DNA from: Streptomyces sp. Je 1-332
GTDB lineage: Bacteria > Actinomycetota > Actinomycetes > Streptomycetales > Streptomycetaceae
Assembly: GCF_040730185.1 (NCBI RefSeq)
Contig: NZ_CP160402.1
Coordinates: forward strand, 1,426,001-1,490,000
DNA length: 64,000 nt
Direction: 5' to 3'
Shown here: positions 1 to 64,000 of the stretch, piece after piece
Position numbering within the stretch: the first letter of the stretch is position 1
Layout: the number at the start of each line of letters is the position of its first letter
Made by a program: the position numbers and the translations under genes
Notes under the pieces: model-generated
Databases searched by the model: none
What the model was told of the DNA's origin: nothing
Seen by the model: the letters and a program-made list of their open reading frames with translations, nothing else

Positions 1-1351
1 TCCTCAGGTGTGCCGCCGGGGGTTCGGCCGCGAAGTAGGGGCGGCCGGGGGCCACCGCGACGCCTGCGCGGAGGGCCGCGCCCGTCAGGGCCGACTCGTC
101 CGTGCCGTCGGGCAGGCGCAGCCACAGGAGGTAGCCGCCCGCGGGGATGTGCGGCAGGGCGAGTTCGGGCAGGTTCAGGCGCAGGGCCGCTGCCATCGCG
201 TCCCTGCGGTCCTTCAACTCGCCCGCCACGCGCCGCAGATGGCGCGGCCAGGCCGGGGAGCCGACCAGTTCCAGCGCCGCCTCCTGGAGCGGTCTCGGCA
301 CGAAGAAGTGGTCGACGACCTGGATCGCGCGCAGCCGTTCCAGGACTGGCCCGCGGGCCGCGAGCGCGCTCACCCGGAAGCTCGGCGACGTGGCCTTGGT
401 GAGCGAACAGACGTGCACGACGACTCCGTCGGGGTCGTCGGACTGCAGGGGCCTCGGCAGCGGCCCCGCGTCCTCGTGGACGAGGCGGCGCACGAAGTCG
501 TCCTCGATGACGAAGGCCCCGGCCTCGCGCGCGATGCGCAGCACCTCCGGGCGCCGCTCGGCCGACAGCACCGCCCCCGTCGGGTTCTGGAACAGCGGCT
601 GGCAGACGAACACCCGCGCCCCCGTGGCCCTGAACGCCGCGGCGAGCAGCTCGGGGCGTACGCCGTCCTCGTCCACCGGCACCGGGACCGGCCGCAGGCC
701 CGCCGCGCGGGCGATGGCCAGCATGCCGGGATACGTGGGCGACTCGACGAGGACCGGCGCACCCGGCGGCGCGAGCGCCCGCAGCGCCGTGGTGAGCCCG
801 CTCTGGCCGCCCGCGGTGATCAGCACCTCGGCGGCCGTGATCGCGCCGCCGATGCCCCGCGCGAACCACTCCCGCAGCTCGGGCAGGCCGTCGATCGGCG
901 GCCTCCCCCACGCGCCGGGCCGCCGCCCCGCCCGGGCGAGGGCCGCCGCCATCGCGCGCTCGGGTTGCAGCGACGGGTGCAGATAGCCGCCGTTGAACTC
1001 GATGACGCCGTGCGAGGGCGCCGCCAGCGTGACCAGGACCCCGGAGGCGTCCACCGCCCGCGGCACGAGCTCCGTGGCCGCGTCGGCGCTCAGCGACACC
1101 TCCTGCCACGAGGTGTCCCCCGCGGGTGCGGCGGCGCCCTGCGGCTCCGCACGGAAGACACCGGCGCCCGGCCGCGTGACGACCAGGCCCTCGGCTGCCA
1201 GCTGCCCCAGGGCCCGCGACACCGTCACCGGACTGACCCTGAAACGGTCGACCAGAGACCGGCTCGACGGCAGCTTTTCACCGGGTGAGTAGCGGTTCAG
1301 CTCGACCCGCAACTGTTTTGCCAACTCAGCGACACTGCTACTATCTTGCAT
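1..1351 (-). CDS. MocR/PdxR-type GntR regulator with aminotransferase domain (3' end cut by window)
   Basis: An N-terminal winged helix of the GntR type (about residues 1-70) is followed by a fold-type I aminotransferase-like domain. The segment SLTKATSPSFRV carries the expected PLP-binding lysine at about residue 319. The C-terminal signature APGRPYFAA is present, and the reading frame is still open at base 1, so only a short tail is missing. MocR proteins are PLP-sensing transcription factors. They usually control vitamin B6, GABA or amino-acid genes, or a divergent transporter. The start ATG overlaps the ATG of the divergent EamA exporter by two bases. A hexamer TATCCT lies 8 nt upstream of the start, so the mRNA is probably leaderless. 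The likely target is the neighbouring exporter (inference). Confidence 0.9.
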   Translation of the reverse strand, partial: MQDSSSVAELAKQLRVELNRYSPGEKLPSSRSLVDRFRVSPVTVSRALGQLAAEGLVVTRPGAGVFRAEPQGAAAPAGDTSWQEVSLSADAATELVPRAVDASGVLVTLAAPSHGVIEFNGGYLHPSLQPERAMAAALARAGRRPGAWGRPPIDGLPELREWFARGIGGAITAAEVLITAGGQSGLTTALRALAPPGAPVLVESPTYPGMLAIARAAGLRPVPVPVDEDGVRPELLAAAFRATGARVFVCQPLFQNPTGAVLSAERRPEVLRIAREAGAFVIEDDFVRRLVHEDAGPLPRPLQSDDPDGVVVHVCSLTKATSPSFRVSALAARGPVLERLRAIQVVDHFFVPRPLQEAALELVGSPAWPRHLRRVAGELKDRRDAMAAALRLNLPELALPHIPAGGYLLWLRLPDGTDESALTGAALRAGVAVAPGRPYFAAEPPAAHLR

Positions 1352-2282
1352 GACAGCACAGGATAGCGCTACTCGCCCGAGCCGGATAGCGGTTCCCGCA
1401 GCCGCGGAGATCCCGCAGGACAGCTCCCGCCGCGCAGGCACCGTCATGGCCGCGCTCGGCGTCACCGCCTTCTCGCTCACCTTTCCCTCCACCGCCTGGG
1501 GCCTGGAGGGCATCGGCCCCTGGTCGTTCGTGGCCCTGCGCGTCGTACTGAGCGCGGTCATCGCGGGCGGCGCCCTGCTCGCCCTGCGCGTCCCGCTGCC
1601 CGCACGCCGCCACTGGGCCGGGCTCGCCGTCGTCGCCGCCGGGGTCGTCGTCGGCTTCCCGCTGCTCACCACGCTCGCCCTGCAGACGTCCACCACCGCC
1701 CACGCGGCCGTGGTCGTCGGCCTGCTCCCGCTGACCACCGCCGTGTTCTCGGCGCTGCGCACCGGGGCACGGCCCTCGCGGACGTTCTGGACCGCGGCCC
1801 TCGCCGGCGCGGCGGCGGTGATCGCGTTCACGGTCCAGCAGAGCGGCGGCGCCCTGTCGACCGCCGACCTGTACCTCTTCGCCTCGCTCCTCATCTGCGC
1901 CGCCGGCTACACGGAGGGTGGCCGTCTCGCGCGCGAGATGCCGGGCTGGCAGGTCATCGGCTGGGCGCTGGTCCTGTGCCTGCCGCTCGCCGTGGCGGGG
2001 GCCGCCTTCGCCCTCCAGTACGAGTCCTTCCAGCTCACCGGGCACAGCACGGCGGGGCTGCTCTACGCGGCCATCGGCTCGCAGTTCCTCGGCCTGGTCG
2101 TCTGGTACCGCGGCATGGCGGCGATCGGCGTGCCCAAGGCCAGCCAGCTCCAGCTCGCGCAGCCGCTGCTCACGCTGGTCTGGTCGGTGTTCCTGCTCGG
2201 CGAGCACCTCACGATCGCCGCACCGCTGACCGCCGCCGCCGTCCTCGTGTGCATCGCGGTCACGCAACGGGCCCGCGGCTAG
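1350..2282 (+). CDS. EamA/DMT-family transporter
   Basis: The 310-residue protein is almost wholly hydrophobic, with about ten predicted membrane helices arranged as two EamA halves. The second half carries the typical end segment QLQLAQPLLTLVWSVFLLGE. Members of this family export amino acids or related metabolites through the cytoplasmic membrane. The first 32 residues form a polar tail, and an in-frame ATG at 1447 is an alternative start. I chose 1350 because TACTAT lies 5 nt upstream, which suits a leaderless transcript. The gene is head-to-head with a MocR regulator that probably controls it. The substrate is unknown. Confidence 0.88.
   Translation: MTAQDSATRPSRIAVPAAAEIPQDSSRRAGTVMAALGVTAFSLTFPSTAWGLEGIGPWSFVALRVVLSAVIAGGALLALRVPLPARRHWAGLAVVAAGVVVGFPLLTTLALQTSTTAHAAVVVGLLPLTTAVFSALRTGARPSRTFWTAALAGAAAVIAFTVQQSGGALSTADLYLFASLLICAAGYTEGGRLAREMPGWQVIGWALVLCLPLAVAGAAFALQYESFQLTGHSTAGLLYAAIGSQFLGLVVWYRGMAAIGVPKASQLQLAQPLLTLVWSVFLLGEHLTIAAPLTAAAVLVCIAVTQRARG
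1361..1391. promoter_or_regulatory. Candidate operator: direct repeat GGATAGCG inside the exporter 5' end
   Basis: GGATAGCG occurs at 1361-1368 and again at 1384-1391, 23 bp apart. The related string CTACTATC lies at 1339-1346, around the overlapping start codons. MocR proteins bind spaced repeats at divergent promoters, so these are candidate sites. No binding evidence is available. Confidence 0.35.
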
Positions 2283-2373
2283 ACGCCGACGGCCGGGCCC
2301 CAGGTCCGGCCACCGGACGTAGACTGACGGCCACGGAAAGCAACCGCAGGGTGGGACGAGGAGGTCGCTCCAG

Positions 2374-2568
2374 ATGCGTGCAACCGTAGGCGACGAGCTG
2401 GTGCTGCACGGCAGGACCGTCGGGCAGCACGACCGGATCGCACAGGTCGTCGAGGTGCTCGGCGCGAACGGCGGTCCGCCGTATCGCGTCCGCTTCGACG
2501 ACGGCCACGAGACGCTGCTGTCACCGGGCCCCGACACCGTCGTACGGCATCAGGACCCGGCTTCCTGA
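2374..2568 (+). CDS. DUF1918 domain protein, 64 aa
   Basis: This small acidic protein has the pattern typical of DUF1918: an N-terminal MRATVGDELV strand, then a GGPPYRVRFDDGHE core and a segment ending LLSPGPDTVV. Such SH3-like barrels are common and of unknown function in actinobacteria. A purine-rich stretch (GGACGAGGAGG) precedes the ATG. The gene is solitary, with GHL10 hydrolase converging on it 18 bp downstream. Confidence 0.85.
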   Translation: MRATVGDELVLHGRTVGQHDRIAQVVEVLGANGGPPYRVRFDDGHETLLSPGPDTVVRHQDPAS

Positions 2569-2586
2569 CTCCGGGCGCGGGACCGG

Positions 2587-3819
2587 TCAGCGGGGTGGCT
2601 CGGCCGGCTTTCGGTAGTGGTCGGCGACCACCCGCGCCATCGCGCCGATCTTGTCCACGCCCACTTCCTTCGCCGAGAAGTACACATGGCCGCGCGCCTG
2701 CGGGAACTTCTTGGCGTACGTGAGGTGGCGGGACAGCTCGGCGGGGTCCTGCCAGGGGGCGGCCTGCGCGGGGTCGCCCGCCTTGTAGAGGGCCTCCCCC
2801 ACATACAGCCGCACGCCCGTGCCCTCGACGACGTCGGCCCACCAGGGCAGCAGCTTGCCGTAGTCCGCGGCGGCGAAGCCGATGTTCCAGTAGAGCTGCG
2901 GGCAGATGTAGTCGAGCCAGCCCTTCTTGACCCAGCCGCGGGTGTCGGCGTACAGATCGTCGTACGTCTGCACGCCCGCCCGGGTGTCCGAACCGAGCGG
3001 ATCGGTCGAGGCGTTGCGCCAGACCCCGAACGGACTGACCCCGAACTGCACGCGCTTACGCGCCTTCTTGATCCGCGTCCCCATCTCGCGCACCAGGCGG
3101 TCGATGTTGTCGCGCCGCCAGGCGGCACGGTCCGGGAAGCCGCCGCCGTGGAGCGCGAAGGCCTCGTCGTCGTCGAAGACCTGCCCGGCGACCGGGTACG
3201 GGTAGAAGTAGTCGTCCCAGTGCACCGCGTCGATCGCGTAGTGGCGCACGGCGTCGAGCATCGCGTCCTGGACGAAGCGCCGCACCTCGGGCAGACCGGG
3301 GTTGTAGTAGAGCTTCCCGCCGTAGGGCACGACCCACTCGGGGTGCAGCCGCGCGGGGTGCGTCGGGACGAGGCGCGAGGGGTCCGTGTGGTTGGCGATG
3401 CGGAAGGGGTTGAACCAGGCGTGCAGTTCGAGGCCCCTGCTGTGCGCCTCGGCCACGGCCGTGCCCAGCGGGTCCCAGCCGGGGTGCTTGCCCTGCACGC
3501 CGGTGAGGCACTCCGCCCACGGTTCGTACGGCGACGGCCACAACGCGTCGGCGGTGGGCCGCACTTGGAAGACCACGGCGTTCAGCCGGCGCCGTACGGC
3601 CGTGTCGAGATGGGCGATCAGTTCGGCGCGCTGCTCGGCCGCCGGCAGTCCGGGCTTCGAGGGCCAGTCGCGGTTGACGACGGTCGCCAGCCACATGCCC
3701 CGCAGTTCCCGGCGCGAGGGGGCCTTCCCGGGCACCGCCGCCGCGTCCCCCGCGGCTGTGAGCCCCGCCACCATCGCGGCTGCCGCAATCGTGAAACCTC
3801 GGCGTGACATACGCCTCAT
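2587..3819 (-). CDS. Tat-exported glycoside hydrolase-like 10 (GHL10/DUF187) protein
   Basis: About 410 residues. The N-terminus MRRMSRRGFTIAAAAM has a twin-arginine motif and a hydrophobic run ending near AAA-VPG, so export by Tat is likely. The mature part is a GHL10-type TIM barrel: RGMWLATVVNRDWPS is the first strand, AIDAVHWDDYFYPYP a central one and LDYICPQLYWN a late one. The family is related to YngK of Bacillus and is thought to act on cell-wall or extracellular glycans. Its substrates are poorly defined. The chosen start is preceded by AGGGGGCGAGCGG. An in-frame ATG at 3810 would also keep the Tat motif. The tat genes themselves lie at the other end of this window. Confidence 0.88.
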   Translation of the reverse strand: MRRMSRRGFTIAAAAMVAGLTAAGDAAAVPGKAPSRRELRGMWLATVVNRDWPSKPGLPAAEQRAELIAHLDTAVRRRLNAVVFQVRPTADALWPSPYEPWAECLTGVQGKHPGWDPLGTAVAEAHSRGLELHAWFNPFRIANHTDPSRLVPTHPARLHPEWVVPYGGKLYYNPGLPEVRRFVQDAMLDAVRHYAIDAVHWDDYFYPYPVAGQVFDDDEAFALHGGGFPDRAAWRRDNIDRLVREMGTRIKKARKRVQFGVSPFGVWRNASTDPLGSDTRAGVQTYDDLYADTRGWVKKGWLDYICPQLYWNIGFAAADYGKLLPWWADVVEGTGVRLYVGEALYKAGDPAQAAPWQDPAELSRHLTYAKKFPQARGHVYFSAKEVGVDKIGAMARVVADHYRKPAEPPR

Positions 3820-3986
3820 CCGCTCGCCCCCTGGCCTGTATATCCGCCGGAACCGCTGCTTGTACCGGACAGCATGCCCGACCCGGCACGTCACGCACCT
3901 GAGGTTCGGCGGTAACGTTCACCGCTGGGGCAGACACCGCATCCATACGGGGGACTGCCCGCCCGTTGATCAGCGAAAGGCACGAG

Positions 3987-4859
3987 GTGACCGACTCTAT
4001 GCCCGACATCGCACGCGTCGGAGTAGTGGGCTGCGGCCAGATGGGCGCCGGGATCGCGGAGGTCTGCGCCCGCTCCGGACTGGACGTGATGGTCGCGGAG
4101 ACCACCGGCGAGGCCCTGGAGATCGGCCGCACCCGGCTCTACAACTCCCTCTCCAAGGCCGCCGAGCGCGGCAAGATCTCGGAGGAGGAGCGGGACGAGA
4201 CGCTCGCCCGCCTCAGCTTCACGACCGACCTCGGGGAGTTCTCCGACCGCGACCTCGTCATCGAGGCGGTCGTCGAGAACGAGGCGGTCAAGACCGAGAT
4301 CTTCCAGGTACTCGACCAGGTGGTGACCCGGCAGGACGCGATCCTCGCCTCCAACACCTCCTCCATCCCGCTGGTGAAGCTGGCCGTCGCGACCTCGCGC
4401 CCCGACGCCGTCATCGGCATCCACTTCTTCAACCCGGCCCCGGTGCAGCAGCTCGTCGAGCTGATCCCCGCGCTCACCACGTCCGAGGGGACGATCAGCC
4501 GCGCGCAGTCCATGGTCGAGAAGGTGCTCGGCAAGCACGCGATCCGCGCCCAGGACCGCTCGGGCTTCGTGGTCAACGCGCTGCTCATCCCGTATCTGCT
4601 CTCCGCGATCCGGATGTTCGAGTCGGGCATCGCGAGCCGCGAGGACATCGACAACGGCATGGAGATGGGCTGCGCCCACCCGATGGGTCCGCTCAAGCTC
4701 GCCGACCTGATCGGCCTCGACACCGTCGCCTCGGTCGCGGACAGCATGTACGCCGAGTACAAGGAGCCGCTGTACGCCGCTCCCCCGCTGCTCCAGCGGA
4801 TGGTGGACGCAGGCAGGCTCGGCCGCAAGTCCGGCTCGGGCTTCTACCCGTACGGCTGA
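3987..4859 (+). CDS. 3-hydroxybutyryl-CoA dehydrogenase
   Basis: This is a 290-residue NAD-dependent 3-hydroxyacyl-CoA dehydrogenase. The Rossmann loop GVVGCGQMGAGIAEV is close to the N-terminus. SNTSSIP and the catalytic histidine block GIHFFNPAPVQQLVE follow. The C-terminal helical domain (EMGCAHPMGPLKLADLIGLD) is complete. It converts acetoacetyl-CoA to 3-hydroxybutyryl-CoA, serving butyrate/crotonyl-CoA metabolism and feeding the ethylmalonyl-CoA route in streptomycetes. The GTG start at 3987 was chosen because AAAGG lies six bases upstream. The gene is monocistronic and ends in a strong palindrome. Confidence 0.93.
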   Translation: MTDSMPDIARVGVVGCGQMGAGIAEVCARSGLDVMVAETTGEALEIGRTRLYNSLSKAAERGKISEEERDETLARLSFTTDLGEFSDRDLVIEAVVENEAVKTEIFQVLDQVVTRQDAILASNTSSIPLVKLAVATSRPDAVIGIHFFNPAPVQQLVELIPALTTSEGTISRAQSMVEKVLGKHAIRAQDRSGFVVNALLIPYLLSAIRMFESGIASREDIDNGMEMGCAHPMGPLKLADLIGLDTVASVADSMYAEYKEPLYAAPPLLQRMVDAGRLGRKSGSGFYPYG

Positions 4860-4896
4860 CGCGGCTCACACCTGCACCCGGAACTTCGCACCGCAC

Positions 4897-4930
4897 GCGG
4901 GCCCGGCACTCGATCGAGTGCCGGGCCCGC
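4897..4930. terminator. Perfect 34-bp palindrome after the dehydrogenase
   Basis: Two 17-base arms (GCGGGCCCGGCACTCGA and its exact complement) meet with no intervening bases. It lies 37 bp after the stop codon of the 3-hydroxybutyryl-CoA dehydrogenase. There is no T run, as is usual for streptomycete terminators. Confidence 0.8.
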
Positions 4931-5058
4931 GGCGTTCACACACCGTGTGCGCCATGGGCTCGCATATGCCCTTCGCACACTCTCCCGCCCCGGCCACCAG
5001 GCGAGTTGACTTTCCGTGTGCATCAGGGGGATCGACAGCTACAGAAAGGAGCGGACCA

Positions 5059-5316
5059 GTGACCGCCGACCCCGAGCATCGGGTGGTCCCCGAAGAACTC
5101 GCCGAGTTACGCCGCAGCTTGGACGTGGGTCTGACCCGCGTCGACGGACAGCTGGCGTTGCTCACCCAACACGACGAACAGAGCGTCAAGAACCAGGACG
5201 AGTTGACCGTGAGGATCACCGCACTCGAGCACACACGCTGGCCGCTGCCCGCACTTCTCGCCTTGACGGCGGTCGGTGCGTTAGCCGTGGCAGTTTGGCA
5301 GGCCATCGGTCGTTAG
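5059..5316 (+). CDS. Small membrane-anchored coiled-coil protein, 85 aa
   Basis: The first 60 residues are polar, with heptad spacing of leucine and valine (EELAELRRSLDVGLTRVDGQ) that suggests a coiled coil. A single C-terminal membrane helix, ALLALTAVGALAVAVWQAIG, follows. A tail-anchored or bitopic topology is likely. The GTG start at 5059 has AAAGGAG eight bases upstream. Related short proteins are common in Streptomyces but unnamed. The stop overlaps the end of the convergent NUDIX gene by 4 bp. Confidence 0.72.
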   Translation: MTADPEHRVVPEELAELRRSLDVGLTRVDGQLALLTQHDEQSVKNQDELTVRITALEHTRWPLPALLALTAVGALAVAVWQAIGR

Positions 5317-5855
5317 TGCGCGTCCTGGCCCAGGCGCAGGTGGTGCAGGAGAAGTAGGGCCGCCGCCATGTTGGCGGCCGGTACTTCTCCGCGGGCCACC
5401 ATGTCAGGGACGAGTTTGAGTGGGACCCATTCACGGCGGTCGGACTCGAAGTCGTCCTCGGGATGACCGATGTAGGTGCACTCATCCGACCAGTAGATGT
5501 GGTGCCTCGCATCGGTGAGCCCATTGGACGGCTCGACACTCATCAGGTGTCGTAACGGGCCCGGCCGCCAGCCGGTCTCTTCCTCCATTTCCCGGGCTGC
5601 CGCGTACGCGAGGTCCTCGCCGTCCTCGACGACGCCGGCCGCGAGTTCCCAGCCCCAGCTGTCCGTGATGAAGCGGTGCCGCCAGAGCAGCAGCACCTCG
5701 TTGGACTCGTTGACCGCGGTGGCCACGGCGACGGGCCGCAGCCGTATCAGGAAGTGGTCGAGGTGCCGGCCGTCGGGCAGCTCCACGTCTGCCAGATTGA
5801 CCGTGAACCACCTGTTTCCATACACAGTTTGTTCGCTTTGTTTCGTCCACTGCAC
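5313..5855 (-). CDS. NUDIX hydrolase (ADP-ribose pyrophosphatase-like)
   Basis: The Nudix box is intact: G74-x5-E80-x7-R88-E89-x-x-E92-E93-x-G95. The essential metal-binding glutamates are therefore all present. The N-terminal part resembles ADP-ribose/sugar-nucleotide pyrophosphatases, with the segment LLLWRHRFITDSWGWELAAG just before the box. It probably hydrolyses a nucleoside diphosphate derivative in the cytoplasm. The GTG start has GGAAGG 11 bases upstream. The substrate cannot be read from sequence. Confidence 0.88.
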   Translation of the reverse strand: MQWTKQSEQTVYGNRWFTVNLADVELPDGRHLDHFLIRLRPVAVATAVNESNEVLLLWRHRFITDSWGWELAAGVVEDGEDLAYAAAREMEEETGWRPGPLRHLMSVEPSNGLTDARHHIYWSDECTYIGHPEDDFESDRREWVPLKLVPDMVARGEVPAANMAAALLLLHHLRLGQDAH

Positions 5856-5931
5856 GGTTCTGCCACCTTCCGCCGAGTAGATGGCAATATCGCAGCAGGA
5901 GGGTGTTCAGAGCAGTGGTGCGCGCCTCACG

Positions 5932-7281
5932 TCACAGCGGTACGCGCAGCGCCCCGTCGATGAGTTCGGCCGCCTCGGCCGTGCCCGCGCAGTCGCTGCG
6001 TACCAGGTGTTCCCGCACGGCCCGCAGCCGGTCGCGCAGCCGTTGGGACTCCATCCCCCGTGCCTGCTCCGCCATTTCCACCGCCGTGGCCACCGCCTCG
6101 TCGGTGTTTCCCTGGCGCAGTTCGATCTGGCTGAGCATGGCGAGCCGGTGCACCCGGCCCCGGTCGTGAGCCGGCGTGTCCACCGCCGCCGCCGCATGTT
6201 CGTACGCTCCCGCGAGGTCGCCGAGGCTGAGCAGCGCCTCCGCCACTTGTACGTTGACGAGTCCGGGCTGGACATAGCCCGTCTCGTCAGGCTCGCGCCC
6301 ACGCCGGATGCGGTCCGCCGCGCCTTCGGCACGCCGGATGCAGGACAGGGCGCTGCTGCCGTCGCCCAGGTGTGCGTACGACTTGGCCTGCATGGCGTAG
6401 AGATCGGAGGCGAGTGCCGGGGTCAGTTCCCGCCCCGCGGCACGCAGGGCGGCCTCCGCGAAGGCCACCGCCTGGCGGTACTCGCGCATGAACAGGGACT
6501 GGTTGACGAGCAGCGCGATGACGTAGGCGCCAAGTCCCCTGTCGCCGCTGGCCTTTGCCAGGCGCAGGGCCTGGTGGAAGTAGCGCTGGGCCAGGCCGTG
6601 CGCGTCCGAGTCATAGGCGCAGATACCGGCGATGGCCACCAACCCGCCGGTGGATCTGTGCAGTTGGCGCCCCGTCTCGTCCGTGTAGCTGCCGCGCAGC
6701 AGGGGCGCGGCCTCGGCGTTGAGGAAGCCGACGATGCGGGTGCGGGTCGCGATGCCGCCGGCCTTGCGGTACATCTGCTCGTAGTGGGCGCGGGCCGCGC
6801 GCATCATGTCGATGTCAGCCGTGCTCACCTGGTGCCTGCCGCCGCGCGACACGTCCACGTCCTCGGGCGGGTTCTCCCACTCCCATACGGGCATCACCGC
6901 GGGTGTTCCCGTGACCGCGGGTGCGCCGAGGAGGTGCGGGCGCTGCTGTTCGTCCGAGCGCCACAGGGCCGTGGCCCGCTCCACGAAACCGGAGAGCGTC
7001 GAGGCCATGGTGTGGTGTCCGACGGCCGGCAGGCCCGGCACGCCGAGGCCGATGTCGTCGAGGGTGACGGTGCGCTGGAGCCGCCCCGCGAGTACCTCGC
7101 AGATCAGGTCGGGCACCTGGCCGCGTGGGCGCTGGCCCTTCAACCACCGGGAGACGGCGGTGTGTTCGTACCGCAGGGCGAGGCCGCGCCTCTTCCCCGC
7201 CTGATTGACGTGGGCAGCCAGGCCCGCGTGGGAGATTCCCGCCTCGTCGAGGATCGCGTCGAGCAGGGTATTGGGCTGCAT
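5932..7281 (-). CDS. NsdA-like regulator: N-terminal HTH-like region plus TPR repeats
   Basis: The 449-residue protein starts with QPNTLLDAILDEAGISHAGL, followed by a stretch that includes HTAVSRWLKGQRP, a helix-turn-helix-like region. The rest is helical, with TPR-like pairs rich in alanine (for example AYEHAAAAVDTPAHDRGRVH). This layout is that of the streptomycete NsdA/NsdB family, negative regulators of sporulation and antibiotic production. This copy is a paralogue and its own role is not known to me. The ATG at 7281 is preceded by GGAGGGCCTCC. A 17-bp palindrome sits about 45 bp upstream. Confidence 0.8.
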   Translation of the reverse strand: MQPNTLLDAILDEAGISHAGLAAHVNQAGKRRGLALRYEHTAVSRWLKGQRPRGQVPDLICEVLAGRLQRTVTLDDIGLGVPGLPAVGHHTMASTLSGFVERATALWRSDEQQRPHLLGAPAVTGTPAVMPVWEWENPPEDVDVSRGGRHQVSTADIDMMRAARAHYEQMYRKAGGIATRTRIVGFLNAEAAPLLRGSYTDETGRQLHRSTGGLVAIAGICAYDSDAHGLAQRYFHQALRLAKASGDRGLGAYVIALLVNQSLFMREYRQAVAFAEAALRAAGRELTPALASDLYAMQAKSYAHLGDGSSALSCIRRAEGAADRIRRGREPDETGYVQPGLVNVQVAEALLSLGDLAGAYEHAAAAVDTPAHDRGRVHRLAMLSQIELRQGNTDEAVATAVEMAEQARGMESQRLRDRLRAVREHLVRSDCAGTAEAAELIDGALRVPL

Positions 7282-7326
7282 GGAGGCCCTCCGGTGACTC
7301 GGTGTGGCCAGCGTAGTAGAGGTGGC

Positions 7327-7343
7327 TTCACACGGGGTGTGAA
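7327..7343. promoter_or_regulatory. 17-bp palindrome TTCACAC-GGG-GTGTGAA upstream of the NsdA-like gene
   Basis: Two perfect 7-bp arms flank GGG. The site lies 46-62 bp upstream of the NsdA-like start codon, where the -35 region would be. A candidate -10 (TACTAC) follows on the minus strand. It may be an operator, possibly autoregulatory. It does not match the actinobacterial SOS box. Confidence 0.45.
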
Positions 7344-7550
7344 CGGAACGCCCGAATCCGGGGGGTGTGCGCTCTGCCGTCGCCACTCCTGTCACGCTTG
7401 ACTGGGATTCCTCACAAGGAGGCCGGCCGGGCCGCCGGCTCCCCCTCGAAAAGTACGGCGGTCCTCATGGGCGCCGTCCGATCCCCGTCGTCTGCCCGAC
7501 ACCTACAGGCGGGGTCGGGCGGCGCACGGCCGGCGGAGGTTGACGGTGCG

Positions 7551-8756
7551 TCACGTCATGGTGTTCTGCCGGCGCACCGTCTCCCCCTGCTGTACGGGCA
7601 CGCGCCGGCGGTCGTTGCGCAGGATCAGGAGCGCGGCATCGTCGGTGGGGAACCGCCCCGCGTGGCGCATGAGTTGGGCGTACACCGCGCGGATCACGGT
7701 CTGGGGCGCGACCGGCGGGACGCGCACCGCTTCGGTGAGCGCCGCCTGGAGCGGGAAGAACCGTCCGGCCGCGTCCCGCGCGTCCTCCATGCCGTCCGTG
7801 TGCAGGACGAGTGCCTCCCCCGGAAGGAGTGACCCGCAGTGCAGCAGGGGCAGTTCGGGCGGGAGCGGGAAAGGTCCGAGCGGCGGCAACGGGTCCCCGC
7901 CCGCGACCGGCTCGGCGCACCCGCCCAGGCGGTACGGCCAGGGGTGCCCGCAGTTGAGGGCGGTCATCTCACCGTCCGGGCCGATCTCCATCAGGAGTAC
8001 GGTGACGAACTCCTCGGCCAGGGGGCTTTCCGGTGCCGGAGCGCCGTTCGCCGGGTGCTCGGCCCGCGACCGCTCCCGCAGATGCCGCCCCAGGGCGCGC
8101 TCCAACTTCCTGAGCACCTGGGCCAGTTCGGGTTCCTCGTGCGCCGCCTCGCGGAAGCTGCCGAGCACGGCGGCGGCCGTGCTGATGGCGGCCAGGCCGT
8201 GCCCGCGCACGTCGCCCATGACGACGCGGACGCCGTGGTCCGTGGCCACCACCTCGTACAGATCCCCGCCGACGGAGGCGCCGCGGGACGCGGAGAGCCG
8301 TCCGGCCGCGACCGTGAGGCCTTCGACGCGGGGCGGCAGCGGGCGCAGCAGGACATTCTGCGCGGCGCCCGCGATCTCACGGAGCTGACGCAACTCCCGC
8401 AGCAGCGAGCCGCGGACCTGCAATATCAGACCGGCGCCGACGGCGAAGAAGACCGCGCTGGTGACGATCCGCGCCTCCAGGCCGTCCCGCTGGGCGAGCG
8501 GGCAGACGAGTTTGTACGTGATGGCGGCCGCGCCCCACACGGCGGGCAGGCCGAGCGCGAGAACGCGCCGGATCCGCGGCGGGTCCACCCGGAACACCTT
8601 CGGCCCGGCCCTCACTCGGAACCTTGCCCCGCTCGCTGTCCTGCTCGCGGCCCTGCCTGCGGTCCTGCTCCCAGCCCTGCCAGCGACCCTGCCCCTGACC
8701 CTGCTCCTTGCCCGGAGCAGCACCCGTCGGGGAGCTCCAGCCCTCATACGGATCAT
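7551..8756 (-). CDS. SpoIIE/RsbU-type PP2C serine phosphatase with two membrane helices
   Basis: About 401 residues. An Arg-rich, Ala/Ser-poor-complexity N-terminus (residues 1-50) precedes two membrane helices (ALGLPAVWGAAAITYKLV and VTSAVFFAVGAGLIL). A SpoIIE phosphatase domain follows, with SASRGASVGGDLYEV, MGDVRGHGLAA and VLHTDGMEDARDAAGRF. These contain the Asp residues that bind Mn in PP2C enzymes. Such proteins dephosphorylate anti-anti-sigma factors of the SpoIIAA/RsbV type. No sensor domain is seen beyond the membrane anchor. AGGGGGG lies eight bases before the chosen ATG. The N-terminal repeats (RVRGRVAGRAG and variants) are unusual, and a later start at about residue 50 cannot be excluded. 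Confidence 0.87.
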   Translation of the reverse strand: MIRMRAGAPRRVLLRARSRVRGRVAGRAGSRTAGRAASRTASGARFRVRAGPKVFRVDPPRIRRVLALGLPAVWGAAAITYKLVCPLAQRDGLEARIVTSAVFFAVGAGLILQVRGSLLRELRQLREIAGAAQNVLLRPLPPRVEGLTVAAGRLSASRGASVGGDLYEVVATDHGVRVVMGDVRGHGLAAISTAAAVLGSFREAAHEEPELAQVLRKLERALGRHLRERSRAEHPANGAPAPESPLAEEFVTVLLMEIGPDGEMTALNCGHPWPYRLGGCAEPVAGGDPLPPLGPFPLPPELPLLHCGSLLPGEALVLHTDGMEDARDAAGRFFPLQAALTEAVRVPPVAPQTVIRAVYAQLMRHAGRFPTDDAALLILRNDRRRVPVQQGETVRRQNTMT

Positions 8757-8881
8757 GCCGACGGCCCCCCTAAGGCCCTGTTCAGCGTGCGGTCCGCGCA
8801 GCCCGTACAGATCACGGCCCTTGCGGCCGGACTGATTCTGTCGACCGCCTGAGCCGATCGGACCAGGGAGGGCTCACTAGT

Positions 8882-8925
8882 CACTCAAACGAGTGAAGGG
8901 CGCATCCGTAGACCCGGATACGCCC
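8882..8925. terminator. Terminator after pheST (two adjacent hairpins)
   Basis: A stem with arms at 8898-8908 and 8915-8925 (one mismatch, 6-base loop) lies 45 bp after the pheT stop. A second small stem CACTC-AAAC-GAGTG is at 8882-8895. On the plus strand the main stem is followed by TTCTTT, so it may work in both directions. Confidence 0.7.
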
Positions 8926-8969
8926 TTCTTTGCGCCTCTTGTGCGCCTGGCGGCGACTACTGGCGGTGA

Positions 8970-11480
8970 CTACGCTCCGCGCAGCACCGCGCCGGTCCGC
9001 TCGGCCGCCAGCGCGACGGCGGCGTCACGGGCCGCGGATGCCTCGTCGACGGTCAGCGTGCGGTCGGCCGCGCGGAAACGCAGCGCGTACGCCAGGGACT
9101 TCTTGCCCTCGCCGATCTGCTCGCCCTCGAAGACGTCGAACAGCCGGATGGACTCGAGGAGTTCACCCGCGCCCTCGCGCAGCACCTTCTCCACGTCGGC
9201 GGCGGGCACGCCCCCGTCGACGACCAGCGCGACGTCCTGCGTGGCGACCGGGAAGGTGGAGATCTTCGGGCCCTGCGGGACGCCGGTGCTCGCCTCCTCC
9301 AGACGGTCCAGATCCAGCTCCATCGCGCAGGTGCGCGCGGGCAGCGAGAGCGCCTTCACGACGCGCGGGTGCAGCTCGCCCGCGTGCCCGATGACCTGCT
9401 CCGCTCCATCGATCACGACGGCGAGCTCGGCGCACCGGCCCGGGTGCCACGGGCCGTACTGGCCCTGGCGCACGAGCAGTTCGGTGCCCGACTCGGCGGC
9501 GAGCACGCGCGCGGCCTCGATCGCGTCGGCCCACTCGGACGGCCGGCCCTTGCCCCACCAGCCGGCCTGCTCGCGGGCGCCCGCGAGGACGACGGCGGCG
9601 TGCCGGGGCTGGACGGGGAGCGCCTCGGTCAGGGAGGCGATCTCCTCGTCCGTGGGACGGCGGTCCACGGGAAGACGCACCGCGACACGGGCTTCGTCAC
9701 GCGGCTGGAAGACCAGCCCCGTCTCGAAGAGCGCCAGGTCGTGGCTGCCGCGGCCTTCGTTGCGGCGCAGCGCGCCGAGCAGCCCCGGCAGCAGCGTCGT
9801 ACGAAGAGCGGGCTCCTCGTCGGAGAGCGGGTTGACCAGCTTCACGACCCTGCGCTTGGGGTCGCCGGGCTCCAGGCCCAGCTGGTCGAAGACCTGCTCG
9901 CCGATGAAGGGGTAGGTCGGCGCCTCGACGAAGCCGCTGCCGGCGAGGGCGCGTCCGACACGGCGGTGCAGCCGCTGCCTGCCGGTCAGGCCGCGGCCCG
10001 CGGGGGGCTTGGGCAGCGTCGAGGGGAGGTTCTCGTACCCCTCGAGGCGGATGACCTCTTCGGCGAGGTCGTTCGGCTCGGCGAGGTCGGGCCGCCAGGA
10101 CGGCACGGTGACGGTCAGGGCGTCCTGGCCGTAGACGTCACAGCCGACCTCCTGGAGGCGGCGCACGACGGTCTCGCGGCCGTACTCCACCCCGGCGACC
10201 TTGTCCGGGTGATCGGCGGGCATGGCGATCGTGTGCGGCGCGGAGGGCGCGATGACCTCGGTGACGCCGGCATCGGCGGTGCCGCCCGCGAGCAGCACGA
10301 GGAGGTCCACCGTGCGCTGCGCGGCGGCGGACGCGGCCTGCGGGTCGACGCCGCGCTCGAAGCGCTTGGCCGCCTCCGAGGGCAGCTTGTGGCGCCGGGC
10401 CGTGCGGGCGATGGAGATCGCGTCGAAGTGCGCGGCCTCGATGACGACGTCGGTCGTACCGGCGGCCTCTTCGTGGTCCGCGATCTCGGTGTTGGCGCCG
10501 CCCATGACGCCCGCGAGGCCGATCGGGCCGCGGTCGTCGGTGATGACCAGGTCCTCGGCGTCGAGGACGCGCTTGGCGCCGTCGAGCGTCGTGAACTTCT
10601 CGCCCTGCTCGGCACGGCGCACGCCGATCGTGCCCTCGATGCGGGAGCGGTCGTAGGCGTGCAGGGGCTGGCCGAGCTCCAGCATCACGTAGTTCGTGAT
10701 GTCGACGGCGAGCGAGATCGGGCGCATGCCCGCCTTCTGCAGGCGGCGCTGGAGCCAGATCGGCGAGCGGGCCTCGGGCTTCAGGCCCGTGACCGTGCGC
10801 GCGGTGAAGCGGTCGCAGCCGCGCGGGTCGGAGATCTTGACGGGGTAGCCGAAGGAGTTCGGCGCGGGCACGTCGAGGAGCGCCGGGTCGCGCAGCGGCA
10901 GGCCGTACGCGATGGCGGCCTCGCGGGCGACACCGCGCATCGAGAGCGCGTACCCGCGGTCGGGCGTGACGGCGATGTCCAGGACCTCGTCGACCAGTTC
11001 GAGCAGCTTGATGGCGTCGGTGCCGGCCTCGTGCTCGGGCGGCAGGACGATGATGCCGCCGCTGCCGTCGTCGCCCATGCCCAGCTCGTCGCCGGAGCAG
11101 ATCATGCCGTGCGACGTCTTGCCGTACGTCTTTCGCGCGGCGATCTTGAAGTCGCCGGGCAGGACGGCACCGGGAAGCACGACGACGACCTTGTCGCCCA
11201 CGGCGAAGTTCCGGGCGCCGCAGACGATCTCCTGCGGCTCGCCCGTGCCGTTGGCCTGGCCGACGTCGACCGTGCAGAAACGGATGGGCTTCTTGAAGCC
11301 CTCCAGCTCCTCGATGGTGAGGACCTTGCCGACGACGAGCGGGCCGGTGAGGCCGGCGCCCGTCTGCTCGACGGTCTCGACCTCGAGGCCGACCTCGATC
11401 AGCTTGGCCTGTACGTCACGGCCGGTCTCGGAGGCGGGGAGATCGACGTACTCCCGCAGCCAGGAAAGCGGGACCCGCAT
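8970..11480 (-). CDS. pheT: Phenylalanine--tRNA ligase beta subunit
   Basis: A full-length 836-residue PheRS beta chain starting [15 protein letters not shown]. An EMAP II-like tRNA-binding domain covers about residues 40-150 ([22 protein letters not shown] spans its core). B3/B4 editing and B5 domains, the catalytic-like core and the C-terminal FDX-ACB anticodon-binding domain ([19 protein letters not shown] to the end) follow. With PheS it forms the alpha2-beta2 enzyme that charges tRNA-Phe. The beta chain clears misacylated Tyr-tRNA. The start ATG overlaps the pheS stop by one base, so the genes are translationally coupled. Confidence 0.98.
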
Positions 11481-12610
11481 CAGATCTCCATCCCGAAGGG
11501 CCGGGTGAACCGGACGTCACCCTCGACCATGTCTCGCATGTCTTCGACGTTGTGGCGGAACATCAGCATCCGTTCGATGCCGAACCCGAAGGCGAATCCG
11601 CTGTACTTCTGGGGGTCGACGCCGCAGGCGGTGAGCACCTTCGGGTTGACCATGCCGCAGCCGCCCAGCTCGATCCAGCCCTCGCTGCCGCAGGTGCGGC
11701 AGGGGCGGTCGGGGTTGCCCACGGACTCGCCACGGCAGACGTAGCAGACCATGTCCATCTCGGCGGACGGCTCGGTGAACGGGAAGTAGTTCGGGCGCAG
11801 GCGGGTCTTCATGTCCGCGCCGAAGAGCGACTGGACCATGTGGTCCAGGGTGCCCTTGAGGTCGGCCATGGTCAGGCCCTCGTCCACGGCGAGCAGCTCG
11901 ATCTGGTGGAAGACCGGGGTGTGCGTCGCGTCCAGCTCGTCCGTGCGGTACACACGGCCGGGGCAGACGATGTAGACGGGCGGCTCACGGCGTTCCAGCA
12001 GCGCGCGGGCCTGCACGGGCGAGGTGTGCGTGCGCAGCACGACACCGGACTCGTCGCCTTCGGTACCCTTCGGGCCCTCGACGAAGAAGGTGTCCTGCAT
12101 CTGCCGGGCCGGGTGGTCCGGGGTGAAGTTCAGGGCGTCGAAGTTGAACCACTCCGCCTCGACCTCGGGGCCCTCCGCGATCTCGTAGCCCATCGCGACG
12201 AAGACGTCGGCGACACGCTCCATGAACGTAGTCAGCGGGTGCCTGGCACCGGCCGGGACGCGGTCGTACGGCAGCGTGACGTCCACTGCCTCCTCGACGA
12301 GCACCCGGGCGTCGCGCTCGGCCTCGAGCTCGCTCTGGCGGGCGGCGAGCGCCTTGCTGACCGCGCCGCGCGCCATGCCGACGCGCTTGCCGGCCTCGGC
12401 CTTGGCCTGCGGGGGCAGCGCGCCGATCTCGCGGTTGGCGAGGGCCAGCGGCGAGGTACCGCCGGTGTGCGCGACCTTGGCCTCCTGGAGCTGTTCGAGG
12501 TCGCCCGCGGCGGCGAAGGCGGCGAGCGCCTCGTCCCGCATGCGCTCGATCTCTTCAGGTTTCAGTGCCTCGACCTCAACAGGGTCGTACGACTTGTTCG
12601 GTGCCGACAT
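11480..12610 (-). CDS. pheS: Phenylalanine--tRNA ligase alpha subunit
   Basis: A 376-residue class II synthetase subunit. An N-terminal coiled coil (about residues 15-100) precedes the catalytic domain. Motif 2 ([11 protein letters not shown], then [12 protein letters not shown]) and motif 3 ([15 protein letters not shown]) are intact. A four-cysteine segment [20 protein letters not shown], which could bind zinc, is characteristic of actinobacterial forms. The gene is first in the pheST operon. No T-box or phenylalanine-rich leader peptide is evident in the 178 bp upstream. Confidence 0.98.
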
Positions 12611-12788
12611 CTCTTCCCGTGCTTCCGGTTGGCTGGTGATGGTCCCCGTCTACGACTCGGAGACGAATCGTCCACAGATCAGGGACGCAAACGTGCCAAG
12701 GATCGAGTCTAACGGGGGTGACGCGGGTGAATGAGCCCGCGGGCTGTGCTCAGGCGGATCAGAAGTGATCAGTGGTGACCGGAGAAGG

Positions 12789-13940
12789 TCACAGGAGATA
12801 CGCCGGAGTGCCCACGGGCAACGTAAATCGGAACTGGGCGCCGCCACCGGGTGCGCGGCCGACGGTGATCGTCCCGCCGTGCGCTTCGACGATGCCCTTC
12901 ACGATGTACAAGCCAAGTCCCGTCCCGCCGCGTTTGCTGCCCCGCCAGAAGCGGGTGAAGACGCGGCCCATCGATTCCTCCGGAATGCCCGTTCCCTCGT
13001 CGCTCACGGTCACGGCCGTCTCGGCCCCGCCCCGCTCGCGCGGGGATGCCGTCGACGAAGCCGCTGCCACGTCGATGGTGACGGTTCCTTCGCCGTGCCG
13101 CACGGCATTTTCCAGCAGGTTGCTCAGCACCTGGTCGATCTTGTCGGGGTCGGCCCAGAGGTCGGGCATCGGCTGCTCGATCCGTACGAGGAAGCGGTCG
13201 GCGTCCTGGCCGGATGCGACATGGGCCTGGATGTGGCGGCCGACGGCGGCGCCGATGTCGACGGGCTGGCGGCGCAGCTCGAGCCGCCCGGAGTCGATGC
13301 GGGAGATGTCGAGGAGCTCGGCGATGAGGCGCGTGACGCGGTTGGCGTCGGCGTCCACCGTCTCCAGCATCAGCTTCTTCTGGTCGTCGGTGAAGCGCTC
13401 CCATTTGGCGAGCAGCGTCGCGGTGAAGCCCTTCACGGAGGTGAGGGGCGAGCGGAGCTCGTGGGCGACGGTGGCGATCAGCTCGGCATGGCTGCGCTCG
13501 GTGCGGCGGCGGGCCTCGGTATCGCGGATGGAGACGACGACGCGGCGGACGGGGCCGGTGGGCGCGGTGCGCACGTAGCGAGCGGAGACGAGGACCTCAC
13601 GCCCGCCGGGGAGCAGCAGATTGCGCTCGGGCTGGGCGAAGCGGGTGGCAAGACCGCCGTACGGATCGGTCAGCTGCCACCAGCGGCGGCCTTCGAGATC
13701 CTCCAACGGAAGGGCGCGCTCGAGCGGCGCGCCCAGGGCGTCGGCGGCGCGCACGGCGGTGATGCGCTCGGCCGCCGCGTTGAAGCAGATGACGCGCCCC
13801 GTCTCGTCCGCGACGACGAGGCCGTCCGGCAGGTCGTCCGGGTCGAGGCCGAGCCCGCCGAGGTCACCGAGGGCGCCATGGTCCGCGCGAGTGGACAGGA
13901 TGTCCTGTACCCCCGGTGATCTGCTCGTGCCGATGCTCAT
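12789..13940 (-). CDS. Sensor histidine kinase with PAS domain
   Basis: About 383 residues with no membrane helix, so it is cytoplasmic. A PAS domain covers about residues 30-140 (DGLVVADETGRVICFNAAAER). The HisKA domain carries the phospho-accepting His at about 160 in TVAHELRSPLTSVKGF. A HATPase domain follows, with N box NLLENAVRHGEG, G1 box VSDEGTGIPEE and G2 box KRGGTGLGLYIVKG. No response regulator is adjacent, so it is an orphan kinase. The ATG at 13940 was chosen because GGGGTACGGGGA precedes it and the coding signal fades upstream. Confidence 0.92.
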   Translation of the reverse strand: MSIGTSRSPGVQDILSTRADHGALGDLGGLGLDPDDLPDGLVVADETGRVICFNAAAERITAVRAADALGAPLERALPLEDLEGRRWWQLTDPYGGLATRFAQPERNLLLPGGREVLVSARYVRTAPTGPVRRVVVSIRDTEARRRTERSHAELIATVAHELRSPLTSVKGFTATLLAKWERFTDDQKKLMLETVDADANRVTRLIAELLDISRIDSGRLELRRQPVDIGAAVGRHIQAHVASGQDADRFLVRIEQPMPDLWADPDKIDQVLSNLLENAVRHGEGTVTIDVAAASSTASPRERGGAETAVTVSDEGTGIPEESMGRVFTRFWRGSKRGGTGLGLYIVKGIVEAHGGTITVGRAPGGGAQFRFTLPVGTPAYLL

Positions 13941-13995
13941 TCCCCGTACCCCACCTCTCGGACCGGCGCAGGAGGCCTCCGAGCCCGTCACCCTA

Positions 13996-14841
13996 CTAGC
14001 TGGGGGTGACGGAACGGCACCCTCCAGCCGCACGCTGTGCACGGGCGGACGCATAGAGGCACACGGCTGCCGCCGTCGCGAGGTTGAGGCTTTCGGCTCT
14101 GCCGTGGATCGGAACGCGCACCACGGCGTCGGCGAGTGCGCGGGTCTCCTCCGGGAGCCCCCAGGCCTCGTTGCCGAAGACCCAGGCGGACGGCGTGCCC
14201 ATGGTGCCCTTGTCGAGTTCGTCGTCGAGGTCGTCATCGCCCGCGCCATCGGCGGCGAGGATGCGTACACCCGCGTCCTTCAGCCCCTGGACGGCCCGCT
14301 CGACGGGTACGCCGACGGCGACGGGCAGGTGGAACAGCGAACCGACCGACGCGCGCACGCACTTGGGGTTGTAGAGGTCCACGGAGGCGTCCGTCAGGAC
14401 GACGGCGTCGGCCCCGGCCGCGTCGGCACACCGCAGTACGGTGCCGGCGTTCCCGGGGTCACGGACGTGCGCGAGGACGGCGACCAGCTTGGGCCTGGCG
14501 GCCAGGATCCCGTCGAAGGGAGTGTCCAGGAACCGGCAGACACCGACGAGCCCCTGCGGCGTGACGGTCGTGGAGATGTCGGCGATGACGTCCTCGTCCG
14601 CCAGATGCACCCGGGCCCCCGCGGCACGGGCTTCCCCCACGATGTCGGCGTACCGATCCGCGGCCTCGACGGTGGCGAACAGCTCGACCAGCGTGTCCGG
14701 ATGCGCGGCACCCTCCCGCACGGCCTGCGGCCCCTCAGCGAGAAACAGTCGCTCCTTCCCCCGAAAGTTCCGCTTGCCCAGCCGCCGGGCGGCGCTGACG
14801 CGGGGGGACTTGGGGGAGATCAACTCGGGGCTGGCGGGCAT
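13996..14841 (-). CDS. SpoU/TrmH-family RNA 2'-O-methyltransferase
   Basis: The 281-residue protein has an N-terminal substrate-binding domain (residues about 15-100, starting RVSAARRLGKRNFRGKERLF) and a knotted SpoU methyltransferase domain. The three SpoU motifs are visible: VRDPGNAGTVLRCADAAGAD, AWVFGNEAWGLPEE and IPIHGRAESLNLATAAAV (read as VPIHGRAESLN here). It methylates a ribose in rRNA or tRNA using SAM. Its place between pheST and rplT is conserved in actinobacteria, from memory. The ATG at 14841 has GAAAG nine bases upstream. Confidence 0.92.
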   Translation of the reverse strand: MPASPELISPKSPRVSAARRLGKRNFRGKERLFLAEGPQAVREGAAHPDTLVELFATVEAADRYADIVGEARAAGARVHLADEDVIADISTTVTPQGLVGVCRFLDTPFDGILAARPKLVAVLAHVRDPGNAGTVLRCADAAGADAVVLTDASVDLYNPKCVRASVGSLFHLPVAVGVPVERAVQGLKDAGVRILAADGAGDDDLDDELDKGTMGTPSAWVFGNEAWGLPEETRALADAVVRVPIHGRAESLNLATAAAVCLYASARAQRAAGGCRSVTPS

Positions 14842-14854
14842 CAAGTCACTTTCG

Positions 14855-14903
14855 TGAAGCGGGGGCGCCCCGTAAGGGGCGCGGGGAACTGCGCGACCAG
14901 CCG
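14855..14903. repeat. Streptomyces intergenic repeat, copy 1
   Basis: The stretch holds GGGGCGCCCCGTAAGGGGCG followed at once by CGGGGAACTGCGCGACCAGCC. The same core appears twice, inverted, at 48047-48274. I recognise it as a repeat often found between streptomycete genes. It can fold as a hairpin through its GGGGCGC arms. Confidence 0.7.
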
Positions 14904-14938
14904 AATGCGGCCGACAGTCGACGGACAACGGACGCAAG

Positions 14939-14969
14939 CGGACCCGCAAGCCACAGGCTTGCGGGTCCG
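14939..14969. terminator. Terminator of the infC-rpmI-rplT operon
   Basis: Two perfect 14-base arms (CGGACCCGCAAGCC and complement) enclose ACA. The hairpin begins 25 bp past the rplT stop codon. Confidence 0.85.
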
Positions 14970-14993
14970 GTCACGTTCAGCTCAACGCGAGGT

Positions 14994-15377
14994 TCAGGCA
15001 GCCTTCGGCGCGTTGACGTCCGAAGGCAGAGCCTTCTGCGCAACCTCGACGAGCGCCGCGAAGGCGTTCGCGTCGTTGACGGCGAGCTCCGCGAGGATCT
15101 TGCGGTCCACCTCGATGTTGGCGGCCTTCAGACCCTGGATGAGGCGGTTGTACGTCATGCCGTTCTGGCGGGCAGCGGCGTTGATGCGCTGGATCCACAG
15201 CTGACGGAAGTCGCCCTTGCGCTTCTTGCGGTCGTTGTAGTTGTAGACCAGGGAGTGGGTGACCTGCTCCTTGGCCTTGCGGTACAGGCGCGAGCGCTGG
15301 CCGCGGTAGCCGCTTGCGGCTTCGAGGATCGCCCGACGCTTCTTGTGGGCGTTGACTGCCCGCTTGACGCGTGCCAC
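14994..15377 (-). CDS. rplT: 50S ribosomal protein L20
   Basis: A standard 127-residue L20: the basic N-terminal arm [20 protein letters not shown] is followed by the conserved [20 protein letters not shown] and the globular part with [18 protein letters not shown]20 binds 23S rRNA early in 50S assembly. In several phyla it also represses its own operon. It is the last gene of infC-rpmI-rplT and is followed by a strong hairpin. Confidence 0.99.
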
Positions 15378-15471
15378 TTGTTAACTCCTTGTAGCGGGGC
15401 CGTGGTTGGACTCACACGACCCGGTATCGATTGGGTCCCGGTCAGAGTTCAGGCGCGGTGTGCGCCCGGAC

Positions 15472-15666
15472 TCACTTGCCGAGAAGCTTCTTGATCTTCT
15501 TGGCGTCGCCCGGGGCCATCTCGGCGTTGCCGGTGAGGCGACGCGTCAGACGGGACGACTTGTGCTCGAGCAGGTGGCGCTTGCCGGCGCGCTCACGGAG
15601 CACCTTGCCGGAGCCGGTGATCTTGAAGCGCTTGCTGGCACCGCTGTGCGTCTTGTTCTTCGGCAT
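15472..15666 (-). CDS. rpmI: 50S ribosomal protein L35
   Basis: A 64-residue, highly basic protein with the L35 signature [20 protein letters not shown] and the [15 protein letters not shown] helix. It is a 50S component whose gene sits between infC and rplT in most bacteria. The upstream gap to infC (105 bp) carries a strong hairpin. Confidence 0.99.
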
Positions 15667-15695
15667 AGCGCCGTTCTCTCCTCGTCAGTGGCACT

Positions 15696-15725
15696 CGGAT
15701 GCCCGGTCGTGAAACCGGGCATCCG
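15696..15725 (-). promoter_or_regulatory. Hairpin between infC and rpmI
   Basis: Two perfect 12-base arms (CGGATGCCCGGT and complement) enclose CGTGAA. It lies in the transcribed gap between infC and rpmI and has no T run, so it may be an RNA-processing or partial-termination site adjusting the IF3 to L35/L20 ratio. This function is inference. Confidence 0.5.
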
Positions 15726-15771
15726 GGAACCGTATGTGTCAGTTGGCGATCCCCGGACTCGCGTCCTGGGA

Positions 15772-16446
15772 TCAGGCCTCGGCCGGGGCCTCTGCAGGGG
15801 CTTCGGCGGCGGCCTCGGCAGGAGCCTCTGCGGGCTCCTCGTCCTCGGCGGAGTTCTGCGAGCGGCCCGGGTTGGCCTTCGCGTCCGCCTTGCGGACCGC
15901 CTGGGCCTCGCGAGCCTCGGCCATGGCTTCGGTCTTCTTCTTGTGCGGACCGAGGACCATGATCATGTTTCGGCCGTCCTGCTTCGGGTTCGACTCGATG
16001 AACCCGAGGTCTTCGACGTCGTTCGCGAGACGCTGCAGCAGTCGGTAGCCGAGTTCCGGCCTGGACTGCTCGCGACCACGGAACATGATCGTGATCTTGA
16101 CCTTGTCGCCCTGCTTGAGGAACCGGACGACGTGACCCTTCTTGGTGTCATAGTCGTGCGGGTCGATCTTCGGCCGGAGCTTCATCTCCTTGATGACCGT
16201 GTGCGCCTGGTTCTTGCGCGCCTCACGGGCCTTCATGGCCGACTCGTACTTGAACTTCCCGTAGTCCATGAGCTTGCACACGGGCGGACGGGCGGTCGCC
16301 GCCACCTCGACCAGGTCGAGGTCGTACTCCTGTGCGAGCTCCAGGGCCTTGGCAAGCGGAACAATCCCGACCTGCTCGCCGCTGGGACCGACAAGTCGCA
16401 CCTCGGGAACGCGAATCCGGTCGTTGATGCGGGGCTCGGCGCTGAT
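15772..16446 (-). CDS. infC: Translation initiation factor IF-3, ATC start codon
   Basis: The IF3 N-domain begins [19 protein letters not shown] and the C-domain includes [19 protein letters not shown]. Homology continues upstream of the first GTG (16401) to an ATC codon at 16446. That ATC is preceded by GAGGAGG with four-base spacing. No ATG, GTG or TTG lies in frame between this Shine-Dalgarno and the ATC. infC in many bacteria uses a rare AUU/AUC/AUA start, which IF3 itself discriminates against, giving autoregulation. The 224-residue protein has an acidic Ala/Glu/Pro tail of about 25 residues (repeats of AEAPAEA), typical of streptomycetes. The operon continues with rpmI and rplT. Confidence 0.95.
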
Positions 16447-16529
16447 GGATCCTCCTCGGTAGCACCACGCGGCGGTCTGGCGGACAGCCGCGTTACGTCT
16501 GTTTTATCGACCAACCGAGTGAGTACATG

Positions 16530-16560
16530 AAAAATGCCCCAACCGATCACAGGAAGGGGC
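16530..16560 (-). terminator. Terminator-like hairpin in the infC leader (candidate attenuator)
   Basis: On the minus strand GCCCCTTCC pairs with GGTTGGGGC (two mismatches) across a 7-base loop, followed directly by ATTTTT. It lies about 85-115 nt upstream of the infC start codon and well inside the leader. Few other hairpins in this window have such a T run, which argues for factor-independent termination in a leader. Confidence 0.6.
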
Positions 16561-16833
16561 TCCATTACTACCGGAGCACCTCCGCGATGATCGCGGGGCG
16601 CATCTCGGGCCTGCCGTAGTCTCGGGGACTGCGGCCGCCTGACCGGTGACCCGCCACTAAGGGAGCGGCAAGGTGGGAAGCGGAGCCTCCACTTGTGGGC
16701 CGGGTCTCTGCGTGGCACGCGAGTGTCCGGCCGGTCGTTACACAAGGTTAGCAGGTCCACGGGGGTGGGGCTAACCGACGGTGCCCGCGGGCTGCCGCGG
16801 ACTCCCGCGGACCGCTCCGGGCAGGGCTCCGCT

Positions 16834-16839
16834 TATCGT
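16834..16839 (+). promoter_or_regulatory. -10 element of a leaderless transcript
   Basis: TATCGT, a match to the actinobacterial TAnnnT -10 element, ends 7 bases before the ATG at 16847. No Shine-Dalgarno sequence fits between them. Confidence 0.5.
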
Positions 16840-16846
16840 GTGGGAC

Positions 16847-17233
16847 ATGAGCGACGCGACCCCCTCCCCCGAGTCCGGCACCGGCCCGGTCTCCGATTCT
16901 CCCGACTTCGACACCCTGACGCGTGACATCGCGGACGTCCCCGCGGTCGAGGTGATCACCACGGTCGCCGTCCACCTGATGAGCGCGGCAGCCGTGAACC
17001 TCGGTCTCGCCGAGGGCGGCGAGGGCCACAAGGACCTCGACGAGGCCCGCAAGCTGATCCACTCGCTCGCCGGTCTGATGGACGCGAGCGCCACGGAGAT
17101 CTCCTCGTTCCACGCGGCCCCGCTGCGCGACGGCCTGAAGTCGCTGCAGCTGGCCTTCCGTGAGGCGTCCGAGGTTCCGGACGAGCCGGGTCAGGGCCCG
17201 GGCGAGAAGTACACGGGCCCGGTCTTCGGCTGA
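16847..17233 (+). CDS. DUF1844 domain protein, 128 aa
   Basis: The core, about residues 25-110, is the helical DUF1844 domain (VPAVEVITTVAVHLMSAAAV and DLDEARKLIHSLAGLMDA). Flanking ends are acidic and probably disordered. The family is widespread and uncharacterised, and is often found next to infC in actinobacteria. A start at ATG 16847 removes a non-homologous extension and fits a leaderless mRNA. Confidence 0.88.
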   Translation: MSDATPSPESGTGPVSDSPDFDTLTRDIADVPAVEVITTVAVHLMSAAAVNLGLAEGGEGHKDLDEARKLIHSLAGLMDASATEISSFHAAPLRDGLKSLQLAFREASEVPDEPGQGPGEKYTGPVFG

Positions 17234-17235
17234 GC

Positions 17236-17970
17236 TCAGCCTTCCCGTACGTAGAAGGGCTCGCCCGGTGGCGTCGCCCCGGCCGGCAGCAGTGCCAGGT
17301 CGAGGCCGCTGACCAGGCGGGCCCTCAGTGTTTCGTCGGCCGCGATGTGCCGGGCGACGCGCTGCGCGGCTTCGGCGGGGTCGGCCGAGGGGTCGATGAC
17401 GAGCGCGAGGGTGCCGTCCGCGGTGCCCGCGCCGAGGTAGGCCCGCAGGACTGCCGGCTCGCTGGCGACGGACGCGCGCACGGCGGCCGTGACGGCGGGG
17501 TCGGAGAGCGGGTCCCGGGTGTGGCGGCCTTCGGAGAGCGCGATCAGGGCGGGCCGGTTGATCTCGTAGGGGACGGGTCCCGCGAGGTCGAGGACGATCG
17601 TGTCGGCCTGCTCGTGCGCGGCGGCCTGGAGCGCCTGGTGCAGGGGGACGGCGACGGGCCGGGCCTCCGGGTCCCACAGGGCGAGGGTCTCGGTCGAGGT
17701 GAACGCGGGCAGCGCCTTGCGGTCACCCGCCTTGAGGGTGGGGACCGCCATGTCGCTGGTCTTCTCGCGGCGCAGCCCGTTCTCGTCCTCCTCGACCTCG
17801 CCGAGCACGGCGACGACGGGAACGAGGAGCCGGGCGCCGGCGAGTGCCTCCAGAACGGCCCCGTGGGCCGTACGGTCCTGCGCCCAAGCGGCCAGGGCCG
17901 CGGTGAGCCGGGGGTCACCGGCCCCGTCGTCATCGGAGAAACCGGGGTCCGGGATGTTCTTGTTCGCCAC
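17236..17970 (-). CDS. SseB-family protein, 244 aa
   Basis: The protein contains SseB N-terminal-like features: ARLLVPVVAVLGE, then MAVPTLKAGDRKALPAFTST and LALWDPEARPVAVPLHQALQ. This is the pattern of actinobacterial SseB proteins, of unknown role despite the name inherited from enhanced serine sensitivity in E. coli. A GTG start at 17970 has AGGG upstream. It converges with the DUF1844 gene with a 2-bp gap. An IS110 element has landed about 80 bp upstream of its start, which may disturb its promoter. Confidence 0.85.
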   Translation of the reverse strand: MANKNIPDPGFSDDDGAGDPRLTAALAAWAQDRTAHGAVLEALAGARLLVPVVAVLGEVEEDENGLRREKTSDMAVPTLKAGDRKALPAFTSTETLALWDPEARPVAVPLHQALQAAAHEQADTIVLDLAGPVPYEINRPALIALSEGRHTRDPLSDPAVTAAVRASVASEPAVLRAYLGAGTADGTLALVIDPSADPAEAAQRVARHIAADETLRARLVSGLDLALLPAGATPPGEPFYVREG

Positions 17971-18066
17971 GACGCCGACCCTATCGAGCGCGCCGTCACC
18001 CCCATCGACCGGTTCCGCTCGAGGCTGCCGCCAACCGCGCCGGGGGGGGTGCCTCTATGTCTTTCG

Positions 18067-19269
18067 TCAAGCGAGGCGTGGGGTTCTGGGTTCGTAGAAG
18101 GTGCCGTCGCGGAGCATTGCAAACAGCACGTTGATCCGTTGTCGGGCGAGGCGGAGGAGCGCTTGGGTGTGGGTTTTTCCTCTGGCCCGGCATTTGTCGT
18201 AATAGGTGCGGGAGGCAGGATCGTGCAGGGCAGCGAACGCGGACAGGAACATCGCGCGTTTGAGCTGCCGGTTGCCGCCCCGTGGGGCGTGTTCGCCGTG
18301 GATCGAGGTCCCGGAGGACTTGGTGGTGGGGGCGAGGCCGGCGTAGGAGGCGAGGTGGGCGGCGGTGGGGAAGCTGGTGCCGTCGCCGACGGTGACCAGC
18401 AGTGCGGCGGCGGTCCTGACGCCGACGCCGGGCAGCGACGTCAGGACCTTGGAAAGAGGGTGGTCCTCCAGCAGGGCTGCGATCTGGGATTCTGCCGCCC
18501 GTCGTTGCTCGTGAACGGCGCCGAGCGAGCGGGCCAGCGAGGGGATCACGATGTCCAGGGTGCCGGTGCCCGGGACCACGACGGTCTGCTCGTCGAGTGC
18601 ATCGAAGACGTCGTCGGTCAGCCGTTTTGCCATGCGCGGGGCTTTGGGCCGGACCACCTCAACCAGCCTGCGGCGTCCGGCTCTTCGCAGCGCGGCTGGG
18701 GATCCGTAGCGTTCCAGCAGCCAGGTGACCGCCGGGTGATCCAGACGCGGGCCCAGGACCCGTTCCAGGGACGGGTGGAACTGGGTGAGCAGGCCCCGGA
18801 TCCGGTTGGATGTGCGGGTGGCCTCGGCCGCCAGGTCCTGGTCGAAGCCGACGAGGACGGTGAGCTCGGCGGTGATCTCGTCGGTCAGCTGAAGCGAGCG
18901 AAGGGTGTGCGGCATGGTGCGGGCGGCGTCCGCGATGACGGCCGCGTCGCGGGCATCGGTCTTTGCCTCGCCCGGGTAGAGGTCAGCGATCCGTCGCATC
19001 GAAAGGCCCGGCAGGTAGGCGACCTGGCAGCCCGTGTCGCGGGCCACTGTCAGCGGCAGAGCGCCGATCGAGGCCGGCTGGTCCACGACGACCAGGACGG
19101 TGCCGAACTTCTCGCGGAGCTTGTCGAAGACCTGCCGCAGCTTCGGTTCGGTGTTGGGCAGTTGCTTGTCGAAGACTTTCTTGCCGGCCGGGGTGAGTCC
19201 GTGTCCGTGGTGAGCGCTCTTCCCCACGTCCAGGCCCAGGAAGACACCTATCTCGTCGTACTCGTTCAA
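18067..19269 (-). CDS. IS110-family transposase (bridge-type recombinase)
   Basis: The 400-residue protein has an N-terminal RuvC-like DEDD domain: D14 (FLGLDVGKSAHHGHG), D63 (VVVDQPASIG), and D105/D108 (EAKTDARDAAVIADAART). A coiled-coil middle follows. The C-terminal Transposase_20 domain (LTSLPGVGVRTAAALLVTV, then YAGLAPTTKSSGTSIHG) contains the serine expected to attack DNA. The reading frame is intact. The second acidic position is Asp where IS621 has Glu, a variation to check. The start is TTG at 19269 with GGAGG seven bases upstream. Homology begins there. Confidence 0.93.
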   Translation of the reverse strand: MNEYDEIGVFLGLDVGKSAHHGHGLTPAGKKVFDKQLPNTEPKLRQVFDKLREKFGTVLVVVDQPASIGALPLTVARDTGCQVAYLPGLSMRRIADLYPGEAKTDARDAAVIADAARTMPHTLRSLQLTDEITAELTVLVGFDQDLAAEATRTSNRIRGLLTQFHPSLERVLGPRLDHPAVTWLLERYGSPAALRRAGRRRLVEVVRPKAPRMAKRLTDDVFDALDEQTVVVPGTGTLDIVIPSLARSLGAVHEQRRAAESQIAALLEDHPLSKVLTSLPGVGVRTAAALLVTVGDGTSFPTAAHLASYAGLAPTTKSSGTSIHGEHAPRGGNRQLKRAMFLSAFAALHDPASRTYYDKCRARGKTHTQALLRLARQRINVLFAMLRDGTFYEPRTPRLA

Positions 19270-19424
19270 ACCGTCCTCCCGAACGGACGTTGTGCGTGCT
19301 GGCCTGGGCGTTGGCGTCGTGCGCGCATCCACGTTATGCAGACCTGCCGCCTGCGAAGGACCGGGCATTGCGCTCGGCCGGGCGGTAGTCGGACCTCTCA
19401 TCAGCGTCTCCAACGGCGCCTCTC

Positions 19425-19487
19425 GGGCCCGGTGGCACCACCCCCCAGGTCATCGCTTCGACAGGGGGGACCAGCCATGCCGGGCCC
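19425..19487 (-). ncRNA. Candidate bridge RNA segment of the IS110 element
   Basis: A 63-base imperfect hairpin: GGGCCCGG at the outer arm pairs with CCGGGCCC. Inner GGC/GCC and CCCCCC/GGGGGG segments are separated by internal loops around a GTCATCGCTTCGAC apex. IS110 elements transcribe a structured guide RNA from this end, with internal loops matching target and donor. The C6 and G6 tracts could pair with the G run at the insertion site. Transcription and exact ends are not known. Confidence 0.5.
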
Positions 19488-19529
19488 GGAGGCCAGCGGC
19501 CCTCTTGCAGGACCGCGGAAAACATAACG

Positions 19530-19827
19530 GGGGGGAGCCCGCCGCTACCCGGCCGCCAGCCGACCCGCGAGGCTGCCGTCGCTCCCGTCCGCCACGGCCC
19601 GGTGCCGGCCGAGGCTTCTCGCCGCCCGCACCCGGGGGGAGCCCGCCGCCACCCAGCCGCCAGCCGGCCCGCGAGGCAGCCGTCGCTCCCGTCCGCCACG
19701 GCCCGGTGCCGGCCGAGGCTTCCTGCCGCCCGCGCCGGGGGGAGAGGCCCCCGCCACCCGGCCCCAGTCGGCCCGAGAGCCGCCGTCGCTCTCGTTCGCT
19801 TCGGGTGCGGCCCCCGCTGCCCCAGCC
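19530..19827. repeat. GC-rich tandem repeat, period 103-104 bp, about 2.9 copies
   Basis: Units begin with a G run then AG at about 19,536, 19,640 and 19,743. Units 1 and 2 are nearly identical (shared core CGTCGCTCCCGTCCGCCACG), and unit 3 is degenerate. A partial unit appears to lie on the far side of the IS at about 18,020-18,050. The array is between the mycosin stop and the SseB gene and is not coding. Confidence 0.8.
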
Positions 19828-20994
19828 CTACCGCGCAGAGCTGCGGCCGTTCCCGCGGCGCCCCCGCCAGAGGTAGACCGCTGTCGCCAGGAGCGCCGCG
19901 CCCATGGCGCCCGCGACCGGGCCCACCCAGGCCGCGGGACCGTCGTCCCTGTCCGCGTCCGGACCCGGGCCGAAGTACTTCTTTCCGTACGCCGCCGACT
20001 TCAGGCCGTCCGGTTTCATCTTGCCGCCCTCGGCGATCGCGGCTGCCGGGTCGATGAAGCCGAAGCCGTGTGAGTCGTCCCGGCCGCCGGTCGGGACGTC
20101 GCGGGCCGTGTCCTCCAGGAGCTGCTTGATCTGGGGTGGGGTCAGGCCGGGGTGGGCGGCGCGGATGAGGGCTACGGCGCCCGAGACGAACGCGGACGCG
20201 GCGCTGGTGCCCCAGCCTTCGTAGTACTCCCGGTCCGGGTCGGCGATGACGATGTCCTTGCCGGGGGCGCTGACCGTGGCGTACCAGCGGCGGGTGGAGA
20301 AGGAGGCGCGCTCGCCGCTCTCGTCGACGGCGGTGGCGGCGACGACGCCGGGGTAGGCCGCAGGGTACGAGATGTGGTCGCCGCGCTCGCCGCCGTTGCC
20401 CGCGGACGCGACGACGACGGCGCCCTTCTTCAGGGCGTACTGGACCGCGGCGTCCTCGGCGGGTTCGGGGTGCGCGGACTTGGAGTCGTCGCCCAGGGAG
20501 AGGTTGATGACGTCGGCGCCGTGGTCGGTGGCCCAGCGGATGCCGTCGGCCAGGGCGTTGCCCCGGGTGTTGCGCGCCTTCGAGCGGTTCGGGTCGCCGT
20601 CCTCCAGGATCACGCGGATCGGCAGGATCTTGGCCTCGGGCGCGATGCCAAGGACGCCGTCGCCGCGGCCCGCGCCGTGTCCGTGGCCCGCGATGATGCC
20701 GGCCATGGCCGTGCCGTGCCGGGCCCAGGGGCGGTCGCCCTTCTTCGCGCCGAAGCCGACCATGTCCTTGCCTTCGAGGACGTTGCCGGTCAGGTCGGGG
20801 TGATCGCGGTCTATGCCGGTGTCCAGGACGGCGACGGTGACGCCCTTGCCCTTGGTGGTCTGCCAGGCCTGGCTGGTGTGCAGGGCGTCGAGGGCCCATT
20901 GCTGGGCGCGTATGCCGTCGTCGGCGTGGGCCGTGGCGGGCAGGAGGGCGAGCGTCGCGGCGAGGGCGGCGACACCCAGGGGGCGGATTCTCAT
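19828..20994 (-). CDS. mycP: Mycosin-like subtilisin protease (type VII secretion-associated)
   Basis: The 388-residue precursor has a signal peptide (about residues 1-24, ALLPATAHA), a subtilisin domain and one C-terminal membrane helix (PVAGAMGAALLATAVYLW) before a basic tail. The catalytic triad is intact: D58 (VAVLDTGID), H93 (RHGTAMAG) and S264 (GWGTSAASAFVSG). This is the mycosin arrangement, anchored with the protease outside the membrane. Mycosins accompany ESX/type VII secretion systems, yet no ESX core gene is in this window. GGAGAAG precedes the ATG. Its start overlaps the stop of the upstream membrane protein by 4 bp, so the two are co-translated. Confidence 0.93.
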   Translation of the reverse strand: MRIRPLGVAALAATLALLPATAHADDGIRAQQWALDALHTSQAWQTTKGKGVTVAVLDTGIDRDHPDLTGNVLEGKDMVGFGAKKGDRPWARHGTAMAGIIAGHGHGAGRGDGVLGIAPEAKILPIRVILEDGDPNRSKARNTRGNALADGIRWATDHGADVINLSLGDDSKSAHPEPAEDAAVQYALKKGAVVVASAGNGGERGDHISYPAAYPGVVAATAVDESGERASFSTRRWYATVSAPGKDIVIADPDREYYEGWGTSAASAFVSGAVALIRAAHPGLTPPQIKQLLEDTARDVPTGGRDDSHGFGFIDPAAAIAEGGKMKPDGLKSAAYGKKYFGPGPDADRDDGPAAWVGPVAGAMGAALLATAVYLWRGRRGNGRSSAR

Positions 20995-23024
20995 GGGGAC
21001 TTCTCCGTGGCCGCGATGGTCTTGCGCAGCCGCCGCTCGACGCGGTCGGCGATGCCCTTCGCCTCGTGACCGAGGCCCGCCTGGGCGGGGGCCGAGGTGG
21101 TGGACGTCTCCATGGCCTCTTCGGCGGGCTCCGGTTCGGTGACCGTGCGGCCATCGGCGAAGCCGGACACGGAGAAGGCGACGACGGGGGCGTCCGGGAG
21201 CACGGACACGGTCCAGGAGGCGCGCTGGGCGTCGCCGAAGTCCGCGGCGGGGGTGCCCTTGGCCGCGTACGGCCGTGGCATGAGGTCGGGGCGCCGGTCG
21301 AGGCCTTCCTCCGTGAAGCGGTTGCGCAACGAGCTCATCGCGTCGGCGTCGGCCTTGGTGAACAGCAGGCCCACGGTGGTGACATGGCTGCGGGTCGCGT
21401 CCGTGTACGTGGCGCGCAGCAGCCGGAGGCAGCCCGCGGGGGCGAGTGCTTTGCGCAGGAGAGGGTCGAAGGCGCTCTTGCAGTGCGAGTCGGGGGCCAC
21501 GGCGACGCGGGTCCAGGTGCGGTCGGCGCCGCCGGGGCCCGCGCCGTCGCCCTTGATGGCGGCGGGGAAGAGCTGGTCGACGGGCACGCTGTGCCAGAGC
21601 TCGCCCGCCACGGCGTACGTGTTGCGCGTGGTGGCCGTTCCTTCGGAGCCCCCGGTCAGCCAACTCCCGGTCGCCGCGCCCCCGATGAGCCCGAGGCCGA
21701 GCACGACACAGGCGGCCGCGGCGGTCACGCGGGGCTGCACCCAGGTGCGGATGGGGCGCAGCCGGGTGGTGCTGTCGTCGTACAGCGCGGGCCTGGCGAA
21801 CGACACGAAGGGCCGCCCGGCGCCGGGCCCGGGGGTGAGATCGACGGCACCAACCGCCCGCCGTGCGGCGGCCGTTCGGGGGGACATGGGCTTGGGGATG
21901 CGGGCGGGCGGGACGGCGGGGGCGGAGAACCGGGCCTCGCCGCCGGGCTCGGGGGCGGGGGCCGAAGCGGGTCGCGCGGTCGTGAGCCGCGCGTCGGGCG
22001 CGTCCCACGACTCGGCCGCCTCCGTGGATGCACGGGGTACGGAATCGGGCGCGGGGGCCGACGCCGAAGCGGATCGTGCTGACCTGGGCCGCGCGTCAGG
22101 CACGTCCCAAGGCTCGGCCGCCTCCGTAAACGCACGGGGCGCGGGAACGGGCCCTGGGGTGGGCCCCGAAGTGGATTGGGTGGAGCCGGTGGCCTGGCCT
22201 GGCGTGGTCCGGGGGGAAGGCGTGGGCGGGGAGTCGGGCGCGGGTATGTCCGCCGTCATCGGATCCGAGAACCGCACAGGATCCGACAGCCGCCCCGGCT
22301 CCGACAGCGGCACCGGCGGCATCGGCGGACGCAGGGGGTACTCCGCGGCCCGCAGTCCGTCCTCCGCGTCCGGGGTGCCCACGCGCGGCGCGGCGGAAGG
22401 CAGCGGCGGGGACGGGGGCGGGCCAAGGGTCGGGGCGGCGGGCTCGGGGGTCCGCGCGCGCGTCCCTGTCATCGTTGACGGCGGGGCGTCGGGGAAGCGC
22501 GCCGACGCCGGCGGCGGGGGCGGAGACTGCTGAGCCTCGGTGGCCGCATCGCCGGCGTCGTCCGCCCCGCCCAGGTTGTCCGGCTTGTCCGCGTATCCCA
22601 AGGCGCCCGCGTCGCCAAAGTCGCCCGCGTACCCCAAGGCGCCCGCGTCGCCAAAGTCGCCCGCGTATCCCAAGTCGCCCGCGTCGCCCGCGCCGTGGGC
22701 ATGGTCCGCGTTGTTCGCGTCGTCCCGTGCCACCGACGACCCCGGCATCCGTACCCGGTCGAAGGGCGCGAGCAAGTCCCCCAGGACGGAGTCCCTGTCA
22801 GCATCGGCGGGGGCGGGGTCATCGGCCGACGATGGCGATGGCGATGGCAGCACTGCGCCCTCGCCGTCGGGGGCGGGCTCCGGCTCCGGAGCGACCGTCG
22901 GCGGACGCACATCGGGGAAGCGGGCCGACGGCGGGGGCGGCGGAAGCGTCGAGGGCGGGCCCGGCGGTGGGGGCGGAGTCGTGGGGCGTGGTGGGACAGG
23001 GGCCCGTCGCGCTTCCGTGCTCAT
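20991..23024 (-). CDS. Large Pro-rich, single-pass membrane protein, mycosin partner
   Basis: The 677-residue protein has a very long disordered cytoplasmic-type N-terminus (about residues 1-430) rich in Pro, Ala and Ser. Within it are three near-copies of a 12-residue repeat (GYAGDFGDAGAL). One membrane helix (AAAACVVLGLGLIGGAATGSW) is followed by an extracytoplasmic domain of about 200 residues. Two cysteines there (SHCKSAFDPLLRKAL and APAGCLRLL) could form a disulphide. I do not recognise the outer domain. Translational coupling to mycosin suggests a shared membrane complex or a substrate. The repeat-rich part is likely to vary between strains. Confidence 0.75.
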   Translation of the reverse strand: MSTEARRAPVPPRPTTPPPPPGPPSTLPPPPPSARFPDVRPPTVAPEPEPAPDGEGAVLPSPSPSSADDPAPADADRDSVLGDLLAPFDRVRMPGSSVARDDANNADHAHGAGDAGDLGYAGDFGDAGALGYAGDFGDAGALGYADKPDNLGGADDAGDAATEAQQSPPPPPASARFPDAPPSTMTGTRARTPEPAAPTLGPPPSPPLPSAAPRVGTPDAEDGLRAAEYPLRPPMPPVPLSEPGRLSDPVRFSDPMTADIPAPDSPPTPSPRTTPGQATGSTQSTSGPTPGPVPAPRAFTEAAEPWDVPDARPRSARSASASAPAPDSVPRASTEAAESWDAPDARLTTARPASAPAPEPGGEARFSAPAVPPARIPKPMSPRTAAARRAVGAVDLTPGPGAGRPFVSFARPALYDDSTTRLRPIRTWVQPRVTAAAACVVLGLGLIGGAATGSWLTGGSEGTATTRNTYAVAGELWHSVPVDQLFPAAIKGDGAGPGGADRTWTRVAVAPDSHCKSAFDPLLRKALAPAGCLRLLRATYTDATRSHVTTVGLLFTKADADAMSSLRNRFTEEGLDRRPDLMPRPYAAKGTPAADFGDAQRASWTVSVLPDAPVVAFSVSGFADGRTVTEPEPAEEAMETSTTSAPAQAGLGHEAKGIADRVERRLRKTIAATEKSP
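22591..22683. repeat. 36-bp in-frame tandem repeat, about 2.6 copies
   Basis: Copies begin at 22591, 22627 and 22663, each starting GCGTAyCCCAAG. They encode the 12-residue GYAGDFGDAGAL units of the Pro-rich membrane protein. The length is a multiple of three, so copy changes keep the frame. Confidence 0.85.
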
Positions 23025-23163
23025 GCACCCCCCCGTTTCCGCACTCCTTTGCGCGTAACTCTAAGGGCAGATTCCGGTCGTGCGGGAACCGGTCCGCGGC
23101 CCCGGGCGATCTGCCCGGATCATCCCCCTACCCTCGGGTAATCGCGTCTGGCAGGCTTCCGCC

Positions 23164-24366
23164 ATGACCTCCCGTGCAGCAGACCGGGCCCGCTACGACC
23201 GGGCCACCGCACACCTCGACGCCCCCGTCGCGATCGTCGATCTGGAGGCATTCGACGCCAATGCCGACGACCTCGTGCGCCGGGCCGGCGGGAAGCCGAT
23301 CCGGGTCGCGAGCAAGTCCGTGCGCTGCCGGGCGCTGCTCGAACGCGTGCTGGCCCGCGACGGTTTCGCCGGGATCATGTCCTTCACACTGGCCGAGTCG
23401 CTGTGGCTCGCACGCTCGGGCTTCGATGACGTCCTCCTCGCCTACCCCTCGGCGGACCGCGCCGCCTTCGCCGAACTGGCCGCCGACCCGAAGCTCGCGT
23501 CCTCGGTGACCGTGATGGTCGACGACCCGGCGCAGCTGCGGCTCATCGACGAGGCAAGGGGCGGCGGACGCGAAGAGGTGCGGGTCTGCCTGGAGTTGGA
23601 CACCGCCTACCGGGTCCTCGGGGGCCGGGTGCGGATCGGGGCGCTGCGCTCACCCCTGCACTCCCCCGCGCAAGTCGCCGCGCTCGCCCGCGCCGTGGCC
23701 CGGCGTCCCGGGTTCAGGCTCGTGGGCGTGATGGCGTACGAGGGGCATGTGGCGGGGGTCGGTGACGCGGTCGCCGGTCATCCCGCGCGCTCGCGGGCGA
23801 TCCGGTTGATGCAGGCCGCGGCACGCAAGGAGCTCGGGGCGCGGCGCGCCGAGACCATCCGCGCGGTGCGGGCGGTCGCGCCGGATTTGGAGTTCGTCAA
23901 CGGCGGCGGCACCGGCAGTGTGCAGCACACCGCCGCCGAGCGGGCGGTGACCGAGATCGCGGCGGGGTCGGGGCTTTACGTGCCGCGGCTCTTCGACAAC
24001 TACACGTCGTTCAGCGGGCGTCCGGCCGCGCTCTTCGCCCAGCCCGTGGTGCGCCGCCCGAGCGCGGGCACCGTGACCGTCCTCGGCGGCGGCTACCCCG
24101 CCTCGGGTGCCGCGGGCGCCGACCGCTCCCCGGTGCCGTACCTCCCGGAGGGTCTGCGCTACGACCCGCAGGAGGGCGCGGGCGAGGTGCAGACCCCGCT
24201 GCTCGGCGCGCCCGCCGACGACCTGCGGATCGGCGACAAGGTGTGGTTCCGGCACGCCAAGGCCGGGGAGATGTGCGAGCGGTTCGACGCGCTGCACCTC
24301 GTCGGGGGCGACCGCGTGACGACCACCGTCCCGACGTACCGGGGCGAGGGCCGCACCTTCCTCTGA
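23164..24366 (+). CDS. Alanine racemase-fold amino acid deaminase/aldolase
   Basis: A 400-residue PLP enzyme of fold type III. The N-terminal barrel carries the Schiff-base lysine in GKPIRVASKSVRCRALLE (about residue 47). The strands FVNGGGTGSVQ and the C-terminal beta domain (LGGGYPASGAAG, IGDKVWFRHAKAGEMCERF) match D-threonine aldolase/D-serine dehydratase-like proteins. It probably acts on a D-amino or 3-hydroxy amino acid, but the reaction is undefined. The HAKAGE motif near the C-terminus may bind a divalent metal, as in D-threonine aldolase. It is divergent from the mycosin partner gene across 139 bp. Confidence 0.85.
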   Translation: MTSRAADRARYDRATAHLDAPVAIVDLEAFDANADDLVRRAGGKPIRVASKSVRCRALLERVLARDGFAGIMSFTLAESLWLARSGFDDVLLAYPSADRAAFAELAADPKLASSVTVMVDDPAQLRLIDEARGGGREEVRVCLELDTAYRVLGGRVRIGALRSPLHSPAQVAALARAVARRPGFRLVGVMAYEGHVAGVGDAVAGHPARSRAIRLMQAAARKELGARRAETIRAVRAVAPDLEFVNGGGTGSVQHTAAERAVTEIAAGSGLYVPRLFDNYTSFSGRPAALFAQPVVRRPSAGTVTVLGGGYPASGAAGADRSPVPYLPEGLRYDPQEGAGEVQTPLLGAPADDLRIGDKVWFRHAKAGEMCERFDALHLVGGDRVTTTVPTYRGEGRTFL

Positions 24367-24401
24367 CGGGGCCGGTACGGGCGGGGGCGGGCCAGCGGCC
24401 G

Positions 24402-25361
24402 TCAAGGCGGTGTGGCGCCCACGCTGTTGCCCACGCCGCCGCTGGTCTCTCCGCCGCCGACCGGGCGGATCCCCTTGGTGATCTCGTCGATGTCGGAGAG
24501 CGGCGGCGCGCCCTCGTCGGTCCGCGCGTCGATCGCGAAGCGGATGATCACCATGGCCTCGGATCCGACGCTGGAGGGGAAGGCGAGCGACTGGACGTAC
24601 CCGCCGGGGCCCTTCTCGGTGCGGACCCGCCAGCGCACGAGGTAACCGGAGCGGCCCGCGACCGCGACGGACCCCTCCTTGACCTTCTCGTGGCTCGCGA
24701 TGCCGCCGAAGGGCCGCATGCCGACCGCGTCCTCGTCGTACGCCCGGTCCGCCGCGTCCTTGATGTCCCCGAGCGCCAGCGTCTTCGGCGAGCGCTCGTC
24801 GGTCGCGGTCGATGTACGTGAGTAGACCGTGCCGTGCCGGCACAGGCTGCCCTCGCCCGGGCAGTCGTAGACGTCCGGGGTGCGGACGGTGGGGTCGCCG
24901 CCGACCGTGCTGTCGGCCTTCTCCCAGCCGTCGGGCACGGGGATCGTGATGCCGTTGAGCTGGTCGACGAGGGTGGAGGGGTCGGGGTCGGGCGCCGATG
25001 TGGTCGGGGCCGCCGAGGTCGGTGACGGCGGGTCCACCGGCTCCGACGCGCCCGGCACCGGCCCGTCGACCTGCGGGTCGCCTTCGTCCTCGCCCAGGAG
25101 CACCACTCCGGTGACGATCGATGCGACCAGGACGACCCCGGCCGTGGCGAGGGCCACCACCTTGCCTCGGCCCCCTCCGCCGGAGCTCGTCGGCCGCACC
25201 GGCTGTGGCGGGCCGAACGTCGGCTGCGCCCCGCCCATTTGGGGTGATTCGGGCGTACGCCGGTGCTCGGTCCACGCGGACCCGTCCCACCAGCGCTCGA
25301 CGTGCTGTGCGGGCGGGGCCGACGGGTCCGGGTACCAACCGGGAGGGGGCGACATGCTCAT
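24402..25361 (-). CDS. DUF2510 membrane protein, 319 aa
   Basis: The N-terminus is a DUF2510 motif (SPPPGWYPDPSAPP, then RWWDGSAWTEHRR). A Gly/Pro linker, one membrane helix (VVALATAGVVLVASIVTGVVLL), a Pro/Thr-rich stretch and a C-terminal extracytoplasmic domain of about 190 residues follow. Two cysteines in VYDCPGEGSLC may pair. The outer domain is of unknown function. TAGAGT lies six bases before the ATG, so the transcript is probably leaderless. It converges with the racemase-fold gene. Confidence 0.82.
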   Translation of the reverse strand: MSMSPPPGWYPDPSAPPAQHVERWWDGSAWTEHRRTPESPQMGGAQPTFGPPQPVRPTSSGGGGRGKVVALATAGVVLVASIVTGVVLLGEDEGDPQVDGPVPGASEPVDPPSPTSAAPTTSAPDPDPSTLVDQLNGITIPVPDGWEKADSTVGGDPTVRTPDVYDCPGEGSLCRHGTVYSRTSTATDERSPKTLALGDIKDAADRAYDEDAVGMRPFGGIASHEKVKEGSVAVAGRSGYLVRWRVRTEKGPGGYVQSLAFPSSVGSEAMVIIRFAIDARTDEGAPPLSDIDEITKGIRPVGGGETSGGVGNSVGATPP

Positions 25362-25390
25362 CCCGGCACTCTAGGACGTGCTCTGAAGAT

Positions 25391-25480
25391 CAGGACAGTC
25401 AGTACTCCGCTCAGGACAGTCAGTACACCGACTCCACTCAGGACGGTCAGTACACCGACTCCGCTCAGGACGGTCAGTAC
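25391..25480. repeat. Tandem repeats spanning the HAD gene stop codon (21, 27, 27 bp)
   Basis: The 15-mer CAGGACRGTCAGTAC recurs at 25391, 25412, 25439 and 25466. The last copy contains the stop codon of the HAD phosphatase gene, so the unit is a duplicated gene 3' end. There is no spacer diversity, so it is not a CRISPR. Confidence 0.85.
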
Positions 25481-26847
25481 ACCGCGTCCTCCTGGTCGGG
25501 TACGACCGAGCCGTCCTCGCGCAGGACCGGGCCCTTGCTGCCGTCCGGTGCGTTGTACGCGGCCGTCGAGCACGGGTAGAGATCCGGCTTCTGCTGCATG
25601 GGCTCGATGAACATGGGGTTCACGACCCAGCGGCCGTCGGCGTTGTCGTAGGCACGGCACATGAACTCGTTCTTCTCGCGGTTCAGGACGAGGTGAGCTC
25701 CTGTGGCGTCACCGACGAACGTCACGTCCGTGTCGGCGTCACCGCCGCCGAGCGCGATGCGGTGGGCCCGATCCTGCTTGTCCCAGGCCGACTTGCCCTC
25801 GACGCCGAAGATCTCCTGGTTGATCCAGCAGCGCTTGCCGTCGATGTAGGGGATGGCCTCGCCCTGGTTCACGGGGACGTTGCCGCAGCCCTGGTTCCAG
25901 GGGGTGATCCGGCCCTTGTGGTCGAGGACCGAGCGGATGGCGATGGTGTGCTTCCGGTCGATGCCCACACCCCCCTTGCCGCCTGCCCAGACCTCCGTCA
26001 CCGGCTCCGAGCCCGCCGAGACGATGTAGACGTCGAACCCGGCCCTCTTGAGCGTGCGGATGAGGTCGCGCTGCTGGTCGTAGTAGCGGGCGTAACCGGG
26101 AATCTCGTGCGTGCCGACCGTCTGGGTGGCGCCCACGGGGGCGGCGAGCACCTGCTTGCGGGCCTTCGCGGCGTACGACTCCAGTTCGGGGACGGTGTGT
26201 CCGGCGAAGAGCTGGGGCACCCAGGCGTACTGCGGGACGGTGTGCCGGTGGTTCCACTCCCCCGCGAAGGCGGCGGCGCCGCTCATCGTCTTCCCGTCCT
26301 CGCGGACCTCGAAGATCTCGTCGGCGCAGTCGGTGTCGGTGGAGGTGGGCAGCGGCTTGCCGACCGGCACCTCCGTGCCGCAGGCCCGGGTGAGCGCCTT
26401 GTCGGCCTCGTCAGTCATCCACTTGCTGGTGGACTTCCAGCTCGCGGGACGCAGGATCTTGTCGTGGTGCAGGGCCCAGGCGATCGTCGCGTCGGTGATG
26501 TCGTTCTTGACGACGGTGTTGTCCCAGTCGAACGCGGCGACGGGACGCTTCTGGTCGTGGCCCCGGTGGGAGCCGCAGCGCCCGCGCTCGTCGATCATCC
26601 GCTGGAGCCGGGCACGGTTGTCGCCGAACCAGGTCAGCTTCTTGGACAGCTGCGGGCAACGGGCCTTCGCAGCGGCGGACTTCGGGGACTTCGCGACGTA
26701 CGGGGAGTCCGCGACGTACGGGGAGTCCGCGACGTACGGGGAGTTCGCGGGCGTGGCGGCGGCCGCGGGGAGCGTCGCCGGCACGGCTGCCATAGTGGCG
26801 GCCGTGGCCAGCGTCAACGCCAAGGCATGTCTGTTGCGCATGCGCAT
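25474..26847 (-). CDS. Secreted haloacid dehalogenase-superfamily phosphatase
   Basis: A 457-residue precursor with a signal peptide (HALALTLATAATMAAVPATL, cleavage near AAAAT). The HAD motif I, AAFDWDNTVVKND, has both aspartates. Motif II is in GFDVYIVSAGSEPV, and the late motif FVGDATGAHLVLN supplies an acidic pair. Such large secreted HAD proteins are annotated as phosphoserine-phosphatase-like and probably hydrolyse a phosphomonoester outside the cell. Just after the signal peptide are three SPYVAD-type hexapeptides, encoded by an 18-bp tandem repeat. The start is uncertain between ATG codons at 26847 and 26841. Confidence 0.85.
   Translation of the reverse strand: MRMRNRHALALTLATAATMAAVPATLPAAAATPANSPYVADSPYVADSPYVAKSPKSAAAKARCPQLSKKLTWFGDNRARLQRMIDERGRCGSHRGHDQKRPVAAFDWDNTVVKNDITDATIAWALHHDKILRPASWKSTSKWMTDEADKALTRACGTEVPVGKPLPTSTDTDCADEIFEVREDGKTMSGAAAFAGEWNHRHTVPQYAWVPQLFAGHTVPELESYAAKARKQVLAAPVGATQTVGTHEIPGYARYYDQQRDLIRTLKRAGFDVYIVSAGSEPVTEVWAGGKGGVGIDRKHTIAIRSVLDHKGRITPWNQGCGNVPVNQGEAIPYIDGKRCWINQEIFGVEGKSAWDKQDRAHRIALGGGDADTDVTFVGDATGAHLVLNREKNEFMCRAYDNADGRWVVNPMFIEPMQQKPDLYPCSTAAYNAPDGSKGPVLREDGSVVPDQEDAVY
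26695..26748. repeat. 18-bp tandem repeat, three copies, in the HAD phosphatase
   Basis: GACGTACGGGGAGTCCGC occurs at 26695 and 26713, with a one-base variant at 26731. It encodes SPYVAD units between the signal peptide and the catalytic domain and is likely variable in copy number. Confidence 0.88.
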
Positions 26848-26931
26848 GGACCGTACATCAATCTCCCGCCGCGAACGTGGGTTCCGTGCGCAGGTGGTCG
26901 GAGATTCCCGCACACTCCCGTGTCTGCGCAG

Positions 26932-26963
26932 GTCAGCCGGGCGTCGTGCGACGCCCGGCTGAC
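26932..26963. terminator. Terminator of the glnA4 operon
   Basis: Perfect 14-base arms (GTCAGCCGGGCGTC and complement) enclose GTGC. It lies 42 bp beyond the SDR stop codon, ending the leftward ethanolamine operon. Confidence 0.85.
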
Positions 26964-27004
26964 GGGGTGGCTGCCGGAGGTTGAAGCGCGTTGCGGAGGA
27001 TGGA

Positions 27005-27787
27005 CTACACGGGCGTGACGTACGCGCCCGAGATGCCGCCGTCGACCAGGAAGTCCGTGGCGTTCACGAACGAGGAGTCGTCGCTCGCGAGGAACGCGAC
27101 GGCGGCGGCCAGTTCGTCGGCCTCGGCGAAGCGGCCCACGGGGATGTGGACGAGGCGGCGCGCGGCCCGCTCGGGGTCCTTGGCGAAGAGCTCCTGGAGG
27201 AGCGGGGTGTTGACCGGACCCGGGCACAGCGCGTTCACACGGATGCCCTCGCGGGCGAACTGCACGCCCAGCTCGCGGGACATGGCGAGGACCCCGCCCT
27301 TGGAGGCCGTGTACGAGATCTGGGACGTGGCCGCGCCCATCCTCGCCACGAACGACGCGGTGTTGATGATGGAACCCTTGCCCTGGCGCCGCATGTAGGG
27401 GATGGCTGCCTTGCAACACAGGTACACGGAGGTGAGGTTGACCTCCTGGACGCGCTTCCAGGCCTCGAGGCCGGTGTCCAGGATGGAGTCGTCGTCGGGC
27501 GGCGAGATGCCCGCGTTGTTGAACGCGATGTCGACCGAGCCATAGGTGTCGTACGCGGTCTTGAAGAGCGCCTCGACCTGCTCGGCGTCGGTGACGTCGA
27601 CCTTGACGAACGTCCCGCCGACCTCGTCGGCCGCGGCCTTGCCCGCGGTCTCGTCGATGTCGCCGCAGACGACGTGCGCGCCCTCGGAGGCGAGGCGGCG
27701 GGCGGTGGCGAGGCCGATGCCGCTGCCGGCGCCGGTGATGACGGCGGTGCGGCCGACCAGGCGGCGGCAGATGTTCTCTTCGGTCAT
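27005..27787 (-). CDS. Short-chain dehydrogenase/reductase of the glnA4 operon
   Basis: A 260-residue classical SDR: cofactor motif AVITGAGSGIGLATA, NNAG in IAFNNAGISPP, and catalytic S-Y-K in NTASFVARMG, ISYTASKGG. A D residue in VVCGDIDETAG after the second strand favours NAD(H). It is the third gene of a leftward operon after the glutamine synthetase and the aldehyde dehydrogenase, 6 bp from the latter. In the gamma-glutamylation route it could oxidise the alcohol of gamma-glutamylethanolamide to the aldehyde (inference). Confidence 0.9.
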   Translation of the reverse strand: MTEENICRRLVGRTAVITGAGSGIGLATARRLASEGAHVVCGDIDETAGKAAADEVGGTFVKVDVTDAEQVEALFKTAYDTYGSVDIAFNNAGISPPDDDSILDTGLEAWKRVQEVNLTSVYLCCKAAIPYMRRQGKGSIINTASFVARMGAATSQISYTASKGGVLAMSRELGVQFAREGIRVNALCPGPVNTPLLQELFAKDPERAARRLVHIPVGRFAEADELAAAVAFLASDDSSFVNATDFLVDGGISGAYVTPV

Positions 27788-27793
27788 GAGTGC

Positions 27794-29155
27794 TCAGGCC
27801 TCCGTGCTTTCCGTGCTGATGAAGACGTTCTTGGTTTCCGTGAAGGCGGCGAGCGCGTCCGGGCCGAGCTCACGGCCGAGCCCGGACTGCTTGTAACCCC
27901 CGAACGGGGTCCAATAGCGCACGCTGGAGTGCGAGTTGACGGACAAGTTCCCGGCCCGGACGGCTCCCGACACCCGCAGCGCACGGCCCACGTCGCGCGT
28001 CCAGATGGACCCCGACAGGCCGTACTCGGTGGCGTTGGCAAGGCGGATCGCGTCGGCCTCGTCGTCGAAGGGCAGGACGACGGCGACCGGGCCGAAGACC
28101 TCCTCCGTCGCCACCGGCGAGGTGGGGTCGACGTCGGTGAGGAGCGTCGGCGGGAACCAGAAGCCAGGGCCTTCGGGCGCCGTGCCGTGGATTCCGGTGC
28201 CGGAGGGGACGTACGAGCGCACGCGCTCCAGCTGGGACCTGGAGATCAGCGGGCCCATCTGGGTCTTCTCGTCGGACGGGTCACCGACGACGACCGACTC
28301 GACCGCGGGCCGCACGATCTCCAGGAAGCGGTCGTACACCGAGCGCTGGACGAGGATGCGGGTGCGGGCGCAGCAGTCCTGGCCGGAGTTGTCGAGGTAC
28401 GACATCGGCGTGGCGAGGGCGGCGGCCTCCACGTCCGCGTCGGCGAAGACGATGTTCGGGCTCTTGCCGCCGAGTTCGAGCGTCAGTCGCTTCACGCGGT
28501 CGGCGCACTTGGCCATGATCTGCTGGCCGACGCGGGTGGAACCGGTGAACACGATCTTGGCGACGCCCGGGTGTTCGACCAGGGCGTTGCCCGCGACGTC
28601 GCCCGCGCCGGGCAGGACCTGGAAGAGCCCCTCGGGCAGACCTGCCTCCAGTGCGAGTTCGGCGAGGCGCAGGGCGGTGATGGGGGTCGTCTCGGCGGGC
28701 TTCAGGATGACCGCGTTGCCGGCCGCGAGCGCCGGGGCGGTGCCCCAGGCCGCGATCGGCATCGGGAAGTTCCAGGGCGCGATGACGCCGACGACGCCGA
28801 GGGGTTCGAGGATCGTGACGTTCAGACCACCGGGCACCGGGATCTGACGGCCGTTCAACCGCTCGACTCCCCCGGCGGCGAAGTCCAGGAGATCGCGGAC
28901 GTTGCCCGCCTCCCATCGGGCGTTGCCGATGACGTGACCGGCTTCGCGGACCTCCAACTGGGCCAGTTCTTCCAGGTGTTCGTCGACGACGACGGCGAAG
29001 CGGCGGAGCAGGCGGGCGCGGTCGCCGGGGGCTGCGGAAGCCCACTTCGCCTGGGCCGTAGTGGCCCGTACGACAGCTGCGTCGACGTCCTGCGCGGAGG
29101 CGGCGGGGACGGTCGCGACCAGTTCCTCCGTCGCCGGATTCAGTACCTTGAGCAA
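27794..29155 (-). CDS. NAD-dependent aldehyde dehydrogenase of the glnA4 operon
   Basis: A 453-residue ALDH. Recognisable parts are WNFPMPIAAWGTAPALAAGN, the catalytic glutamate in LTLELGGKSPNIVFADAD, the nucleophile cysteine in NSGQDCCARTRIL and EEVFGPVAVVLPF near the C-terminus. It oxidises an aldehyde to an acid. The neighbours suggest a gamma-glutamyl-aminoaldehyde, as with PuuC in the putrescine pathway. The start is TTG with GAGG seven bases upstream, only 7 bp from the glnA4 stop. Confidence 0.93.
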   Translation of the reverse strand: MLKVLNPATEELVATVPAASAQDVDAAVVRATTAQAKWASAAPGDRARLLRRFAVVVDEHLEELAQLEVREAGHVIGNARWEAGNVRDLLDFAAGGVERLNGRQIPVPGGLNVTILEPLGVVGVIAPWNFPMPIAAWGTAPALAAGNAVILKPAETTPITALRLAELALEAGLPEGLFQVLPGAGDVAGNALVEHPGVAKIVFTGSTRVGQQIMAKCADRVKRLTLELGGKSPNIVFADADVEAAALATPMSYLDNSGQDCCARTRILVQRSVYDRFLEIVRPAVESVVVGDPSDEKTQMGPLISRSQLERVRSYVPSGTGIHGTAPEGPGFWFPPTLLTDVDPTSPVATEEVFGPVAVVLPFDDEADAIRLANATEYGLSGSIWTRDVGRALRVSGAVRAGNLSVNSHSSVRYWTPFGGYKQSGLGRELGPDALAAFTETKNVFISTESTEA

Positions 29156-29162
29156 GGGTGCC

Positions 29163-30533
29163 TCACATGCGTTCGAAGGAGCGGCGGAGCTCCCAGTCGG
29201 TCACCGCGGAGTCGAAGGCGTCCAGCTCGACCCGCGCCATGTTGCTGTAGTGCGCGACCACCTCGTCGCCGAAGGCGGCCTTGGCGATGGCGCTGTTCTC
29301 CCAGAGCTCGGCGGCCTCGCGCAGGGTGGTGGGGACGTGCGCGTAGTCGCCGGTGTAGGCGTTGCCGGTGCACTCATCGGGCAGTTCCAGCTTCTGCTCT
29401 ATGCCGTGCAGACCGGCGGCCACGAGTCCGGCGACCGCGAGGTGCGGGTTCACGTCGCCGCCCGGCAGTCGGTTCTCGAAGCGCATGGAGCGGCCGTGGC
29501 CGACGACGCGCAGGGCGCAGGTGCGGTTGTCGTGGCCCCACGCGGCGGCGGTGGGCGCGAACGATCCGGGCCGGAACCGCTTGTACGAGTTGATGTTGGG
29601 CGCGTAGAGCAGCGAGAACTCCCTGAGCGCCGCGAGCTGCCCGGCGAGGAAGTGGCGCATGACGGGTGACATGCCGCCGGGATCGTCCTGGGAGCCGGCC
29701 ATGGCGTTGGCGCCGTCGGCGTCGGCGAGGGAGAGGTGGATGTGGCAGGAGTTGCCCTCTGCCTCGTTGTACTTGGCCATGAAGGTGAGCGAGACGCCTT
29801 CCTGGGACGCGATCTCCTTGGCGCCGGTCTTGTAGATGGCGTGCTGGTCGCAGGTGACGAGTGCGTCGTCGTAGCGGAACACGATCTCGTGCTGGCCCGG
29901 GTTGCACTCGCCCTTGGCCGACTCGACGACGAGTCCGGCGGCCGCCATCTCGTTGCGGATGCGGCGAAGGAGCGGCTCGATGCGGCCCGTGCCGAGCACC
30001 GAGTAGTCGATGTTGTACTGGTTGGCCGGGGTCAGGGCCTTGTAGCCCGCGTCCCAGGCCTGCTCGTAGGTGTCCTTGAAGACGATGAACTCCAGCTCCG
30101 TTCCGACGTTGGCGGTGTAGCCGAGTTCGGCGAGCCGCTCCAGCTGGCGGCGCAGGATCTGGCGGGGCGCGGCCACGACGGGGGAGGAGTCGTTCCAGGC
30201 GAGGTCCGCGATGAGCATCGCGGTGCCTTCGTTCCAGGGGACGCGGCGCAGCGTGGTCAGGTCGGGGCGCATGGCGAAGTCGCCGTAGCCGCGGTCCCAG
30301 GAGGACATCGCGTAGCCCTCGACAGTGTTCATCTCCGCGTCGACGGCCAAAAGGTAGTTGCAGCCCTCCGTGCCGTGTTCGAGGACGTCGTCGAGGAAGA
30401 ACTGGGCGGCGAACCGCTTGCCCTGGAGCCGCCCTTGCATATCGGGGAAGGCCAGGACGACAGTGTCGATCTCGCCGCTCGTGACGAGAGCACGCAGCTC
30501 CTCGATCCCGAGCGGGGGTGTGCGGTCTGCCAC
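29163..30533 (-). CDS. glnA4: GlnA4-type gamma-glutamylethanolamide synthetase
   Basis: A 456-residue glutamine synthetase-family protein. The ATP and metal-site blocks are visible: VGTELEFIVFKDTYEQAW, KGECNPGQHEIVFRYDDAL, NEAEGNSCHIHLSL and ALRVVGHGRSMRFENRLPGG. Its catalytic residues are conserved, but the sequence is distinct from true GlnA/GlnII and lacks the adenylylation loop of GlnA. In S. coelicolor GlnA4 glutamylates ethanolamine, the first step of its use as a nitrogen source. Here the aldehyde dehydrogenase and SDR follow in one operon. The permease and PuuD-type hydrolase lie nearby. A GTG start has GGAGGA at the usual distance. Confidence 0.9.
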   Translation of the reverse strand: MADRTPPLGIEELRALVTSGEIDTVVLAFPDMQGRLQGKRFAAQFFLDDVLEHGTEGCNYLLAVDAEMNTVEGYAMSSWDRGYGDFAMRPDLTTLRRVPWNEGTAMLIADLAWNDSSPVVAAPRQILRRQLERLAELGYTANVGTELEFIVFKDTYEQAWDAGYKALTPANQYNIDYSVLGTGRIEPLLRRIRNEMAAAGLVVESAKGECNPGQHEIVFRYDDALVTCDQHAIYKTGAKEIASQEGVSLTFMAKYNEAEGNSCHIHLSLADADGANAMAGSQDDPGGMSPVMRHFLAGQLAALREFSLLYAPNINSYKRFRPGSFAPTAAAWGHDNRTCALRVVGHGRSMRFENRLPGGDVNPHLAVAGLVAAGLHGIEQKLELPDECTGNAYTGDYAHVPTTLREAAELWENSAIAKAAFGDEVVAHYSNMARVELDAFDSAVTDWELRRSFERM

Positions 30534-30554
30534 GGGAAAGTCCTCCTTGGGTCA

Positions 30555-30586
30555 GCCGAGAGCCATAAGGTATTGCCGAGAACCAT
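30555..30586. promoter_or_regulatory. Paired direct repeats in the glnA4/regulator promoter
   Basis: GCCGAGAGCCAT (30555-30566) and GCCGAGAACCAT (30575-30586) are 20 bp apart, two helical turns, in the 77-bp gap between divergent starts. They are candidate operators for the GntR regulator encoded beside them. Confidence 0.5.
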
Positions 30587-30610
30587 TGATTGGGAAGGGG
30601 GTACGGCCAG

Positions 30611-31381
30611 ATGTCGCACACGGATGCCGACGTCGCCGGTGAGGCGGGTCCGGATGGCTCCGCCGCGACCGCCGACGACCGGCTCACACCGGTCCTGCGC
30701 CCCGTACGGGCGGGCAACGGTTTCGAGGAGGCCCTGGAGCAGATCCTCCAGGTCGTACGCCTCGGTCTGGTGCCCGGCGGCGAACGCCTGCCGTCGGAAA
30801 GGGAGTTGGCCGACCGGCTCGGCATCAGCAGGGTCACGCTGCGCGAGGTGCTCAAGGTGCTGCAGGACCAGGGCCTGGTCGAGTCGCGGCGCGGCAGGTA
30901 CGGCGGCACGTTCGTCCGTCCGCGCCCCGAGGCGGCCGGCGAGGACGAGCTGCGGCGGCGCGTGGCGGATGTCGACGTGGAGGACGCGCTGCGGTTCCGC
31001 GAGGTCCTGGAGGTGGGGGCGGCCGGGCTCTGCGCGGCGCACGGCCTGGGCGGCGAACAGCGCGAGCGCCTGCGCGCGGCGCTCGCACAGACGCACGACG
31101 CGCCCCTTGCCGAGTACCGCCGCCTGGACACCCTCCTGCACCTGACCCTTGCCGAGCTGTGCGGCTCGCCCTCGCTCACCGCGCAGTACGCTGCGGTCCG
31201 CGCGACGGTCAACGACCTCCTGGACTGCATCCCTCTCTTGGTACGGAACCTGGAGCATTCGCAGCGCCAGCACACCGCGCTGGTCGAGGCCGTGCTCGAC
31301 GGGGACGCGGACGGGGCGCGGGAGATGATGCGCGAACACTGCGCCGGCACGGCCGCCTTGCTGCGGGGCTTTCTGACATAA
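30611..31381 (+). CDS. FadR-subfamily GntR regulator of ethanolamine use
   Basis: The 256-residue protein has a GntR winged helix at about residues 40-105 (GERLPSERELADRLGISRVT, then VLQDQGLVESRRGRYGG). A helical FCD ligand domain follows, with the metal-type histidines in LDTLLHLTLAE and RQHTALVEAV. It is divergent from glnA4 and upstream of the permease and hydrolase genes, so it probably regulates both arms. The corresponding S. coelicolor gene is described as a regulator of polyamine/monoamine use (epuRII, from memory). The ATG at 30611 has AAGGGGG about ten bases upstream. Confidence 0.87.
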   Translation: MSHTDADVAGEAGPDGSAATADDRLTPVLRPVRAGNGFEEALEQILQVVRLGLVPGGERLPSERELADRLGISRVTLREVLKVLQDQGLVESRRGRYGGTFVRPRPEAAGEDELRRRVADVDVEDALRFREVLEVGAAGLCAAHGLGGEQRERLRAALAQTHDAPLAEYRRLDTLLHLTLAELCGSPSLTAQYAAVRATVNDLLDCIPLLVRNLEHSQRQHTALVEAVLDGDADGAREMMREHCAGTAALLRGFLT

Positions 31382-31455
31382 GGGGCGGGGTGAGGGGTGA
31401 TTAACGGTGACGTAACGCAGGGGTCTTGATTTCTCGCACGCCGCACGGCAAAGGT

Positions 31456-31470
31456 ATGGATCCGTTCCAT
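31456..31470. promoter_or_regulatory. Small inverted repeat ATGGA-TCCGT-TCCAT before the permease gene
   Basis: A 5-bp inverted repeat 60 bp upstream of the permease start, next to an AT-rich TTGATTTC stretch. It could mark the promoter. It does not resemble the direct repeats before glnA4. Confidence 0.25.
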
Positions 31471-31529
31471 TGAGTCGCCAACCCGCCTACCGCAGTGCCG
31501 CCGCCGCGCAGTCGCTTAGGAGCCGTGCC

Positions 31530-32975
31530 ATGACCGTGGAGTCCCCCAAGACGAGTACCGCCGAGCCGGCGGACGACTATCTGGAGCGGAGAACGCTGCG
31601 GCGGGGCAGCGCGGGCTGGCTGCTGCTCACCGGCCTCGGCGTGGCGTACGTGGTCTCCGGCGACTTCTCGGGCTGGAACTTCGGCCTGGCGGAGGGCGGT
31701 TTCGGCGGCCTGGCGATCGCCATGGCGCTGATGGGCGTGATGTACGCCTGCATGGTGTTCTCGCTGGCGGAACTCTCGTCGGTGCTGCCCACCGCGGGCG
31801 GCGGCTACGGCTTCGCGCGCCGGGCGCTCGGTCCGTGGGGCGGCTTCCTCACCGGCACGGCGATCCTCATCGAGTACATCCTGGCGCCGGCCGCGATCTC
31901 CATCTTCATCGGTGACTACGTCGAGTCCCTCGGCCTCTTCGGTCTGACCTCCGGCTGGCCGGTGTATCTGGCCTGCTTCGTCGTCTTCATCGGCATCCAC
32001 CTGTGGGGCGTGGGCGAGGCGCTGCGCTTCAGTTTCGTCGTCACGGGCATCGCGGTGGCGGCGCTGCTCGTCTTCGCGGTCGGCGCGTTCATGGACTTCG
32101 ACGCGTCGAAGCTGAACGACATCGCGGTGGACACCAGCGCCTTCGGCGCCAACTCCTGGCTGCCGATGGGTCTGTTGGGCATCTGGGCGGCGTTTCCGTT
32201 CGGCATGTGGTTCTTCCTGGGCGTGGAGGGGGTGCCGCTGGCGGCCGAGGAGACCAGGGACCCGGCGCGCACGCTGCCGCGGGCGATCCGCTGGTCGATG
32301 GCGATCCTGATCGTCCTCGCGCTCCTCACGTTCTTCGCGTCGGCCGGGGCGCGCGGCGCGGACGCGATCAAGGACGCGGGCAATCCGCTGGTGGAGGCGT
32401 TGCAGCCGGGCGGTGAGGCGACGGCACTGAGCCGCATCGTCAACTACGCGGGGCTGGCGGGCCTGGTGGCGTCCTTCTTCTCCCTCATCTACGCGGGCTC
32501 GCGCCAGCTGTTCGCGCTGTCGAGGGCGGGCTACCTGCCGCGCTTCCTCTCCCTGACGAGCAGCCGCAAGGCCCCCTACCTGGGCCTGCTGGTCCCCGGG
32601 GCGATCGGCTTCGGCCTGGCGGCGGCGACCGGGGACGGGGCGCGGATGCTGAACGTGGCGGTGTTCGGGGCGACGATCTCGTACGCGCTGATGTCGCTGT
32701 CGCACATCGTGCTGCGCCGCAGGGAGCCTGGCCTGGAGCGCCCGTACCGCACGCCGGGCGGCATGCTGACCTCGTCGGTGGCGCTGGCGCTCGCCTGCTC
32801 GGCGCTGGTCGCGACGTTCCTGGTGGATGTGACGGCGGCGTTGATCGCGCTCGCGGTATACGTGGTGGCGATCGCCTACTTCGGCGTCTACAGCAGGAAG
32901 CGGCTTGTGGCGCGGGCGCCCGAGGAGGAGTTCGCGGCGCTGGCCGCCGCGGAGGCGGAACTGGAACGCGACTGA
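31530..32975 (+). CDS. APC-family permease, probably ethanolamine
   Basis: A 481-residue protein with about 12 membrane helices. The first helix contains LLLTGLGVAYVVSGDFSGWN, and the central PMGLLGIWAAFPFGMWFFLGVEGVPLAAEE resembles the ethanolamine permease (Eat) group of APC carriers. The long polar N-terminus ends at DDYLERRTLRRG. The location between the regulator and the gamma-glutamyl hydrolase gene supports ethanolamine or a related amine as the substrate. AGGAG precedes the ATG at 31530. A weaker in-frame start at 31470 was rejected. Confidence 0.88.
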   Translation: MTVESPKTSTAEPADDYLERRTLRRGSAGWLLLTGLGVAYVVSGDFSGWNFGLAEGGFGGLAIAMALMGVMYACMVFSLAELSSVLPTAGGGYGFARRALGPWGGFLTGTAILIEYILAPAAISIFIGDYVESLGLFGLTSGWPVYLACFVVFIGIHLWGVGEALRFSFVVTGIAVAALLVFAVGAFMDFDASKLNDIAVDTSAFGANSWLPMGLLGIWAAFPFGMWFFLGVEGVPLAAEETRDPARTLPRAIRWSMAILIVLALLTFFASAGARGADAIKDAGNPLVEALQPGGEATALSRIVNYAGLAGLVASFFSLIYAGSRQLFALSRAGYLPRFLSLTSSRKAPYLGLLVPGAIGFGLAAATGDGARMLNVAVFGATISYALMSLSHIVLRRREPGLERPYRTPGGMLTSSVALALACSALVATFLVDVTAALIALAVYVVAIAYFGVYSRKRLVARAPEEEFAALAAAEAELERD

Positions 32976-33019
32976 GCGTGAGGGTCTTGAGCGGTATGAG
33001 CGGTATGAGGGAGAAGAGG

Positions 33020-33730
33020 GTGAGTGTGGCCGGCGGCAGGCCGTTGATCGGTGTCAGCACGTACCTGGAGTCGAAGGCGAGGTGGGGCGTGTGGGAGCTG
33101 CCCGCGGCGCTGCTGCCCGCCGGGTACCCGTGGCTGGTGCGGGCGGCGGGCGGACTCACCGCGATGCTTCCGCCGGATGATCCTTCGTACGCCGATGAGG
33201 TCGTCGCCAGGCTGGACGGCGTGGTCATCGCGGGTGGCCCCGATGTCGATCCTTCCCGTTACGGTTCGGAGCGTGAGGAGCGTACAGGCCCTCCGGCGCC
33301 GGAGCGGGACGCGTGGGAACTGGCGCTGATCGAGGCGGCGTTGGCGTCGGGGACACCGTTGCTGGGGATCTGCCGGGGGATGCAACTGCTCAATGTCGCG
33401 CTGGGCGGGACGCTGGTGCAGCACATGGACGGTCACGCGGAGACGGTGGGTGCCTTCGGCACGCACGAGGTGAAGCCGGTGCCGGGCACGCTCTACGCGT
33501 CCATCGCGCCGGAGGCGTCCGCCGTGCCCGCGTACCACCACCAGGCGGTGGACCGGCTGGGCAGGGACCTGATCGTGTCGGCCTACGCGGAGGACGGGAC
33601 GGTGGAGGCGGTGGAACTGCCGTCCCCTGGCTGGGTGCTTGGGGTGCAATGGCACCCGGAGATGGGTGAGGATCTTCGGGTCATGTCGGCGTTGGTTCTG
33701 GCGGCGGGAGAGCGGCCTCGACCCCGGTGA
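33020..33730 (+). CDS. Gamma-glutamyl-amine hydrolase, class I glutamine amidotransferase fold (PuuD-like)
   Basis: A 236-residue peptidase C26 enzyme. The nucleophile elbow LLGICRGMQLLNVALGG holds the catalytic Cys, and VLGVQWHPEMGEDL holds the His and Glu. PuuD-type enzymes split the gamma-glutamyl group from a carboxylic product, freeing glutamate. This would be the last step after the synthetase and oxidations encoded opposite. The GTG start at 33020 has AGGGAGAAGAG just upstream. The permease gene ends 44 bp earlier, so the two may be one transcript. Confidence 0.92.
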   Translation: MSVAGGRPLIGVSTYLESKARWGVWELPAALLPAGYPWLVRAAGGLTAMLPPDDPSYADEVVARLDGVVIAGGPDVDPSRYGSEREERTGPPAPERDAWELALIEAALASGTPLLGICRGMQLLNVALGGTLVQHMDGHAETVGAFGTHEVKPVPGTLYASIAPEASAVPAYHHQAVDRLGRDLIVSAYAEDGTVEAVELPSPGWVLGVQWHPEMGEDLRVMSALVLAAGERPRPR

Positions 33731-34182
33731 CTGGCGCCGCGGCGGCTCGCCCTCCGGCCGGGGGTATCCGTCCGGCCGCCGCCTTCTCGCGCTCCGGGGC
33801 ATCCCCTCCGGCAGGTCCTCTCCCACCCACCCACCCGATCACCCGGCGGGCCACACGTCCCCCGCCCCGATCCGCACGGCTCAGCCCCGCCGGACCGGCG
33901 ACGCCAGGTGCCTCCTCGGCGGGCGGCCACCGGCCCAGCCAAACCGCACCGCCAAGCTCGCCCCAGCCAGGGCTTTTCCGCCCACCCACCCGTTACCCCG
34001 GGGCAACGGGTGGGTGGGCGGGAGAACCCCGCCGAAGGCGGAATCACCCCCCGCCGGAGGCGGGAAGGCCCTCCGCCGCAGACGAAAGCCGTCCGAGACC
34101 CCGGGGGCTCAACCTCACGAGGGACGGCAATCGGGTGGGTGGGCGGGAAAACCCCGCCGGAGGCGGGTGGGTGGGAAAGCAG
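33731..34182. other. 452-bp non-coding region between converging genes, G-tract and hairpin-rich
   Basis: No gene is supported. It has (GGGT)2GGGCGGG tracts at 34008-34022 and 34133-34147, and GGGTGGGTGGG at 34165-34175. The complementary CCCACCCACCC occurs at 33822-33835 and 33981. Short stems of the form CCGCC-GAA/GGA-GGCGG recur between them. It is shared terminator space for the PuuD-like and LysR genes. Confidence 0.7.
33978..34021. terminator. Long bidirectional hairpin with G-quadruplex-type arms
   Basis: Perfect 17-base arms (CCGCCCACCCACCCGTT and complement) enclose ACCCCGGGGC, which itself can pair. It is located midway between two convergent genes. The 3' arm on the plus strand has four G runs. 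Confidence 0.7.
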
Positions 34183-35169
34183 TCACCCCCGGGAGGACGC
34201 CGCCCCCGCCCGAGTGAGCGACAGCAGATCCCGCGCGGGCCCCGAGGGCCGATGCCCCGTCGGCCACACAGCCCGTAGGGCCCTGCGCAGCCGAACCCCC
34301 TCCAGGGGGATGGCCACCAGGCGCCGAGCCGACAACTCCTCCCCCACCGCGAGCTCACTCAGCACCGCGGGCCCGGCCCCACTCACCGCGGACGCCTTCA
34401 CCGCCGTGGTGGACGACAGCTCGATCAGCGGGCGCGCGAGACCCCCCAGGGCCGCGTCGAGGACCTGCCGCGTCCCCGAACCCTCCTCCCGGAGAATCAG
34501 CGGCGTAGCCGCCAACTCCCCCGCTCCCAGCGGCTTTCCGCGCCGCGCCCAGGCGTGGCCCGGCGCCGTGACGACGATCAGGCTGTCGTGGGCGATGACC
34601 GCGGAGTCCAGGCCGGTCGGCACGGCGAGCCCCTCGACGAAGCCGAGGTCCGCCTCCCCCGCGAGCAGCCGCTCCGCGACGGCGGTGGAGTTGCCGGCCG
34701 TCAACGACACCGCCGTGTCCGGCCGTTGCGTGCGCAGCGCGATCAGCCACCCCGGCAGCAGATACTCGGCGATGGTCATGCTGGCCGCGACGCGGAGCCG
34801 TGAGTCCCGCCGGTCCCGCAACGCCTGCGCGCCCGCGTCGAACGCCTCCGCGGCCTCCACGATCCGCCGCGCCCAGTCCGTGACGAGCGCCCCCGCGTCC
34901 GTGAGCCGGGAGCCGCGCGGCGAGCGGTCGACCAGCGCGACGCCGAGCTGCCGCTCCATCGACCGGATGCGGCTGCTCGCGGCGGGCTGTGTGATGCCCA
35001 GGTCCTTCGCGGCCCGCCCCAGGCTGCCGAGCCGTGCCACGGCGAGCAGCAGCTCGAGCGCCCCGAGGTCCGGCACCCGATGTGCGAGCGGCTGCGCACC
35101 CGGTGACGTATGCGGATCGGACGCACCGGACACACTGGACACACCGACAGGACCGGAAGGCTTACTCAT
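34183..35169 (-). CDS. LysR-family transcriptional regulator
   Basis: A 328-residue protein with the LysR helix-turn-helix at about residues 35-95 (GSLGRAAKDLGITQPAASSR, IRSMERQLGVALVDRS). A periplasmic-binding-protein-like effector domain (about 125-320) includes LTAGNSTAVAERLLAGEADLG. It belongs to the CysB/CbbR-like group, which commonly responds to small organic anions. It is divergent from a TDT-family transporter, its likely target. An N-terminal extension of about 30 residues is poorly conserved, so the true start may be later. Confidence 0.9.
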   Translation of the reverse strand: MSKPSGPVGVSSVSGASDPHTSPGAQPLAHRVPDLGALELLLAVARLGSLGRAAKDLGITQPAASSRIRSMERQLGVALVDRSPRGSRLTDAGALVTDWARRIVEAAEAFDAGAQALRDRRDSRLRVAASMTIAEYLLPGWLIALRTQRPDTAVSLTAGNSTAVAERLLAGEADLGFVEGLAVPTGLDSAVIAHDSLIVVTAPGHAWARRGKPLGAGELAATPLILREEGSGTRQVLDAALGGLARPLIELSSTTAVKASAVSGAGPAVLSELAVGEELSARRLVAIPLEGVRLRRALRAVWPTGHRPSGPARDLLSLTRAGAASSRG

Positions 35170-35239
35170 AAGGCCAGGTTATGCCCTCATACGAAGATGA
35201 CTCCTGGTGGGGGCCCCGCCGAACGGCGACCGTGGACGC

Positions 35240-36427
35240 ATGGTCACCGTCGCCCACCAGCAGGCACCTCCGAGAACCCCCGCGATCCCCCTCACCCCAG
35301 CCCCGGCCCCTGCCCCCGCCCTCTCCACCCGCCACCTCGGCCCGAACTGGTACGCCTCCGTCATGGGCACGGCGATCATCGGCGGCGCGGGCGCGACCCT
35401 GCCGGTCCACCTCCCCGGCCTGCGGACCGCCTGCACCGCGGTCTGGGCGTTCTCCCTGCTGATGCTGGCCGCGCTGCTCGCCGCCCGGACCCTGCACTGG
35501 ATCCACCACCGTGACCAGGCCCGCGCCCACCTCCTCGACCCGGCCATCGCCCCCTTCTACGGCTGCCTCTCCATGGCACTGCTCGCGGTCGGCGGCGGCG
35601 CGCTCCTCGTGGGCGAGGACTGGATCGGGACGGGCGCGGCGGTCGCACTCGACGCCGTGCTCTTCACCGCCGGTACGGTCATCGGCCTCGCGGCGGCGGT
35701 GGCGATCCCGTACCTGATGGTGGTGAAGCACCGTGTGGAGCCGGGCCAGGCGTCGCCGGTCTGGCTGCTGCCCGTGGTGGCGCCCATGGTGTCCGCCGCG
35801 CTCGGCCCCCTTCTCGTACCGCATCTCCCGGCGGGACAGCCCCAGGAGACGCTTCTCTTCGCCTGCGTCGCGATGTTCGGCCTGAGCCTGCTCGCCACCC
35901 TGGTGATGCTGCCGATGATCTTCGCCAGGCTGCTCACCGGCGGCCCCTTCCCCCTCGCGCTCACTCCCACGCTGTTCCTGGTGCTCGGCCCGCTGGGCCA
36001 GTCGACGACCGCCGTGAACAAGTTCGCCGACACCGCCGCCACGGGCGTCGTCCCCGCCCCGTACGACCAGGGCTTCGCCGTCTTCGCCGTGCTCTACGGC
36101 GTCCCGGTGATGGGCTTCGCCCTGCTGTGGCTGGCTCTCGCGGGCGCGATGGTGGTGCGGGCCCGGCGTCGGGGCATGGGCTTCGCGATGACCTGGTGGG
36201 CGTTCACGTTCCCCGTCGGTACCTGCGTCACCGGCGCCGAGGGTCTGGGCAAGCACACCGGACTCGCGGTCTACGACTGGCTGGCGGTCGCCCTGTACGC
36301 CTTCCTGGTGGCCGCCTGGGCGGTGGCACTCGTCCAGACCCTGCGCGGGCTCCTCAACCGCACGCTGCTCGCAGCGCCCTGCCGAGCACAGCCGGCGCCT
36401 CAGCGAGGGACGGTCCGTACCACGTGA
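35240..36427 (+). CDS. TDT-family transporter (TehA/malate-type), 395 aa
   Basis: About ten membrane helices, starting with NWYASVMGTAIIGGAGATLP, the typical N-terminal signature of the tellurite-resistance/dicarboxylate transporter family. ALDAVLFTAGTVIGLAAAVA and LVLGPLGQSTTAVNKF are typical inner segments. It may export C4-dicarboxylates, sulfite or another anion, and the substrate is not resolved. It is divergent from a LysR regulator. The 3' end overlaps the 3' end of the BtuF-like gene by 74 bp, antisense. The start is uncertain. Confidence 0.87.
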   Translation: MVTVAHQQAPPRTPAIPLTPAPAPAPALSTRHLGPNWYASVMGTAIIGGAGATLPVHLPGLRTACTAVWAFSLLMLAALLAARTLHWIHHRDQARAHLLDPAIAPFYGCLSMALLAVGGGALLVGEDWIGTGAAVALDAVLFTAGTVIGLAAAVAIPYLMVVKHRVEPGQASPVWLLPVVAPMVSAALGPLLVPHLPAGQPQETLLFACVAMFGLSLLATLVMLPMIFARLLTGGPFPLALTPTLFLVLGPLGQSTTAVNKFADTAATGVVPAPYDQGFAVFAVLYGVPVMGFALLWLALAGAMVVRARRRGMGFAMTWWAFTFPVGTCVTGAEGLGKHTGLAVYDWLAVALYAFLVAAWAVALVQTLRGLLNRTLLAAPCRAQPAPQRGTVRTT

Positions 36428-37121
36428 GGTGGCGGCCGCTGACGAGCGCCGCCGGGGCCGTGAACTCCTCGGGGCCGTCCTCGCGGGTGAAGCGGTAGGG
36501 CTCGTCGGGCAGGATCACGACGTCCGGGCCCACGGCCCGCAGTTCATCGAGCGTGACCCGCGGATATCGCTCGGCGTGCGTCGCGTACGCGTTGTCGACG
36601 CCGAGGCGCCGCAGCAGGTCCCCGGCGAACGTGTCGCGGCCCAGGACCATCCAGGGGCGCCGCCAGATGGGGATCACCGCCCTCAACCGGGCTTCGGGAG
36701 GCGGCAGTTGCCCCCACGCCGACTCCGCCTCCTCCAGCCACTTCGGCCGCCCCGCCCCGCAGGCGGCGAGCACCCGGGTCAGCTCGCGGAAGGCGCCCGG
36801 CAGATCACGTACTTCCGTGACGAGCACCTGGAGCCCGGCCGCCCGCAGCGCCGCGAGGTCGGGCGCGCGGTTCTCCTCTTCGTTGGCGATCACCAGATCC
36901 GGGGCGAGGCCGATGATCCCGCGCACGTCAGGGTTCTTCGTACCGCCGACGCGGACGACGTCCAGGTCCTCCGGATGGCTGCACCACTCCGTGGCCCCCA
37001 CCAGCGCTCCCGGCACGCTCACCGCGACTGCCTCGGTCAGCGAGGGCACCAGCGAGACGACCCGCACTCCTTGAGCTCCCCGCACTCCTCGAGCTCCCCG
37101 TACTCCCCGTACTCCGGCCAC
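36354..37121 (-). CDS. BtuF-like helical-backbone metal-receptor protein, no signal peptide
   Basis: The two-lobed periplasmic-binding fold is recognised by VVSLVPSLTEAVAV, then GTKNPDVRGIIGLAPDLVIANEEEN and LGVDNAYATHAERYPRVTLDELRAVGPDVV. These are the features of cobalamin- or siderophore-binding components. No lipobox or signal peptide is seen, so it may be cytoplasmic, unlike true BtuF. The N-terminal GVRGVRGARGVRG repeats come from a GGAGTACGG-type DNA repeat, and an alternative GTG start lies at 37067 with GGAG upstream. No ABC permease or ATPase is adjacent. Its last 74 bp overlap the TDT gene. Confidence 0.8.
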   Translation of the reverse strand: MAGVRGVRGARGVRGAQGVRVVSLVPSLTEAVAVSVPGALVGATEWCSHPEDLDVVRVGGTKNPDVRGIIGLAPDLVIANEEENRAPDLAALRAAGLQVLVTEVRDLPGAFRELTRVLAACGAGRPKWLEEAESAWGQLPPPEARLRAVIPIWRRPWMVLGRDTFAGDLLRRLGVDNAYATHAERYPRVTLDELRAVGPDVVILPDEPYRFTREDGPEEFTAPAALVSGRHLTWYGPSLAEAPAVLGRALRAACG

Positions 37122-37138
37122 CGTGCGATCCCCTCATC

Positions 37139-37717
37139 TCAGCGCCGCGAGCCGTCCAGTGCTTCGATGTGATCGGCCACGGCCACGACGAGCACCTGGC
37201 TGTCCGGCACCGTCGCCCGCCACCGGTGGCGCACCCCTCCGGTCAGATACAGGCTGTCGCCGCGCCCGAGGCGGTACGCCCTGCCCTCCGCCTCGACCTC
37301 GACGGCGCCGCCCACCACGTACATCAACTCGTCGTTCCGGTGCTGGAACTCGCGTCCCTCGTCGTGGTCGCCGGTGAACTCGACGGCGTGCAGCTGATGA
37401 TGACCACGCACCAGATTGCGTACGCGGGCGTCGTCGTCCGGCGGCGAACCCTCGCCGTCGCCCTCATCGGCGCGCATCAGGTCGACCGTGCACGCGGGGT
37501 CGGCGGCGGCCAGCAGTTCGACGTCGGTCGTCAGAAGGGCGTCGGCGACGCGCTGCAGGGAGCGCCTGCTGGGCCGCGCCCGCTCGTTCTCGACCTGGCT
37601 CAGGAAGGGCACCGAGAGACCGCTGCGCTCGGCCACCACGGCGAGGGTGAGCTCCAGCTGCCGGCGGCGGCGCCGCACGGCCGAGCCCACCCGGAGGGTT
37701 TCCTTCTGCTCGTCCAT
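37139..37717 (-). CDS. XRE-cupin transcriptional regulator
   Basis: A 192-residue protein with an XRE helix-turn-helix at about residues 10-70 (VVAERSGLSVPFLSQVENER) and a C-terminal cupin barrel (EFQHRNDELMYVVGGAVEVE, then GDSLYLTGGVRHRWRA). This group regulates amino-acid, polyamine or antibiotic-related genes, with the cupin as ligand sensor. It runs 17 bp upstream of the BtuF-like gene on the same strand, so they may be co-transcribed. Confidence 0.9.
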   Translation of the reverse strand: MDEQKETLRVGSAVRRRRRQLELTLAVVAERSGLSVPFLSQVENERARPSRRSLQRVADALLTTDVELLAAADPACTVDLMRADEGDGEGSPPDDDARVRNLVRGHHQLHAVEFTGDHDEGREFQHRNDELMYVVGGAVEVEAEGRAYRLGRGDSLYLTGGVRHRWRATVPDSQVLVVAVADHIEALDGSRR

Positions 37718-37822
37718 CGCCTCGGCTCCCTTCTGCGCGTCGGTCCACTCTCAACCCTGTGGGGTTTTCTGCACCCTACGCATGTTCGCCAAACGGTTCT
37801 GCCCCGTTGCGAGGACCGCCAC

Positions 37823-38809
37823 CTACAGCTTGTGCCAGTAGACGAGCTGCCCCGCCTCGCCCGCGGCCGCTCCCTGCGCCGGTATGAACAGGCTGACCAG
37901 CAACGCGGGCCTGCCCCGCGGGTCGGTGACGAGGGTCGCCGAGGGGTTGGCGAAGGCTCGGCTTCCGCCGTGCGTGGAGATGGCGAGCCGGTCGGCCCGG
38001 CCGCTCACGGGGTCGTAGGCGTAGGTCCGCCAGCTCCCGAAGTCGCCCCGCCGCCGCTGTCCCTCCACGAGGAGCATCCGCTGCCCGGCGAGTTCGACCG
38101 GTGTCCGGTCCCCGAGGTTTCCGCCGTTGCCCCAGTTCTGCAGGGCGCGGTCGAGCCGCCGGTCCGGCGTCGCGTGCCAGTCGCGGAACCCGGTGAGGGT
38201 GGCGCGCAGCTGGCGGTCGGTGTCGCAGTCGGCGCGGTAGTGCCCGGTCAGCTCGATGGTGTTCCCGCGTGCTTCGGTGATGCTGGGCGTGCCCTCGGCG
38301 CACCGCGAGAGGGTGCGCGGCGCGTCGAAGGAGCGTGACGCGCGCCCGTCGAGCAGCGCGGTCCGGTCGGCGTAGGCACGCACGGCGATGTGGTTCTTCG
38401 GGTCCTTCTCGTACGCGAGGACGTACCCGCCGCGCCCGTCGTCGGCGAGCGACGCCTGGTGGGTGCCGGGCCCGAAGTCGTGGCGGCGGTGCCAGTGCCG
38501 CAGATCGGTGGAGGTGGCGACGGCCGCGTGGAAGCGGCCGTCGTTCAGAAGCGTGTGGTAGACGGCCAGATAGCCGCCGTCGGGGCCTTGCGCGATCTGC
38601 GCGGCGTCCATGGTGCGGCCGGTGTGGTCCCGGGTGTCGTAGCGGTGGCCGTCGGCGGCGGTGACGTCCTCGGCGAGCGCGGCGAGGCGGGCGGTGCCCA
38701 CGGAGGCGGGGCCGGAACGCGCGCCGGCCAGGTGCGCCAGAAGCAGGCAGGCGGCGAGGGCCAGAGCCACGGCGAGGCAGAGGACGGTGCGGGACACACG
38801 GACATGCAC
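37823..38809 (-). CDS. Secreted or membrane-anchored beta-propeller-like protein
   Basis: A hydrophobic N-terminal segment (TVLCLAVALALAACLLLAHL) precedes about 290 residues with repeated motifs such as QIAQGPDGGYLAVYHTLL, FHAAVATSTDLRHWHRRHDF and DDGRGGYVLAYEKD. These are the pattern of five-bladed propellers of glycoside hydrolase 43/sialidase type. No catalytic set is certain. It likely works outside the cell on a polymer or is a structural lectin. The start is unclear: several GTG codons precede the helix, none with a good Shine-Dalgarno. 38809 is a choice of convenience. Confidence 0.65.
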   Translation of the reverse strand: MHVRVSRTVLCLAVALALAACLLLAHLAGARSGPASVGTARLAALAEDVTAADGHRYDTRDHTGRTMDAAQIAQGPDGGYLAVYHTLLNDGRFHAAVATSTDLRHWHRRHDFGPGTHQASLADDGRGGYVLAYEKDPKNHIAVRAYADRTALLDGRASRSFDAPRTLSRCAEGTPSITEARGNTIELTGHYRADCDTDRQLRATLTGFRDWHATPDRRLDRALQNWGNGGNLGDRTPVELAGQRMLLVEGQRRRGDFGSWRTYAYDPVSGRADRLAISTHGGSRAFANPSATLVTDPRGRPALLVSLFIPAQGAAAGEAGQLVYWHKL

Positions 38810-39000
38810 GGAGGACACAGGGGGCACGGAGGGCACGGAGGGGCACTTACGTTCGAGCAGCGGGGAGGCTGCCCAGCCTAGGGAGCGGGGGCGGCCCCTG
38901 GAACGCCCCGGAGGGTGGCCTTGCCCACAGCGCGGGCGCCGGGCACGCGGTCGGCCACACCTGCTCGACGTGGCCGACCCGCGCACCTACCAGGCACGGG

Positions 39001-39543
39001 TCACCTGACCCGCACGTAATAGGCCTTCGCCTTCTTGCGGCACTGCGCGCGCTCCGCCTTGGTCTTGTGCGGCTGGGCGGCGCACTGCCGGTTCATGTCG
39101 AAGAGGAACGCCTTGTCCACGCGCCGCTCGTGCGTCGAGCCCGCGAACGCCTTCTTGCCGATCAACTGCTTGTAGTTCCGGTACCCGAAGTCGTGCCGCG
39201 CGCAGGAGAGGCGGAAGTCGAAGCCGCCCGGCTTGTCGGCGAGGCGCGTGCAGAAGTCCGTGTCCCACCGGAAGTTCCAGCGGTCGGCCCCCTGCTCGGC
39301 GAGCTTGCGCGTCGTGCGCCAGTCCGTGACGCTCCCCTCCGAGGAGCGGGTCAGCTCGTACAGCCGCCGTAGCTTGCTCGGGCCCCCGGCCGCGCTGGAG
39401 CCGGCCGCCGCCGACTGCGTGCCGGCGGCTGTGGACGCCGACGCTCCCGGACCGGGTTCGGGCGTGGCCGTCGCCACGCCCGAACCCGCCACCAGGGCTC
39501 CCGCCGCAGCCAGTGACGCGACGGTGATCCTCGTGATGACCAT
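39001..39543 (-). CDS. Secreted phospholipase A2
   Basis: The 180-residue precursor has a signal peptide (residues 1-27, ending ATATP) and a Ser/Ala-rich linker, then a prokaryotic PLA2 domain. The active-site motif CARHDFGYRNY contains H117 and D118 and the disulphide cysteine. The other cysteines are in TDFCTRL, NRQCAA and AQCRKK. It hydrolyses the sn-2 ester of phospholipids, probably with Ca2+. GGGGGAC lies at the Shine-Dalgarno position. It faces the divergent-side accessory genes and is monocistronic. Confidence 0.9.
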   Translation of the reverse strand: MVITRITVASLAAAGALVAGSGVATATPEPGPGASASTAAGTQSAAAGSSAAGGPSKLRRLYELTRSSEGSVTDWRTTRKLAEQGADRWNFRWDTDFCTRLADKPGGFDFRLSCARHDFGYRNYKQLIGKKAFAGSTHERRVDKAFLFDMNRQCAAQPHKTKAERAQCRKKAKAYYVRVR

Positions 39544-39653
39544 GCTGTTGTCCCCCGTTCATAGGTCCTGCTCAGCCAGGGCAGGAGCGTATGAATCCCG
39601 GGGAACAATTTCATAGTGAATCTTTGTGCACTGCCCTTTGGTGCAAGGAACCC

Positions 39654-40016
39654 TCAGTGCGGGAAATCCTGGTCCGGGCACAGCAGGCCGTGGTGGACGA
39701 TGGCGAGCACGACGGCGTCCAGACGGCTCCTGAGGCCCAGCTTCTCGACGATGCGCGCGACATGAGCCTTCACCGTGCGCTCCGCTATCCCCAGCTGCCG
39801 GGCAAGGACGGGATTGGGCAGCCCGGCCCCCAGGAGCAGCAGCACCTCCCGCTCCCGGACCGTCAGATCACTGACGTGCGGCGGCTCGACGGCCGAGTGG
39901 AGCGCGGAGCGGCACGGACAGTGGGGCTCCGTCGCCTCGAAGGACTCCGGCGTCTTCAGCGATTCGCTCCACAGGTGGTCCTGCTCCGTGTTCTGAATCG
40001 TCACTGCGATGGTCAC
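39654..40016 (-). CDS. Stand-alone LuxR-type HTH regulator, 120 aa
   Basis: The second half is a complete LuxR helix-turn-helix: LTVREREVLLLLGAGLPNPV, then ARQLGIAERTVKAHVARIVEKLG. The first 45 residues contain no receiver domain and carry two cysteines (HCPC). Such short regulators act without phosphorylation in streptomycetes. The target is unknown. The GTG start has a GGGGAAG run immediately before it, and starting at the second GTG would shorten it by four residues. Confidence 0.85.
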   Translation of the reverse strand: MTIAVTIQNTEQDHLWSESLKTPESFEATEPHCPCRSALHSAVEPPHVSDLTVREREVLLLLGAGLPNPVLARQLGIAERTVKAHVARIVEKLGLRSRLDAVVLAIVHHGLLCPDQDFPH

Positions 40017-40093
40017 CTTCCCCGTTCCCCGTTGTAATCACTCTCAACAGCGACTCTAGGGCAAGGAGTTCGCATTAGTGAGTCAGTTACGTC

Positions 40094-40485
40094 ATGTCTC
40101 ATGTGGTCCGTCGCGTGCGGCATCATGACGGCGTGACCAACGACCTCGCGCGCCGTCTCGTACCCGACGAACTCTGGGAACTCACAGCCCCGTTACTGCC
40201 GCCTTTCGCCCCACGCACCCAGGGCGGCGGCACCGCCCCGCGCGACGAACGCGCCGTGTTCACGTCGGTGGTGTACGTACTGACGAGCGGCTGCCCCTGG
40301 CGGTCGACACCCTCGGCGTTCGGCGTCCCGCCCGCGACAGCGCACCGCCGGTTCACCGCATGGACCGAAGCTGACCTGTGGCGACGCCTGCGTGCCGCCG
40401 CGAGCGGGACCGATGTCGAACCGACCTGGGTGGCGATCGTCGCCGAGGCCGCGGTGCGGCGGTCCGGGATGACCACATGAGACAT
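40094..40485. mobile_element. 392-bp MITE-like derivative of an IS5-type element
   Basis: Terminal inverted repeats of 15 perfect bases: ATGTCTCATGTGGTC at 40094-40108 and its complement at 40471-40485. Between them is the N-terminal part of a transposase gene, and the DDE catalytic region is absent. This is an internally deleted IS that could still be moved by a full-length relative. No target duplication is obvious. Confidence 0.75.
40133..40480 (+). pseudogene. Truncated IS5-family transposase (N-terminal DUF4096 part)
   Basis: The 115-residue frame has the N-terminal segment of IS5-type transposases: VPDELWELTAPLLPPFAPR, then FTSVVYVLTSGCPWRSTP and TAHRRFTAWTEADLWRRL. After about residue 90 homology ends, the sequence runs to a stop inside the right inverted repeat, and no catalytic Asp/Glu triad remains. 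It cannot be an active transposase. It may be a DNA-binding fragment. Confidence 0.8.
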
Positions 40486-40799
40486 CGGCTCGGCGGACAT
40501 CCGTTACATGATCAGGACCCGCTTCCGCCTGCCGGAACAGACCTACTTGAGGTGGGTCTGAGGTTGCCGTACGACCGCCGGACCACACCTCCCGGGAAAT
40601 GGCCACCAAGGATGTGAAATCGTGCCATCCCACCCAAAGTGCTGACTTTGCTATTACGCCTTCCGCATTGCGAAAGCGACTCACAGAAATCTTCGCTGCT
40701 TCCCTTTTAGGCAATGCCCTTTCGGTCAATACCGAGAGCCGTTGGCACGTAATACCTTGTGGCCGGTCATTCAGATCCCGTCCGAGAGGAGATCGCCGA
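40486..40799. other. 314-bp intergenic region of lower GC upstream of the secreted-protein genes
   Basis: No gene is supported. The right half is clearly less GC-rich than its surroundings, and includes a small hairpin (arms 40719-40726 and 40731-40738) and TAATACC, a possible -10 region, at about 40,750. It probably contains the promoter of the 40800 gene. Confidence 0.5.
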
Positions 40800-41279
40800 A
40801 TGCGCAGGAACCATGGCCGGATGACGGCCGTCGCAGCGCTTTCCACCGTGGCCGTGCTCGCCGGCGGTGTCGCCCAGGCTCAGACCGCGCCGGGCCCGGC
40901 CACGAAGACCACGGCCGCCACGAAGGCCCCCACGGCGACCGCCAAGGCCAAGAAGTGCAAGGTCGCCAGGAAGCTGTACCACCCGGCGAGGACCACGGTC
41001 GTGGTCGGCAACGTCGAGGTGCACTGCTCGAAGGCGTCCAAGGTCCGCAAGGTCAACAACGTGGTGACGCTGTACCGCAACGGCCGCCAGGTCGACAAGG
41101 TCAGCCTCCCCGGCCCCAAGGGCAAGCGCTACGCCTACGCCCAGACGTCGGCAGAGATGTCGGGCACCCGCTGCCAGACCTGGAAGCTCAAGGTCTGGAC
41201 GGTCGCCTTCAACAGCCAGGGCAACGCCGTGTACGAGTTCGCGAAGACCTCCAAGGCGAAGAAGATCTGTCCGCGCTGA
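40800..41279 (+). CDS. Small secreted basic protein 1, 159 aa
   Basis: A signal peptide (MTAVAALSTVAVLAGGVAQAQ) is followed by an Ala/Thr/Lys linker and a compact domain with four cysteines (KKCKVARKLY, VHCSKASK, TRCQTWKLK, KKICPR). The mature protein is strongly cationic. I recognise no family. GAGGAG precedes the ATG by eight bases. It is the first of three adjacent genes for secreted, Lys-rich proteins, spaced 44 and 7 bp apart, so they probably form an operon. Confidence 0.75.
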   Translation: MRRNHGRMTAVAALSTVAVLAGGVAQAQTAPGPATKTTAATKAPTATAKAKKCKVARKLYHPARTTVVVGNVEVHCSKASKVRKVNNVVTLYRNGRQVDKVSLPGPKGKRYAYAQTSAEMSGTRCQTWKLKVWTVAFNSQGNAVYEFAKTSKAKKICPR

Positions 41280-41323
41280 CCCTGCGTCCACCACCAGGTC
41301 AGCCGCATCACGGGGAAGGAAAC

Positions 41324-41737
41324 ATGCTCACTCACCAGCACCGCGTACGCCTCGGCGTGTGCGCGGCGGTCGTGGCCGGAGCGGCGCTCATGCCGCTGGC
41401 CGGCAGCAGCGCGTCCGCACAGGAGGACACCAAGCCGGCCGCCACCAAGGCCGCCGCCCAGGGGTTCCACTCCAAGAAGGGCCTCAAGAGCTGCTCGAAG
41501 CGCGGGGAGACGGTCTTCGTCTCCATCAAGGCGGCCCTCAAGTACCGCTTCACGTGGAAGAGCCCGGGCGGCAAGCTGCACTCCCAGCAGTACTGGAACG
41601 CGAGCGACGGCACCATCGGCATCCGCAAGATGCCGACCTGGCGCAAGGACGTCTACTGGAAGGTCACCGCGCTGCCGGGCAAGGACACGAAGACGCTGGT
41701 GAAGGTGTACGCGTACTGCAGCAAGACGGGACTGTGA
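41324..41737 (+). CDS. Small secreted basic protein 2, 137 aa
   Basis: A signal peptide (VCAAVVAGAALMPLAGSSAS) leads to a mature protein of about 105 residues with two cysteines (LKSCSKRGE and YAYCSKTG) and aromatic-rich strands (ALKYRFTWKSPGG, KDVYWKVTALPG). No family is recognised. The layout, signal peptide then beta-rich basic domain bounded by two cysteines, resembles protein 3. GGGGAAGGAAAC lies before the ATG. Confidence 0.75.
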   Translation: MLTHQHRVRLGVCAAVVAGAALMPLAGSSASAQEDTKPAATKAAAQGFHSKKGLKSCSKRGETVFVSIKAALKYRFTWKSPGGKLHSQQYWNASDGTIGIRKMPTWRKDVYWKVTALPGKDTKTLVKVYAYCSKTGL

Positions 41738-41744
41738 TCCGGAC

Positions 41745-42101
41745 ATGAAGAAGCAGCTCACCACGGTCGTGCTCGCCGCCTGCGCGGCCGCCGCCCTGCT
41801 CCCCGGCTCGGCCGCCCACGCCACCGAGTCCGAGAGCGGCACCAAGCGCTGCGGCAAGGGCCAGCAGGTCATCATCTCGTCCTTCGCCGGCGGCCGCGTG
41901 ATCCACAAGTTCAAGACCCCGGGCAGCGGTCACCACGTCTACACCCACGACTTCGGCAACACCCAGGGCTACCTGTTCGCGGTCCGCTACACGCCGACCG
42001 GCAAGCGCGCGGTCACGTACAAGATCACCGCGAAGGACGTACCCGGCAAGGTCAAGGACGCCTTCGTCCAGAAGAAGAACCTTCTGTGCAAGAAGTTCTG
42101 A
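41745..42101 (+). CDS. Small secreted basic protein 3, 118 aa
   Basis: A signal peptide (LTTVVLAACAAAALLPGSAAHA) leads to about 90 residues bounded by two cysteines (KRCGKGQQ and LLCKKF). Between them are strands FAGGRVIHKFKTPG and YLFAVRYTPTGKRAVTYKITA. It resembles protein 2 in length and cysteine placement. No family is recognised. It begins 7 bp after protein 2 and is followed by a strong terminator. A secreted beta-barrel or inhibitor-like function is possible but unproven. Confidence 0.75.
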   Translation: MKKQLTTVVLAACAAAALLPGSAAHATESESGTKRCGKGQQVIISSFAGGRVIHKFKTPGSGHHVYTHDFGNTQGYLFAVRYTPTGKRAVTYKITAKDVPGKVKDAFVQKKNLLCKKF

Positions 42102-42138
42102 CGTAGCGCCGGGGGTCCCAAGGGCGCCCGGACACGAC

Positions 42139-42175
42139 GGAGCCCCGCCACCGATGCACTCGGTGGCGGGGCTCC
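42139..42175. terminator. Bidirectional terminator between the secreted trio and opuA
   Basis: Perfect 16-base arms (GGAGCCCCGCCACCGA and complement) enclose TGCAC. It is between two convergent genes, so it probably serves both. Confidence 0.88.
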
Positions 42176-42193
42176 ATGCGTAACGCCGAGCCG

Positions 42194-44806
42194 CTACTTC
42201 ACGGGGGCCATCTCGTCGACGATGCCCGGGTGGTCCTCCACCCAGTTCTGCACGCCGTCCTCCTCATTGCCCCGGCCGGCCTTCTGGACGGCCTGCTCGA
42301 GACTCATCAGCTCGTCGGGGCTCATGTGCCAGTTCTTCAGCCAGCCGTTGAGCTCCGAGAACTTCTTCGGGAAGCTCTTGTTGGCGAGCGTCTTGATCTG
42401 GTTGTTGGCACCCCACGTCTTCTTGGGGTCCTTCAGCCGCGTGAGGTCGTACTTGTTGTACGCCCAGTGCGGCGACCAGAGCACGACCGCGACCGGCTCC
42501 TTCTTCGCGTACGCGCGCTCCAGCTCGGCGAGCATCGAGCTCGTGCCCGCGCTGGTCAGCTCGAAGCCGTCCAGACCGTAGGCCGGCATGACCTTGTCCT
42601 TGAGACGCGTCATCTGGCCGGTGCCCGGCTCGATGCCGACGATCCTGCCCTTGAACTTGTCCTTGTTCTTGCGCAGGTCGTCCATGGTCTTGACGCCCTT
42701 GACGTAGGACGGGACCGCGACTTCGAGCGTCGTCTTGTCGTACCACGCCCCGACGTCGACGAGATCCTTCTTGTACTTCTCCCAGTACTGCTTCTGCGCG
42801 ACCGGCAGCCAGCCGTCGAGTTCGAAGTCGACCTGCCCGGTGGACAGACCCGTGAACAGCGGGCCGACATCGAGCTTGGTGGTCCTCGGCTTGTAGCCGC
42901 GCTTCTCCAGGATGTTCTTCCACAGGTACGTGGCGGCGATGCCCTCGTCCCACGCCGGGTAGCCGATGTTCGGCGCGGCGCCGGCCTGCTTGCCCTTCTC
43001 GTACGAGTTCTTGGCGACCGGGGCCATCTTGTCGACGATGCCCGGGTTCTTCTTCATCCAGTTCTTGACGCCCTGGTCCTGCTTGCCCTTGCCGGCGTCC
43101 TGGATGGCGCCCTCAAGGGAGGTGAGCTGCGCCTCGCTGAGCTTGAAGTCCTTCAGCCACTGCGCGACCTGCGGCTCCTTCTCGGCGAAGCCCTTGCGGC
43201 CCAGGGTGTGGATGCCGTCGCCCGAACCGAAGGCGCCCTTGGGGTCCTTCAGCTTGGTCAGCTCGTACTTGTCGTACGCCCAGTGCGGCGACCAGAGAGT
43301 GACCGCGATGGGCTCCTTCTTCTTGTACGCACGGTCCAGCTGGGCCAGCATCGCCGAGGTGTTGGACTTGACCAGCTCGTACTTGCCCTTGAGGCCGTAC
43401 TCGTTCTGGACCTTGTCCTCGTACAGCTTCGTCTCGCCCGCGCCGGGCTCGATGCCGTAGATCTTGCCCTTGAACTGGCTGCTCTTGCCCTTGAGGTCGT
43501 CGAGGGTCTTGACGCCCTTGACGTACTTGGGCACCGCGATCTCCAGCGAGGTCGGCTTGTACCAACTGCCGTAGTCCTCGAGCTGGTTCTTGTACTTGCT
43601 CCAGTACGGGGCGTGCGTGGCCGGCAGCCAGGAGTTGGTCTGCACGTCGACGCTGCCCTGCGCCTGGCCGTTGTAGAGCGCGCCCACCTCGAGCGACTGC
43701 ACCTCGGGCTTGAAGCCGCGCTGCTCGAGGACGTTCTTCCACAGGTACGTGGAGGCGGTTCCCTCGGGCCAGTCGATGTAGCCCATCTTGACCGTGCGGC
43801 CCTGACCGACGTTCTCGGAGACCTTGGCACCCTCGTCGTCGCCGCCCCAGACGTTCAGGCCGCCGGCGACGAGCGCCAGGACCAGAACACCGACCATGGC
43901 GACCGGCGTGGCCGGCTTCCACTGCATGATCTTCAGGCCGCCGAGCGCGGAGTTGGCCTTGGCCAGGGCACGCCGGCCGAGCGGCGAGACACGCTGGTTG
44001 AGGGCACCGGTCATACGGTCCAGGTACATCGCGAGGATGACCACCGCGATGCCGCCCTCGAAGCCGAGCGCGACGTCGACCGAGCTGATGCCGTCGTACA
44101 CGGTGGAGCCGAGGCCGCCACCGCCGACCATGCCGGCGACGACGACCATCGAGAGAGCGAGCATGATCGCCTGGTTGACGCCCGCCATGATCGTGGGCAG
44201 CGCCAGCGGAAGCTGGACGCGCCACAGGGTGTTGCGCGGATGCGTGCCGAACGCCTCGGCGGCCTCGATCAGTTCCTCGTCGACCTGCCGGATGCCGAGC
44301 TCGGCGAGGCGGACGGCGGGCGGCATCGCGAACACGATGGTCGCGACCATGCCGGGTACCGGACCGACACCGAAGAAGAAGATGCCCGGGATCAGATAGA
44401 CCATGGCGGGCATGGTCTGCATGAAGTCGAGCACCGGACGTATCGCGCCGCTGACGGTGCGGTTCTTGGCGGCCCAGATGCCGATCGGCAGCGCGAACAC
44501 AAAGATGATCACGCAGGAGACGAGCACGAGGGACAGCGTGTTCATCGCCGGTTCCCACTGCTCGATCGAGTCGATCAGCGCGAATCCCGCGAAGGTCGCC
44601 ACCGCGGCGACGAACCCGCGCAGCCAGAAGGCGAGCACGGCGAAGATGCCGATGAGGATCAGCGGTTCGGGCGAGGTGAGCACCGCGTTGACGGCGTCGT
44701 AGGCGTTTCCGACGACCAGCTTGATGAACTCGAAGAGCCACTCGCAGTTGTCGCGCAGCCAGTCGACGCCGGAGGCGACCCAGTCGCCGATATGGATCCT
44801 AGGCAC
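42194..44806 (-). CDS. opuAB-AC: Glycine betaine/proline ABC permease fused to two substrate-binding domains
   Basis: An 870-residue protein. Residues 1-300 are a ProW/OpuAB permease with the EAA loop at about 181-206 (EAAEAFGTHPRNTLWRVQLP). After a further helix (about 301-321) come two tandem OpuAC-type binding domains, about 339-600 and 611-870. Each has the aromatic residues that cage quaternary amines, for example the repeated SPHWAYDKYELT/SPHWAYNKYDLT, NSWLPATH and DGWLPVAQ. Each has the start YIDWPEGTASTYLWKN or YPAWDEGIAATYLWKN. Fusing the binding domain to the permease is known for OpuA, and the second copy is the notable addition. The gene overlaps the ATPase gene by 8 bp. Substrates are probably osmoprotectants. 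Confidence 0.92.
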   Translation of the reverse strand: MPRIHIGDWVASGVDWLRDNCEWLFEFIKLVVGNAYDAVNAVLTSPEPLILIGIFAVLAFWLRGFVAAVATFAGFALIDSIEQWEPAMNTLSLVLVSCVIIFVFALPIGIWAAKNRTVSGAIRPVLDFMQTMPAMVYLIPGIFFFGVGPVPGMVATIVFAMPPAVRLAELGIRQVDEELIEAAEAFGTHPRNTLWRVQLPLALPTIMAGVNQAIMLALSMVVVAGMVGGGGLGSTVYDGISSVDVALGFEGGIAVVILAMYLDRMTGALNQRVSPLGRRALAKANSALGGLKIMQWKPATPVAMVGVLVLALVAGGLNVWGGDDEGAKVSENVGQGRTVKMGYIDWPEGTASTYLWKNVLEQRGFKPEVQSLEVGALYNGQAQGSVDVQTNSWLPATHAPYWSKYKNQLEDYGSWYKPTSLEIAVPKYVKGVKTLDDLKGKSSQFKGKIYGIEPGAGETKLYEDKVQNEYGLKGKYELVKSNTSAMLAQLDRAYKKKEPIAVTLWSPHWAYDKYELTKLKDPKGAFGSGDGIHTLGRKGFAEKEPQVAQWLKDFKLSEAQLTSLEGAIQDAGKGKQDQGVKNWMKKNPGIVDKMAPVAKNSYEKGKQAGAAPNIGYPAWDEGIAATYLWKNILEKRGYKPRTTKLDVGPLFTGLSTGQVDFELDGWLPVAQKQYWEKYKKDLVDVGAWYDKTTLEVAVPSYVKGVKTMDDLRKNKDKFKGRIVGIEPGTGQMTRLKDKVMPAYGLDGFELTSAGTSSMLAELERAYAKKEPVAVVLWSPHWAYNKYDLTRLKDPKKTWGANNQIKTLANKSFPKKFSELNGWLKNWHMSPDELMSLEQAVQKAGRGNEEDGVQNWVEDHPGIVDEMAPVK

Positions 44807-45971
44807 TGGCGATCACCTTGCTCACGGGGCCCTCGCCCTTGTCCTCGGTCACCGGGGACGCGGACACCGCGTCCTGCGGCGTGTCATCGCTCTCCCGCAC
44901 CGCGGGCATCGGCTCGCCGAGCACCGCGAGCAGCCGTGCCCGCGGCACGACGCCGATGAGCGCGCCCTCGTCGTCGGTCACGGCGACGGCCGCGCCGCTG
45001 GTGGAGCACGGCGTGAACAGCTCGATGATCGGGGTGTCCGCCTTGACCGTGGCGGGGGCCGCGGACAGCACGTCCTGTGCGGTCGTCAGCTCCTTGCCCT
45101 CGGGCGTCTTCGTGCCGAAGACGGTCTCGGGCTCGGCCATGATCGCGCCCGCCGTGAGGACACGGGAGCGGTCGACGTCCTGCGTGAACGCGGCGACGTA
45201 GTCGTTGGCCGGGGTGACGAGGATGTCCTCGGCGTTGCCGATCTGGACGATCTCGCCGTCGCGCATGACGGCGATCTGGTCGCCCAGACGCATGGCCTCA
45301 TTCAGGTCGTGGGTGATGAAGACGATGGTCTTCTTCAGCCGCTTCTGCAGCTCCAGGAGCTGGTCCTGCATGTCGCGGCGGATCAGGGGGTCGAGCGCGC
45401 TGAACGACTCGTCCATGAGGAGCAGGTCGGCATCGGTCGCCAGGGCGCGGGCCAGGCCCACGCGCTGCTGCATACCGCCGGAGAGCTCGTCGGGCCAGGA
45501 CTTCTCCCAGCCCTTGAGGCCCGCGAGTTCGAGCGCCACCGTGGCGCGCTCCTCGCGCTCGGCGCGCGGCACGCCCTGCACCTCGAGGCCGTAACCGGCG
45601 TTCTCCAGAACGCTGCGGTGCGGGAAGAGCGCGAAGTGCTGGAAGACCATGCTGATCTTCTTGGAGCGCACCTCGCGCAGCTCACGGGCGCTCAGACCGG
45701 TCAGATCCTGACCGTCGAAGAGCACCTGTCCGGCCGTCGGCTCCGACAGACCGTTGAGCATGCGCAGCAACGTGGACTTGCCGGATCCGGAGAGACCCAT
45801 GACGACGAAGATCTGGCCCGGCTCGACCGTGAAGGAGGCGTCGATCACCGCGGCAGTGGTGCCTTCGGCGCGCAGCTCCTCTCGGTCGGTTCCGTGGCGG
45901 AGTTTCTCCACCGCGTCAGCGGGTCGTCTGCCGAATACCTTGTACAGGTGTTCGGCTTGCAGCCTGGACAC
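44799..45971 (-). CDS. opuAA: Glycine betaine/proline ABC ATPase with C-terminal CBS region
   Basis: A 390-residue ProV/OpuAA-type ATPase. Walker A is in VMGLSGSGKSTLLRMLNGL, the signature in ELSGGMQQRVGLARALA, Walker B in DLLLMDESFSALDP and the switch His in VFITHDLNEAMRL. The N-terminal extension (about 45 residues) before the nucleotide domain and the C-terminal CBS pair (about 270-360) are characteristic of osmosensory OpuA. CBS domains sense ionic strength or c-di-AMP. GTG at 45971 is preferred, with GAGAGG five bases upstream. The alternative GTG at 45977 is two codons earlier. Confidence 0.93.
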   Translation of the reverse strand: MSRLQAEHLYKVFGRRPADAVEKLRHGTDREELRAEGTTAAVIDASFTVEPGQIFVVMGLSGSGKSTLLRMLNGLSEPTAGQVLFDGQDLTGLSARELREVRSKKISMVFQHFALFPHRSVLENAGYGLEVQGVPRAEREERATVALELAGLKGWEKSWPDELSGGMQQRVGLARALATDADLLLMDESFSALDPLIRRDMQDQLLELQKRLKKTIVFITHDLNEAMRLGDQIAVMRDGEIVQIGNAEDILVTPANDYVAAFTQDVDRSRVLTAGAIMAEPETVFGTKTPEGKELTTAQDVLSAAPATVKADTPIIELFTPCSTSGAAVAVTDDEGALIGVVPRARLLAVLGEPMPAVRESDDTPQDAVSASPVTEDKGEGPVSKVIASA

Positions 45972-45995
45972 ATACACCTCTCGGGTTGAAACAAG

Positions 45996-46024
45996 ACGGC
46001 CCGCCTCCCCCGCCGGCGGGCCGT
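45996..46024 (-). promoter_or_regulatory. Terminator-like hairpin immediately upstream of the opuAA start
   Basis: Perfect 10-base arms (ACGGCCCGCC and complement) with a 9-base loop. On the minus strand they are followed by CTTGTTTC and then the Shine-Dalgarno sequence. The hairpin is 25-53 nt from the start codon. Further stems lie upstream at about 46,030-46,110 (GCGGG-CAGAA-CCCGC and CCGGA-GCGCC-TCCGG), suggesting a structured leader. Confidence 0.5.
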
Positions 46025-46219
46025 GGAGCGACGCGGGTTCTGCCCGCTTACTTGCCCGGTGAAATAGTTGAAATCTCGACCGGAGGCGCTCCGGCTCGGC
46101 GCCTGCCCCGACTTACACAGAACAAACGCAAGAGTGTTCCAGTTCACATTCCATTCACTTCTGTCGGCTGGAATGCGCTGTCAGATCGCGGTGTCAGTGC
46201 CGTGCGGCATGATGCGAAG

Positions 46220-47149
46220 GTGACTCAGCGAACGCGACGGCTCATGCTGCTCGACACGGCGTCCCTGTACTACCGGGCCTACTTCGGGGTCCCCGATTCC
46301 GTCAAGGCCCCGGACGGCACACCGGTGAACGCGGTGCGCGGCCTGCTCGACTTCATCGCCCGGCTCGTCCAGGACCATCGCCCCGACGACCTGGTCGCCT
46401 GCATGGACGCGGACTGGCGCCCGCACTGGCGGGTCGAGCTGATCCCTTCGTACAAGGCGCATCGCGTCGCCGAGGAGATCGAGCAGGGCCCGGACGCCGA
46501 GGAGACCCCGGACACGCTCGCGCCGCAGGTCCCGATCATCGAGGACGTCCTCGACGCACTCGGCATCGCCCGCGTGGGCGTGCCGTCGTACGAGGCGGAC
46601 GACGTGATCGGTACGTACGCCGGCCGCGCCGCGGGGCCGGTGGACATCGTCACCGGCGACCGCGACCTCTATCAGCTGGTGGACGACGAGCGGGGCGTCC
46701 GCGTCCTCTACCCCCTCAAGGGCGTCGGCTCCCTCCAGATCACCGACGAGGCCTGGCTCCGCGAGAAGTACGGGGTGGACGGACCCGGCTACGTGGATCT
46801 GGCCCTGCTGCGCGGCGACCCGAGCGACGGCCTGCCCGGCGTGCCCGGCATCGGCGAGAAGACAGCGGCCAAGCTCCTCGACGCGTACGGAGATCTGGCC
46901 GGAATCATGGCCGCGGTGGACGACCGCAAGAGCAAACTGACGCCGTCCCAGCGAAGGCGGCTCGACGAATCCCGCGCGTATGTGGCCGTCGCGCCGAGGG
47001 TGGTCCGCGTCGCGGGCGACGTACCGCTGCCGGACGTCGACCTGGCGCTGCCGGGCGAACCCCGCGATCCCGCCGCGCTCGACGAGCTGGCAGCGCGGTG
47101 GAACCTGGGCGGAGCGCTGAAGCGGTTGCTCACGACTCTCCAGGGGTGA
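46220..47149 (+). CDS. 5'-3' exonuclease (PolA N-terminal domain-like)
   Basis: A 309-residue FEN-type nuclease with no polymerase domain. The conserved acidic blocks are MLLDTASLYYRAYFG, ACMDADWRPHWR, YEADDVIGTYAGRA and VTGDRDLYQLVDDE. The helix-hairpin-helix is GLPGVPGIGEKTAAKLLDAYG. It probably trims RNA primers or 5' flaps as a back-up to PolA. The GTG at 46220 was chosen by homology. The sequence before it (GCATGAT) could be a -10 for a leaderless transcript. It is divergent from opuA. Confidence 0.9.
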   Translation: MTQRTRRLMLLDTASLYYRAYFGVPDSVKAPDGTPVNAVRGLLDFIARLVQDHRPDDLVACMDADWRPHWRVELIPSYKAHRVAEEIEQGPDAEETPDTLAPQVPIIEDVLDALGIARVGVPSYEADDVIGTYAGRAAGPVDIVTGDRDLYQLVDDERGVRVLYPLKGVGSLQITDEAWLREKYGVDGPGYVDLALLRGDPSDGLPGVPGIGEKTAAKLLDAYGDLAGIMAAVDDRKSKLTPSQRRRLDESRAYVAVAPRVVRVAGDVPLPDVDLALPGEPRDPAALDELAARWNLGGALKRLLTTLQG

Positions 47150-47153
47150 GGTG

Positions 47154-47172
47154 TTAGCTTAGGTAAGCCTAA
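47154..47172. promoter_or_regulatory. Iron box (DmdR/IdeR type) before the siderophore-interacting protein
   Basis: TTAGCTTAGGTAAGCCTAA matches the 19-bp consensus TTAGGTTAGGCTAACCTAA at 15 positions. A perfect inverted repeat GCTTAGG-TAAG-CCTAAGC is embedded. It lies 30-48 bp before the start, so the gene should be repressed by iron through DmdR1. Confidence 0.85.
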
Positions 47173-47201
47173 GCAACATTTGATCAGGGGAGGCCGCCGC
47201 C

Positions 47202-48044
47202 ATGGCAGAACGACCGGCACGCAAGGCACCGAAGACCCACGTCGCCCAGGTGGTGCGCACCGAGCGCCTCACCCCGCACATGCAGCGCGTGGTCCTGGGC
47301 GGCGAGGGTCTCGCGGAGTTCGCCGGGGGCGACTCCACCGATCTGTACGTGAAGCTGCTCTTCGGCGCCGAGGGCGTCACCTATCCCGAGCCGTTCGACA
47401 TCCAGCGGATCCGCGAGGAGTTCCCCCGCGACCAGTGGCCCGTGACGCGTACGTACACGGTGCGCTCCTGGGACCCGCGGACCCGTGAGCTCGCCGTCGA
47501 CTTCGTCATCCACGGCGACGAGGGTCTCGCGGGCCCGTGGGCCCAGCGCGTCGAGCCCGGCGCCACGGTCCGCTTCCTCGGCCCCGGCGGTGGGTACACG
47601 CCGGACGCCGAGGCCGACTGGCATCTGCTGGCCGGTGACGAGAGCGCGCTGCCCGCGATCGCCGCGGCCCTCGAGGCCCTGCCCGAAGGCGCCAAGGCGT
47701 ACGCGTTCGTGGAGGTCGCCGACGCGGACGAGGAGCAGAAGATCAACTCCGCCGCCGAGATCACCTGGCTGCACCGCGGGCAGCGCCCCGTGGGTCAGGC
47801 CCTCGTCGAGGCCGTACGCTCCCTCGACTTCCCCGCGGGCGACGTGCAGGCGTTCGTGCACGGCGAGGCCGGGTTCGTGAAGGAGCTGCGCCGCCACCTC
47901 CGCATGGAGCGCGAGGTACCGCGCGAGCGCCTCTCGATCTCCGGCTACTGGCGCCTCGGCCACAACGAGGACGGCTGGCAGGCGTCCAAGCGGGACTGGA
48001 ACGCGCAGGTTGAGGCCGAGCAGGAGCCGTTGCACTCGGCTTGA
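47202..48044 (+). CDS. Siderophore-interacting protein (flavin-dependent ferric reductase)
   Basis: A 280-residue SIP/ViuB-type protein: FAD-binding barrel with TRTYTVRSW (the RxYTVR motif), followed by a FAD_binding_9 segment and the reductase domain containing LLAGDESALPAIAA. The C-terminal GYWRLGHNEDGW is typical. It reduces ferric-siderophore in the cytoplasm to free iron with NAD(P)H. No siderophore biosynthesis or uptake gene is near. The iron box shows it is expressed under iron starvation. GGGGAGG is eight bases before the ATG. Confidence 0.93.
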   Translation: MAERPARKAPKTHVAQVVRTERLTPHMQRVVLGGEGLAEFAGGDSTDLYVKLLFGAEGVTYPEPFDIQRIREEFPRDQWPVTRTYTVRSWDPRTRELAVDFVIHGDEGLAGPWAQRVEPGATVRFLGPGGGYTPDAEADWHLLAGDESALPAIAAALEALPEGAKAYAFVEVADADEEQKINSAAEITWLHRGQRPVGQALVEAVRSLDFPAGDVQAFVHGEAGFVKELRRHLRMEREVPRERLSISGYWRLGHNEDGWQASKRDWNAQVEAEQEPLHSA

Positions 48045-48046
48045 TC

Positions 48047-48274
48047 GGAACGGGGCCCCTGCTGGGGGCTGAGGCCGGGTCCCGTGCACCGGCCGGTGGG
48101 GGCTGGGCGCGCAGTTCCCCGCGGCCCTTACGGGGCAGGGCCGTTGGCCTCGGCCTGAGGGGAACGGGGCCCCCGCTGGGAGCTGAGGCCGCGGCCCGTA
48201 CACCGGCCGGTGGGGGCTGGGCGCGCAGTTCCCCGCGCCCCTTGCGGGGCGGGGCCGTTGGCGGCCACGGAAAA
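48047..48274. repeat. Tandem pair of the Streptomyces intergenic repeat (114-bp unit)
   Basis: Units start GGAACGGGGCCCC at 48047 and 48161. Both contain GTGGGGGCTGGGCGCGCAGT followed at once by TCCCCGC, the complement of the core found at 14855-14903. Differences are few. The pair occupies nearly all of the gap between the SIP and the acetyltransferase genes. It is not coding. Confidence 0.85.
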
Positions 48275-48315
48275 AATCGGTCCCGCTCGGCGTTCGGTGC
48301 TGGCAGCATGCCCCT

Positions 48316-48921
48316 ATGCCCTTCAAGATCTCGGACGTCGTCGCGGCGGGCTCCCTCGCCCATCGGGAACAGCCCGTCATCCCCGTCCCGGGAGGGCTGA
48401 TCCTGCGCCCCTGGTCGCTCGATGACGCGCCCGCCGTGTACGAGGCGTTCCAGGACCCGGTGATCCAGCGCTGGCACGCCCGCGAGGCCGATTCCGTCGA
48501 CGAGGCCCGCGGCTGGATCGACGGCTGGCGCAAGGTCTGGCCCGAGGAGCAGGACGCGCACTGGGCCATCGCCGACGCCACCACGGACGCGGTGGTGGGC
48601 CGGATCTCGCTGCGCCTGATCGTGCTCGCCGACGGACAGGCCGAAGTCGCCTACTGGACCATGCCATCGGCCCGCGGCCGGGGCATCGCCCCGCGCGCCC
48701 TCACGGCGCTGTCCGACTGGGCCTTCGACGACATAGGCCTGCACCGCCTCGAACTCACCCACGCCACGGCCAACGAAGCCTCCTGCCGCGTCGCGCTCAA
48801 GACCGGCTTCGTGCCGGAAGGCACCAAGCGCAGCGCGGTCCTGCACGCCGACGGCTGGCACGACATGCATCTGCACGCCCGGATACGGGACGACCGAGCG
48901 GAGCCGCCGGCAGGCCCCTGA
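48316..48921 (+). CDS. GNAT-family N-acetyltransferase, RimJ/RimL type
   Basis: A 201-residue protein with the acetyl-CoA binding pattern VAYWTMPSARGRGIAPRALT (Q/RxxGxG/A) and the GNAT strand LHRLELTHATANEASCRVA. The N-terminal LRPWSLDDAPAVYEAF resembles RimJ/L-type ribosomal or amino-terminal acetyltransferases. The substrate is unknown. The ATG has no Shine-Dalgarno sequence, and CAGCAT lies six bases before it, so the mRNA may be leaderless. Confidence 0.88.
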   Translation: MPFKISDVVAAGSLAHREQPVIPVPGGLILRPWSLDDAPAVYEAFQDPVIQRWHAREADSVDEARGWIDGWRKVWPEEQDAHWAIADATTDAVVGRISLRLIVLADGQAEVAYWTMPSARGRGIAPRALTALSDWAFDDIGLHRLELTHATANEASCRVALKTGFVPEGTKRSAVLHADGWHDMHLHARIRDDRAEPPAGP

Positions 48922-48959
48922 CCTGGGCCACACGGCAGGGTGCTGCCGTCGGGGCCCCG

Positions 48960-48965
48960 TACTCT
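48960..48965 (+). promoter_or_regulatory. -10 element of the pseudouridine synthase (leaderless)
   Basis: TACTCT fits TAnnnT and ends 8 bases before the GTG at 48974, with no Shine-Dalgarno sequence between. Confidence 0.45.
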
Positions 48966-48973
48966 TGCCGGTT

Positions 48974-49918
48974 GTGACCCGTAAGCCCCGCATCCCGCCC
49001 TCTCCCCTGCCGCAACGGCGTGGCGTCGACCCCATGCGGGTCAAGCTGCCCTCCGATGGAGCCTGGACGACCGTGCGGGATCATCTCGTCGAGCGGCTCA
49101 AGGCCGGGCCCGAAGTGATCGACGGGATGCTGCGGGAGGGGCTGATCGTCGGCGTGGACGGGCTGCCCGTGGCGCCGGACGCCCCTTATGTGCCGGGCAC
49201 CTTCGTGTGGTTCCACCGGGATCTGCCGGACGAGGTTCCGGTGCCGTACGGCATCGATGTCGTGTACCGCGACGAGCACATCGTCGTCGCCGACAAGCCC
49301 CACTTCCTGGCGACCATGCCGCGCGGCAGCCACGTCACCGAGACCGCGCTCGCCCGGCTCCGCAGGGACCTCGGCATCCCCGCGCTCGGCGCCGCGCACC
49401 GCCTCGACCGGCTCACCGCGGGGCTGATGCTCTTCACCGTGCGGCCGGAGGAACGCGGCGCGTACCAGACGCTGTTCGGCGAGCGGCGGGTGCGCAAGGA
49501 GTACGAGGCCGTGGCCGCCCACGATCCCGGGCTCGGACTCCCCCGCACCGTGCGCAGCCACATCGTCAAGGAGCGCGGCATCATCGCCGCGTACGAGGTC
49601 CCCGGCGCCGAGCCCAACAGCGAGAGCCGCGTCGAACTCAAGGAGAGCAGAGGGGAGTTGGCGCGCTACCGGCTCACCCCGCACACCGGCCGCACCCACC
49701 AGCTGCGCGTACACATGAACGCGCTCGGCCTGCCGATCCTCGGTGACCCCGTCTACCCGCTGGTCACGGGCCCGGTGCCGCCGGACGACTTCCGGCGGCC
49801 CCTGCAACTCCTCTCCCGTGTCCTGGAGTTCACTGACCCCGTCACGGGGACCGACCACCGCTTCGTCAGCTCACGCGAGTTGGCGGCCTGGACCTCGTAC
49901 GCCGACTGGGATCAGTAG
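48974..49918 (+). CDS. RluA-family pseudouridine synthase
   Basis: A 314-residue RluA/RluC/RluD-type enzyme. The catalytic Asp is in GAAHRLDRLTAGLMLFT, and YRLTPHTGRTHQLRVHM and PILGDPVYP are the next conserved motifs. The N-terminal 80 residues show no S4-like match. It isomerises uridine to pseudouridine in rRNA or tRNA, with an unknown site. The 3' end overlaps the convergent P450 gene by 7 bp. Confidence 0.93.
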   Translation: MTRKPRIPPSPLPQRRGVDPMRVKLPSDGAWTTVRDHLVERLKAGPEVIDGMLREGLIVGVDGLPVAPDAPYVPGTFVWFHRDLPDEVPVPYGIDVVYRDEHIVVADKPHFLATMPRGSHVTETALARLRRDLGIPALGAAHRLDRLTAGLMLFTVRPEERGAYQTLFGERRVRKEYEAVAAHDPGLGLPRTVRSHIVKERGIIAAYEVPGAEPNSESRVELKESRGELARYRLTPHTGRTHQLRVHMNALGLPILGDPVYPLVTGPVPPDDFRRPLQLLSRVLEFTDPVTGTDHRFVSSRELAAWTSYADWDQ

Positions 49919-51414
49919 CCCCGCCACCAGGTGACGAGCCTGCGCCACGCCCCCTGCCGCGGCACGGACGCAGCCGCCGGTGCGGACTCCGGTGCGGGCG
50001 GCGGCGGGGGCTGCGGCGCCGGGGCCCTGGGCGCCGTCGGAGCCGGGAACGCGGGCTGGGGCGCGGGGGACGAGACCTGCCAGTCGTTGCGTGCGGCGCC
50101 CGGCACCCGCGCCATCGGCCGCGCCATCACGTCCTGCGGAGGCCGCGGCGCGAACTGCACCGGAAGCGCCACCAGGTGCCGGGACAGGATCGAGGAGGTC
50201 CACCTCAACTCGTGCTCCTCGACGTCGAGTTCCACGTCCGGGAAACGCATGAGCAGCGCGTCCACGCCCGTGTCGGCGATGGCACGGCCGAGATCCTGCC
50301 CCGGACACTCGTGCGGACCACCGCTGAACGCCAGATGGGAACGGTTGCCCTGCATGCTGGCGGCCAGGTCCGGCCGTACGACGGGGTCCACGTTGCCCGG
50401 CGCGATACCGAGGATCAGACCGTCGCCCTTCTTGATCTGCTGGCCGCCGAGCTGGGTGTCCTGCTTGGCGAAGTAGCCGATCATCGCGCTGAACGGCGGC
50501 TCGTCCCACAGGGACTGCTCGACGGCCTCCGGCACCGTCATCTGGCCGCCGCTGAGCTGGGCGCGGAAGCGCGGGTCGGTGAGGACCATGCGCAGGGCGT
50601 TGGCGATGAGGTTGGCCGTGGCCTCGTACGAGGCGATGAGCACGAGCCGCAGGTGGGCGGCGACCTCGTCGTCGGTGAGCTGCGCGGGCTGCGCGATGAG
50701 GTTGCTGGTGAAGTCCTCCTCGGCCTGCGCCCTGCGCCGCGCCACCAGGCGCATCAGCGCGTCCATGACGTACGCGTTGCTGGCGATGGCGGTCTCGGTG
50801 CCGCGGATCATGTCGCGGGCGGCCTGCACCATCCGCTCGTTGTACTCCTCGGGCATGCCGATGACATGGCACATCACCATCATCGGCAGATGCTCGGCGA
50901 ACCCGCTCACGAGGTCGGCGCGGCCGTCCTGGCAGATGTCGTTGAGCAGGAGGTTGCTGTAGCGGTTGATGTAGCGGCGGATGCCCCGGTGGTCGAGGCC
51001 CGCCATGGCGCCGGTGACCGCGCCGCGCAGCCGCTGGTGCTCGTCGCCCTCCACGAAGCTGGCCATGGGCTGCCAGGTGACGACGGGGGCGAGCGGGTTG
51101 TCGGCGGCCATGGAGCCGTCCTGGACGGCCCGCCACTGGCGCGAGTCACGGGTGTACTGCGAGGGGGTGCGGACCATGTGGAGGTTCTCGCTGTGGCCGA
51201 GGACCGCCCAGACGGGTACGTCGTTGTGCAGCAGGGCGGGGGCCACCGGGCCGTGCTCGGCGCGCAGCTTCTCGTACAGGCCTGCGAGGTCGGTCTCCGC
51301 CTCGGGCCCGTAGAGACGGCGCATGCCGCCGGGGCCGAGCCCGTGCGCGGGGCAGCCGGGCGGTGGCGCGGCCGGGTCGTCCGTGCCGGGGTGGGAGTGG
51401 GAAGGAGTCGTCAC
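49912..51414 (-). CDS. rarE: Conservon cytochrome P450 (CYP157-type), lacks EXXR
   Basis: A 500-residue P450. The heme motif is FSGGPHECPG with Cys at 370. The I-helix segment LIASYEATANLIAN is at about 260. The K-helix, where nearly all P450s have EXXR, reads EQSLW at about 299-303. This substitution is the known feature of CYP157 enzymes. A 70-residue Pro/Ala-rich C-terminal tail is an extension. It is last in the rar/cvn9 operon, a membrane-associated system resembling a G-protein complex that affects aerial mycelium and antibiotic production. The P450 reaction is unknown. The GTG start lies 67 bp after the rarD stop. Confidence 0.92.
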   Translation of the reverse strand: MTTPSHSHPGTDDPAAPPPGCPAHGLGPGGMRRLYGPEAETDLAGLYEKLRAEHGPVAPALLHNDVPVWAVLGHSENLHMVRTPSQYTRDSRQWRAVQDGSMAADNPLAPVVTWQPMASFVEGDEHQRLRGAVTGAMAGLDHRGIRRYINRYSNLLLNDICQDGRADLVSGFAEHLPMMVMCHVIGMPEEYNERMVQAARDMIRGTETAIASNAYVMDALMRLVARRRAQAEEDFTSNLIAQPAQLTDDEVAAHLRLVLIASYEATANLIANALRMVLTDPRFRAQLSGGQMTVPEAVEQSLWDEPPFSAMIGYFAKQDTQLGGQQIKKGDGLILGIAPGNVDPVVRPDLAASMQGNRSHLAFSGGPHECPGQDLGRAIADTGVDALLMRFPDVELDVEEHELRWTSSILSRHLVALPVQFAPRPPQDVMARPMARVPGAARNDWQVSSPAPQPAFPAPTAPRAPAPQPPPPPAPESAPAAASVPRQGAWRRLVTWWRGY

Positions 51415-51481
51415 GTTCGTCGCTCCGGGGTCGCGGATGAGGTTCCGGGGTCGCGGATGGGGTTGCGGATGGGGCGCGGTG

Positions 51482-52096
51482 TCAGACGCGGGCCACCGTC
51501 AGGGTGTGCAGGTACCGCATGAGGGTCAGCAGGGTGTCCCGGCTGGAAGCGCGCTGCCGGGCGTCGCACTTCACCATCGGCACCGCCTCGTCCAGGTCGA
51601 GGGCGCGGCGCAGCGTCTCCATCGCGTGATGGGGCGCGTCGGGGAAGTCGTTGACGGCGACGACGAAGGGCACGCCGCGCTCCTCCAGGCGGCCGATCAC
51701 GTCGAAGCTGACTTCGAGGCGCCGGGTGTCGAGGAGGACGACCGCGCCGAGCGCCCCTTCGAAGAGGCCGTTCCACAGGAACCAGAAGCGCTCCTGGCCG
51801 GGGGTGCCGAACAGATAGAGCACCAGCTCTTCGGAGATGCTGATCCGGCCGAAGTCCATGGCGACGGTGGTGGCCGTCTTGGTCTCGGAGCCGTAGTTGT
51901 CGTCGACGCCGATGCCGGCCTGGGTCATGGTCTCTTCGGTGGTCAGCGGACGGATCTCGCTGACCGAGCCGACCATCGTGGTCTTGCCGACCCCGAACCC
52001 GCCCACGATGACGACCTTCACGGCGGCGGTGGCCGTGTGCGGCAGGACGTCCTCGCTGCTGGGCCCGGTGATCGTGTCAGAGCTTTTGAAGTCCAT
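51482..52096 (-). CDS. rarD: Conservon small GTP-binding protein
   Basis: A 204-residue Ras-like GTPase. The P-loop is GGFGVGKTT (about 32-40) and the G3-like segment is LFGTPGQERF. The G4 position, VVAVNDFPDA, is an N-D-F-P-D variant of NKxD, typical of this bacterial family. It is the molecular switch of the conservon and is thought to bind the histidine-kinase-like protein and roadblock protein on the membrane. Its first 20 bp overlap the end of the DUF742 gene, so translation is coupled. Confidence 0.93.
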   Translation of the reverse strand: MDFKSSDTITGPSSEDVLPHTATAAVKVVIVGGFGVGKTTMVGSVSEIRPLTTEETMTQAGIGVDDNYGSETKTATTVAMDFGRISISEELVLYLFGTPGQERFWFLWNGLFEGALGAVVLLDTRRLEVSFDVIGRLEERGVPFVVAVNDFPDAPHHAMETLRRALDLDEAVPMVKCDARQRASSRDTLLTLMRYLHTLTVARV

Positions 52097-52466
52097 GCAT
52101 CACCGCTTCGAGAAGGGAACGATCGGGGAGCGTGGAGCGGACGATCGGCGCCCGCGCCTGTACCAGGTCGGCCCCGAGCATCTTCGTCAGCAGAACGGTC
52201 ACCACGCTGAACGGCAGCGCGAGATAGGCGGAGAGCTCGGCGACCGACAGCGGCGTCCTGCACAGCCGCAGGACGACGGAGTGCTCAGGCTCGGCCATCG
52301 GCGGTGCCTCGCCGTCCGCGACGATCAGCGTGACGAGGTCGAGTGGCGCCCGCTCCGTGTCCTCGCCGGTCAGGATGTAGAGCCGCTCGGGGTTCTCCGG
52401 GCTGCGCCGTTCCCGTTGGGGAGGGTCGTCTCGGTGGGAGGGGTTCTCGCCGTGCGGAGGATTCAT
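52077..52466 (-). CDS. rarC: Conservon DUF742 protein
   Basis: A 129-residue DUF742 protein: polar N-terminus (about 30 residues), then the domain RLYILTGEDTERAPLDLVTL to LLTKMLGADLVQARAPI with a winged-helix-like PLSVAELSAYLALPFSVVTV. The family occurs only with conservon partners and probably links the GTPase to the kinase-like protein. The start overlaps the rarB stop by 4 bp. Confidence 0.92.
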   Translation of the reverse strand: MNPPHGENPSHRDDPPQRERRSPENPERLYILTGEDTERAPLDLVTLIVADGEAPPMAEPEHSVVLRLCRTPLSVAELSAYLALPFSVVTVLLTKMLGADLVQARAPIVRSTLPDRSLLEAVMHGLQKL

Positions 52467-52870
52467 ACGGCCTGCCCGTCTCGCCGGGGCGGGCTCGTCA
52501 GATGGGCGCCGATCCGGACGACCAAGTCCCGCATACGGTTGCCGATGAGGCCCGCGTCGACGGTCTCGTCGGCGAGGACAGCGAGGTATGCCCCTGCTCC
52601 GGCCGCCATCAGATAGAAGTAGCCGCCGTCGACCTCGATGATCACCATGCGCATCCCGCCGTCGCTGTGCGGGATCTCGGTGGCCACCGCGGCGGCGAGG
52701 GACTGAAGTCCCGCGCAGGCGGCGGCGATCCGGTCGGCGGCGTCGGGGTCGCCGCCGTAGCGGGCGATGCGCAGGCCGTCCGCGGAGAGCACCACGATCT
52801 GCCGGGTCTGCGGCACGCCGTCGGCGAGCTCCTTGAGCATCCAGTCGAAATTGGCCCGTTGCTGGATCAC
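52463..52870 (-). CDS. rarB: Conservon roadblock/LC7 protein
   Basis: A 135-residue roadblock/LC7 domain protein: FDWMLKELADGVPQTRQIVV, then IPHSDGGMRMVIIEVDGGYF and VDAGLIGNRMRDLVVRIGAH. Proteins of this fold (MglB) stimulate Ras-like GTPases and probably act as the GAP for RarD. The start codon GTG overlaps the rarA stop (GTGA). Confidence 0.92.
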   Translation of the reverse strand: MIQQRANFDWMLKELADGVPQTRQIVVLSADGLRIARYGGDPDAADRIAAACAGLQSLAAAVATEIPHSDGGMRMVIIEVDGGYFYLMAAGAGAYLAVLADETVDAGLIGNRMRDLVVRIGAHLTSPPRRDGQAV

Positions 52871-54504
52871 TTCCAGCCCCCCTCGTCGGCGTTGTCGGCA
52901 CTGTCGGCGGTGCCGTGGTCGTTCTCGCTGTGGCCCTTGGGGTACAACGGGTCGTCGGCTGCTGACTCGTCGCCGTTGACGCCCTTCATGAAGGCCTCGA
53001 TCCAGAGGCCGGGTTCCTTCTCCTCCTTCTTCGCCGGTTCGGGTACGACCGGTGCGGCGGCCTGCGGGGCGTACTGGGCCTTCTGCGCCGCGTACCGCTC
53101 GTCGGCGGCTTCCTGGGCGAGCCGCTCGGCCAGCGGGGTGCGGACCCTGCTGCGGCGCTGGGGCAGTCCGTTCGCCGCCCACTCGGTGACCTCGGGGACG
53201 TCGTCCTGCATCGCGGCGCCGAGCGACTTGGAGAGCGGGGGTCCCGCCGTCATCACGCGGGGCTTCTTGCGCCGGATGCCCACGGCCTCCTCGATCGGCA
53301 CACCTTCGGAGTTGACCCGGGGCACCGCGGACGCGCCGATGCCGTGTGCGAGGCCGGGGGCGGGGCCGGTGGTCATCATCTCGCGCGGGACGATGAGCAC
53401 CGCGCGGACGCCGCCGTACGCGGACTGGCGCAGCGAGACCTGGAGGTTGTACATCTGCGAGAGGCGCCCCACGACGGCCATGCCGAGGCGCGGGCTCTCA
53501 CCGAGGTCGTTCAGGTCGAAGCCGGCCTGGGCCTGCGCGAGCATGCGCTCGGCCCGTGCCCGCGCCTCCTCGCTGAGGCTGACGCCGCCGTCCTCGATCT
53601 CGACGGCGATGCCGGTCTGCACCTCGACGGCGGTGACGTGCACGCGGGTCTGCGGCGGTGAGTAGCGCGTGGCGTTGTCGAGCAGTTCGGCGCAGGCGTG
53701 GATGAGCGGCTCCACGGACGTGCCGCGGATGGCGACCTTGGCGATCGAGTGCAGGTCGACGCGCTGGTACTCCAGGATCCGGGACATGGCGCCGCGCAAC
53801 ACGCTGAACAGCGGTACGGGCTTGGGCCATTGGCGTCCCGGGCGGGCGCCGCCGAGCACGGTGATCGAGTCGGCGAGGCGGCCGATCAGCGCGGTGCCGT
53901 GGTCGATGCGGAGCAGGTCGTCGAAGACCTCGGGGTTGCGGCCGTGGAACTCCTCCATCTCGCGCAGTTCGGCGGACTGCTGGTGGACGATGGCCTGGAC
54001 GCGCCGCGCGATGTTGACGAAGGCGCGTTGCGAGGACTCGCGCATCGCCTCTCCGGCGTCCAGGGTCTCCAGGACGTGCCGGAGCATCTGCCGTTGTGAC
54101 TGCGGGAGTTCGGAGAAGGACTCGTCGGCGTCGACGAGGTTGCGGATGACTTCCGACGGCGCTTCGCCCTGCCGGAGCCGGAAGACGGCATCGGGGATGA
54201 TCTCCCTGCCCAGTCGGACGGTCTCGTCGTCATGGGCCGCGATGCGCCGCTCGAGGAACGCGAGCCGCTGTGCGTACTGGGTGTGCAACTCCCGGATGGT
54301 CCGGCCACGGCGCACGGCTTCGGCGCCGACCGCGATGACCACGAGGGTCGCGATCGCGCCGCACCAGCCCACCGCGATACGGGCGGATTCCGGCACCACG
54401 GCGACGGCGGCTCCGGCCGCCGCGGCCATCAGTATGGCGGGCAGCAACAGCACGCGTGCGTAAGGGACTTCTCGGCCACCGGGAGGCGATTGAACACTCA
54501 CCAT
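52867..54504 (-). CDS. rarA: Conservon sensor-kinase-like protein
   Basis: A 545-residue membrane protein. Two N-terminal helices (VLLLPAILMAAAAGAAVAVV, then WCGAIATLVVIAVGAEAV) are followed by a coiled-coil dimerisation region and a HATPase_c domain (about 275-380). The latter has the N-box-like CAELLDNATRYSPPQTR and the G-box EIEDGGVSLSEEA. No HisKA His-box is present, so it is kinase-like rather than a classic kinase. A Pro-rich, charged tail of about 120 residues follows. It starts the operon. The ATG at 54504 has GAGGG upstream. Confidence 0.9.
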   Translation of the reverse strand: MVSVQSPPGGREVPYARVLLLPAILMAAAAGAAVAVVPESARIAVGWCGAIATLVVIAVGAEAVRRGRTIRELHTQYAQRLAFLERRIAAHDDETVRLGREIIPDAVFRLRQGEAPSEVIRNLVDADESFSELPQSQRQMLRHVLETLDAGEAMRESSQRAFVNIARRVQAIVHQQSAELREMEEFHGRNPEVFDDLLRIDHGTALIGRLADSITVLGGARPGRQWPKPVPLFSVLRGAMSRILEYQRVDLHSIAKVAIRGTSVEPLIHACAELLDNATRYSPPQTRVHVTAVEVQTGIAVEIEDGGVSLSEEARARAERMLAQAQAGFDLNDLGESPRLGMAVVGRLSQMYNLQVSLRQSAYGGVRAVLIVPREMMTTGPAPGLAHGIGASAVPRVNSEGVPIEEAVGIRRKKPRVMTAGPPLSKSLGAAMQDDVPEVTEWAANGLPQRRSRVRTPLAERLAQEAADERYAAQKAQYAPQAAAPVVPEPAKKEEKEPGLWIEAFMKGVNGDESAADDPLYPKGHSENDHGTADSADNADEGGWK

Positions 54505-54928
54505 GTATGCCCTCTGAAGACTTGTCTCGGGGAAGGAATGGGGGGTGGTACTGGGAAATGGGGGGATCTTACGGGGAGTTGAGAGCGGAAGACGTATGCG
54601 AAGAAACGAAAGATCTGGGAACAAGCGCGCGAATCTATCGCAACTCGTTTCAACTCGCCGCGCTCCGGGCGAGCTTAGTCCGCCGGAATCATCGCCGAGT
54701 CATATTCAGTAACCCCCTGCAGCACGCTCACCGACGGGCATACACTCGGCTCCATTTGCACGCGTGGCGATCAATCGAACACGTGGAGTGATGGCGTCGA
54801 ACAGCCGGACCTGGATACGAAAAGGGGCGGGCCCGGGGGTGAAAACCCCCGGGCCCGCCCAACGGAAGCCGGTCCGCCCGACCGAAGCCGGTCCGCCCGA
54901 CCGGTGCAGGCCGCTGTCCAGGCCGGCC
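54505..54928. other. 424-bp intergenic region upstream of the conservon
   Basis: No gene is supported. The left two-thirds (to about 54,790) has lower GC than the surroundings and should hold the rarA promoter. The right end holds the helY terminator and a 19-bp direct repeat GAAGCCGGTCCGCCCGACC (from 54865 and again at 54884). Confidence 0.6.
54825..54860. terminator. Terminator after helY
   Basis: Perfect 16-base arms (GGGCGGGCCCGGGGGT and complement) enclose GAAA. On the minus strand CCTTTTCG follows. It lies 69 bp beyond the helY stop codon. Confidence 0.88.
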
Positions 54929-57739
54929 TCAGCCGACCGAGCTGTACGCCACCACGCCTCGCAACAGCTGATCCACGGCCTTGCGCGCGTTCTTCGCCAC
55001 GGTCGAACCCTCGCGGGGAGCAGCCGCCGCAATCTGTCCGAGGACGTCGATCACCTGCTTGCACCACCGCACGAAGTCCCCGGCAGGCATCTCGATCTCC
55101 CGCAGCACCTCGTCGAGGCCCTTGTCGGACGCCCACATGTACGCCGCCCAGGCGAAGCCGAGGTCCGGCTCGCGCTGGCCGACCCCTTCCGCCTGGTTGA
55201 TCTTGAACTCTTCCTCCAGGGCATCGAGCCGCCCCCAGATCCGCACCATCTCGCCGAGGGAGGCTTTCACCTTCCCGGAAGGCAGCTTGGGAGCGAGCGC
55301 GTCGTCCGCCATCCGTGCCTCGAACACCAACGCCGATACGCACGCGGCCAGTTCGGCAGGACTGAGCCCCTCCCACACTCCTTCGCGCAGGCATTCGCTC
55401 GCCAGGAGGTCCAACTCCCCGTAGAGCCGGGCGAGCCGCTTGCCGTGCTCGGTGACCTCGTCACCCCGGAGGTAGTCCATCTCCGTGAGCAGCGCGACGA
55501 TCCGGTCGAAGGTACGCGCGATGGTGTTCGTGCGTCCCTCGATGCGCCGCTCGAGCTGCACGGTGTCCCGCCGCAGGCGGTGGTAGCGCTCGGCCCACCG
55601 CGCGTGGTCCTCCCGCTCGTCGCAGCCGTGGCAGGGGTGCGCCCGCAGTTCCGTGCGGAGCCGGGCGATCTCGCGGTCGTCGGCTGCGGCGGCCCGCCCC
55701 TTGCGGTGCCGCTCCGGCACGATGTGCCCGGCCTTCGTGCGCAGGGCGGACGCCAGGTCCCGGCGCGACTGCGGCGAGCGCGCGTTGAACGACTTCGGGA
55801 TGCGCATCCGCTCCAACGCCTCGACCGGCACCGGGAAGTCCATCGAGGCGAGCCGCTTGACCTGCCGCTCGGCGGTGAGCACCAGGGGCCGTGGCCCGTC
55901 CTGGTGCTCGAAGCCGCGGTGGCCGTTCACCCGCCCTGCCGGAATCCCCGGGTCGAGGACGAGCGCGAGACCCGCGTACTTCCCGGTCGGCACGTGGATG
56001 ACGTCACCGGGCTTGAGCTTCTCCAGGGCCGCGGCCGCCGCCGCCCTGCGCTGGTTGGCGCCCTGCTTGGCGAGCTCGGTCTCCCGGTCCTTCAGCTCGC
56101 GGCGCAGGCGCGCGTACTCGTCGAAGTCGCCCAAGTGGCAGGTCATCGAGGCTTTGTAGCCCTCGAGGCCCTCTTCGTTCTTCTGCACCTGCCGGGAGAT
56201 CCCGACGACCGACTTGTCCGCCTGGAACTGTGCGAAGGACGTCTCAAGAAGCTCACGCGAGCGGTGCCGCCCGAACTGCTCGGTCAGGTTCACCGCCATG
56301 TTGTACGACGGCTTGAAGCTGGAGCGCAGCGGGTACGTGCGCGTGCCTGCGAGTCCCGCGAGGTGCTCCGGGCTCATCGCGCGCTGCCACAGCACCACCG
56401 CATGGCCCTCGACATCGATGCCACGGCGGCCGGCACGGCCGGTCAGCTGCGTGTACTCACCGGGCGTGATGTCCGCGTGCTGCTCGCCGTTCCACTTGAC
56501 GAGCTTTTCGAGCACCACGCTGCGCGCGGGCATGTTGATGCCGAGCGCGAGGGTCTCGGTGGCGAAGACGGCACGCACGAGCCCGCGGACGAAGAGCTCC
56601 TCGACGACTTCCTTGAAGGTCGGCAGCATGCCCGCGTGATGCGCGGCGATGCCGCGCTCCAGGCCTTCCAGCCATTCGTAGTAGCCAAGGACGTGCAGGT
56701 CCTCGTCCGGGATGGCGGCCGTGCGTTCCTCGACGATCTCGCGGACCTGGGCTCGCGCGTCGTCGTCGTTCAGCCGCAGTCCCGCGTACAGGCACTGCTG
56801 TACGGCGGACTCGCAGGCCGCGCGGCTGAAGATGAAGGTGATCGCGGGCAGGAGGCCCTCGGAGTCGAGGCGGTCGATGACCTCGGGGCGGCCCGGCGTC
56901 CAGATCCTCGACCGCTGGCGGCGCTCGCGCTCGCGGTCGGCCTCGCGGACCATCTTGCCCTTGCGGCGGTCACGCGGGTTGTACGAACGGCTGGCCTCCA
57001 TCCGCGCCATGCGCGTGAGGTCGGGGTTGACGGCCTTGCGCTGGCCCTCGCCCTCCTCGAAGAGGTCGTACATCCGGCGCCCGGCGAGGACGTGCTGGAA
57101 CAGCGGCACCGGCCGGTGCTCCGAGACGATCACCTGGGTGTCGCCGCGCACGGTGTCCAGCCAGTCGCCGAACTCCTCGGCGTTCGAGACGGTCGCCGAC
57201 AGGGAGACCAGCGTCACCGACTCCTGGAGGTGGATGATCACCTCTTCCCAGACGGCGCCGCGGAAGCGGTCGGAGAGGTAGTGCACCTCGTCCATGACCA
57301 CATAGCCGAGGTTCAGCAGCGACTGGGAGCCCGAATACAGCATGTTCCGCAGGACCTCCGTGGTCATCACGACCACCGGAGCATCGGAGTTGACGCTGTT
57401 GTCGCCGGTCAGCAGACCGACCTTGTCCGCGCCGTACCTCTTGGAGAGGTCGGCGTACTTCTGGTTGGAGAGCGCCTTGATGGGCGTGGTGTAGAAGCAT
57501 TTCTTGCCCTGCAGCAGGGCCAGGTGCACGGCGAACTCGCCGACGATCGTCTTGCCCGAGCCCGTGGGGGCGGCCACGAGCACACCCTTGCCCGCCTCGA
57601 GCGCCCGACAGGCGTCGATCTGGAAGGGGTCGAGGCCGAATTCGTACATCTCGCGGAAGCCGGCGAGTGCTGTGGCCTGCTCGACAGCGCGCTCGCGCGC
57701 CGCCGCGTACCGCTCGGCCGGTGAGAGGTCCTCTGTCAT
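54929..57739 (-). CDS. helY: HelY, Ski2/Mtr4-like DEVH-box RNA helicase
   Basis: A 936-residue superfamily 2 helicase. Walker A is APTGSGKT at 57-64 and Walker B DEVH at 150-153. Helicase motif VI is in TQLTGRAGRRGIDVEGH. An arch-like insertion and the C-terminal DSHCT-type helical domain follow (CHGCDEREDHARWAERYHRL is inside it). Such proteins unwind structured RNA to feed exoribonucleases, as Mtr4 does for the exosome. The genes pafB, pafC, tatA, tatC and helY are in the same order as in Mycobacterium tuberculosis. The start ATG at 57739 has GAAAG upstream, and earlier in-frame codons lack homology. Confidence 0.95.
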   Translation of the reverse strand: MTEDLSPAERYAAARERAVEQATALAGFREMYEFGLDPFQIDACRALEAGKGVLVAAPTGSGKTIVGEFAVHLALLQGKKCFYTTPIKALSNQKYADLSKRYGADKVGLLTGDNSVNSDAPVVVMTTEVLRNMLYSGSQSLLNLGYVVMDEVHYLSDRFRGAVWEEVIIHLQESVTLVSLSATVSNAEEFGDWLDTVRGDTQVIVSEHRPVPLFQHVLAGRRMYDLFEEGEGQRKAVNPDLTRMARMEASRSYNPRDRRKGKMVREADRERERRQRSRIWTPGRPEVIDRLDSEGLLPAITFIFSRAACESAVQQCLYAGLRLNDDDARAQVREIVEERTAAIPDEDLHVLGYYEWLEGLERGIAAHHAGMLPTFKEVVEELFVRGLVRAVFATETLALGINMPARSVVLEKLVKWNGEQHADITPGEYTQLTGRAGRRGIDVEGHAVVLWQRAMSPEHLAGLAGTRTYPLRSSFKPSYNMAVNLTEQFGRHRSRELLETSFAQFQADKSVVGISRQVQKNEEGLEGYKASMTCHLGDFDEYARLRRELKDRETELAKQGANQRRAAAAAALEKLKPGDVIHVPTGKYAGLALVLDPGIPAGRVNGHRGFEHQDGPRPLVLTAERQVKRLASMDFPVPVEALERMRIPKSFNARSPQSRRDLASALRTKAGHIVPERHRKGRAAAADDREIARLRTELRAHPCHGCDEREDHARWAERYHRLRRDTVQLERRIEGRTNTIARTFDRIVALLTEMDYLRGDEVTEHGKRLARLYGELDLLASECLREGVWEGLSPAELAACVSALVFEARMADDALAPKLPSGKVKASLGEMVRIWGRLDALEEEFKINQAEGVGQREPDLGFAWAAYMWASDKGLDEVLREIEMPAGDFVRWCKQVIDVLGQIAAAAPREGSTVAKNARKAVDQLLRGVVAYSSVG

Positions 57740-57791
57740 CGTGCTTTCGAGACTACCGGCCACCACTGACAACGGACGATCATTATCTGCC

Positions 57792-58700
57792 TTACGGTTC
57801 CTGCGGCCCCTCGGGGCCAAGGACCCGCACGGCCCCCGGCACGCAATCCGCCGTCAGCGGCAGCCCGCCGAGCTGCTCCCCGTCCGCGTACCCCGTGACT
57901 CCGGGGGCGGCGAGCTCCACCTTCGAGGCGCGGAACACCGTGACCTTGGGGTGATCCAGGTGCGTTCCCTTGTAGACCCGCGGGAAGACCTTCAGGAGCG
58001 TCGTACGGCTGCAGTCGCCGACGACCGTGACGTCGAAGAGCCCGTCGCCCATGTCGGCCCGTGCGCAGATCCGCATGCCCCCGCCGTACGAGGATCCGTT
58101 CCCCACGGCCACGAGCGTCGCGTCGATCTCGTGGACCTGTGTGTCGTCCAGCGTGAGCCGGAACGGTATGGGCCGGAAGGCCGCCAGCTCGACGGCCATC
58201 GCCAGGTCGTACTTGAAGCGTCCGGTGGGCCAGCGCATCCGGTTGCCGCGGTCGTTGACCCGGGAATCGAAGCCGGAGGCGAGCACGGTGCCGAACCACG
58301 TCTTGCCCACCCGCCCCAGGTCGACGTCGCGGGTGCGCCCCGCGTCGAGCGCGTCGGCGATGACGGCGCCCGCGGCGGCCGGATCACGCACCGGGAGCCC
58401 GAGGGCACGCGCGAAGTCGTTTCCGGTGCCCACGGCGATCACACCCAGGGGCGTCGAGGTCCGCGCGACGGCCTGCAGCGCGAGGCTCGCCATGCCGTCA
58501 CCGCCGACGGCTATCAGCGCGCGCGTGCCGGCGTCCACGGCGTCGCGCGCCCGGCGCAGCGCGTCGGCGGAGTCCTCCCCGATGACCGTACGTACGGAGT
58601 AGCCCGCGGCCCGCAACGCGGAAGCGGCCGGCTGCGCCGCGTGGGCGCCCCGGCCGCGGCCCGCGGTGGGATTGACGAAGAGCGTGATGTCGCTGGTCAC
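57792..58700 (-). CDS. Diacylglycerol kinase-family lipid kinase
   Basis: A 302-residue YegS/DagK-type protein. FVNPTAGRGRGAH is the nucleotide motif and AVGGDGMASLALQAVAR the GGDGT-like motif. GTGNDFARALGLP and the C-terminal beta domain ADGEQLGGLPLT follow. It phosphorylates diacylglycerol or a related lipid, for phospholipid recycling. It lies between tatC and helY, an interruption of the mycobacterial order. TAGGGT is six bases before the GTG start, so a leaderless promoter may run here. Confidence 0.92.
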   Translation of the reverse strand: MTSDITLFVNPTAGRGRGAHAAQPAASALRAAGYSVRTVIGEDSADALRRARDAVDAGTRALIAVGGDGMASLALQAVARTSTPLGVIAVGTGNDFARALGLPVRDPAAAGAVIADALDAGRTRDVDLGRVGKTWFGTVLASGFDSRVNDRGNRMRWPTGRFKYDLAMAVELAAFRPIPFRLTLDDTQVHEIDATLVAVGNGSSYGGGMRICARADMGDGLFDVTVVGDCSRTTLLKVFPRVYKGTHLDHPKVTVFRASKVELAAPGVTGYADGEQLGGLPLTADCVPGAVRVLGPEGPQEP

Positions 58701-58717
58701 GGCGGGACCCTACAAGG

Positions 58718-59680
58718 TCACGTCACGTCGTCGAAACCGTTTACCCGGTCTCGCTTCGCTCCGTCGCCGCTCGCCTGCTCGGGCAGCGCCCTGTTCGCGG
58801 ACACGGGCTCGATCTCGCCGACGTCCTCGGGCGTGAGGTCCAGCTCGGACGCCTCGTCGTCATCGGGCTTGGCCGCCTCGATCCTGGCCTTGCGCCGGTC
58901 GTTCAGGAGCGAGAAGGCGGTGGCCGCGAAGTAGAGCACCCAGATCGGTCCGGCGAGGGCCATCATGGTCAGCGGGTCCGTGCTGGGCGTCGCCACGGCC
59001 GCGAAGACCGTGATGCCCATGATCATGCCGCGCCACCAGCCGAGCATGCGCTTGCCGGTGATGACTCCGGTGAGGTTGAGCATCACCAGGAGCAGCGGCA
59101 GCTCGAAGGAGAGACCGAAGACGACCACCATGCGCGTGACCAGGTCGATCAGCTCATCCAGCGGCAGCTGGTTGTCGACGCCGCCGGGTGAGAACTCAAG
59201 GAGCACGCGCGCCATCGTCGGCAGCGTCTTGTACGCGAAGAACGCGCCGCCCATGAACAGCGGGAAGCCCGCGCCCACGAACGCGTACGCGTACTTCTTC
59301 TCGCTCTTGTGCAGACCGGGCGCGATGAAGGCCCACAGCTGGTACAGCCAGATCGGCGACGCGAGCACCACACCGGCCATCAGTGAGATCTTCAGGGCGA
59401 GCGTGAACGGCGTGATCAGACCGTTCAGCACGATGCGCGCGCAGGTCTCCTCGCCGCCCTTGTCCGCCAGCTCGGCGAAGCTCGACTCGCACCCTACGGA
59501 GCTCAGGATCGGGTTCGTGAAGAACTCGATGATGTCCTTGTAGAAGAAGGCAGCGACGATCGCGACGACGATGATGGCCAGCACGGCCTTCGCGAGCCGG
59601 TTGCGCAGCTCGCGCAGGTGCTCCGCAAGCGGCATCCGCCCCTCGGGATCCTGTTCCTTCTTGCGGGCAGACTTGAGCAA
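58718..59680 (-). CDS. tatC: Twin-arginine translocase subunit TatC
   Basis: A 320-residue protein with six membrane helices. The N-terminal signal-recognition stretch MPLAEHLRELRNRLAKAVLA holds the conserved glutamate. LYQLWAFIAPGLHKSEKKYA and the later helix FGLSFELPLLLVML match TatC. It binds RR signal peptides and forms the translocase with TatA. The C-terminus is an acidic tail of about 60 residues, a typical actinobacterial extension. The start is TTG with AGGAC upstream. One Tat client candidate is at 2587-3819. Confidence 0.97.
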   Translation of the reverse strand: MLKSARKKEQDPEGRMPLAEHLRELRNRLAKAVLAIIVVAIVAAFFYKDIIEFFTNPILSSVGCESSFAELADKGGEETCARIVLNGLITPFTLALKISLMAGVVLASPIWLYQLWAFIAPGLHKSEKKYAYAFVGAGFPLFMGGAFFAYKTLPTMARVLLEFSPGGVDNQLPLDELIDLVTRMVVVFGLSFELPLLLVMLNLTGVITGKRMLGWWRGMIMGITVFAAVATPSTDPLTMMALAGPIWVLYFAATAFSLLNDRRKARIEAAKPDDDEASELDLTPEDVGEIEPVSANRALPEQASGDGAKRDRVNGFDDVT

Positions 59681-59727
59681 CCCACGTCCTCATCTCGTGC
59701 GGCAGGCCGGCCGTCGCCGGCCTTGGA

Positions 59728-60021
59728 TCAGCGCTGAGTGGTGCTGTCGGTGGGCTCGGTGACCGGGCGGGAGCTGGATACGTCGCCGGGCGCGGCCTGG
59801 ATGGTGCGCTGCTGAGCGGCGGAAGGGTCGCCGGGCGGGTCGGCCGGGGCGGCTTCGTCCTTCTTGCCGTCCGACTTCATCGCCTTGGCCTCGCTCTTGA
59901 GGATGCGCGCGGACTTGCCGAGCGACCGGGCCATGTCGGGAAGCTTCTTCGCGCCGAACAGCAGAATGACAACGACGAGAATGAGAATGATCTCGGGGGC
60001 GCCGATCTTTCCGGAAAACAT
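59728..60021 (-). CDS. tatA: Twin-arginine translocase subunit TatA
   Basis: A 97-residue TatA: short periplasmic end, membrane helix [20 protein letters not shown] with the FGxxKLP hinge, amphipathic helix ([18 protein letters not shown]), then a polar disordered tail. Together with TatC it exports folded proteins. The tatC start is 48 bp downstream. No tatB-like gene is seen. Confidence 0.97.
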
Positions 60022-60270
60022 ACGTCTTTACCTTCTCACCGAGGCGGCAGGGGCGGGGCTGGCGGACAGGTCGGACCTGCTGTCCGGCCACCGTGCTGAC
60101 AGCGATCGTAACGCTCGGGGGTGAACGCAGGGCAATCCCTGTGCGTACCCCCAGTTGCGGCCCGCGCCTCGCCTGCCGGGCTACGTCAGCAGCGTACCTT
60201 CCGGACTGGGGAAGTTGACAGGCCGCGGTGTCGATGCGCGTCTCATGGGCATCGAGCTCGGGCACAGGCC
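60022..60270. other. 249-bp gap between tatA and the small membrane gene
   Basis: No gene is supported. It should contain the tatA promoter or leader. No strong hairpin or operator is evident. Confidence 0.4.
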
Positions 60271-60468
60271 CTAGGGGACATCCCGGCTCGCGCGGGCCAC
60301 GCCCGTCGCCGCCGCCTCGAGATCCTCCGCCGCGCGGTTGATCCGCTGCGTGGTCCGCGTCACTTGAGTGCTGAGGCGCTGCGCCTCGATGAAGACCCGA
60401 ATCGCCAGTACGCCGAGCACGGCGAGGCCACAGAACCCCGCGGCAATCGCCAGCATCGCCCAGAACAT
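60271..60468 (-). CDS. Small single-pass membrane protein, 65 aa
   Basis: A helix MLAIAAGFCGLAVLGVLAIR is followed by about 40 polar residues with coiled-coil character (LSTQVTRTTQRINRAAEDLE). It resembles the DUF948-type class of small anchored proteins. It sits 9 bp after the zinc-ribbon gene on the same strand, likely in the pafBC operon. Function is unknown. Confidence 0.7.
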   Translation of the reverse strand: MFWAMLAIAAGFCGLAVLGVLAIRVFIEAQRLSTQVTRTTQRINRAAEDLEAAATGVARASRDVP

Positions 60469-60477
60469 GCGCCGAGC

Positions 60478-60744
60478 CTAGACGGTCGAGTGCAGACGCA
60501 GGGTCCGCACCCCGCCGCCGGTGAGCAGTTCGACGATGCGCTCGCCCGCGGGCTTGCGCACGGCGTTGCCGCATTCCGGGCAGGTGAACGAGTAGAAGGT
60601 GGTGCGGGCCGAGGCACCGATGGCCAACCGCAGGGCGCCCGCGGAGAGTTCGAAGCAGGCGCGGCAGTCGGGGCAGGCGGCCTTGAAGAGCACAGGGGCG
60701 ATTCTCGACATTCCGGGAATCTCGGACATAAGGCTGGTGTTCAA
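60478..60744 (-). CDS. Small zinc-ribbon protein, 88 aa
   Basis: Two CxxC pairs, ACPDCRAC and TCPECG, separated by 38 residues including a basic strand, form a probable zinc ribbon. The C-terminal ERIVELLTGGGVRTLRLH is conserved-looking. The start is taken as TTG at 60744, with AGGAG nine bases before and 4-bp overlap with the pafC stop. An ATG at 60729 is the alternative. It probably belongs to the pafBC operon. Function is unknown. Confidence 0.7.
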   Translation of the reverse strand: MNTSLMSEIPGMSRIAPVLFKAACPDCRACFELSAGALRLAIGASARTTFYSFTCPECGNAVRKPAGERIVELLTGGGVRTLRLHSTV

Positions 60745-61739
60745 CGCCCTTGCTCCTGCCTGCCGTACGACCCGCCGGGGTGTTCGTCCTGCTCGTCATA
60801 CGCCGCCAGGGCCTCGCGTGCCGCCAGCCGTGCGCTGTCCGCGAGCGCCGCCGGGGAGACGATGTGCCCGTCCCCGCCGAGCCGCAGCGCGAGCCTGCGC
60901 AGTGACGTGGGGTCCGGGGTGCGCAGCGTGATCCGCAGGCCGCCGTCGGGCAGTTCCTCCGCGCTGTCGTGGGGGTAGTACTCGGCGACCCAGCGGCCGC
61001 CGGGGCCGACCTCGATGACCACCTCGGGGTCCTCCGCCGCGGGCTGCACGAGCCCCTCGGAGAGATCACGCAGCTCGACCTCGGGCGGCGCGGACGGCTC
61101 GTCCAGGATCCTGATCTCGGCCACCCGGTCGAGGCGGAAGGTGCGGCGCGCCTCGGAGAGGTAGCACCACGCCTCCATGTACGTGTGCCCGACGGCGAAG
61201 AGGCGGATCGGGTCGACCTCGCGCTCGGTCAGCTCGTCGCGCGCCGGTGAGTAGTAGCGCAGCCATAGCCTGCGGCGCTCGGAGATGGCGCGGTCGACGT
61301 CGGCGAAGACACCGCCCTCGGACTCGAAGGTCACCGAGAGCCGCGCGCTGGCGCCCGCGTTCTCGCCGGCCGCCGTCTCCAGCTTCGCGGTGGCGCGCAC
61401 CAGCGCCTGCCGGTCGCTCTCGCGCAGCCCCGGGAGCGTGGAGACCGCGCGGGCGGCCACCAGGAGCGCGGTGGCCTCGTCGGCGGCGAGCCGCAGGGGG
61501 GCCGCCACGTCGTCCGGGTTGTGCCACCAGATGCGGTCGCCGTCGGTGTCGATGTCCAGGAGGTCGCCGCCGCGGAAACTGGTCCCGCACAGTGGCAGTA
61601 CGTCCAGGTCGGAGATCAGCTCGTCCTCGGTGATCCCGAAGGCACGGGCGACGTCCTGCACGTGGGCGCCGGGGCGCTCGCGCAGATAGGTCACCAGGGA
61701 GAGCATCCGCCGGGTCTGGTCGATGGCGTTCGAGGCCAT
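60741..61739 (-). CDS. pafC: PafC, WYL-domain transcription factor subunit
   Basis: A 332-residue protein: N-terminal wHTH (QDVARAFGITEDELISDLDV), WYL domain (RLWLRYYSPARDEL, VDPIRLFAVGHTYMEAWCYL) and WCX tail. With PafB it forms a heterodimeric regulator that activates the mycobacterial SOS-independent DNA-damage response. WYL domains may bind single-stranded DNA as a signal. It starts 16 bp after the pafB stop. Confidence 0.93.
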   Translation of the reverse strand: MASNAIDQTRRMLSLVTYLRERPGAHVQDVARAFGITEDELISDLDVLPLCGTSFRGGDLLDIDTDGDRIWWHNPDDVAAPLRLAADEATALLVAARAVSTLPGLRESDRQALVRATAKLETAAGENAGASARLSVTFESEGGVFADVDRAISERRRLWLRYYSPARDELTEREVDPIRLFAVGHTYMEAWCYLSEARRTFRLDRVAEIRILDEPSAPPEVELRDLSEGLVQPAAEDPEVVIEVGPGGRWVAEYYPHDSAEELPDGGLRITLRTPDPTSLRRLALRLGGDGHIVSPAALADSARLAAREALAAYDEQDEHPGGSYGRQEQGR

Positions 61740-61755
61740 GGTCTGTATATCCCCC

Positions 61756-62709
61756 TCAGCCCTTGGCCACGGCGCGCAGCCGGTCCACCACGTCGGCCCG
61801 CAGCTCGGCGGGGCCGATCACCACCACGTCGGGCCCGAACTCCACCAGCCAGGCGTCGAGCCCGTGCCCGTACGGAATCTCCAACTCGTCCCACCCCTCG
61901 CCCAGTTCACGTATATGGGCGGCCTTGGCGCGCAGCGGGTAGCCCGCGCCCGTCCGCAGCCGGATCAGGGCGGAGCGGTCGGCGCTCTCCCCCGCCCAGC
62001 TCGCGACGGTCTCGCGCACCGTGACCACATCGGGGATGTCGGCGGTGAACTTGCCGGCGCGGGCGCGGACCTTCCCGGTGATGCGGGAGAGCCTGAAGAC
62101 GCGCTCGGCGCCTCGGTCACGGTCCCAGCCCGCGAGGTACCAGTGACCGCGCCAGCACTCGAGCGCCCACGGCTCGACGTGGCGCTGCTCGGGGCGGGCG
62201 GCGGTGGCCTTGCGGTAGTCGAAGACGACGGGGCGGCGGTCGCGGCAGGCGAGCATCAGCGGCTCGAAGGACGCCTCGTGCACGGGGATGCGCGGTTCGA
62301 GCGCACTGTGCGTCCCGTACGGGTCGACGTCCTCCGGCAGGCCGGCGGCGCGCAGCTTCTGCAGGGCGCCGCTGGCGGCTCCGGCGAGCCTGGCCTGCTG
62401 CCAGACCTTGGCCGCGAGGCCGAGCGCGGCGGCTTCCTCGGCGTCGATGGTGATGGGCGGCAGGCGGTTGCTGTCGCGGCGGGCGAGGTAGCCCACCTCG
62501 CCGTCGAGATTCTCCACCGTCTCGATGACCAGGCCGAGTTCACGCAGATCGTCCTTGTCGCGCTCGAACATCCGGTTGAAGGAGTCGTCGGACCCCGCCT
62601 CCAGATAGGCCTCGATGGACTCGCGCAGTTCGCGCTTGCTGAGCGGCCGCCGCGTCCCGAGCAGACACAGCGCCAGGTTCATCAGCCGCTCGGCCTTGGC
62701 AATGGCCAT
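61756..62709 (-). CDS. pafB: PafB, WYL-domain transcription factor subunit
   Basis: A 317-residue partner of PafC with the same architecture: wHTH at RPLSKRELRESIEAYLEAGS, WYL core (RRPVVFDYRKA, VEPWALECWRGHWYLAGWDR) and WCX tail. It begins the leftward operon pafB-pafC-(zinc ribbon)-(small membrane protein). The proteasome accessory gene pafA, usually adjacent, probably lies just outside the right edge, beyond the FKBP genes (inference). A hairpin terminator between this gene and the FKBP gene marks a transcription boundary. Confidence 0.93.
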   Translation of the reverse strand: MAIAKAERLMNLALCLLGTRRPLSKRELRESIEAYLEAGSDDSFNRMFERDKDDLRELGLVIETVENLDGEVGYLARRDSNRLPPITIDAEEAAALGLAAKVWQQARLAGAASGALQKLRAAGLPEDVDPYGTHSALEPRIPVHEASFEPLMLACRDRRPVVFDYRKATAARPEQRHVEPWALECWRGHWYLAGWDRDRGAERVFRLSRITGKVRARAGKFTADIPDVVTVRETVASWAGESADRSALIRLRTGAGYPLRAKAAHIRELGEGWDELEIPYGHGLDAWLVEFGPDVVVIGPAELRADVVDRLRAVAKG

Positions 62710-62776
62710 CGACGCCCTTTCTCAACAGTGCTTCCGACCGCCGACCGTACCGCCCCGGGGTGTCGTGGGAAAAGCC

Positions 62777-62806
62777 GAGGCCCATGCCGGAACCGGCATG
62801 GGCCTC
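62777..62806. terminator. Terminator after the FKBP gene
   Basis: Perfect 14-base arms (GAGGCCCATGCCGG and complement) enclose AA. It lies 84 bp beyond the FKBP stop and before pafB. Confidence 0.88.
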
Positions 62807-62834
62807 GAGGGACAGGTCTGATCAGACCCTGTCC

Positions 62835-62878
62835 TCGGACATCGCGCAGTCGTCGCTCGGACGTCGCGCAGTCGTCGC
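62835..62878. repeat. 22-bp direct repeat, two copies
   Basis: TCGGACATCGCGCAGTCGTC followed by GC (62835-62856) repeats with one change at 62857-62878. It is in the 3' region of the FKBP gene transcript, between the stop codon and the terminator. Confidence 0.75.
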
Positions 62879-62889
62879 TCGGTCGTCTC

Positions 62890-63273
62890 TCAGACGGCGA
62901 CGAGGTCGCAGACGAAGATCAGCGTCTCGCCGGGGGCGATACGGCCGCCACCGGCGCCGCGCTCGCCGTACGCCAGGTGCGAGGGGATGGTCAGCTTGCG
63001 GCGGCCGCCGACCTTCATGCCCTGGACACCCTGGTCCCAGCCTGCGATGACCTGACCGGCGCCCAGCTGGAACGCGAGCGGGTTGCCGCGGTTCCAGGAG
63101 GCGTCGAACTCTTCACCGGTGGAGAAGGAAACTCCCACGTAGTGGACCTGCACGGTGTCGCCGGCCTTGGCCTCCGGGCCGTCGCCCTCCCAGATGTCCA
63201 CGATCTCGAGGTCGGTGGGGACCGGGCCGTCGGGGAAGTCGATCTCGGGCTTGTCGATGCTCACGTTGCTCAT
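62890..63273 (-). CDS. Cytoplasmic FKBP-type peptidyl-prolyl isomerase, 127 aa
   Basis: A single FKBP domain: VQVHYVGVSFSTGEEFDASW, LGAGQVIAGWDQGVQGMKVG and the end PSHLAYGERGAGGGRIAPGE. The residues lining the catalytic pocket (Y, F, D, W, Y in the usual order) are present. No signal sequence. It isomerises Xaa-Pro bonds and may bind FK506. GGAG precedes the ATG closely. The next gene on the same strand is a second FKBP, suggesting one operon. Confidence 0.95.
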   Translation of the reverse strand: MSNVSIDKPEIDFPDGPVPTDLEIVDIWEGDGPEAKAGDTVQVHYVGVSFSTGEEFDASWNRGNPLAFQLGAGQVIAGWDQGVQGMKVGGRRKLTIPSHLAYGERGAGGGRIAPGETLIFVCDLVAV

Positions 63274-63310
63274 GCTCCTGCTTTGATACGAATGGCCAGC
63301 TGGGACAGTG

Positions 63311-64000
63311 TTACATCTTCGCGAGGATGTCCACGGTGAAGACCAGCGTGGAGTCCTTCTTGATGGGGCTGCCCTGCGGCGGCTGGTCGCCGTACCCGAG
63401 CTTCGGGGGGACGACGACCAGGACGCGGCTGCCGACCTTCTTGCCGGTCAGGCCCTGCGCCCAGCCCTTGACGACCTGCGCCAGCTGGAACGAGGCCAGC
63501 TCGTTCCTCTTGTACGAGGAGTCGAACTCCTTGCCGTCGGCCCACAGCACGCCCTTGTACTGGCACAGGAGGCTGTCGGTCTCCTTGATCTCCTCGCCGT
63601 CGCCCTCGAGGATGTAGTTCGCCACGAGCTTCTTCGGGGCGTCCTTCTTCGGGACGTCGATCGAGGGGGCCTTGCCGTCCGTGTTCGTGCCGACCTTGGG
63701 CAGGTCGATGTTGGACTGCGCGACCTCCTTGCCCTTGGCCGAGCTCTTGGAGCTGAACGTGCCCACCAGATCGACGACGAAGACCAGCGTGTCGTCGCCC
63801 TTGATGCCCGCCTGCTTGTTGCCCTCGGTGCCGTAACCCATCTTCGGCGGGATCGCGAGCTCCACACGGCTGTCGAGCTTCTTGCCGACCAGGGCCTGGT
63901 CCCAGCCGGGGATGACCTGAGCGGTGCCGATCGGGAAGACGGTGGGGTTACCGCGGTCGTACGAGTTGTCGAAGACCTTGGCCGTCGCCCAGATCTGGCC
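63311..64000 (-). CDS. Tandem FKBP-type PPIase (5' part beyond window)
   Basis: The frame is open to base 64000, so the N-terminus is missing. The visible 229 residues hold the last three-quarters of one FKBP domain (VFDNSYDRGNP, AQVIPGWDQALVGKKLDSRV, PPKMGYGTEGNKQ) and a complete second one (EFDSSYKRNELASFQ, VVKGWAQGLTGKKVGSRV, PPKLGYGDQPPQGS). Secreted lipoprotein FKBPs of this two-domain kind are common in Streptomyces. The signal peptide would be on the missing side. The stop codon lies 38 bp before the next FKBP start. In the second domain, position F/W of the pocket (VKGWAQGL) seems kept. Confidence 0.9.
   Translation of the reverse strand, partial: GQIWATAKVFDNSYDRGNPTVFPIGTAQVIPGWDQALVGKKLDSRVELAIPPKMGYGTEGNKQAGIKGDDTLVFVVDLVGTFSSKSSAKGKEVAQSNIDLPKVGTNTDGKAPSIDVPKKDAPKKLVANYILEGDGEEIKETDSLLCQYKGVLWADGKEFDSSYKRNELASFQLAQVVKGWAQGLTGKKVGSRVLVVVPPKLGYGDQPPQGSPIKKDSTLVFTVDILAKM

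Follow-up and report, generated by a model that had tools for sequence, protein, structure and literature searches.

A 64-kb stretch of DNA (here called the window) carries at positions 18050 to 19529 an insertion sequence of the IS110 group which very likely (we put the probability at about 0.9) encodes a bridge RNA in its left end, whose guides would direct insertion into a run of about six cytosines at a two-base core. Comparison of sequences among copies and relatives establishes the ends of the element, its target preference, the RNA structure, and the covariation of the guides with both target and donor DNA. The element and all its features described below lie on the reverse strand of the window.

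Recombinase gene and extent of the element

The recombinase gene (18067 to 19269, stop included) starts with TTG and encodes 400 amino acids. The ORF contains the two domains by which the IS110 family is recognized, the DEDD RuvC-like domain PF01548 (E value, 9.8e-50) and PF02371 (E value, 4.9e-22), and this intact reading frame bears out the IS110 element of the first-pass annotation. It also matches the model NF033542, "IS110 family RNA-guided transposase," with 234.9 bits, above the cutoff. In a profile alignment, whose N-terminal match is weak, and a comparison of 14 homologues, D10 is nearly invariant (at least 90%), and D101, D104, and S315 are invariant. The catalytic residues of IS621 are D11, E60, D102, D105, and S241; S315 was equated with S241 by visual inspection, the numbering of the PDB chain being shifted by two residues, and the position of E60 appears to be occupied by an invariant Asp (D59) rather than Glu.

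The element proper runs from CG-TTATG to AGAGGCA, as defined by the common ends of seven genome copies and by empty sites of relatives. Its noncoding ends measure 260 nt on the 5' side versus 17 nt on the 3' side, in keeping with the long and short ends noticed in the first pass, and the flanking G runs reported there are a G8 run at 18042 to 18049 (right flank of the insertion) and a G6 run at 19530 to 19535 (left flank), both also seen in the comparison of copies. The ends had been placed at 18047 and 19535; an element is indeed there, but its exact ends are 18050 and 19529, and the discrepancy is confined to the G runs. According to excerpts of PMC11187229, adjacent duplications in early IS110 entries reflect wrongly set ends; because those duplications came from misplaced ends, we set the register by empty sites, namely those of the relatives L054 and L312/L314.

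Seven full copies, this one and six near-identical ones, are present on the same chromosome (one contig of 8.27 Mb). They are 100% identical in one comparison, and one is at 99.8% over the gene in another. With both ends read in element orientation, C-run junctions are found in 7/7 copies, with left runs of 6 to 8 Cs ahead of GTTATG and right runs of 6 to 9 Cs behind AGAGGCA. Since the rest of the 64-kb window holds just 17 C or G runs of at least six, junctions in such runs at all seven copies are not due to chance. The copies share their ends apart from the run itself, and no copy with ends elsewhere was seen. The proposal that the element targets G-rich streptomycete repeats through the tracts of a hairpin survives in part: the C6 and G6 tracts of the hairpin match the C run at the junction, but the target is a short C run and not a streptomycete repeat as such. 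Some target C runs do fall in repeats, e.g., a CRISPR repeat in L249. By eye, the DNA adjoining the element (19540 to 19780) consists of tandem repeat units of about 100 bp with a G6 run in each, and the insertion seems to be placed at the border of one such unit.

A long left end, a short right end, and RNA structure in the left end, upstream of the gene, are the features of the IS110 group. In the IS1111 group, the RNA lies in a long right end, whereas the right end here is 17 nt; the region has 70 inverted pairs, and none of the 25 longest joins the two element ends in the manner of the subterminal inverted repeats (7 to 17 bp) of the IS1111 type. On sequence grounds, the element belongs to the IS110 group and is IS621-like by architecture, RNA location, guide strand rules, loops, and handshake.

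Conserved RNA structure in the left end

Eighteen left ends, picked from 155 candidates for less than 90% likeness by the measure of our script, were aligned over the bridge RNA region (19320 to 19528), and their consensus fold comprises a 5' stem-loop, the long stem of the target loop, which carries a distal hairpin, and a donor portion. The structure submitted to testing was named from this consensus fold with two guide pairs omitted; 97.5% of its cells are paired, 16/38 pairs show double changes, and 0/500 shuffles match any of five structure measures. Pairing falls to 34 to 48% when the partners are slid by 1 to 3 columns, a control that favors the tested structure, as the latter was derived from the same alignment. 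The 5' stem-loop (19498 to 19514; helix 2) has 98.1% of its cells paired and double changes in 5/6 pairs. Helix 1, made of the start of the left end and the right donor guide, more probably reflects the match of guide to donor than a stem within the RNA.

A 63-base hairpin with C6 and G6 tracts had been singled out at 19425 to 19487. It is present, contains helices 4 and 5, and is conserved with compensatory changes in the 18 left ends. Its folding energy alone is not above chance (z = -0.68; 52/200 shuffles of a 68-nt piece fold as well), and for 266 nt of the 5' end the figure is 11/200. It is the alignment of relatives, not energy, that proves the hairpin, which, as far as sequence can tell, is exactly the target-binding loop of the bridge RNA. 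The same comparison (0/500 shuffles) upholds the guide RNA proposed for the long end, and a lack of conserved structure was not seen. The two loops covary with target and donor, respectively, as is characteristic of a bridge RNA. An Rfam scan around the element gave nothing above the family threshold and a single match below it.

Covariation of the target guides with insertion sites

Within the target-binding loop, the left target guide (GGUCCCCCC, 19464 to 19472) is homologous in position to that of IS621, and its C tract matches the C run left of the copies. The right target guide (CCUGGGG, with core-pairing GG and handshake UG) lies at 19439 to 19449 and is identified by covariation with the right flank at 145 sites and by natural guide switches. 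These are the distinct sites with a readable right guide and right flank among 243 gene matches; left out were 44 matches with no readable right end, 32 with no readable target loop, 14 duplicates, 7 at contig ends, and 1 (L070) off the guide pattern. Two of the 145 sites (L163 and L285) are dimers, in which the next copy serves as the right flank.

Guide and flank were compared over the five bases behind the first flank base. Base pairing between the right guide and the right flank of the same copy occurs at 710/725 positions, versus a mean of 658 and a maximum of 675 for permuted guide-flank pairings (0/5,000 as high), a permutation that overstates independence, since copies and relatives share descent, several share a genome, and 130/145 guides are poly-C. 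Pairing covers five positions at 132 sites, four at 11, and three at 2. Perfect 5-nt pairing is found at 14/14 counted sites of the switched-guide classes (8 CTTTT, 5 GCCCA, and 1 TTTTT). The targets of relatives with switched guides match the guide, reading CC-TTTT, CT-TTTT, CG-CCCA, and CA-CATAAG, and the covariation extends to a single base, an AAAA-GG guide occurring with CC-TTTT and an AAAA-AG guide (L312) with CT-TTTT. The guide of L303, which has one G fewer, pairs at four positions. Outside the 145 sites, L070 (guide for CACAAG, flank CATAAG) fits by eye with one G-T wobble, and L055, uncounted as its right end was not read by the script, would pair at 3/5 positions because of an additional G (CG-GCCCA).

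At sites with poly-C guides, the right C run (m) is at least six in 102/109 and the left C run (k) at least four in 106/109. Fewer than five Cs follow the first in fourteen poly-C-guide sites, with none at all in L208, and the left guide matches the left flanks of this class through the C tract only. The alignment of guide loops with insertion sites thus gives a match that holds over the 145 sites and the guide switches, and an absence of target match was not seen. It is most likely, judging from these sequences, that the RNA guide steers the element into runs of about six cytosines. That the C runs are merely permissive DNA, bent or open, with no role for the RNA, is very improbable: the junctions are homopolymers, as this would have it, but relatives with other guides occupy other sequences, to the base, which already contradicts it.

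Donor guides and register of recombination

The left donor half at the right end of the element (RE), CATAGAGGCA (18050 to 18059), is conserved in relatives; the left donor guide, GAGGCGCC (19415 to 19422), pairs with its GAGGCAC with one G-T wobble. The right donor guide, GCAUAACGUGG (19329 to 19339), pairs with the left end (LE), CGTTATG, and covaries with it as GTTAT/GTTAC/ATTAC. It is exactly complementary over 5 nt in 150 of the 158 rows whose left end starts with one of these three. Another 46 donor rows with other starts were uncounted; most look like misplaced starts, but there are genuine left ends with a one-base mismatch to the guide among them, L023 (GTAAT) and L014 (GTCAT) at the least.

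The copies L054 and L055 of genome G129 sit in an interspersed repeat of about 110 bp, which has at least 40 matches there, query included. The empty repeat L108 reads CCACCC-GCCCACC, and the filled L054 reads CCACCC-element-CGCCCACC. The filled L312 reads TTCGCCCCC-element-CTTTTTAGCC versus TTCGCCCCCTTTTTAGCC in the IS5 transposase gene of L326, and L314 reads TTCGCCCCC-element-CCTTTTAGCC, which is exact if its C and T runs total ten bases, as in L325, L326, and L327. Measured against their empty sites, the insertions L054, L312, and L314 show no gain and no loss. The empty sites of L054 and L312 each require that the donor junction be GGCA-CG-TTAC, with a single C, that strands be exchanged where the core begins on its left side, and that nothing be duplicated. 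The cores are CG in the donor and CC, CT, CG, or CA in the target. In this register, the UG behind the core of the right guide pairs with the donor CA, and position 8 is the last of the left donor guide; the handshake base U of the donor loop faces a C at target position 7, with which it does not pair. The G129 copies speak against a two-C donor with a CC core, and L234 contradicts a donor that always carries six or eight Cs.

A candidate -35 box, TTGACG (18065 to 18070), whose TTGAC also occurs in relatives, would meet a candidate -10 box of the TANNNT type in LE, TATGTT (19521 to 19526), in the circle only. The spacer between the two would be 18 nt if the circle joins GGCA to CGTTATG, requiring about one C in the circle. 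No promoter was found in the inserted form of the element.

Extra cytosines at C-run junctions

How many Cs does an insertion leave at its borders? Exact insertion into a target run of t Cs gives t = k + m - 1, and under it the seven copies of this genome would need C12 to C14 targets. An empty site could be inferred for five C-run sites, each on the assumption that the local ancestor had the usual length of its family, and four of the five hold 4 to 7 Cs beyond exact recombination. L224 lies in an ATPase gene and has k7/m7 versus an inferred empty C6, a gain of 7, based on (D/E)DPP before the next strand in 118/120 homologues listed (the other two do not show the stretch). L230, in an amidohydrolase gene, likewise has k7/m7 versus C6 and a gain of 7, based on LY(E/Q)PP in 38 of the 44 best-listed homologues, with the other six unmatched by the pattern. 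L002, in an integrase-core transposase, has k7/m8 versus an inferred C7, again a gain of 7, the 12 bases ahead of the Trp codon (Cys in one) being kept in 9/10 homologous stretches. L242 has k5/m6 versus six bases (CCGCCC) in its 90% orthologue L328, a gain of 4. L234, in a permease gene of the same strain as L224, is exact, with k1/m6, an inferred C6, and a gain of 0, based on a W plus two residues kept in 19/19 readable homologues of 20 listed. L224, L230, and L234 were found by eye, having been missed by the coding-frame filter, and coding-frame statistics over many sites recognized too few coding sites. Relatives outside C runs with a known empty site show no gain in 3/3 cases (L054, L312, and L314; L055 was uncounted).

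L249 is weak evidence for a gain only, as its sister plasmids that lack the element have different DNA at that spot; its sibling CRISPR repeats have C5, and one in the sister plasmid L253 has C6. Gains are also suggested, but were uncounted, in L042 (a palindrome) and in L012 and L001, where sibling repeat units have C5 or C6. Flank searches for empty sites of L005, L007, and L001 found orthologous flanks with an unalignable junction stretch, and a search of the loci for paralogous empty sites was convincing only for L054, along with a distant sibling for L012. The correlation between k and m is 0.34 over 108 sites; within lineages (33 sites in 6 groups) it is 0.21, which is not significant (584/5,000 permutations as high) and did not separate the explanations considered below. 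This analysis excluded copies in tandem, at contig ends, or with altered right ends, as well as a single run of 34.

The extra Cs could have been carried over from the donor, for which we allow somewhat less than an even chance: excision in a shifted register within the C run would leave several Cs in the circle (GGCA-Cn-GTTATG), which are then added at the next site. Head-to-tail copies do show RE-Cn-LE junctions with n of 4 (L285), 5 (L163), 6 (L164), 8 (L247), and 9 (L162), but a head-to-tail junction need not equal a circle junction. The n required is 8 for L224, L230, and L002, 5 for L242, and 1 for L234, and it would therefore differ within one strain (L224 versus L234). Several Cs would also spoil the 18-nt promoter spacing, and the donor guides fit one C.

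A tentative explanation is that the run is read twice. One C6 would serve both target guides, its bottom strand pairing with the left guide and its top strand with the right one, exchange would occur at the two edges of the run, and repair would leave the run on both sides, which amounts to a target duplication. To our knowledge, target duplication is not expected for IS110, a family thought to recombine exactly. The sites L224 and L230 hold about the whole run on each side, and the series from C6 to k7/m7 (L224 and L230), from C7 to k7/m8 (L002), and from six bases to k5/m6 (L242) agrees with a double reading, as does the lack of gain at the nonhomopolymer targets of L054, L312, and L314. It is at odds with the exact insertion L234 in the same strain as L224, with the weak within-lineage correlation of k and m (0.21), and with IS621, for which excerpts of the literature describe no staggered exchange. 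That two mutually complementary guides read one six-base homopolymer from both strands, reducing site choice to six bases and duplicating the run by guide overlap, is in our judgment doubtful.

It is improbable that the C runs were long before insertion or grew later by replication slippage, with recombination always exact. C-run length does vary, and L246 and L249 are one insertion differing at the run. However, C12 to C14 would be needed for all seven copies, while other runs of at least 11 Cs occur in two places of the genome only and the other strand has none; in L224, L230, and L002, runs of this length would shift the reading frame, and the lower bounds are sharp, with k at 4 and m at 6.

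Distribution and variation among relatives

A DNA match of some kind was found in 162/199 searched genomes, and 302 relatives were confirmed in the named species collection, 80 of which were kept. Matches also occur in 476 plasmid records (386 of them at 60 to 80% identity) and 9 phage records (8 at 60 to 80%). The right and left ends of many relatives were read by script from the surrounding DNA.

One relative, in plasmid pGBA1 (L249, positions 1380 to 3900; NZ_CP106651), interrupts one repeat of a type I-E CRISPR array adjoining cas2e/cas1e, and the flank with this insertion is common to six plasmid records (pGBA1 and five more). Streptomyces phage TurkishDelight (L248, NC_073473), which has integrase and excise genes, carries a copy; its gp49, annotated as a hypothetical protein, is a family member with a poly-C guide, located in a C run. 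The right flank of L046 (G005) is a run of 34 Cs. The subclade with TTTT right guides comprises L300, L301, L312, L313, L314, L319, L073, L077, and L078; the flanks searched (L314 and L300) are IS5-family transposase genes, and that of L312 is likewise by sequence match.

Several relatives have unusual ends. L034, L064, L073, L078, and L184, which are of different subtypes, share a non-C left flank ending in CTNTCACA ahead of GTTA. The left flank of L184 contains another IS110-type transposase, distinct from the first and oppositely oriented (NF033542, 166 bits), as if another IS110 targeted the left end of this family. L035, L076, L166, and L167 have, in place of the part of the left end upstream of the donor guides, an unrelated sequence that they share, which ends in CAACAAGTCAG in L035 and L076 and whose upstream part is shared by L166/L167. 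L165 (G451) is a copy behind the right end of a different IS110-like element, which likewise terminates in CATAGAGGCACCCCC. In L208, C-GTTATG comes directly after RE and resembles the junction of a one-C circle, but no further left-end sequence follows, and this may be chance. The pairs L049/L050, L027/L065, and L058/L074 have no RE motif near the gene and contain, downstream of the transposase, extra sequence with ORFs alike between genomes, perhaps passenger genes; one ORF of L049 and one of L020 had no NCBIfam match.

Comparison with known systems

The closest likeness is to IS621 (IS110 group, Escherichia coli). Excerpts of PMC11208160 and PMC11208158 describe for IS621 the same recombinase domains, RNA in the left end, and order of 5' stem-loop, target loop, and donor loop; a left guide that reads the bottom strand and a right guide that reads the top strand, core included; and a -35 box in RE with a -10 box in LE, for which the boxes here are candidates. 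The excerpt of PMC11208158 also has the handshake bases adjoining the core, and the UG of the right guide here pairs with the donor CA likewise. The left donor guide ends at position 8 in both. The core of IS621 is CT in donor and target, whereas here it is CG in the donor and CC/CT/CG/CA in the target, so the element falls outside the IS621 subgroup by its core. Unlike IS621, it has a homopolymer target with mutually complementary guides and extra Cs at several junctions. With IS621, ISCro4 (PDB 9t56) is the nearest solved relative by profile and was compared by sequence only.

ISEc21 (IS110 group, seekRNA), as described in excerpts of PMC11187229, also has an upstream noncoding RNA and a linear target in transposase genes of another IS family, into which it inserts without duplication. 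Its targets are IS3-family genes, whereas the CTTTT-guide copies here are in IS5-family transposase genes and the poly-C clade has no gene target. An IS110 insertion without direct repeats in Frankia is described in an excerpt of PMC11946415, and the excerpt of PMC7188733 holds nothing on targets. Within the set of papers searched, 19 of which contain both bridge RNA and IS110, none combines bridge RNA, IS110, and homopolymer, and none combines IS110 family, GGGGG, and Streptomyces. The candidate new bridge-RNA system of the first pass does not amount to a new kind but varies the mechanism of IS110/IS621, and the mechanism as such is not new because the NCBI model already names such proteins RNA-guided.

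Proposed mechanism and implications

We infer that excision as a circle joins RE and LE (GGCA-CG-TTATG) and that this junction would complete a promoter, as in IS621, from which the bridge RNA of the left end would be transcribed. The second loop of the RNA would pair with the circle junction and the first with the target, a run of about six Cs, whose bottom strand would be read by the left guide CCCCCC and whose top strand by the right guide GGGG-GG; the recombinase would then exchange strands at the two-base core (donor CG, target CC). With a homopolymer target, the guides are mutually complementary and could read the same run on both strands, which would leave the register unfixed, and we propose, short of proof, that extra Cs appear on both sides at several C-run insertions because of this.

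The clade represents a natural retargeting experiment, in which the right guide has switched to four or more other targets. In one instance, guide and core changed jointly by a single base, and some of the empty sites are resolved to the base. The clade provides the pairing register for an IS110 subclade with a CG donor core and reveals homopolymer guides in use in nature, at 109 sites counted. For bridge-RNA tools, it raises the question of what the outcome is when both target guides can read the same sequence.
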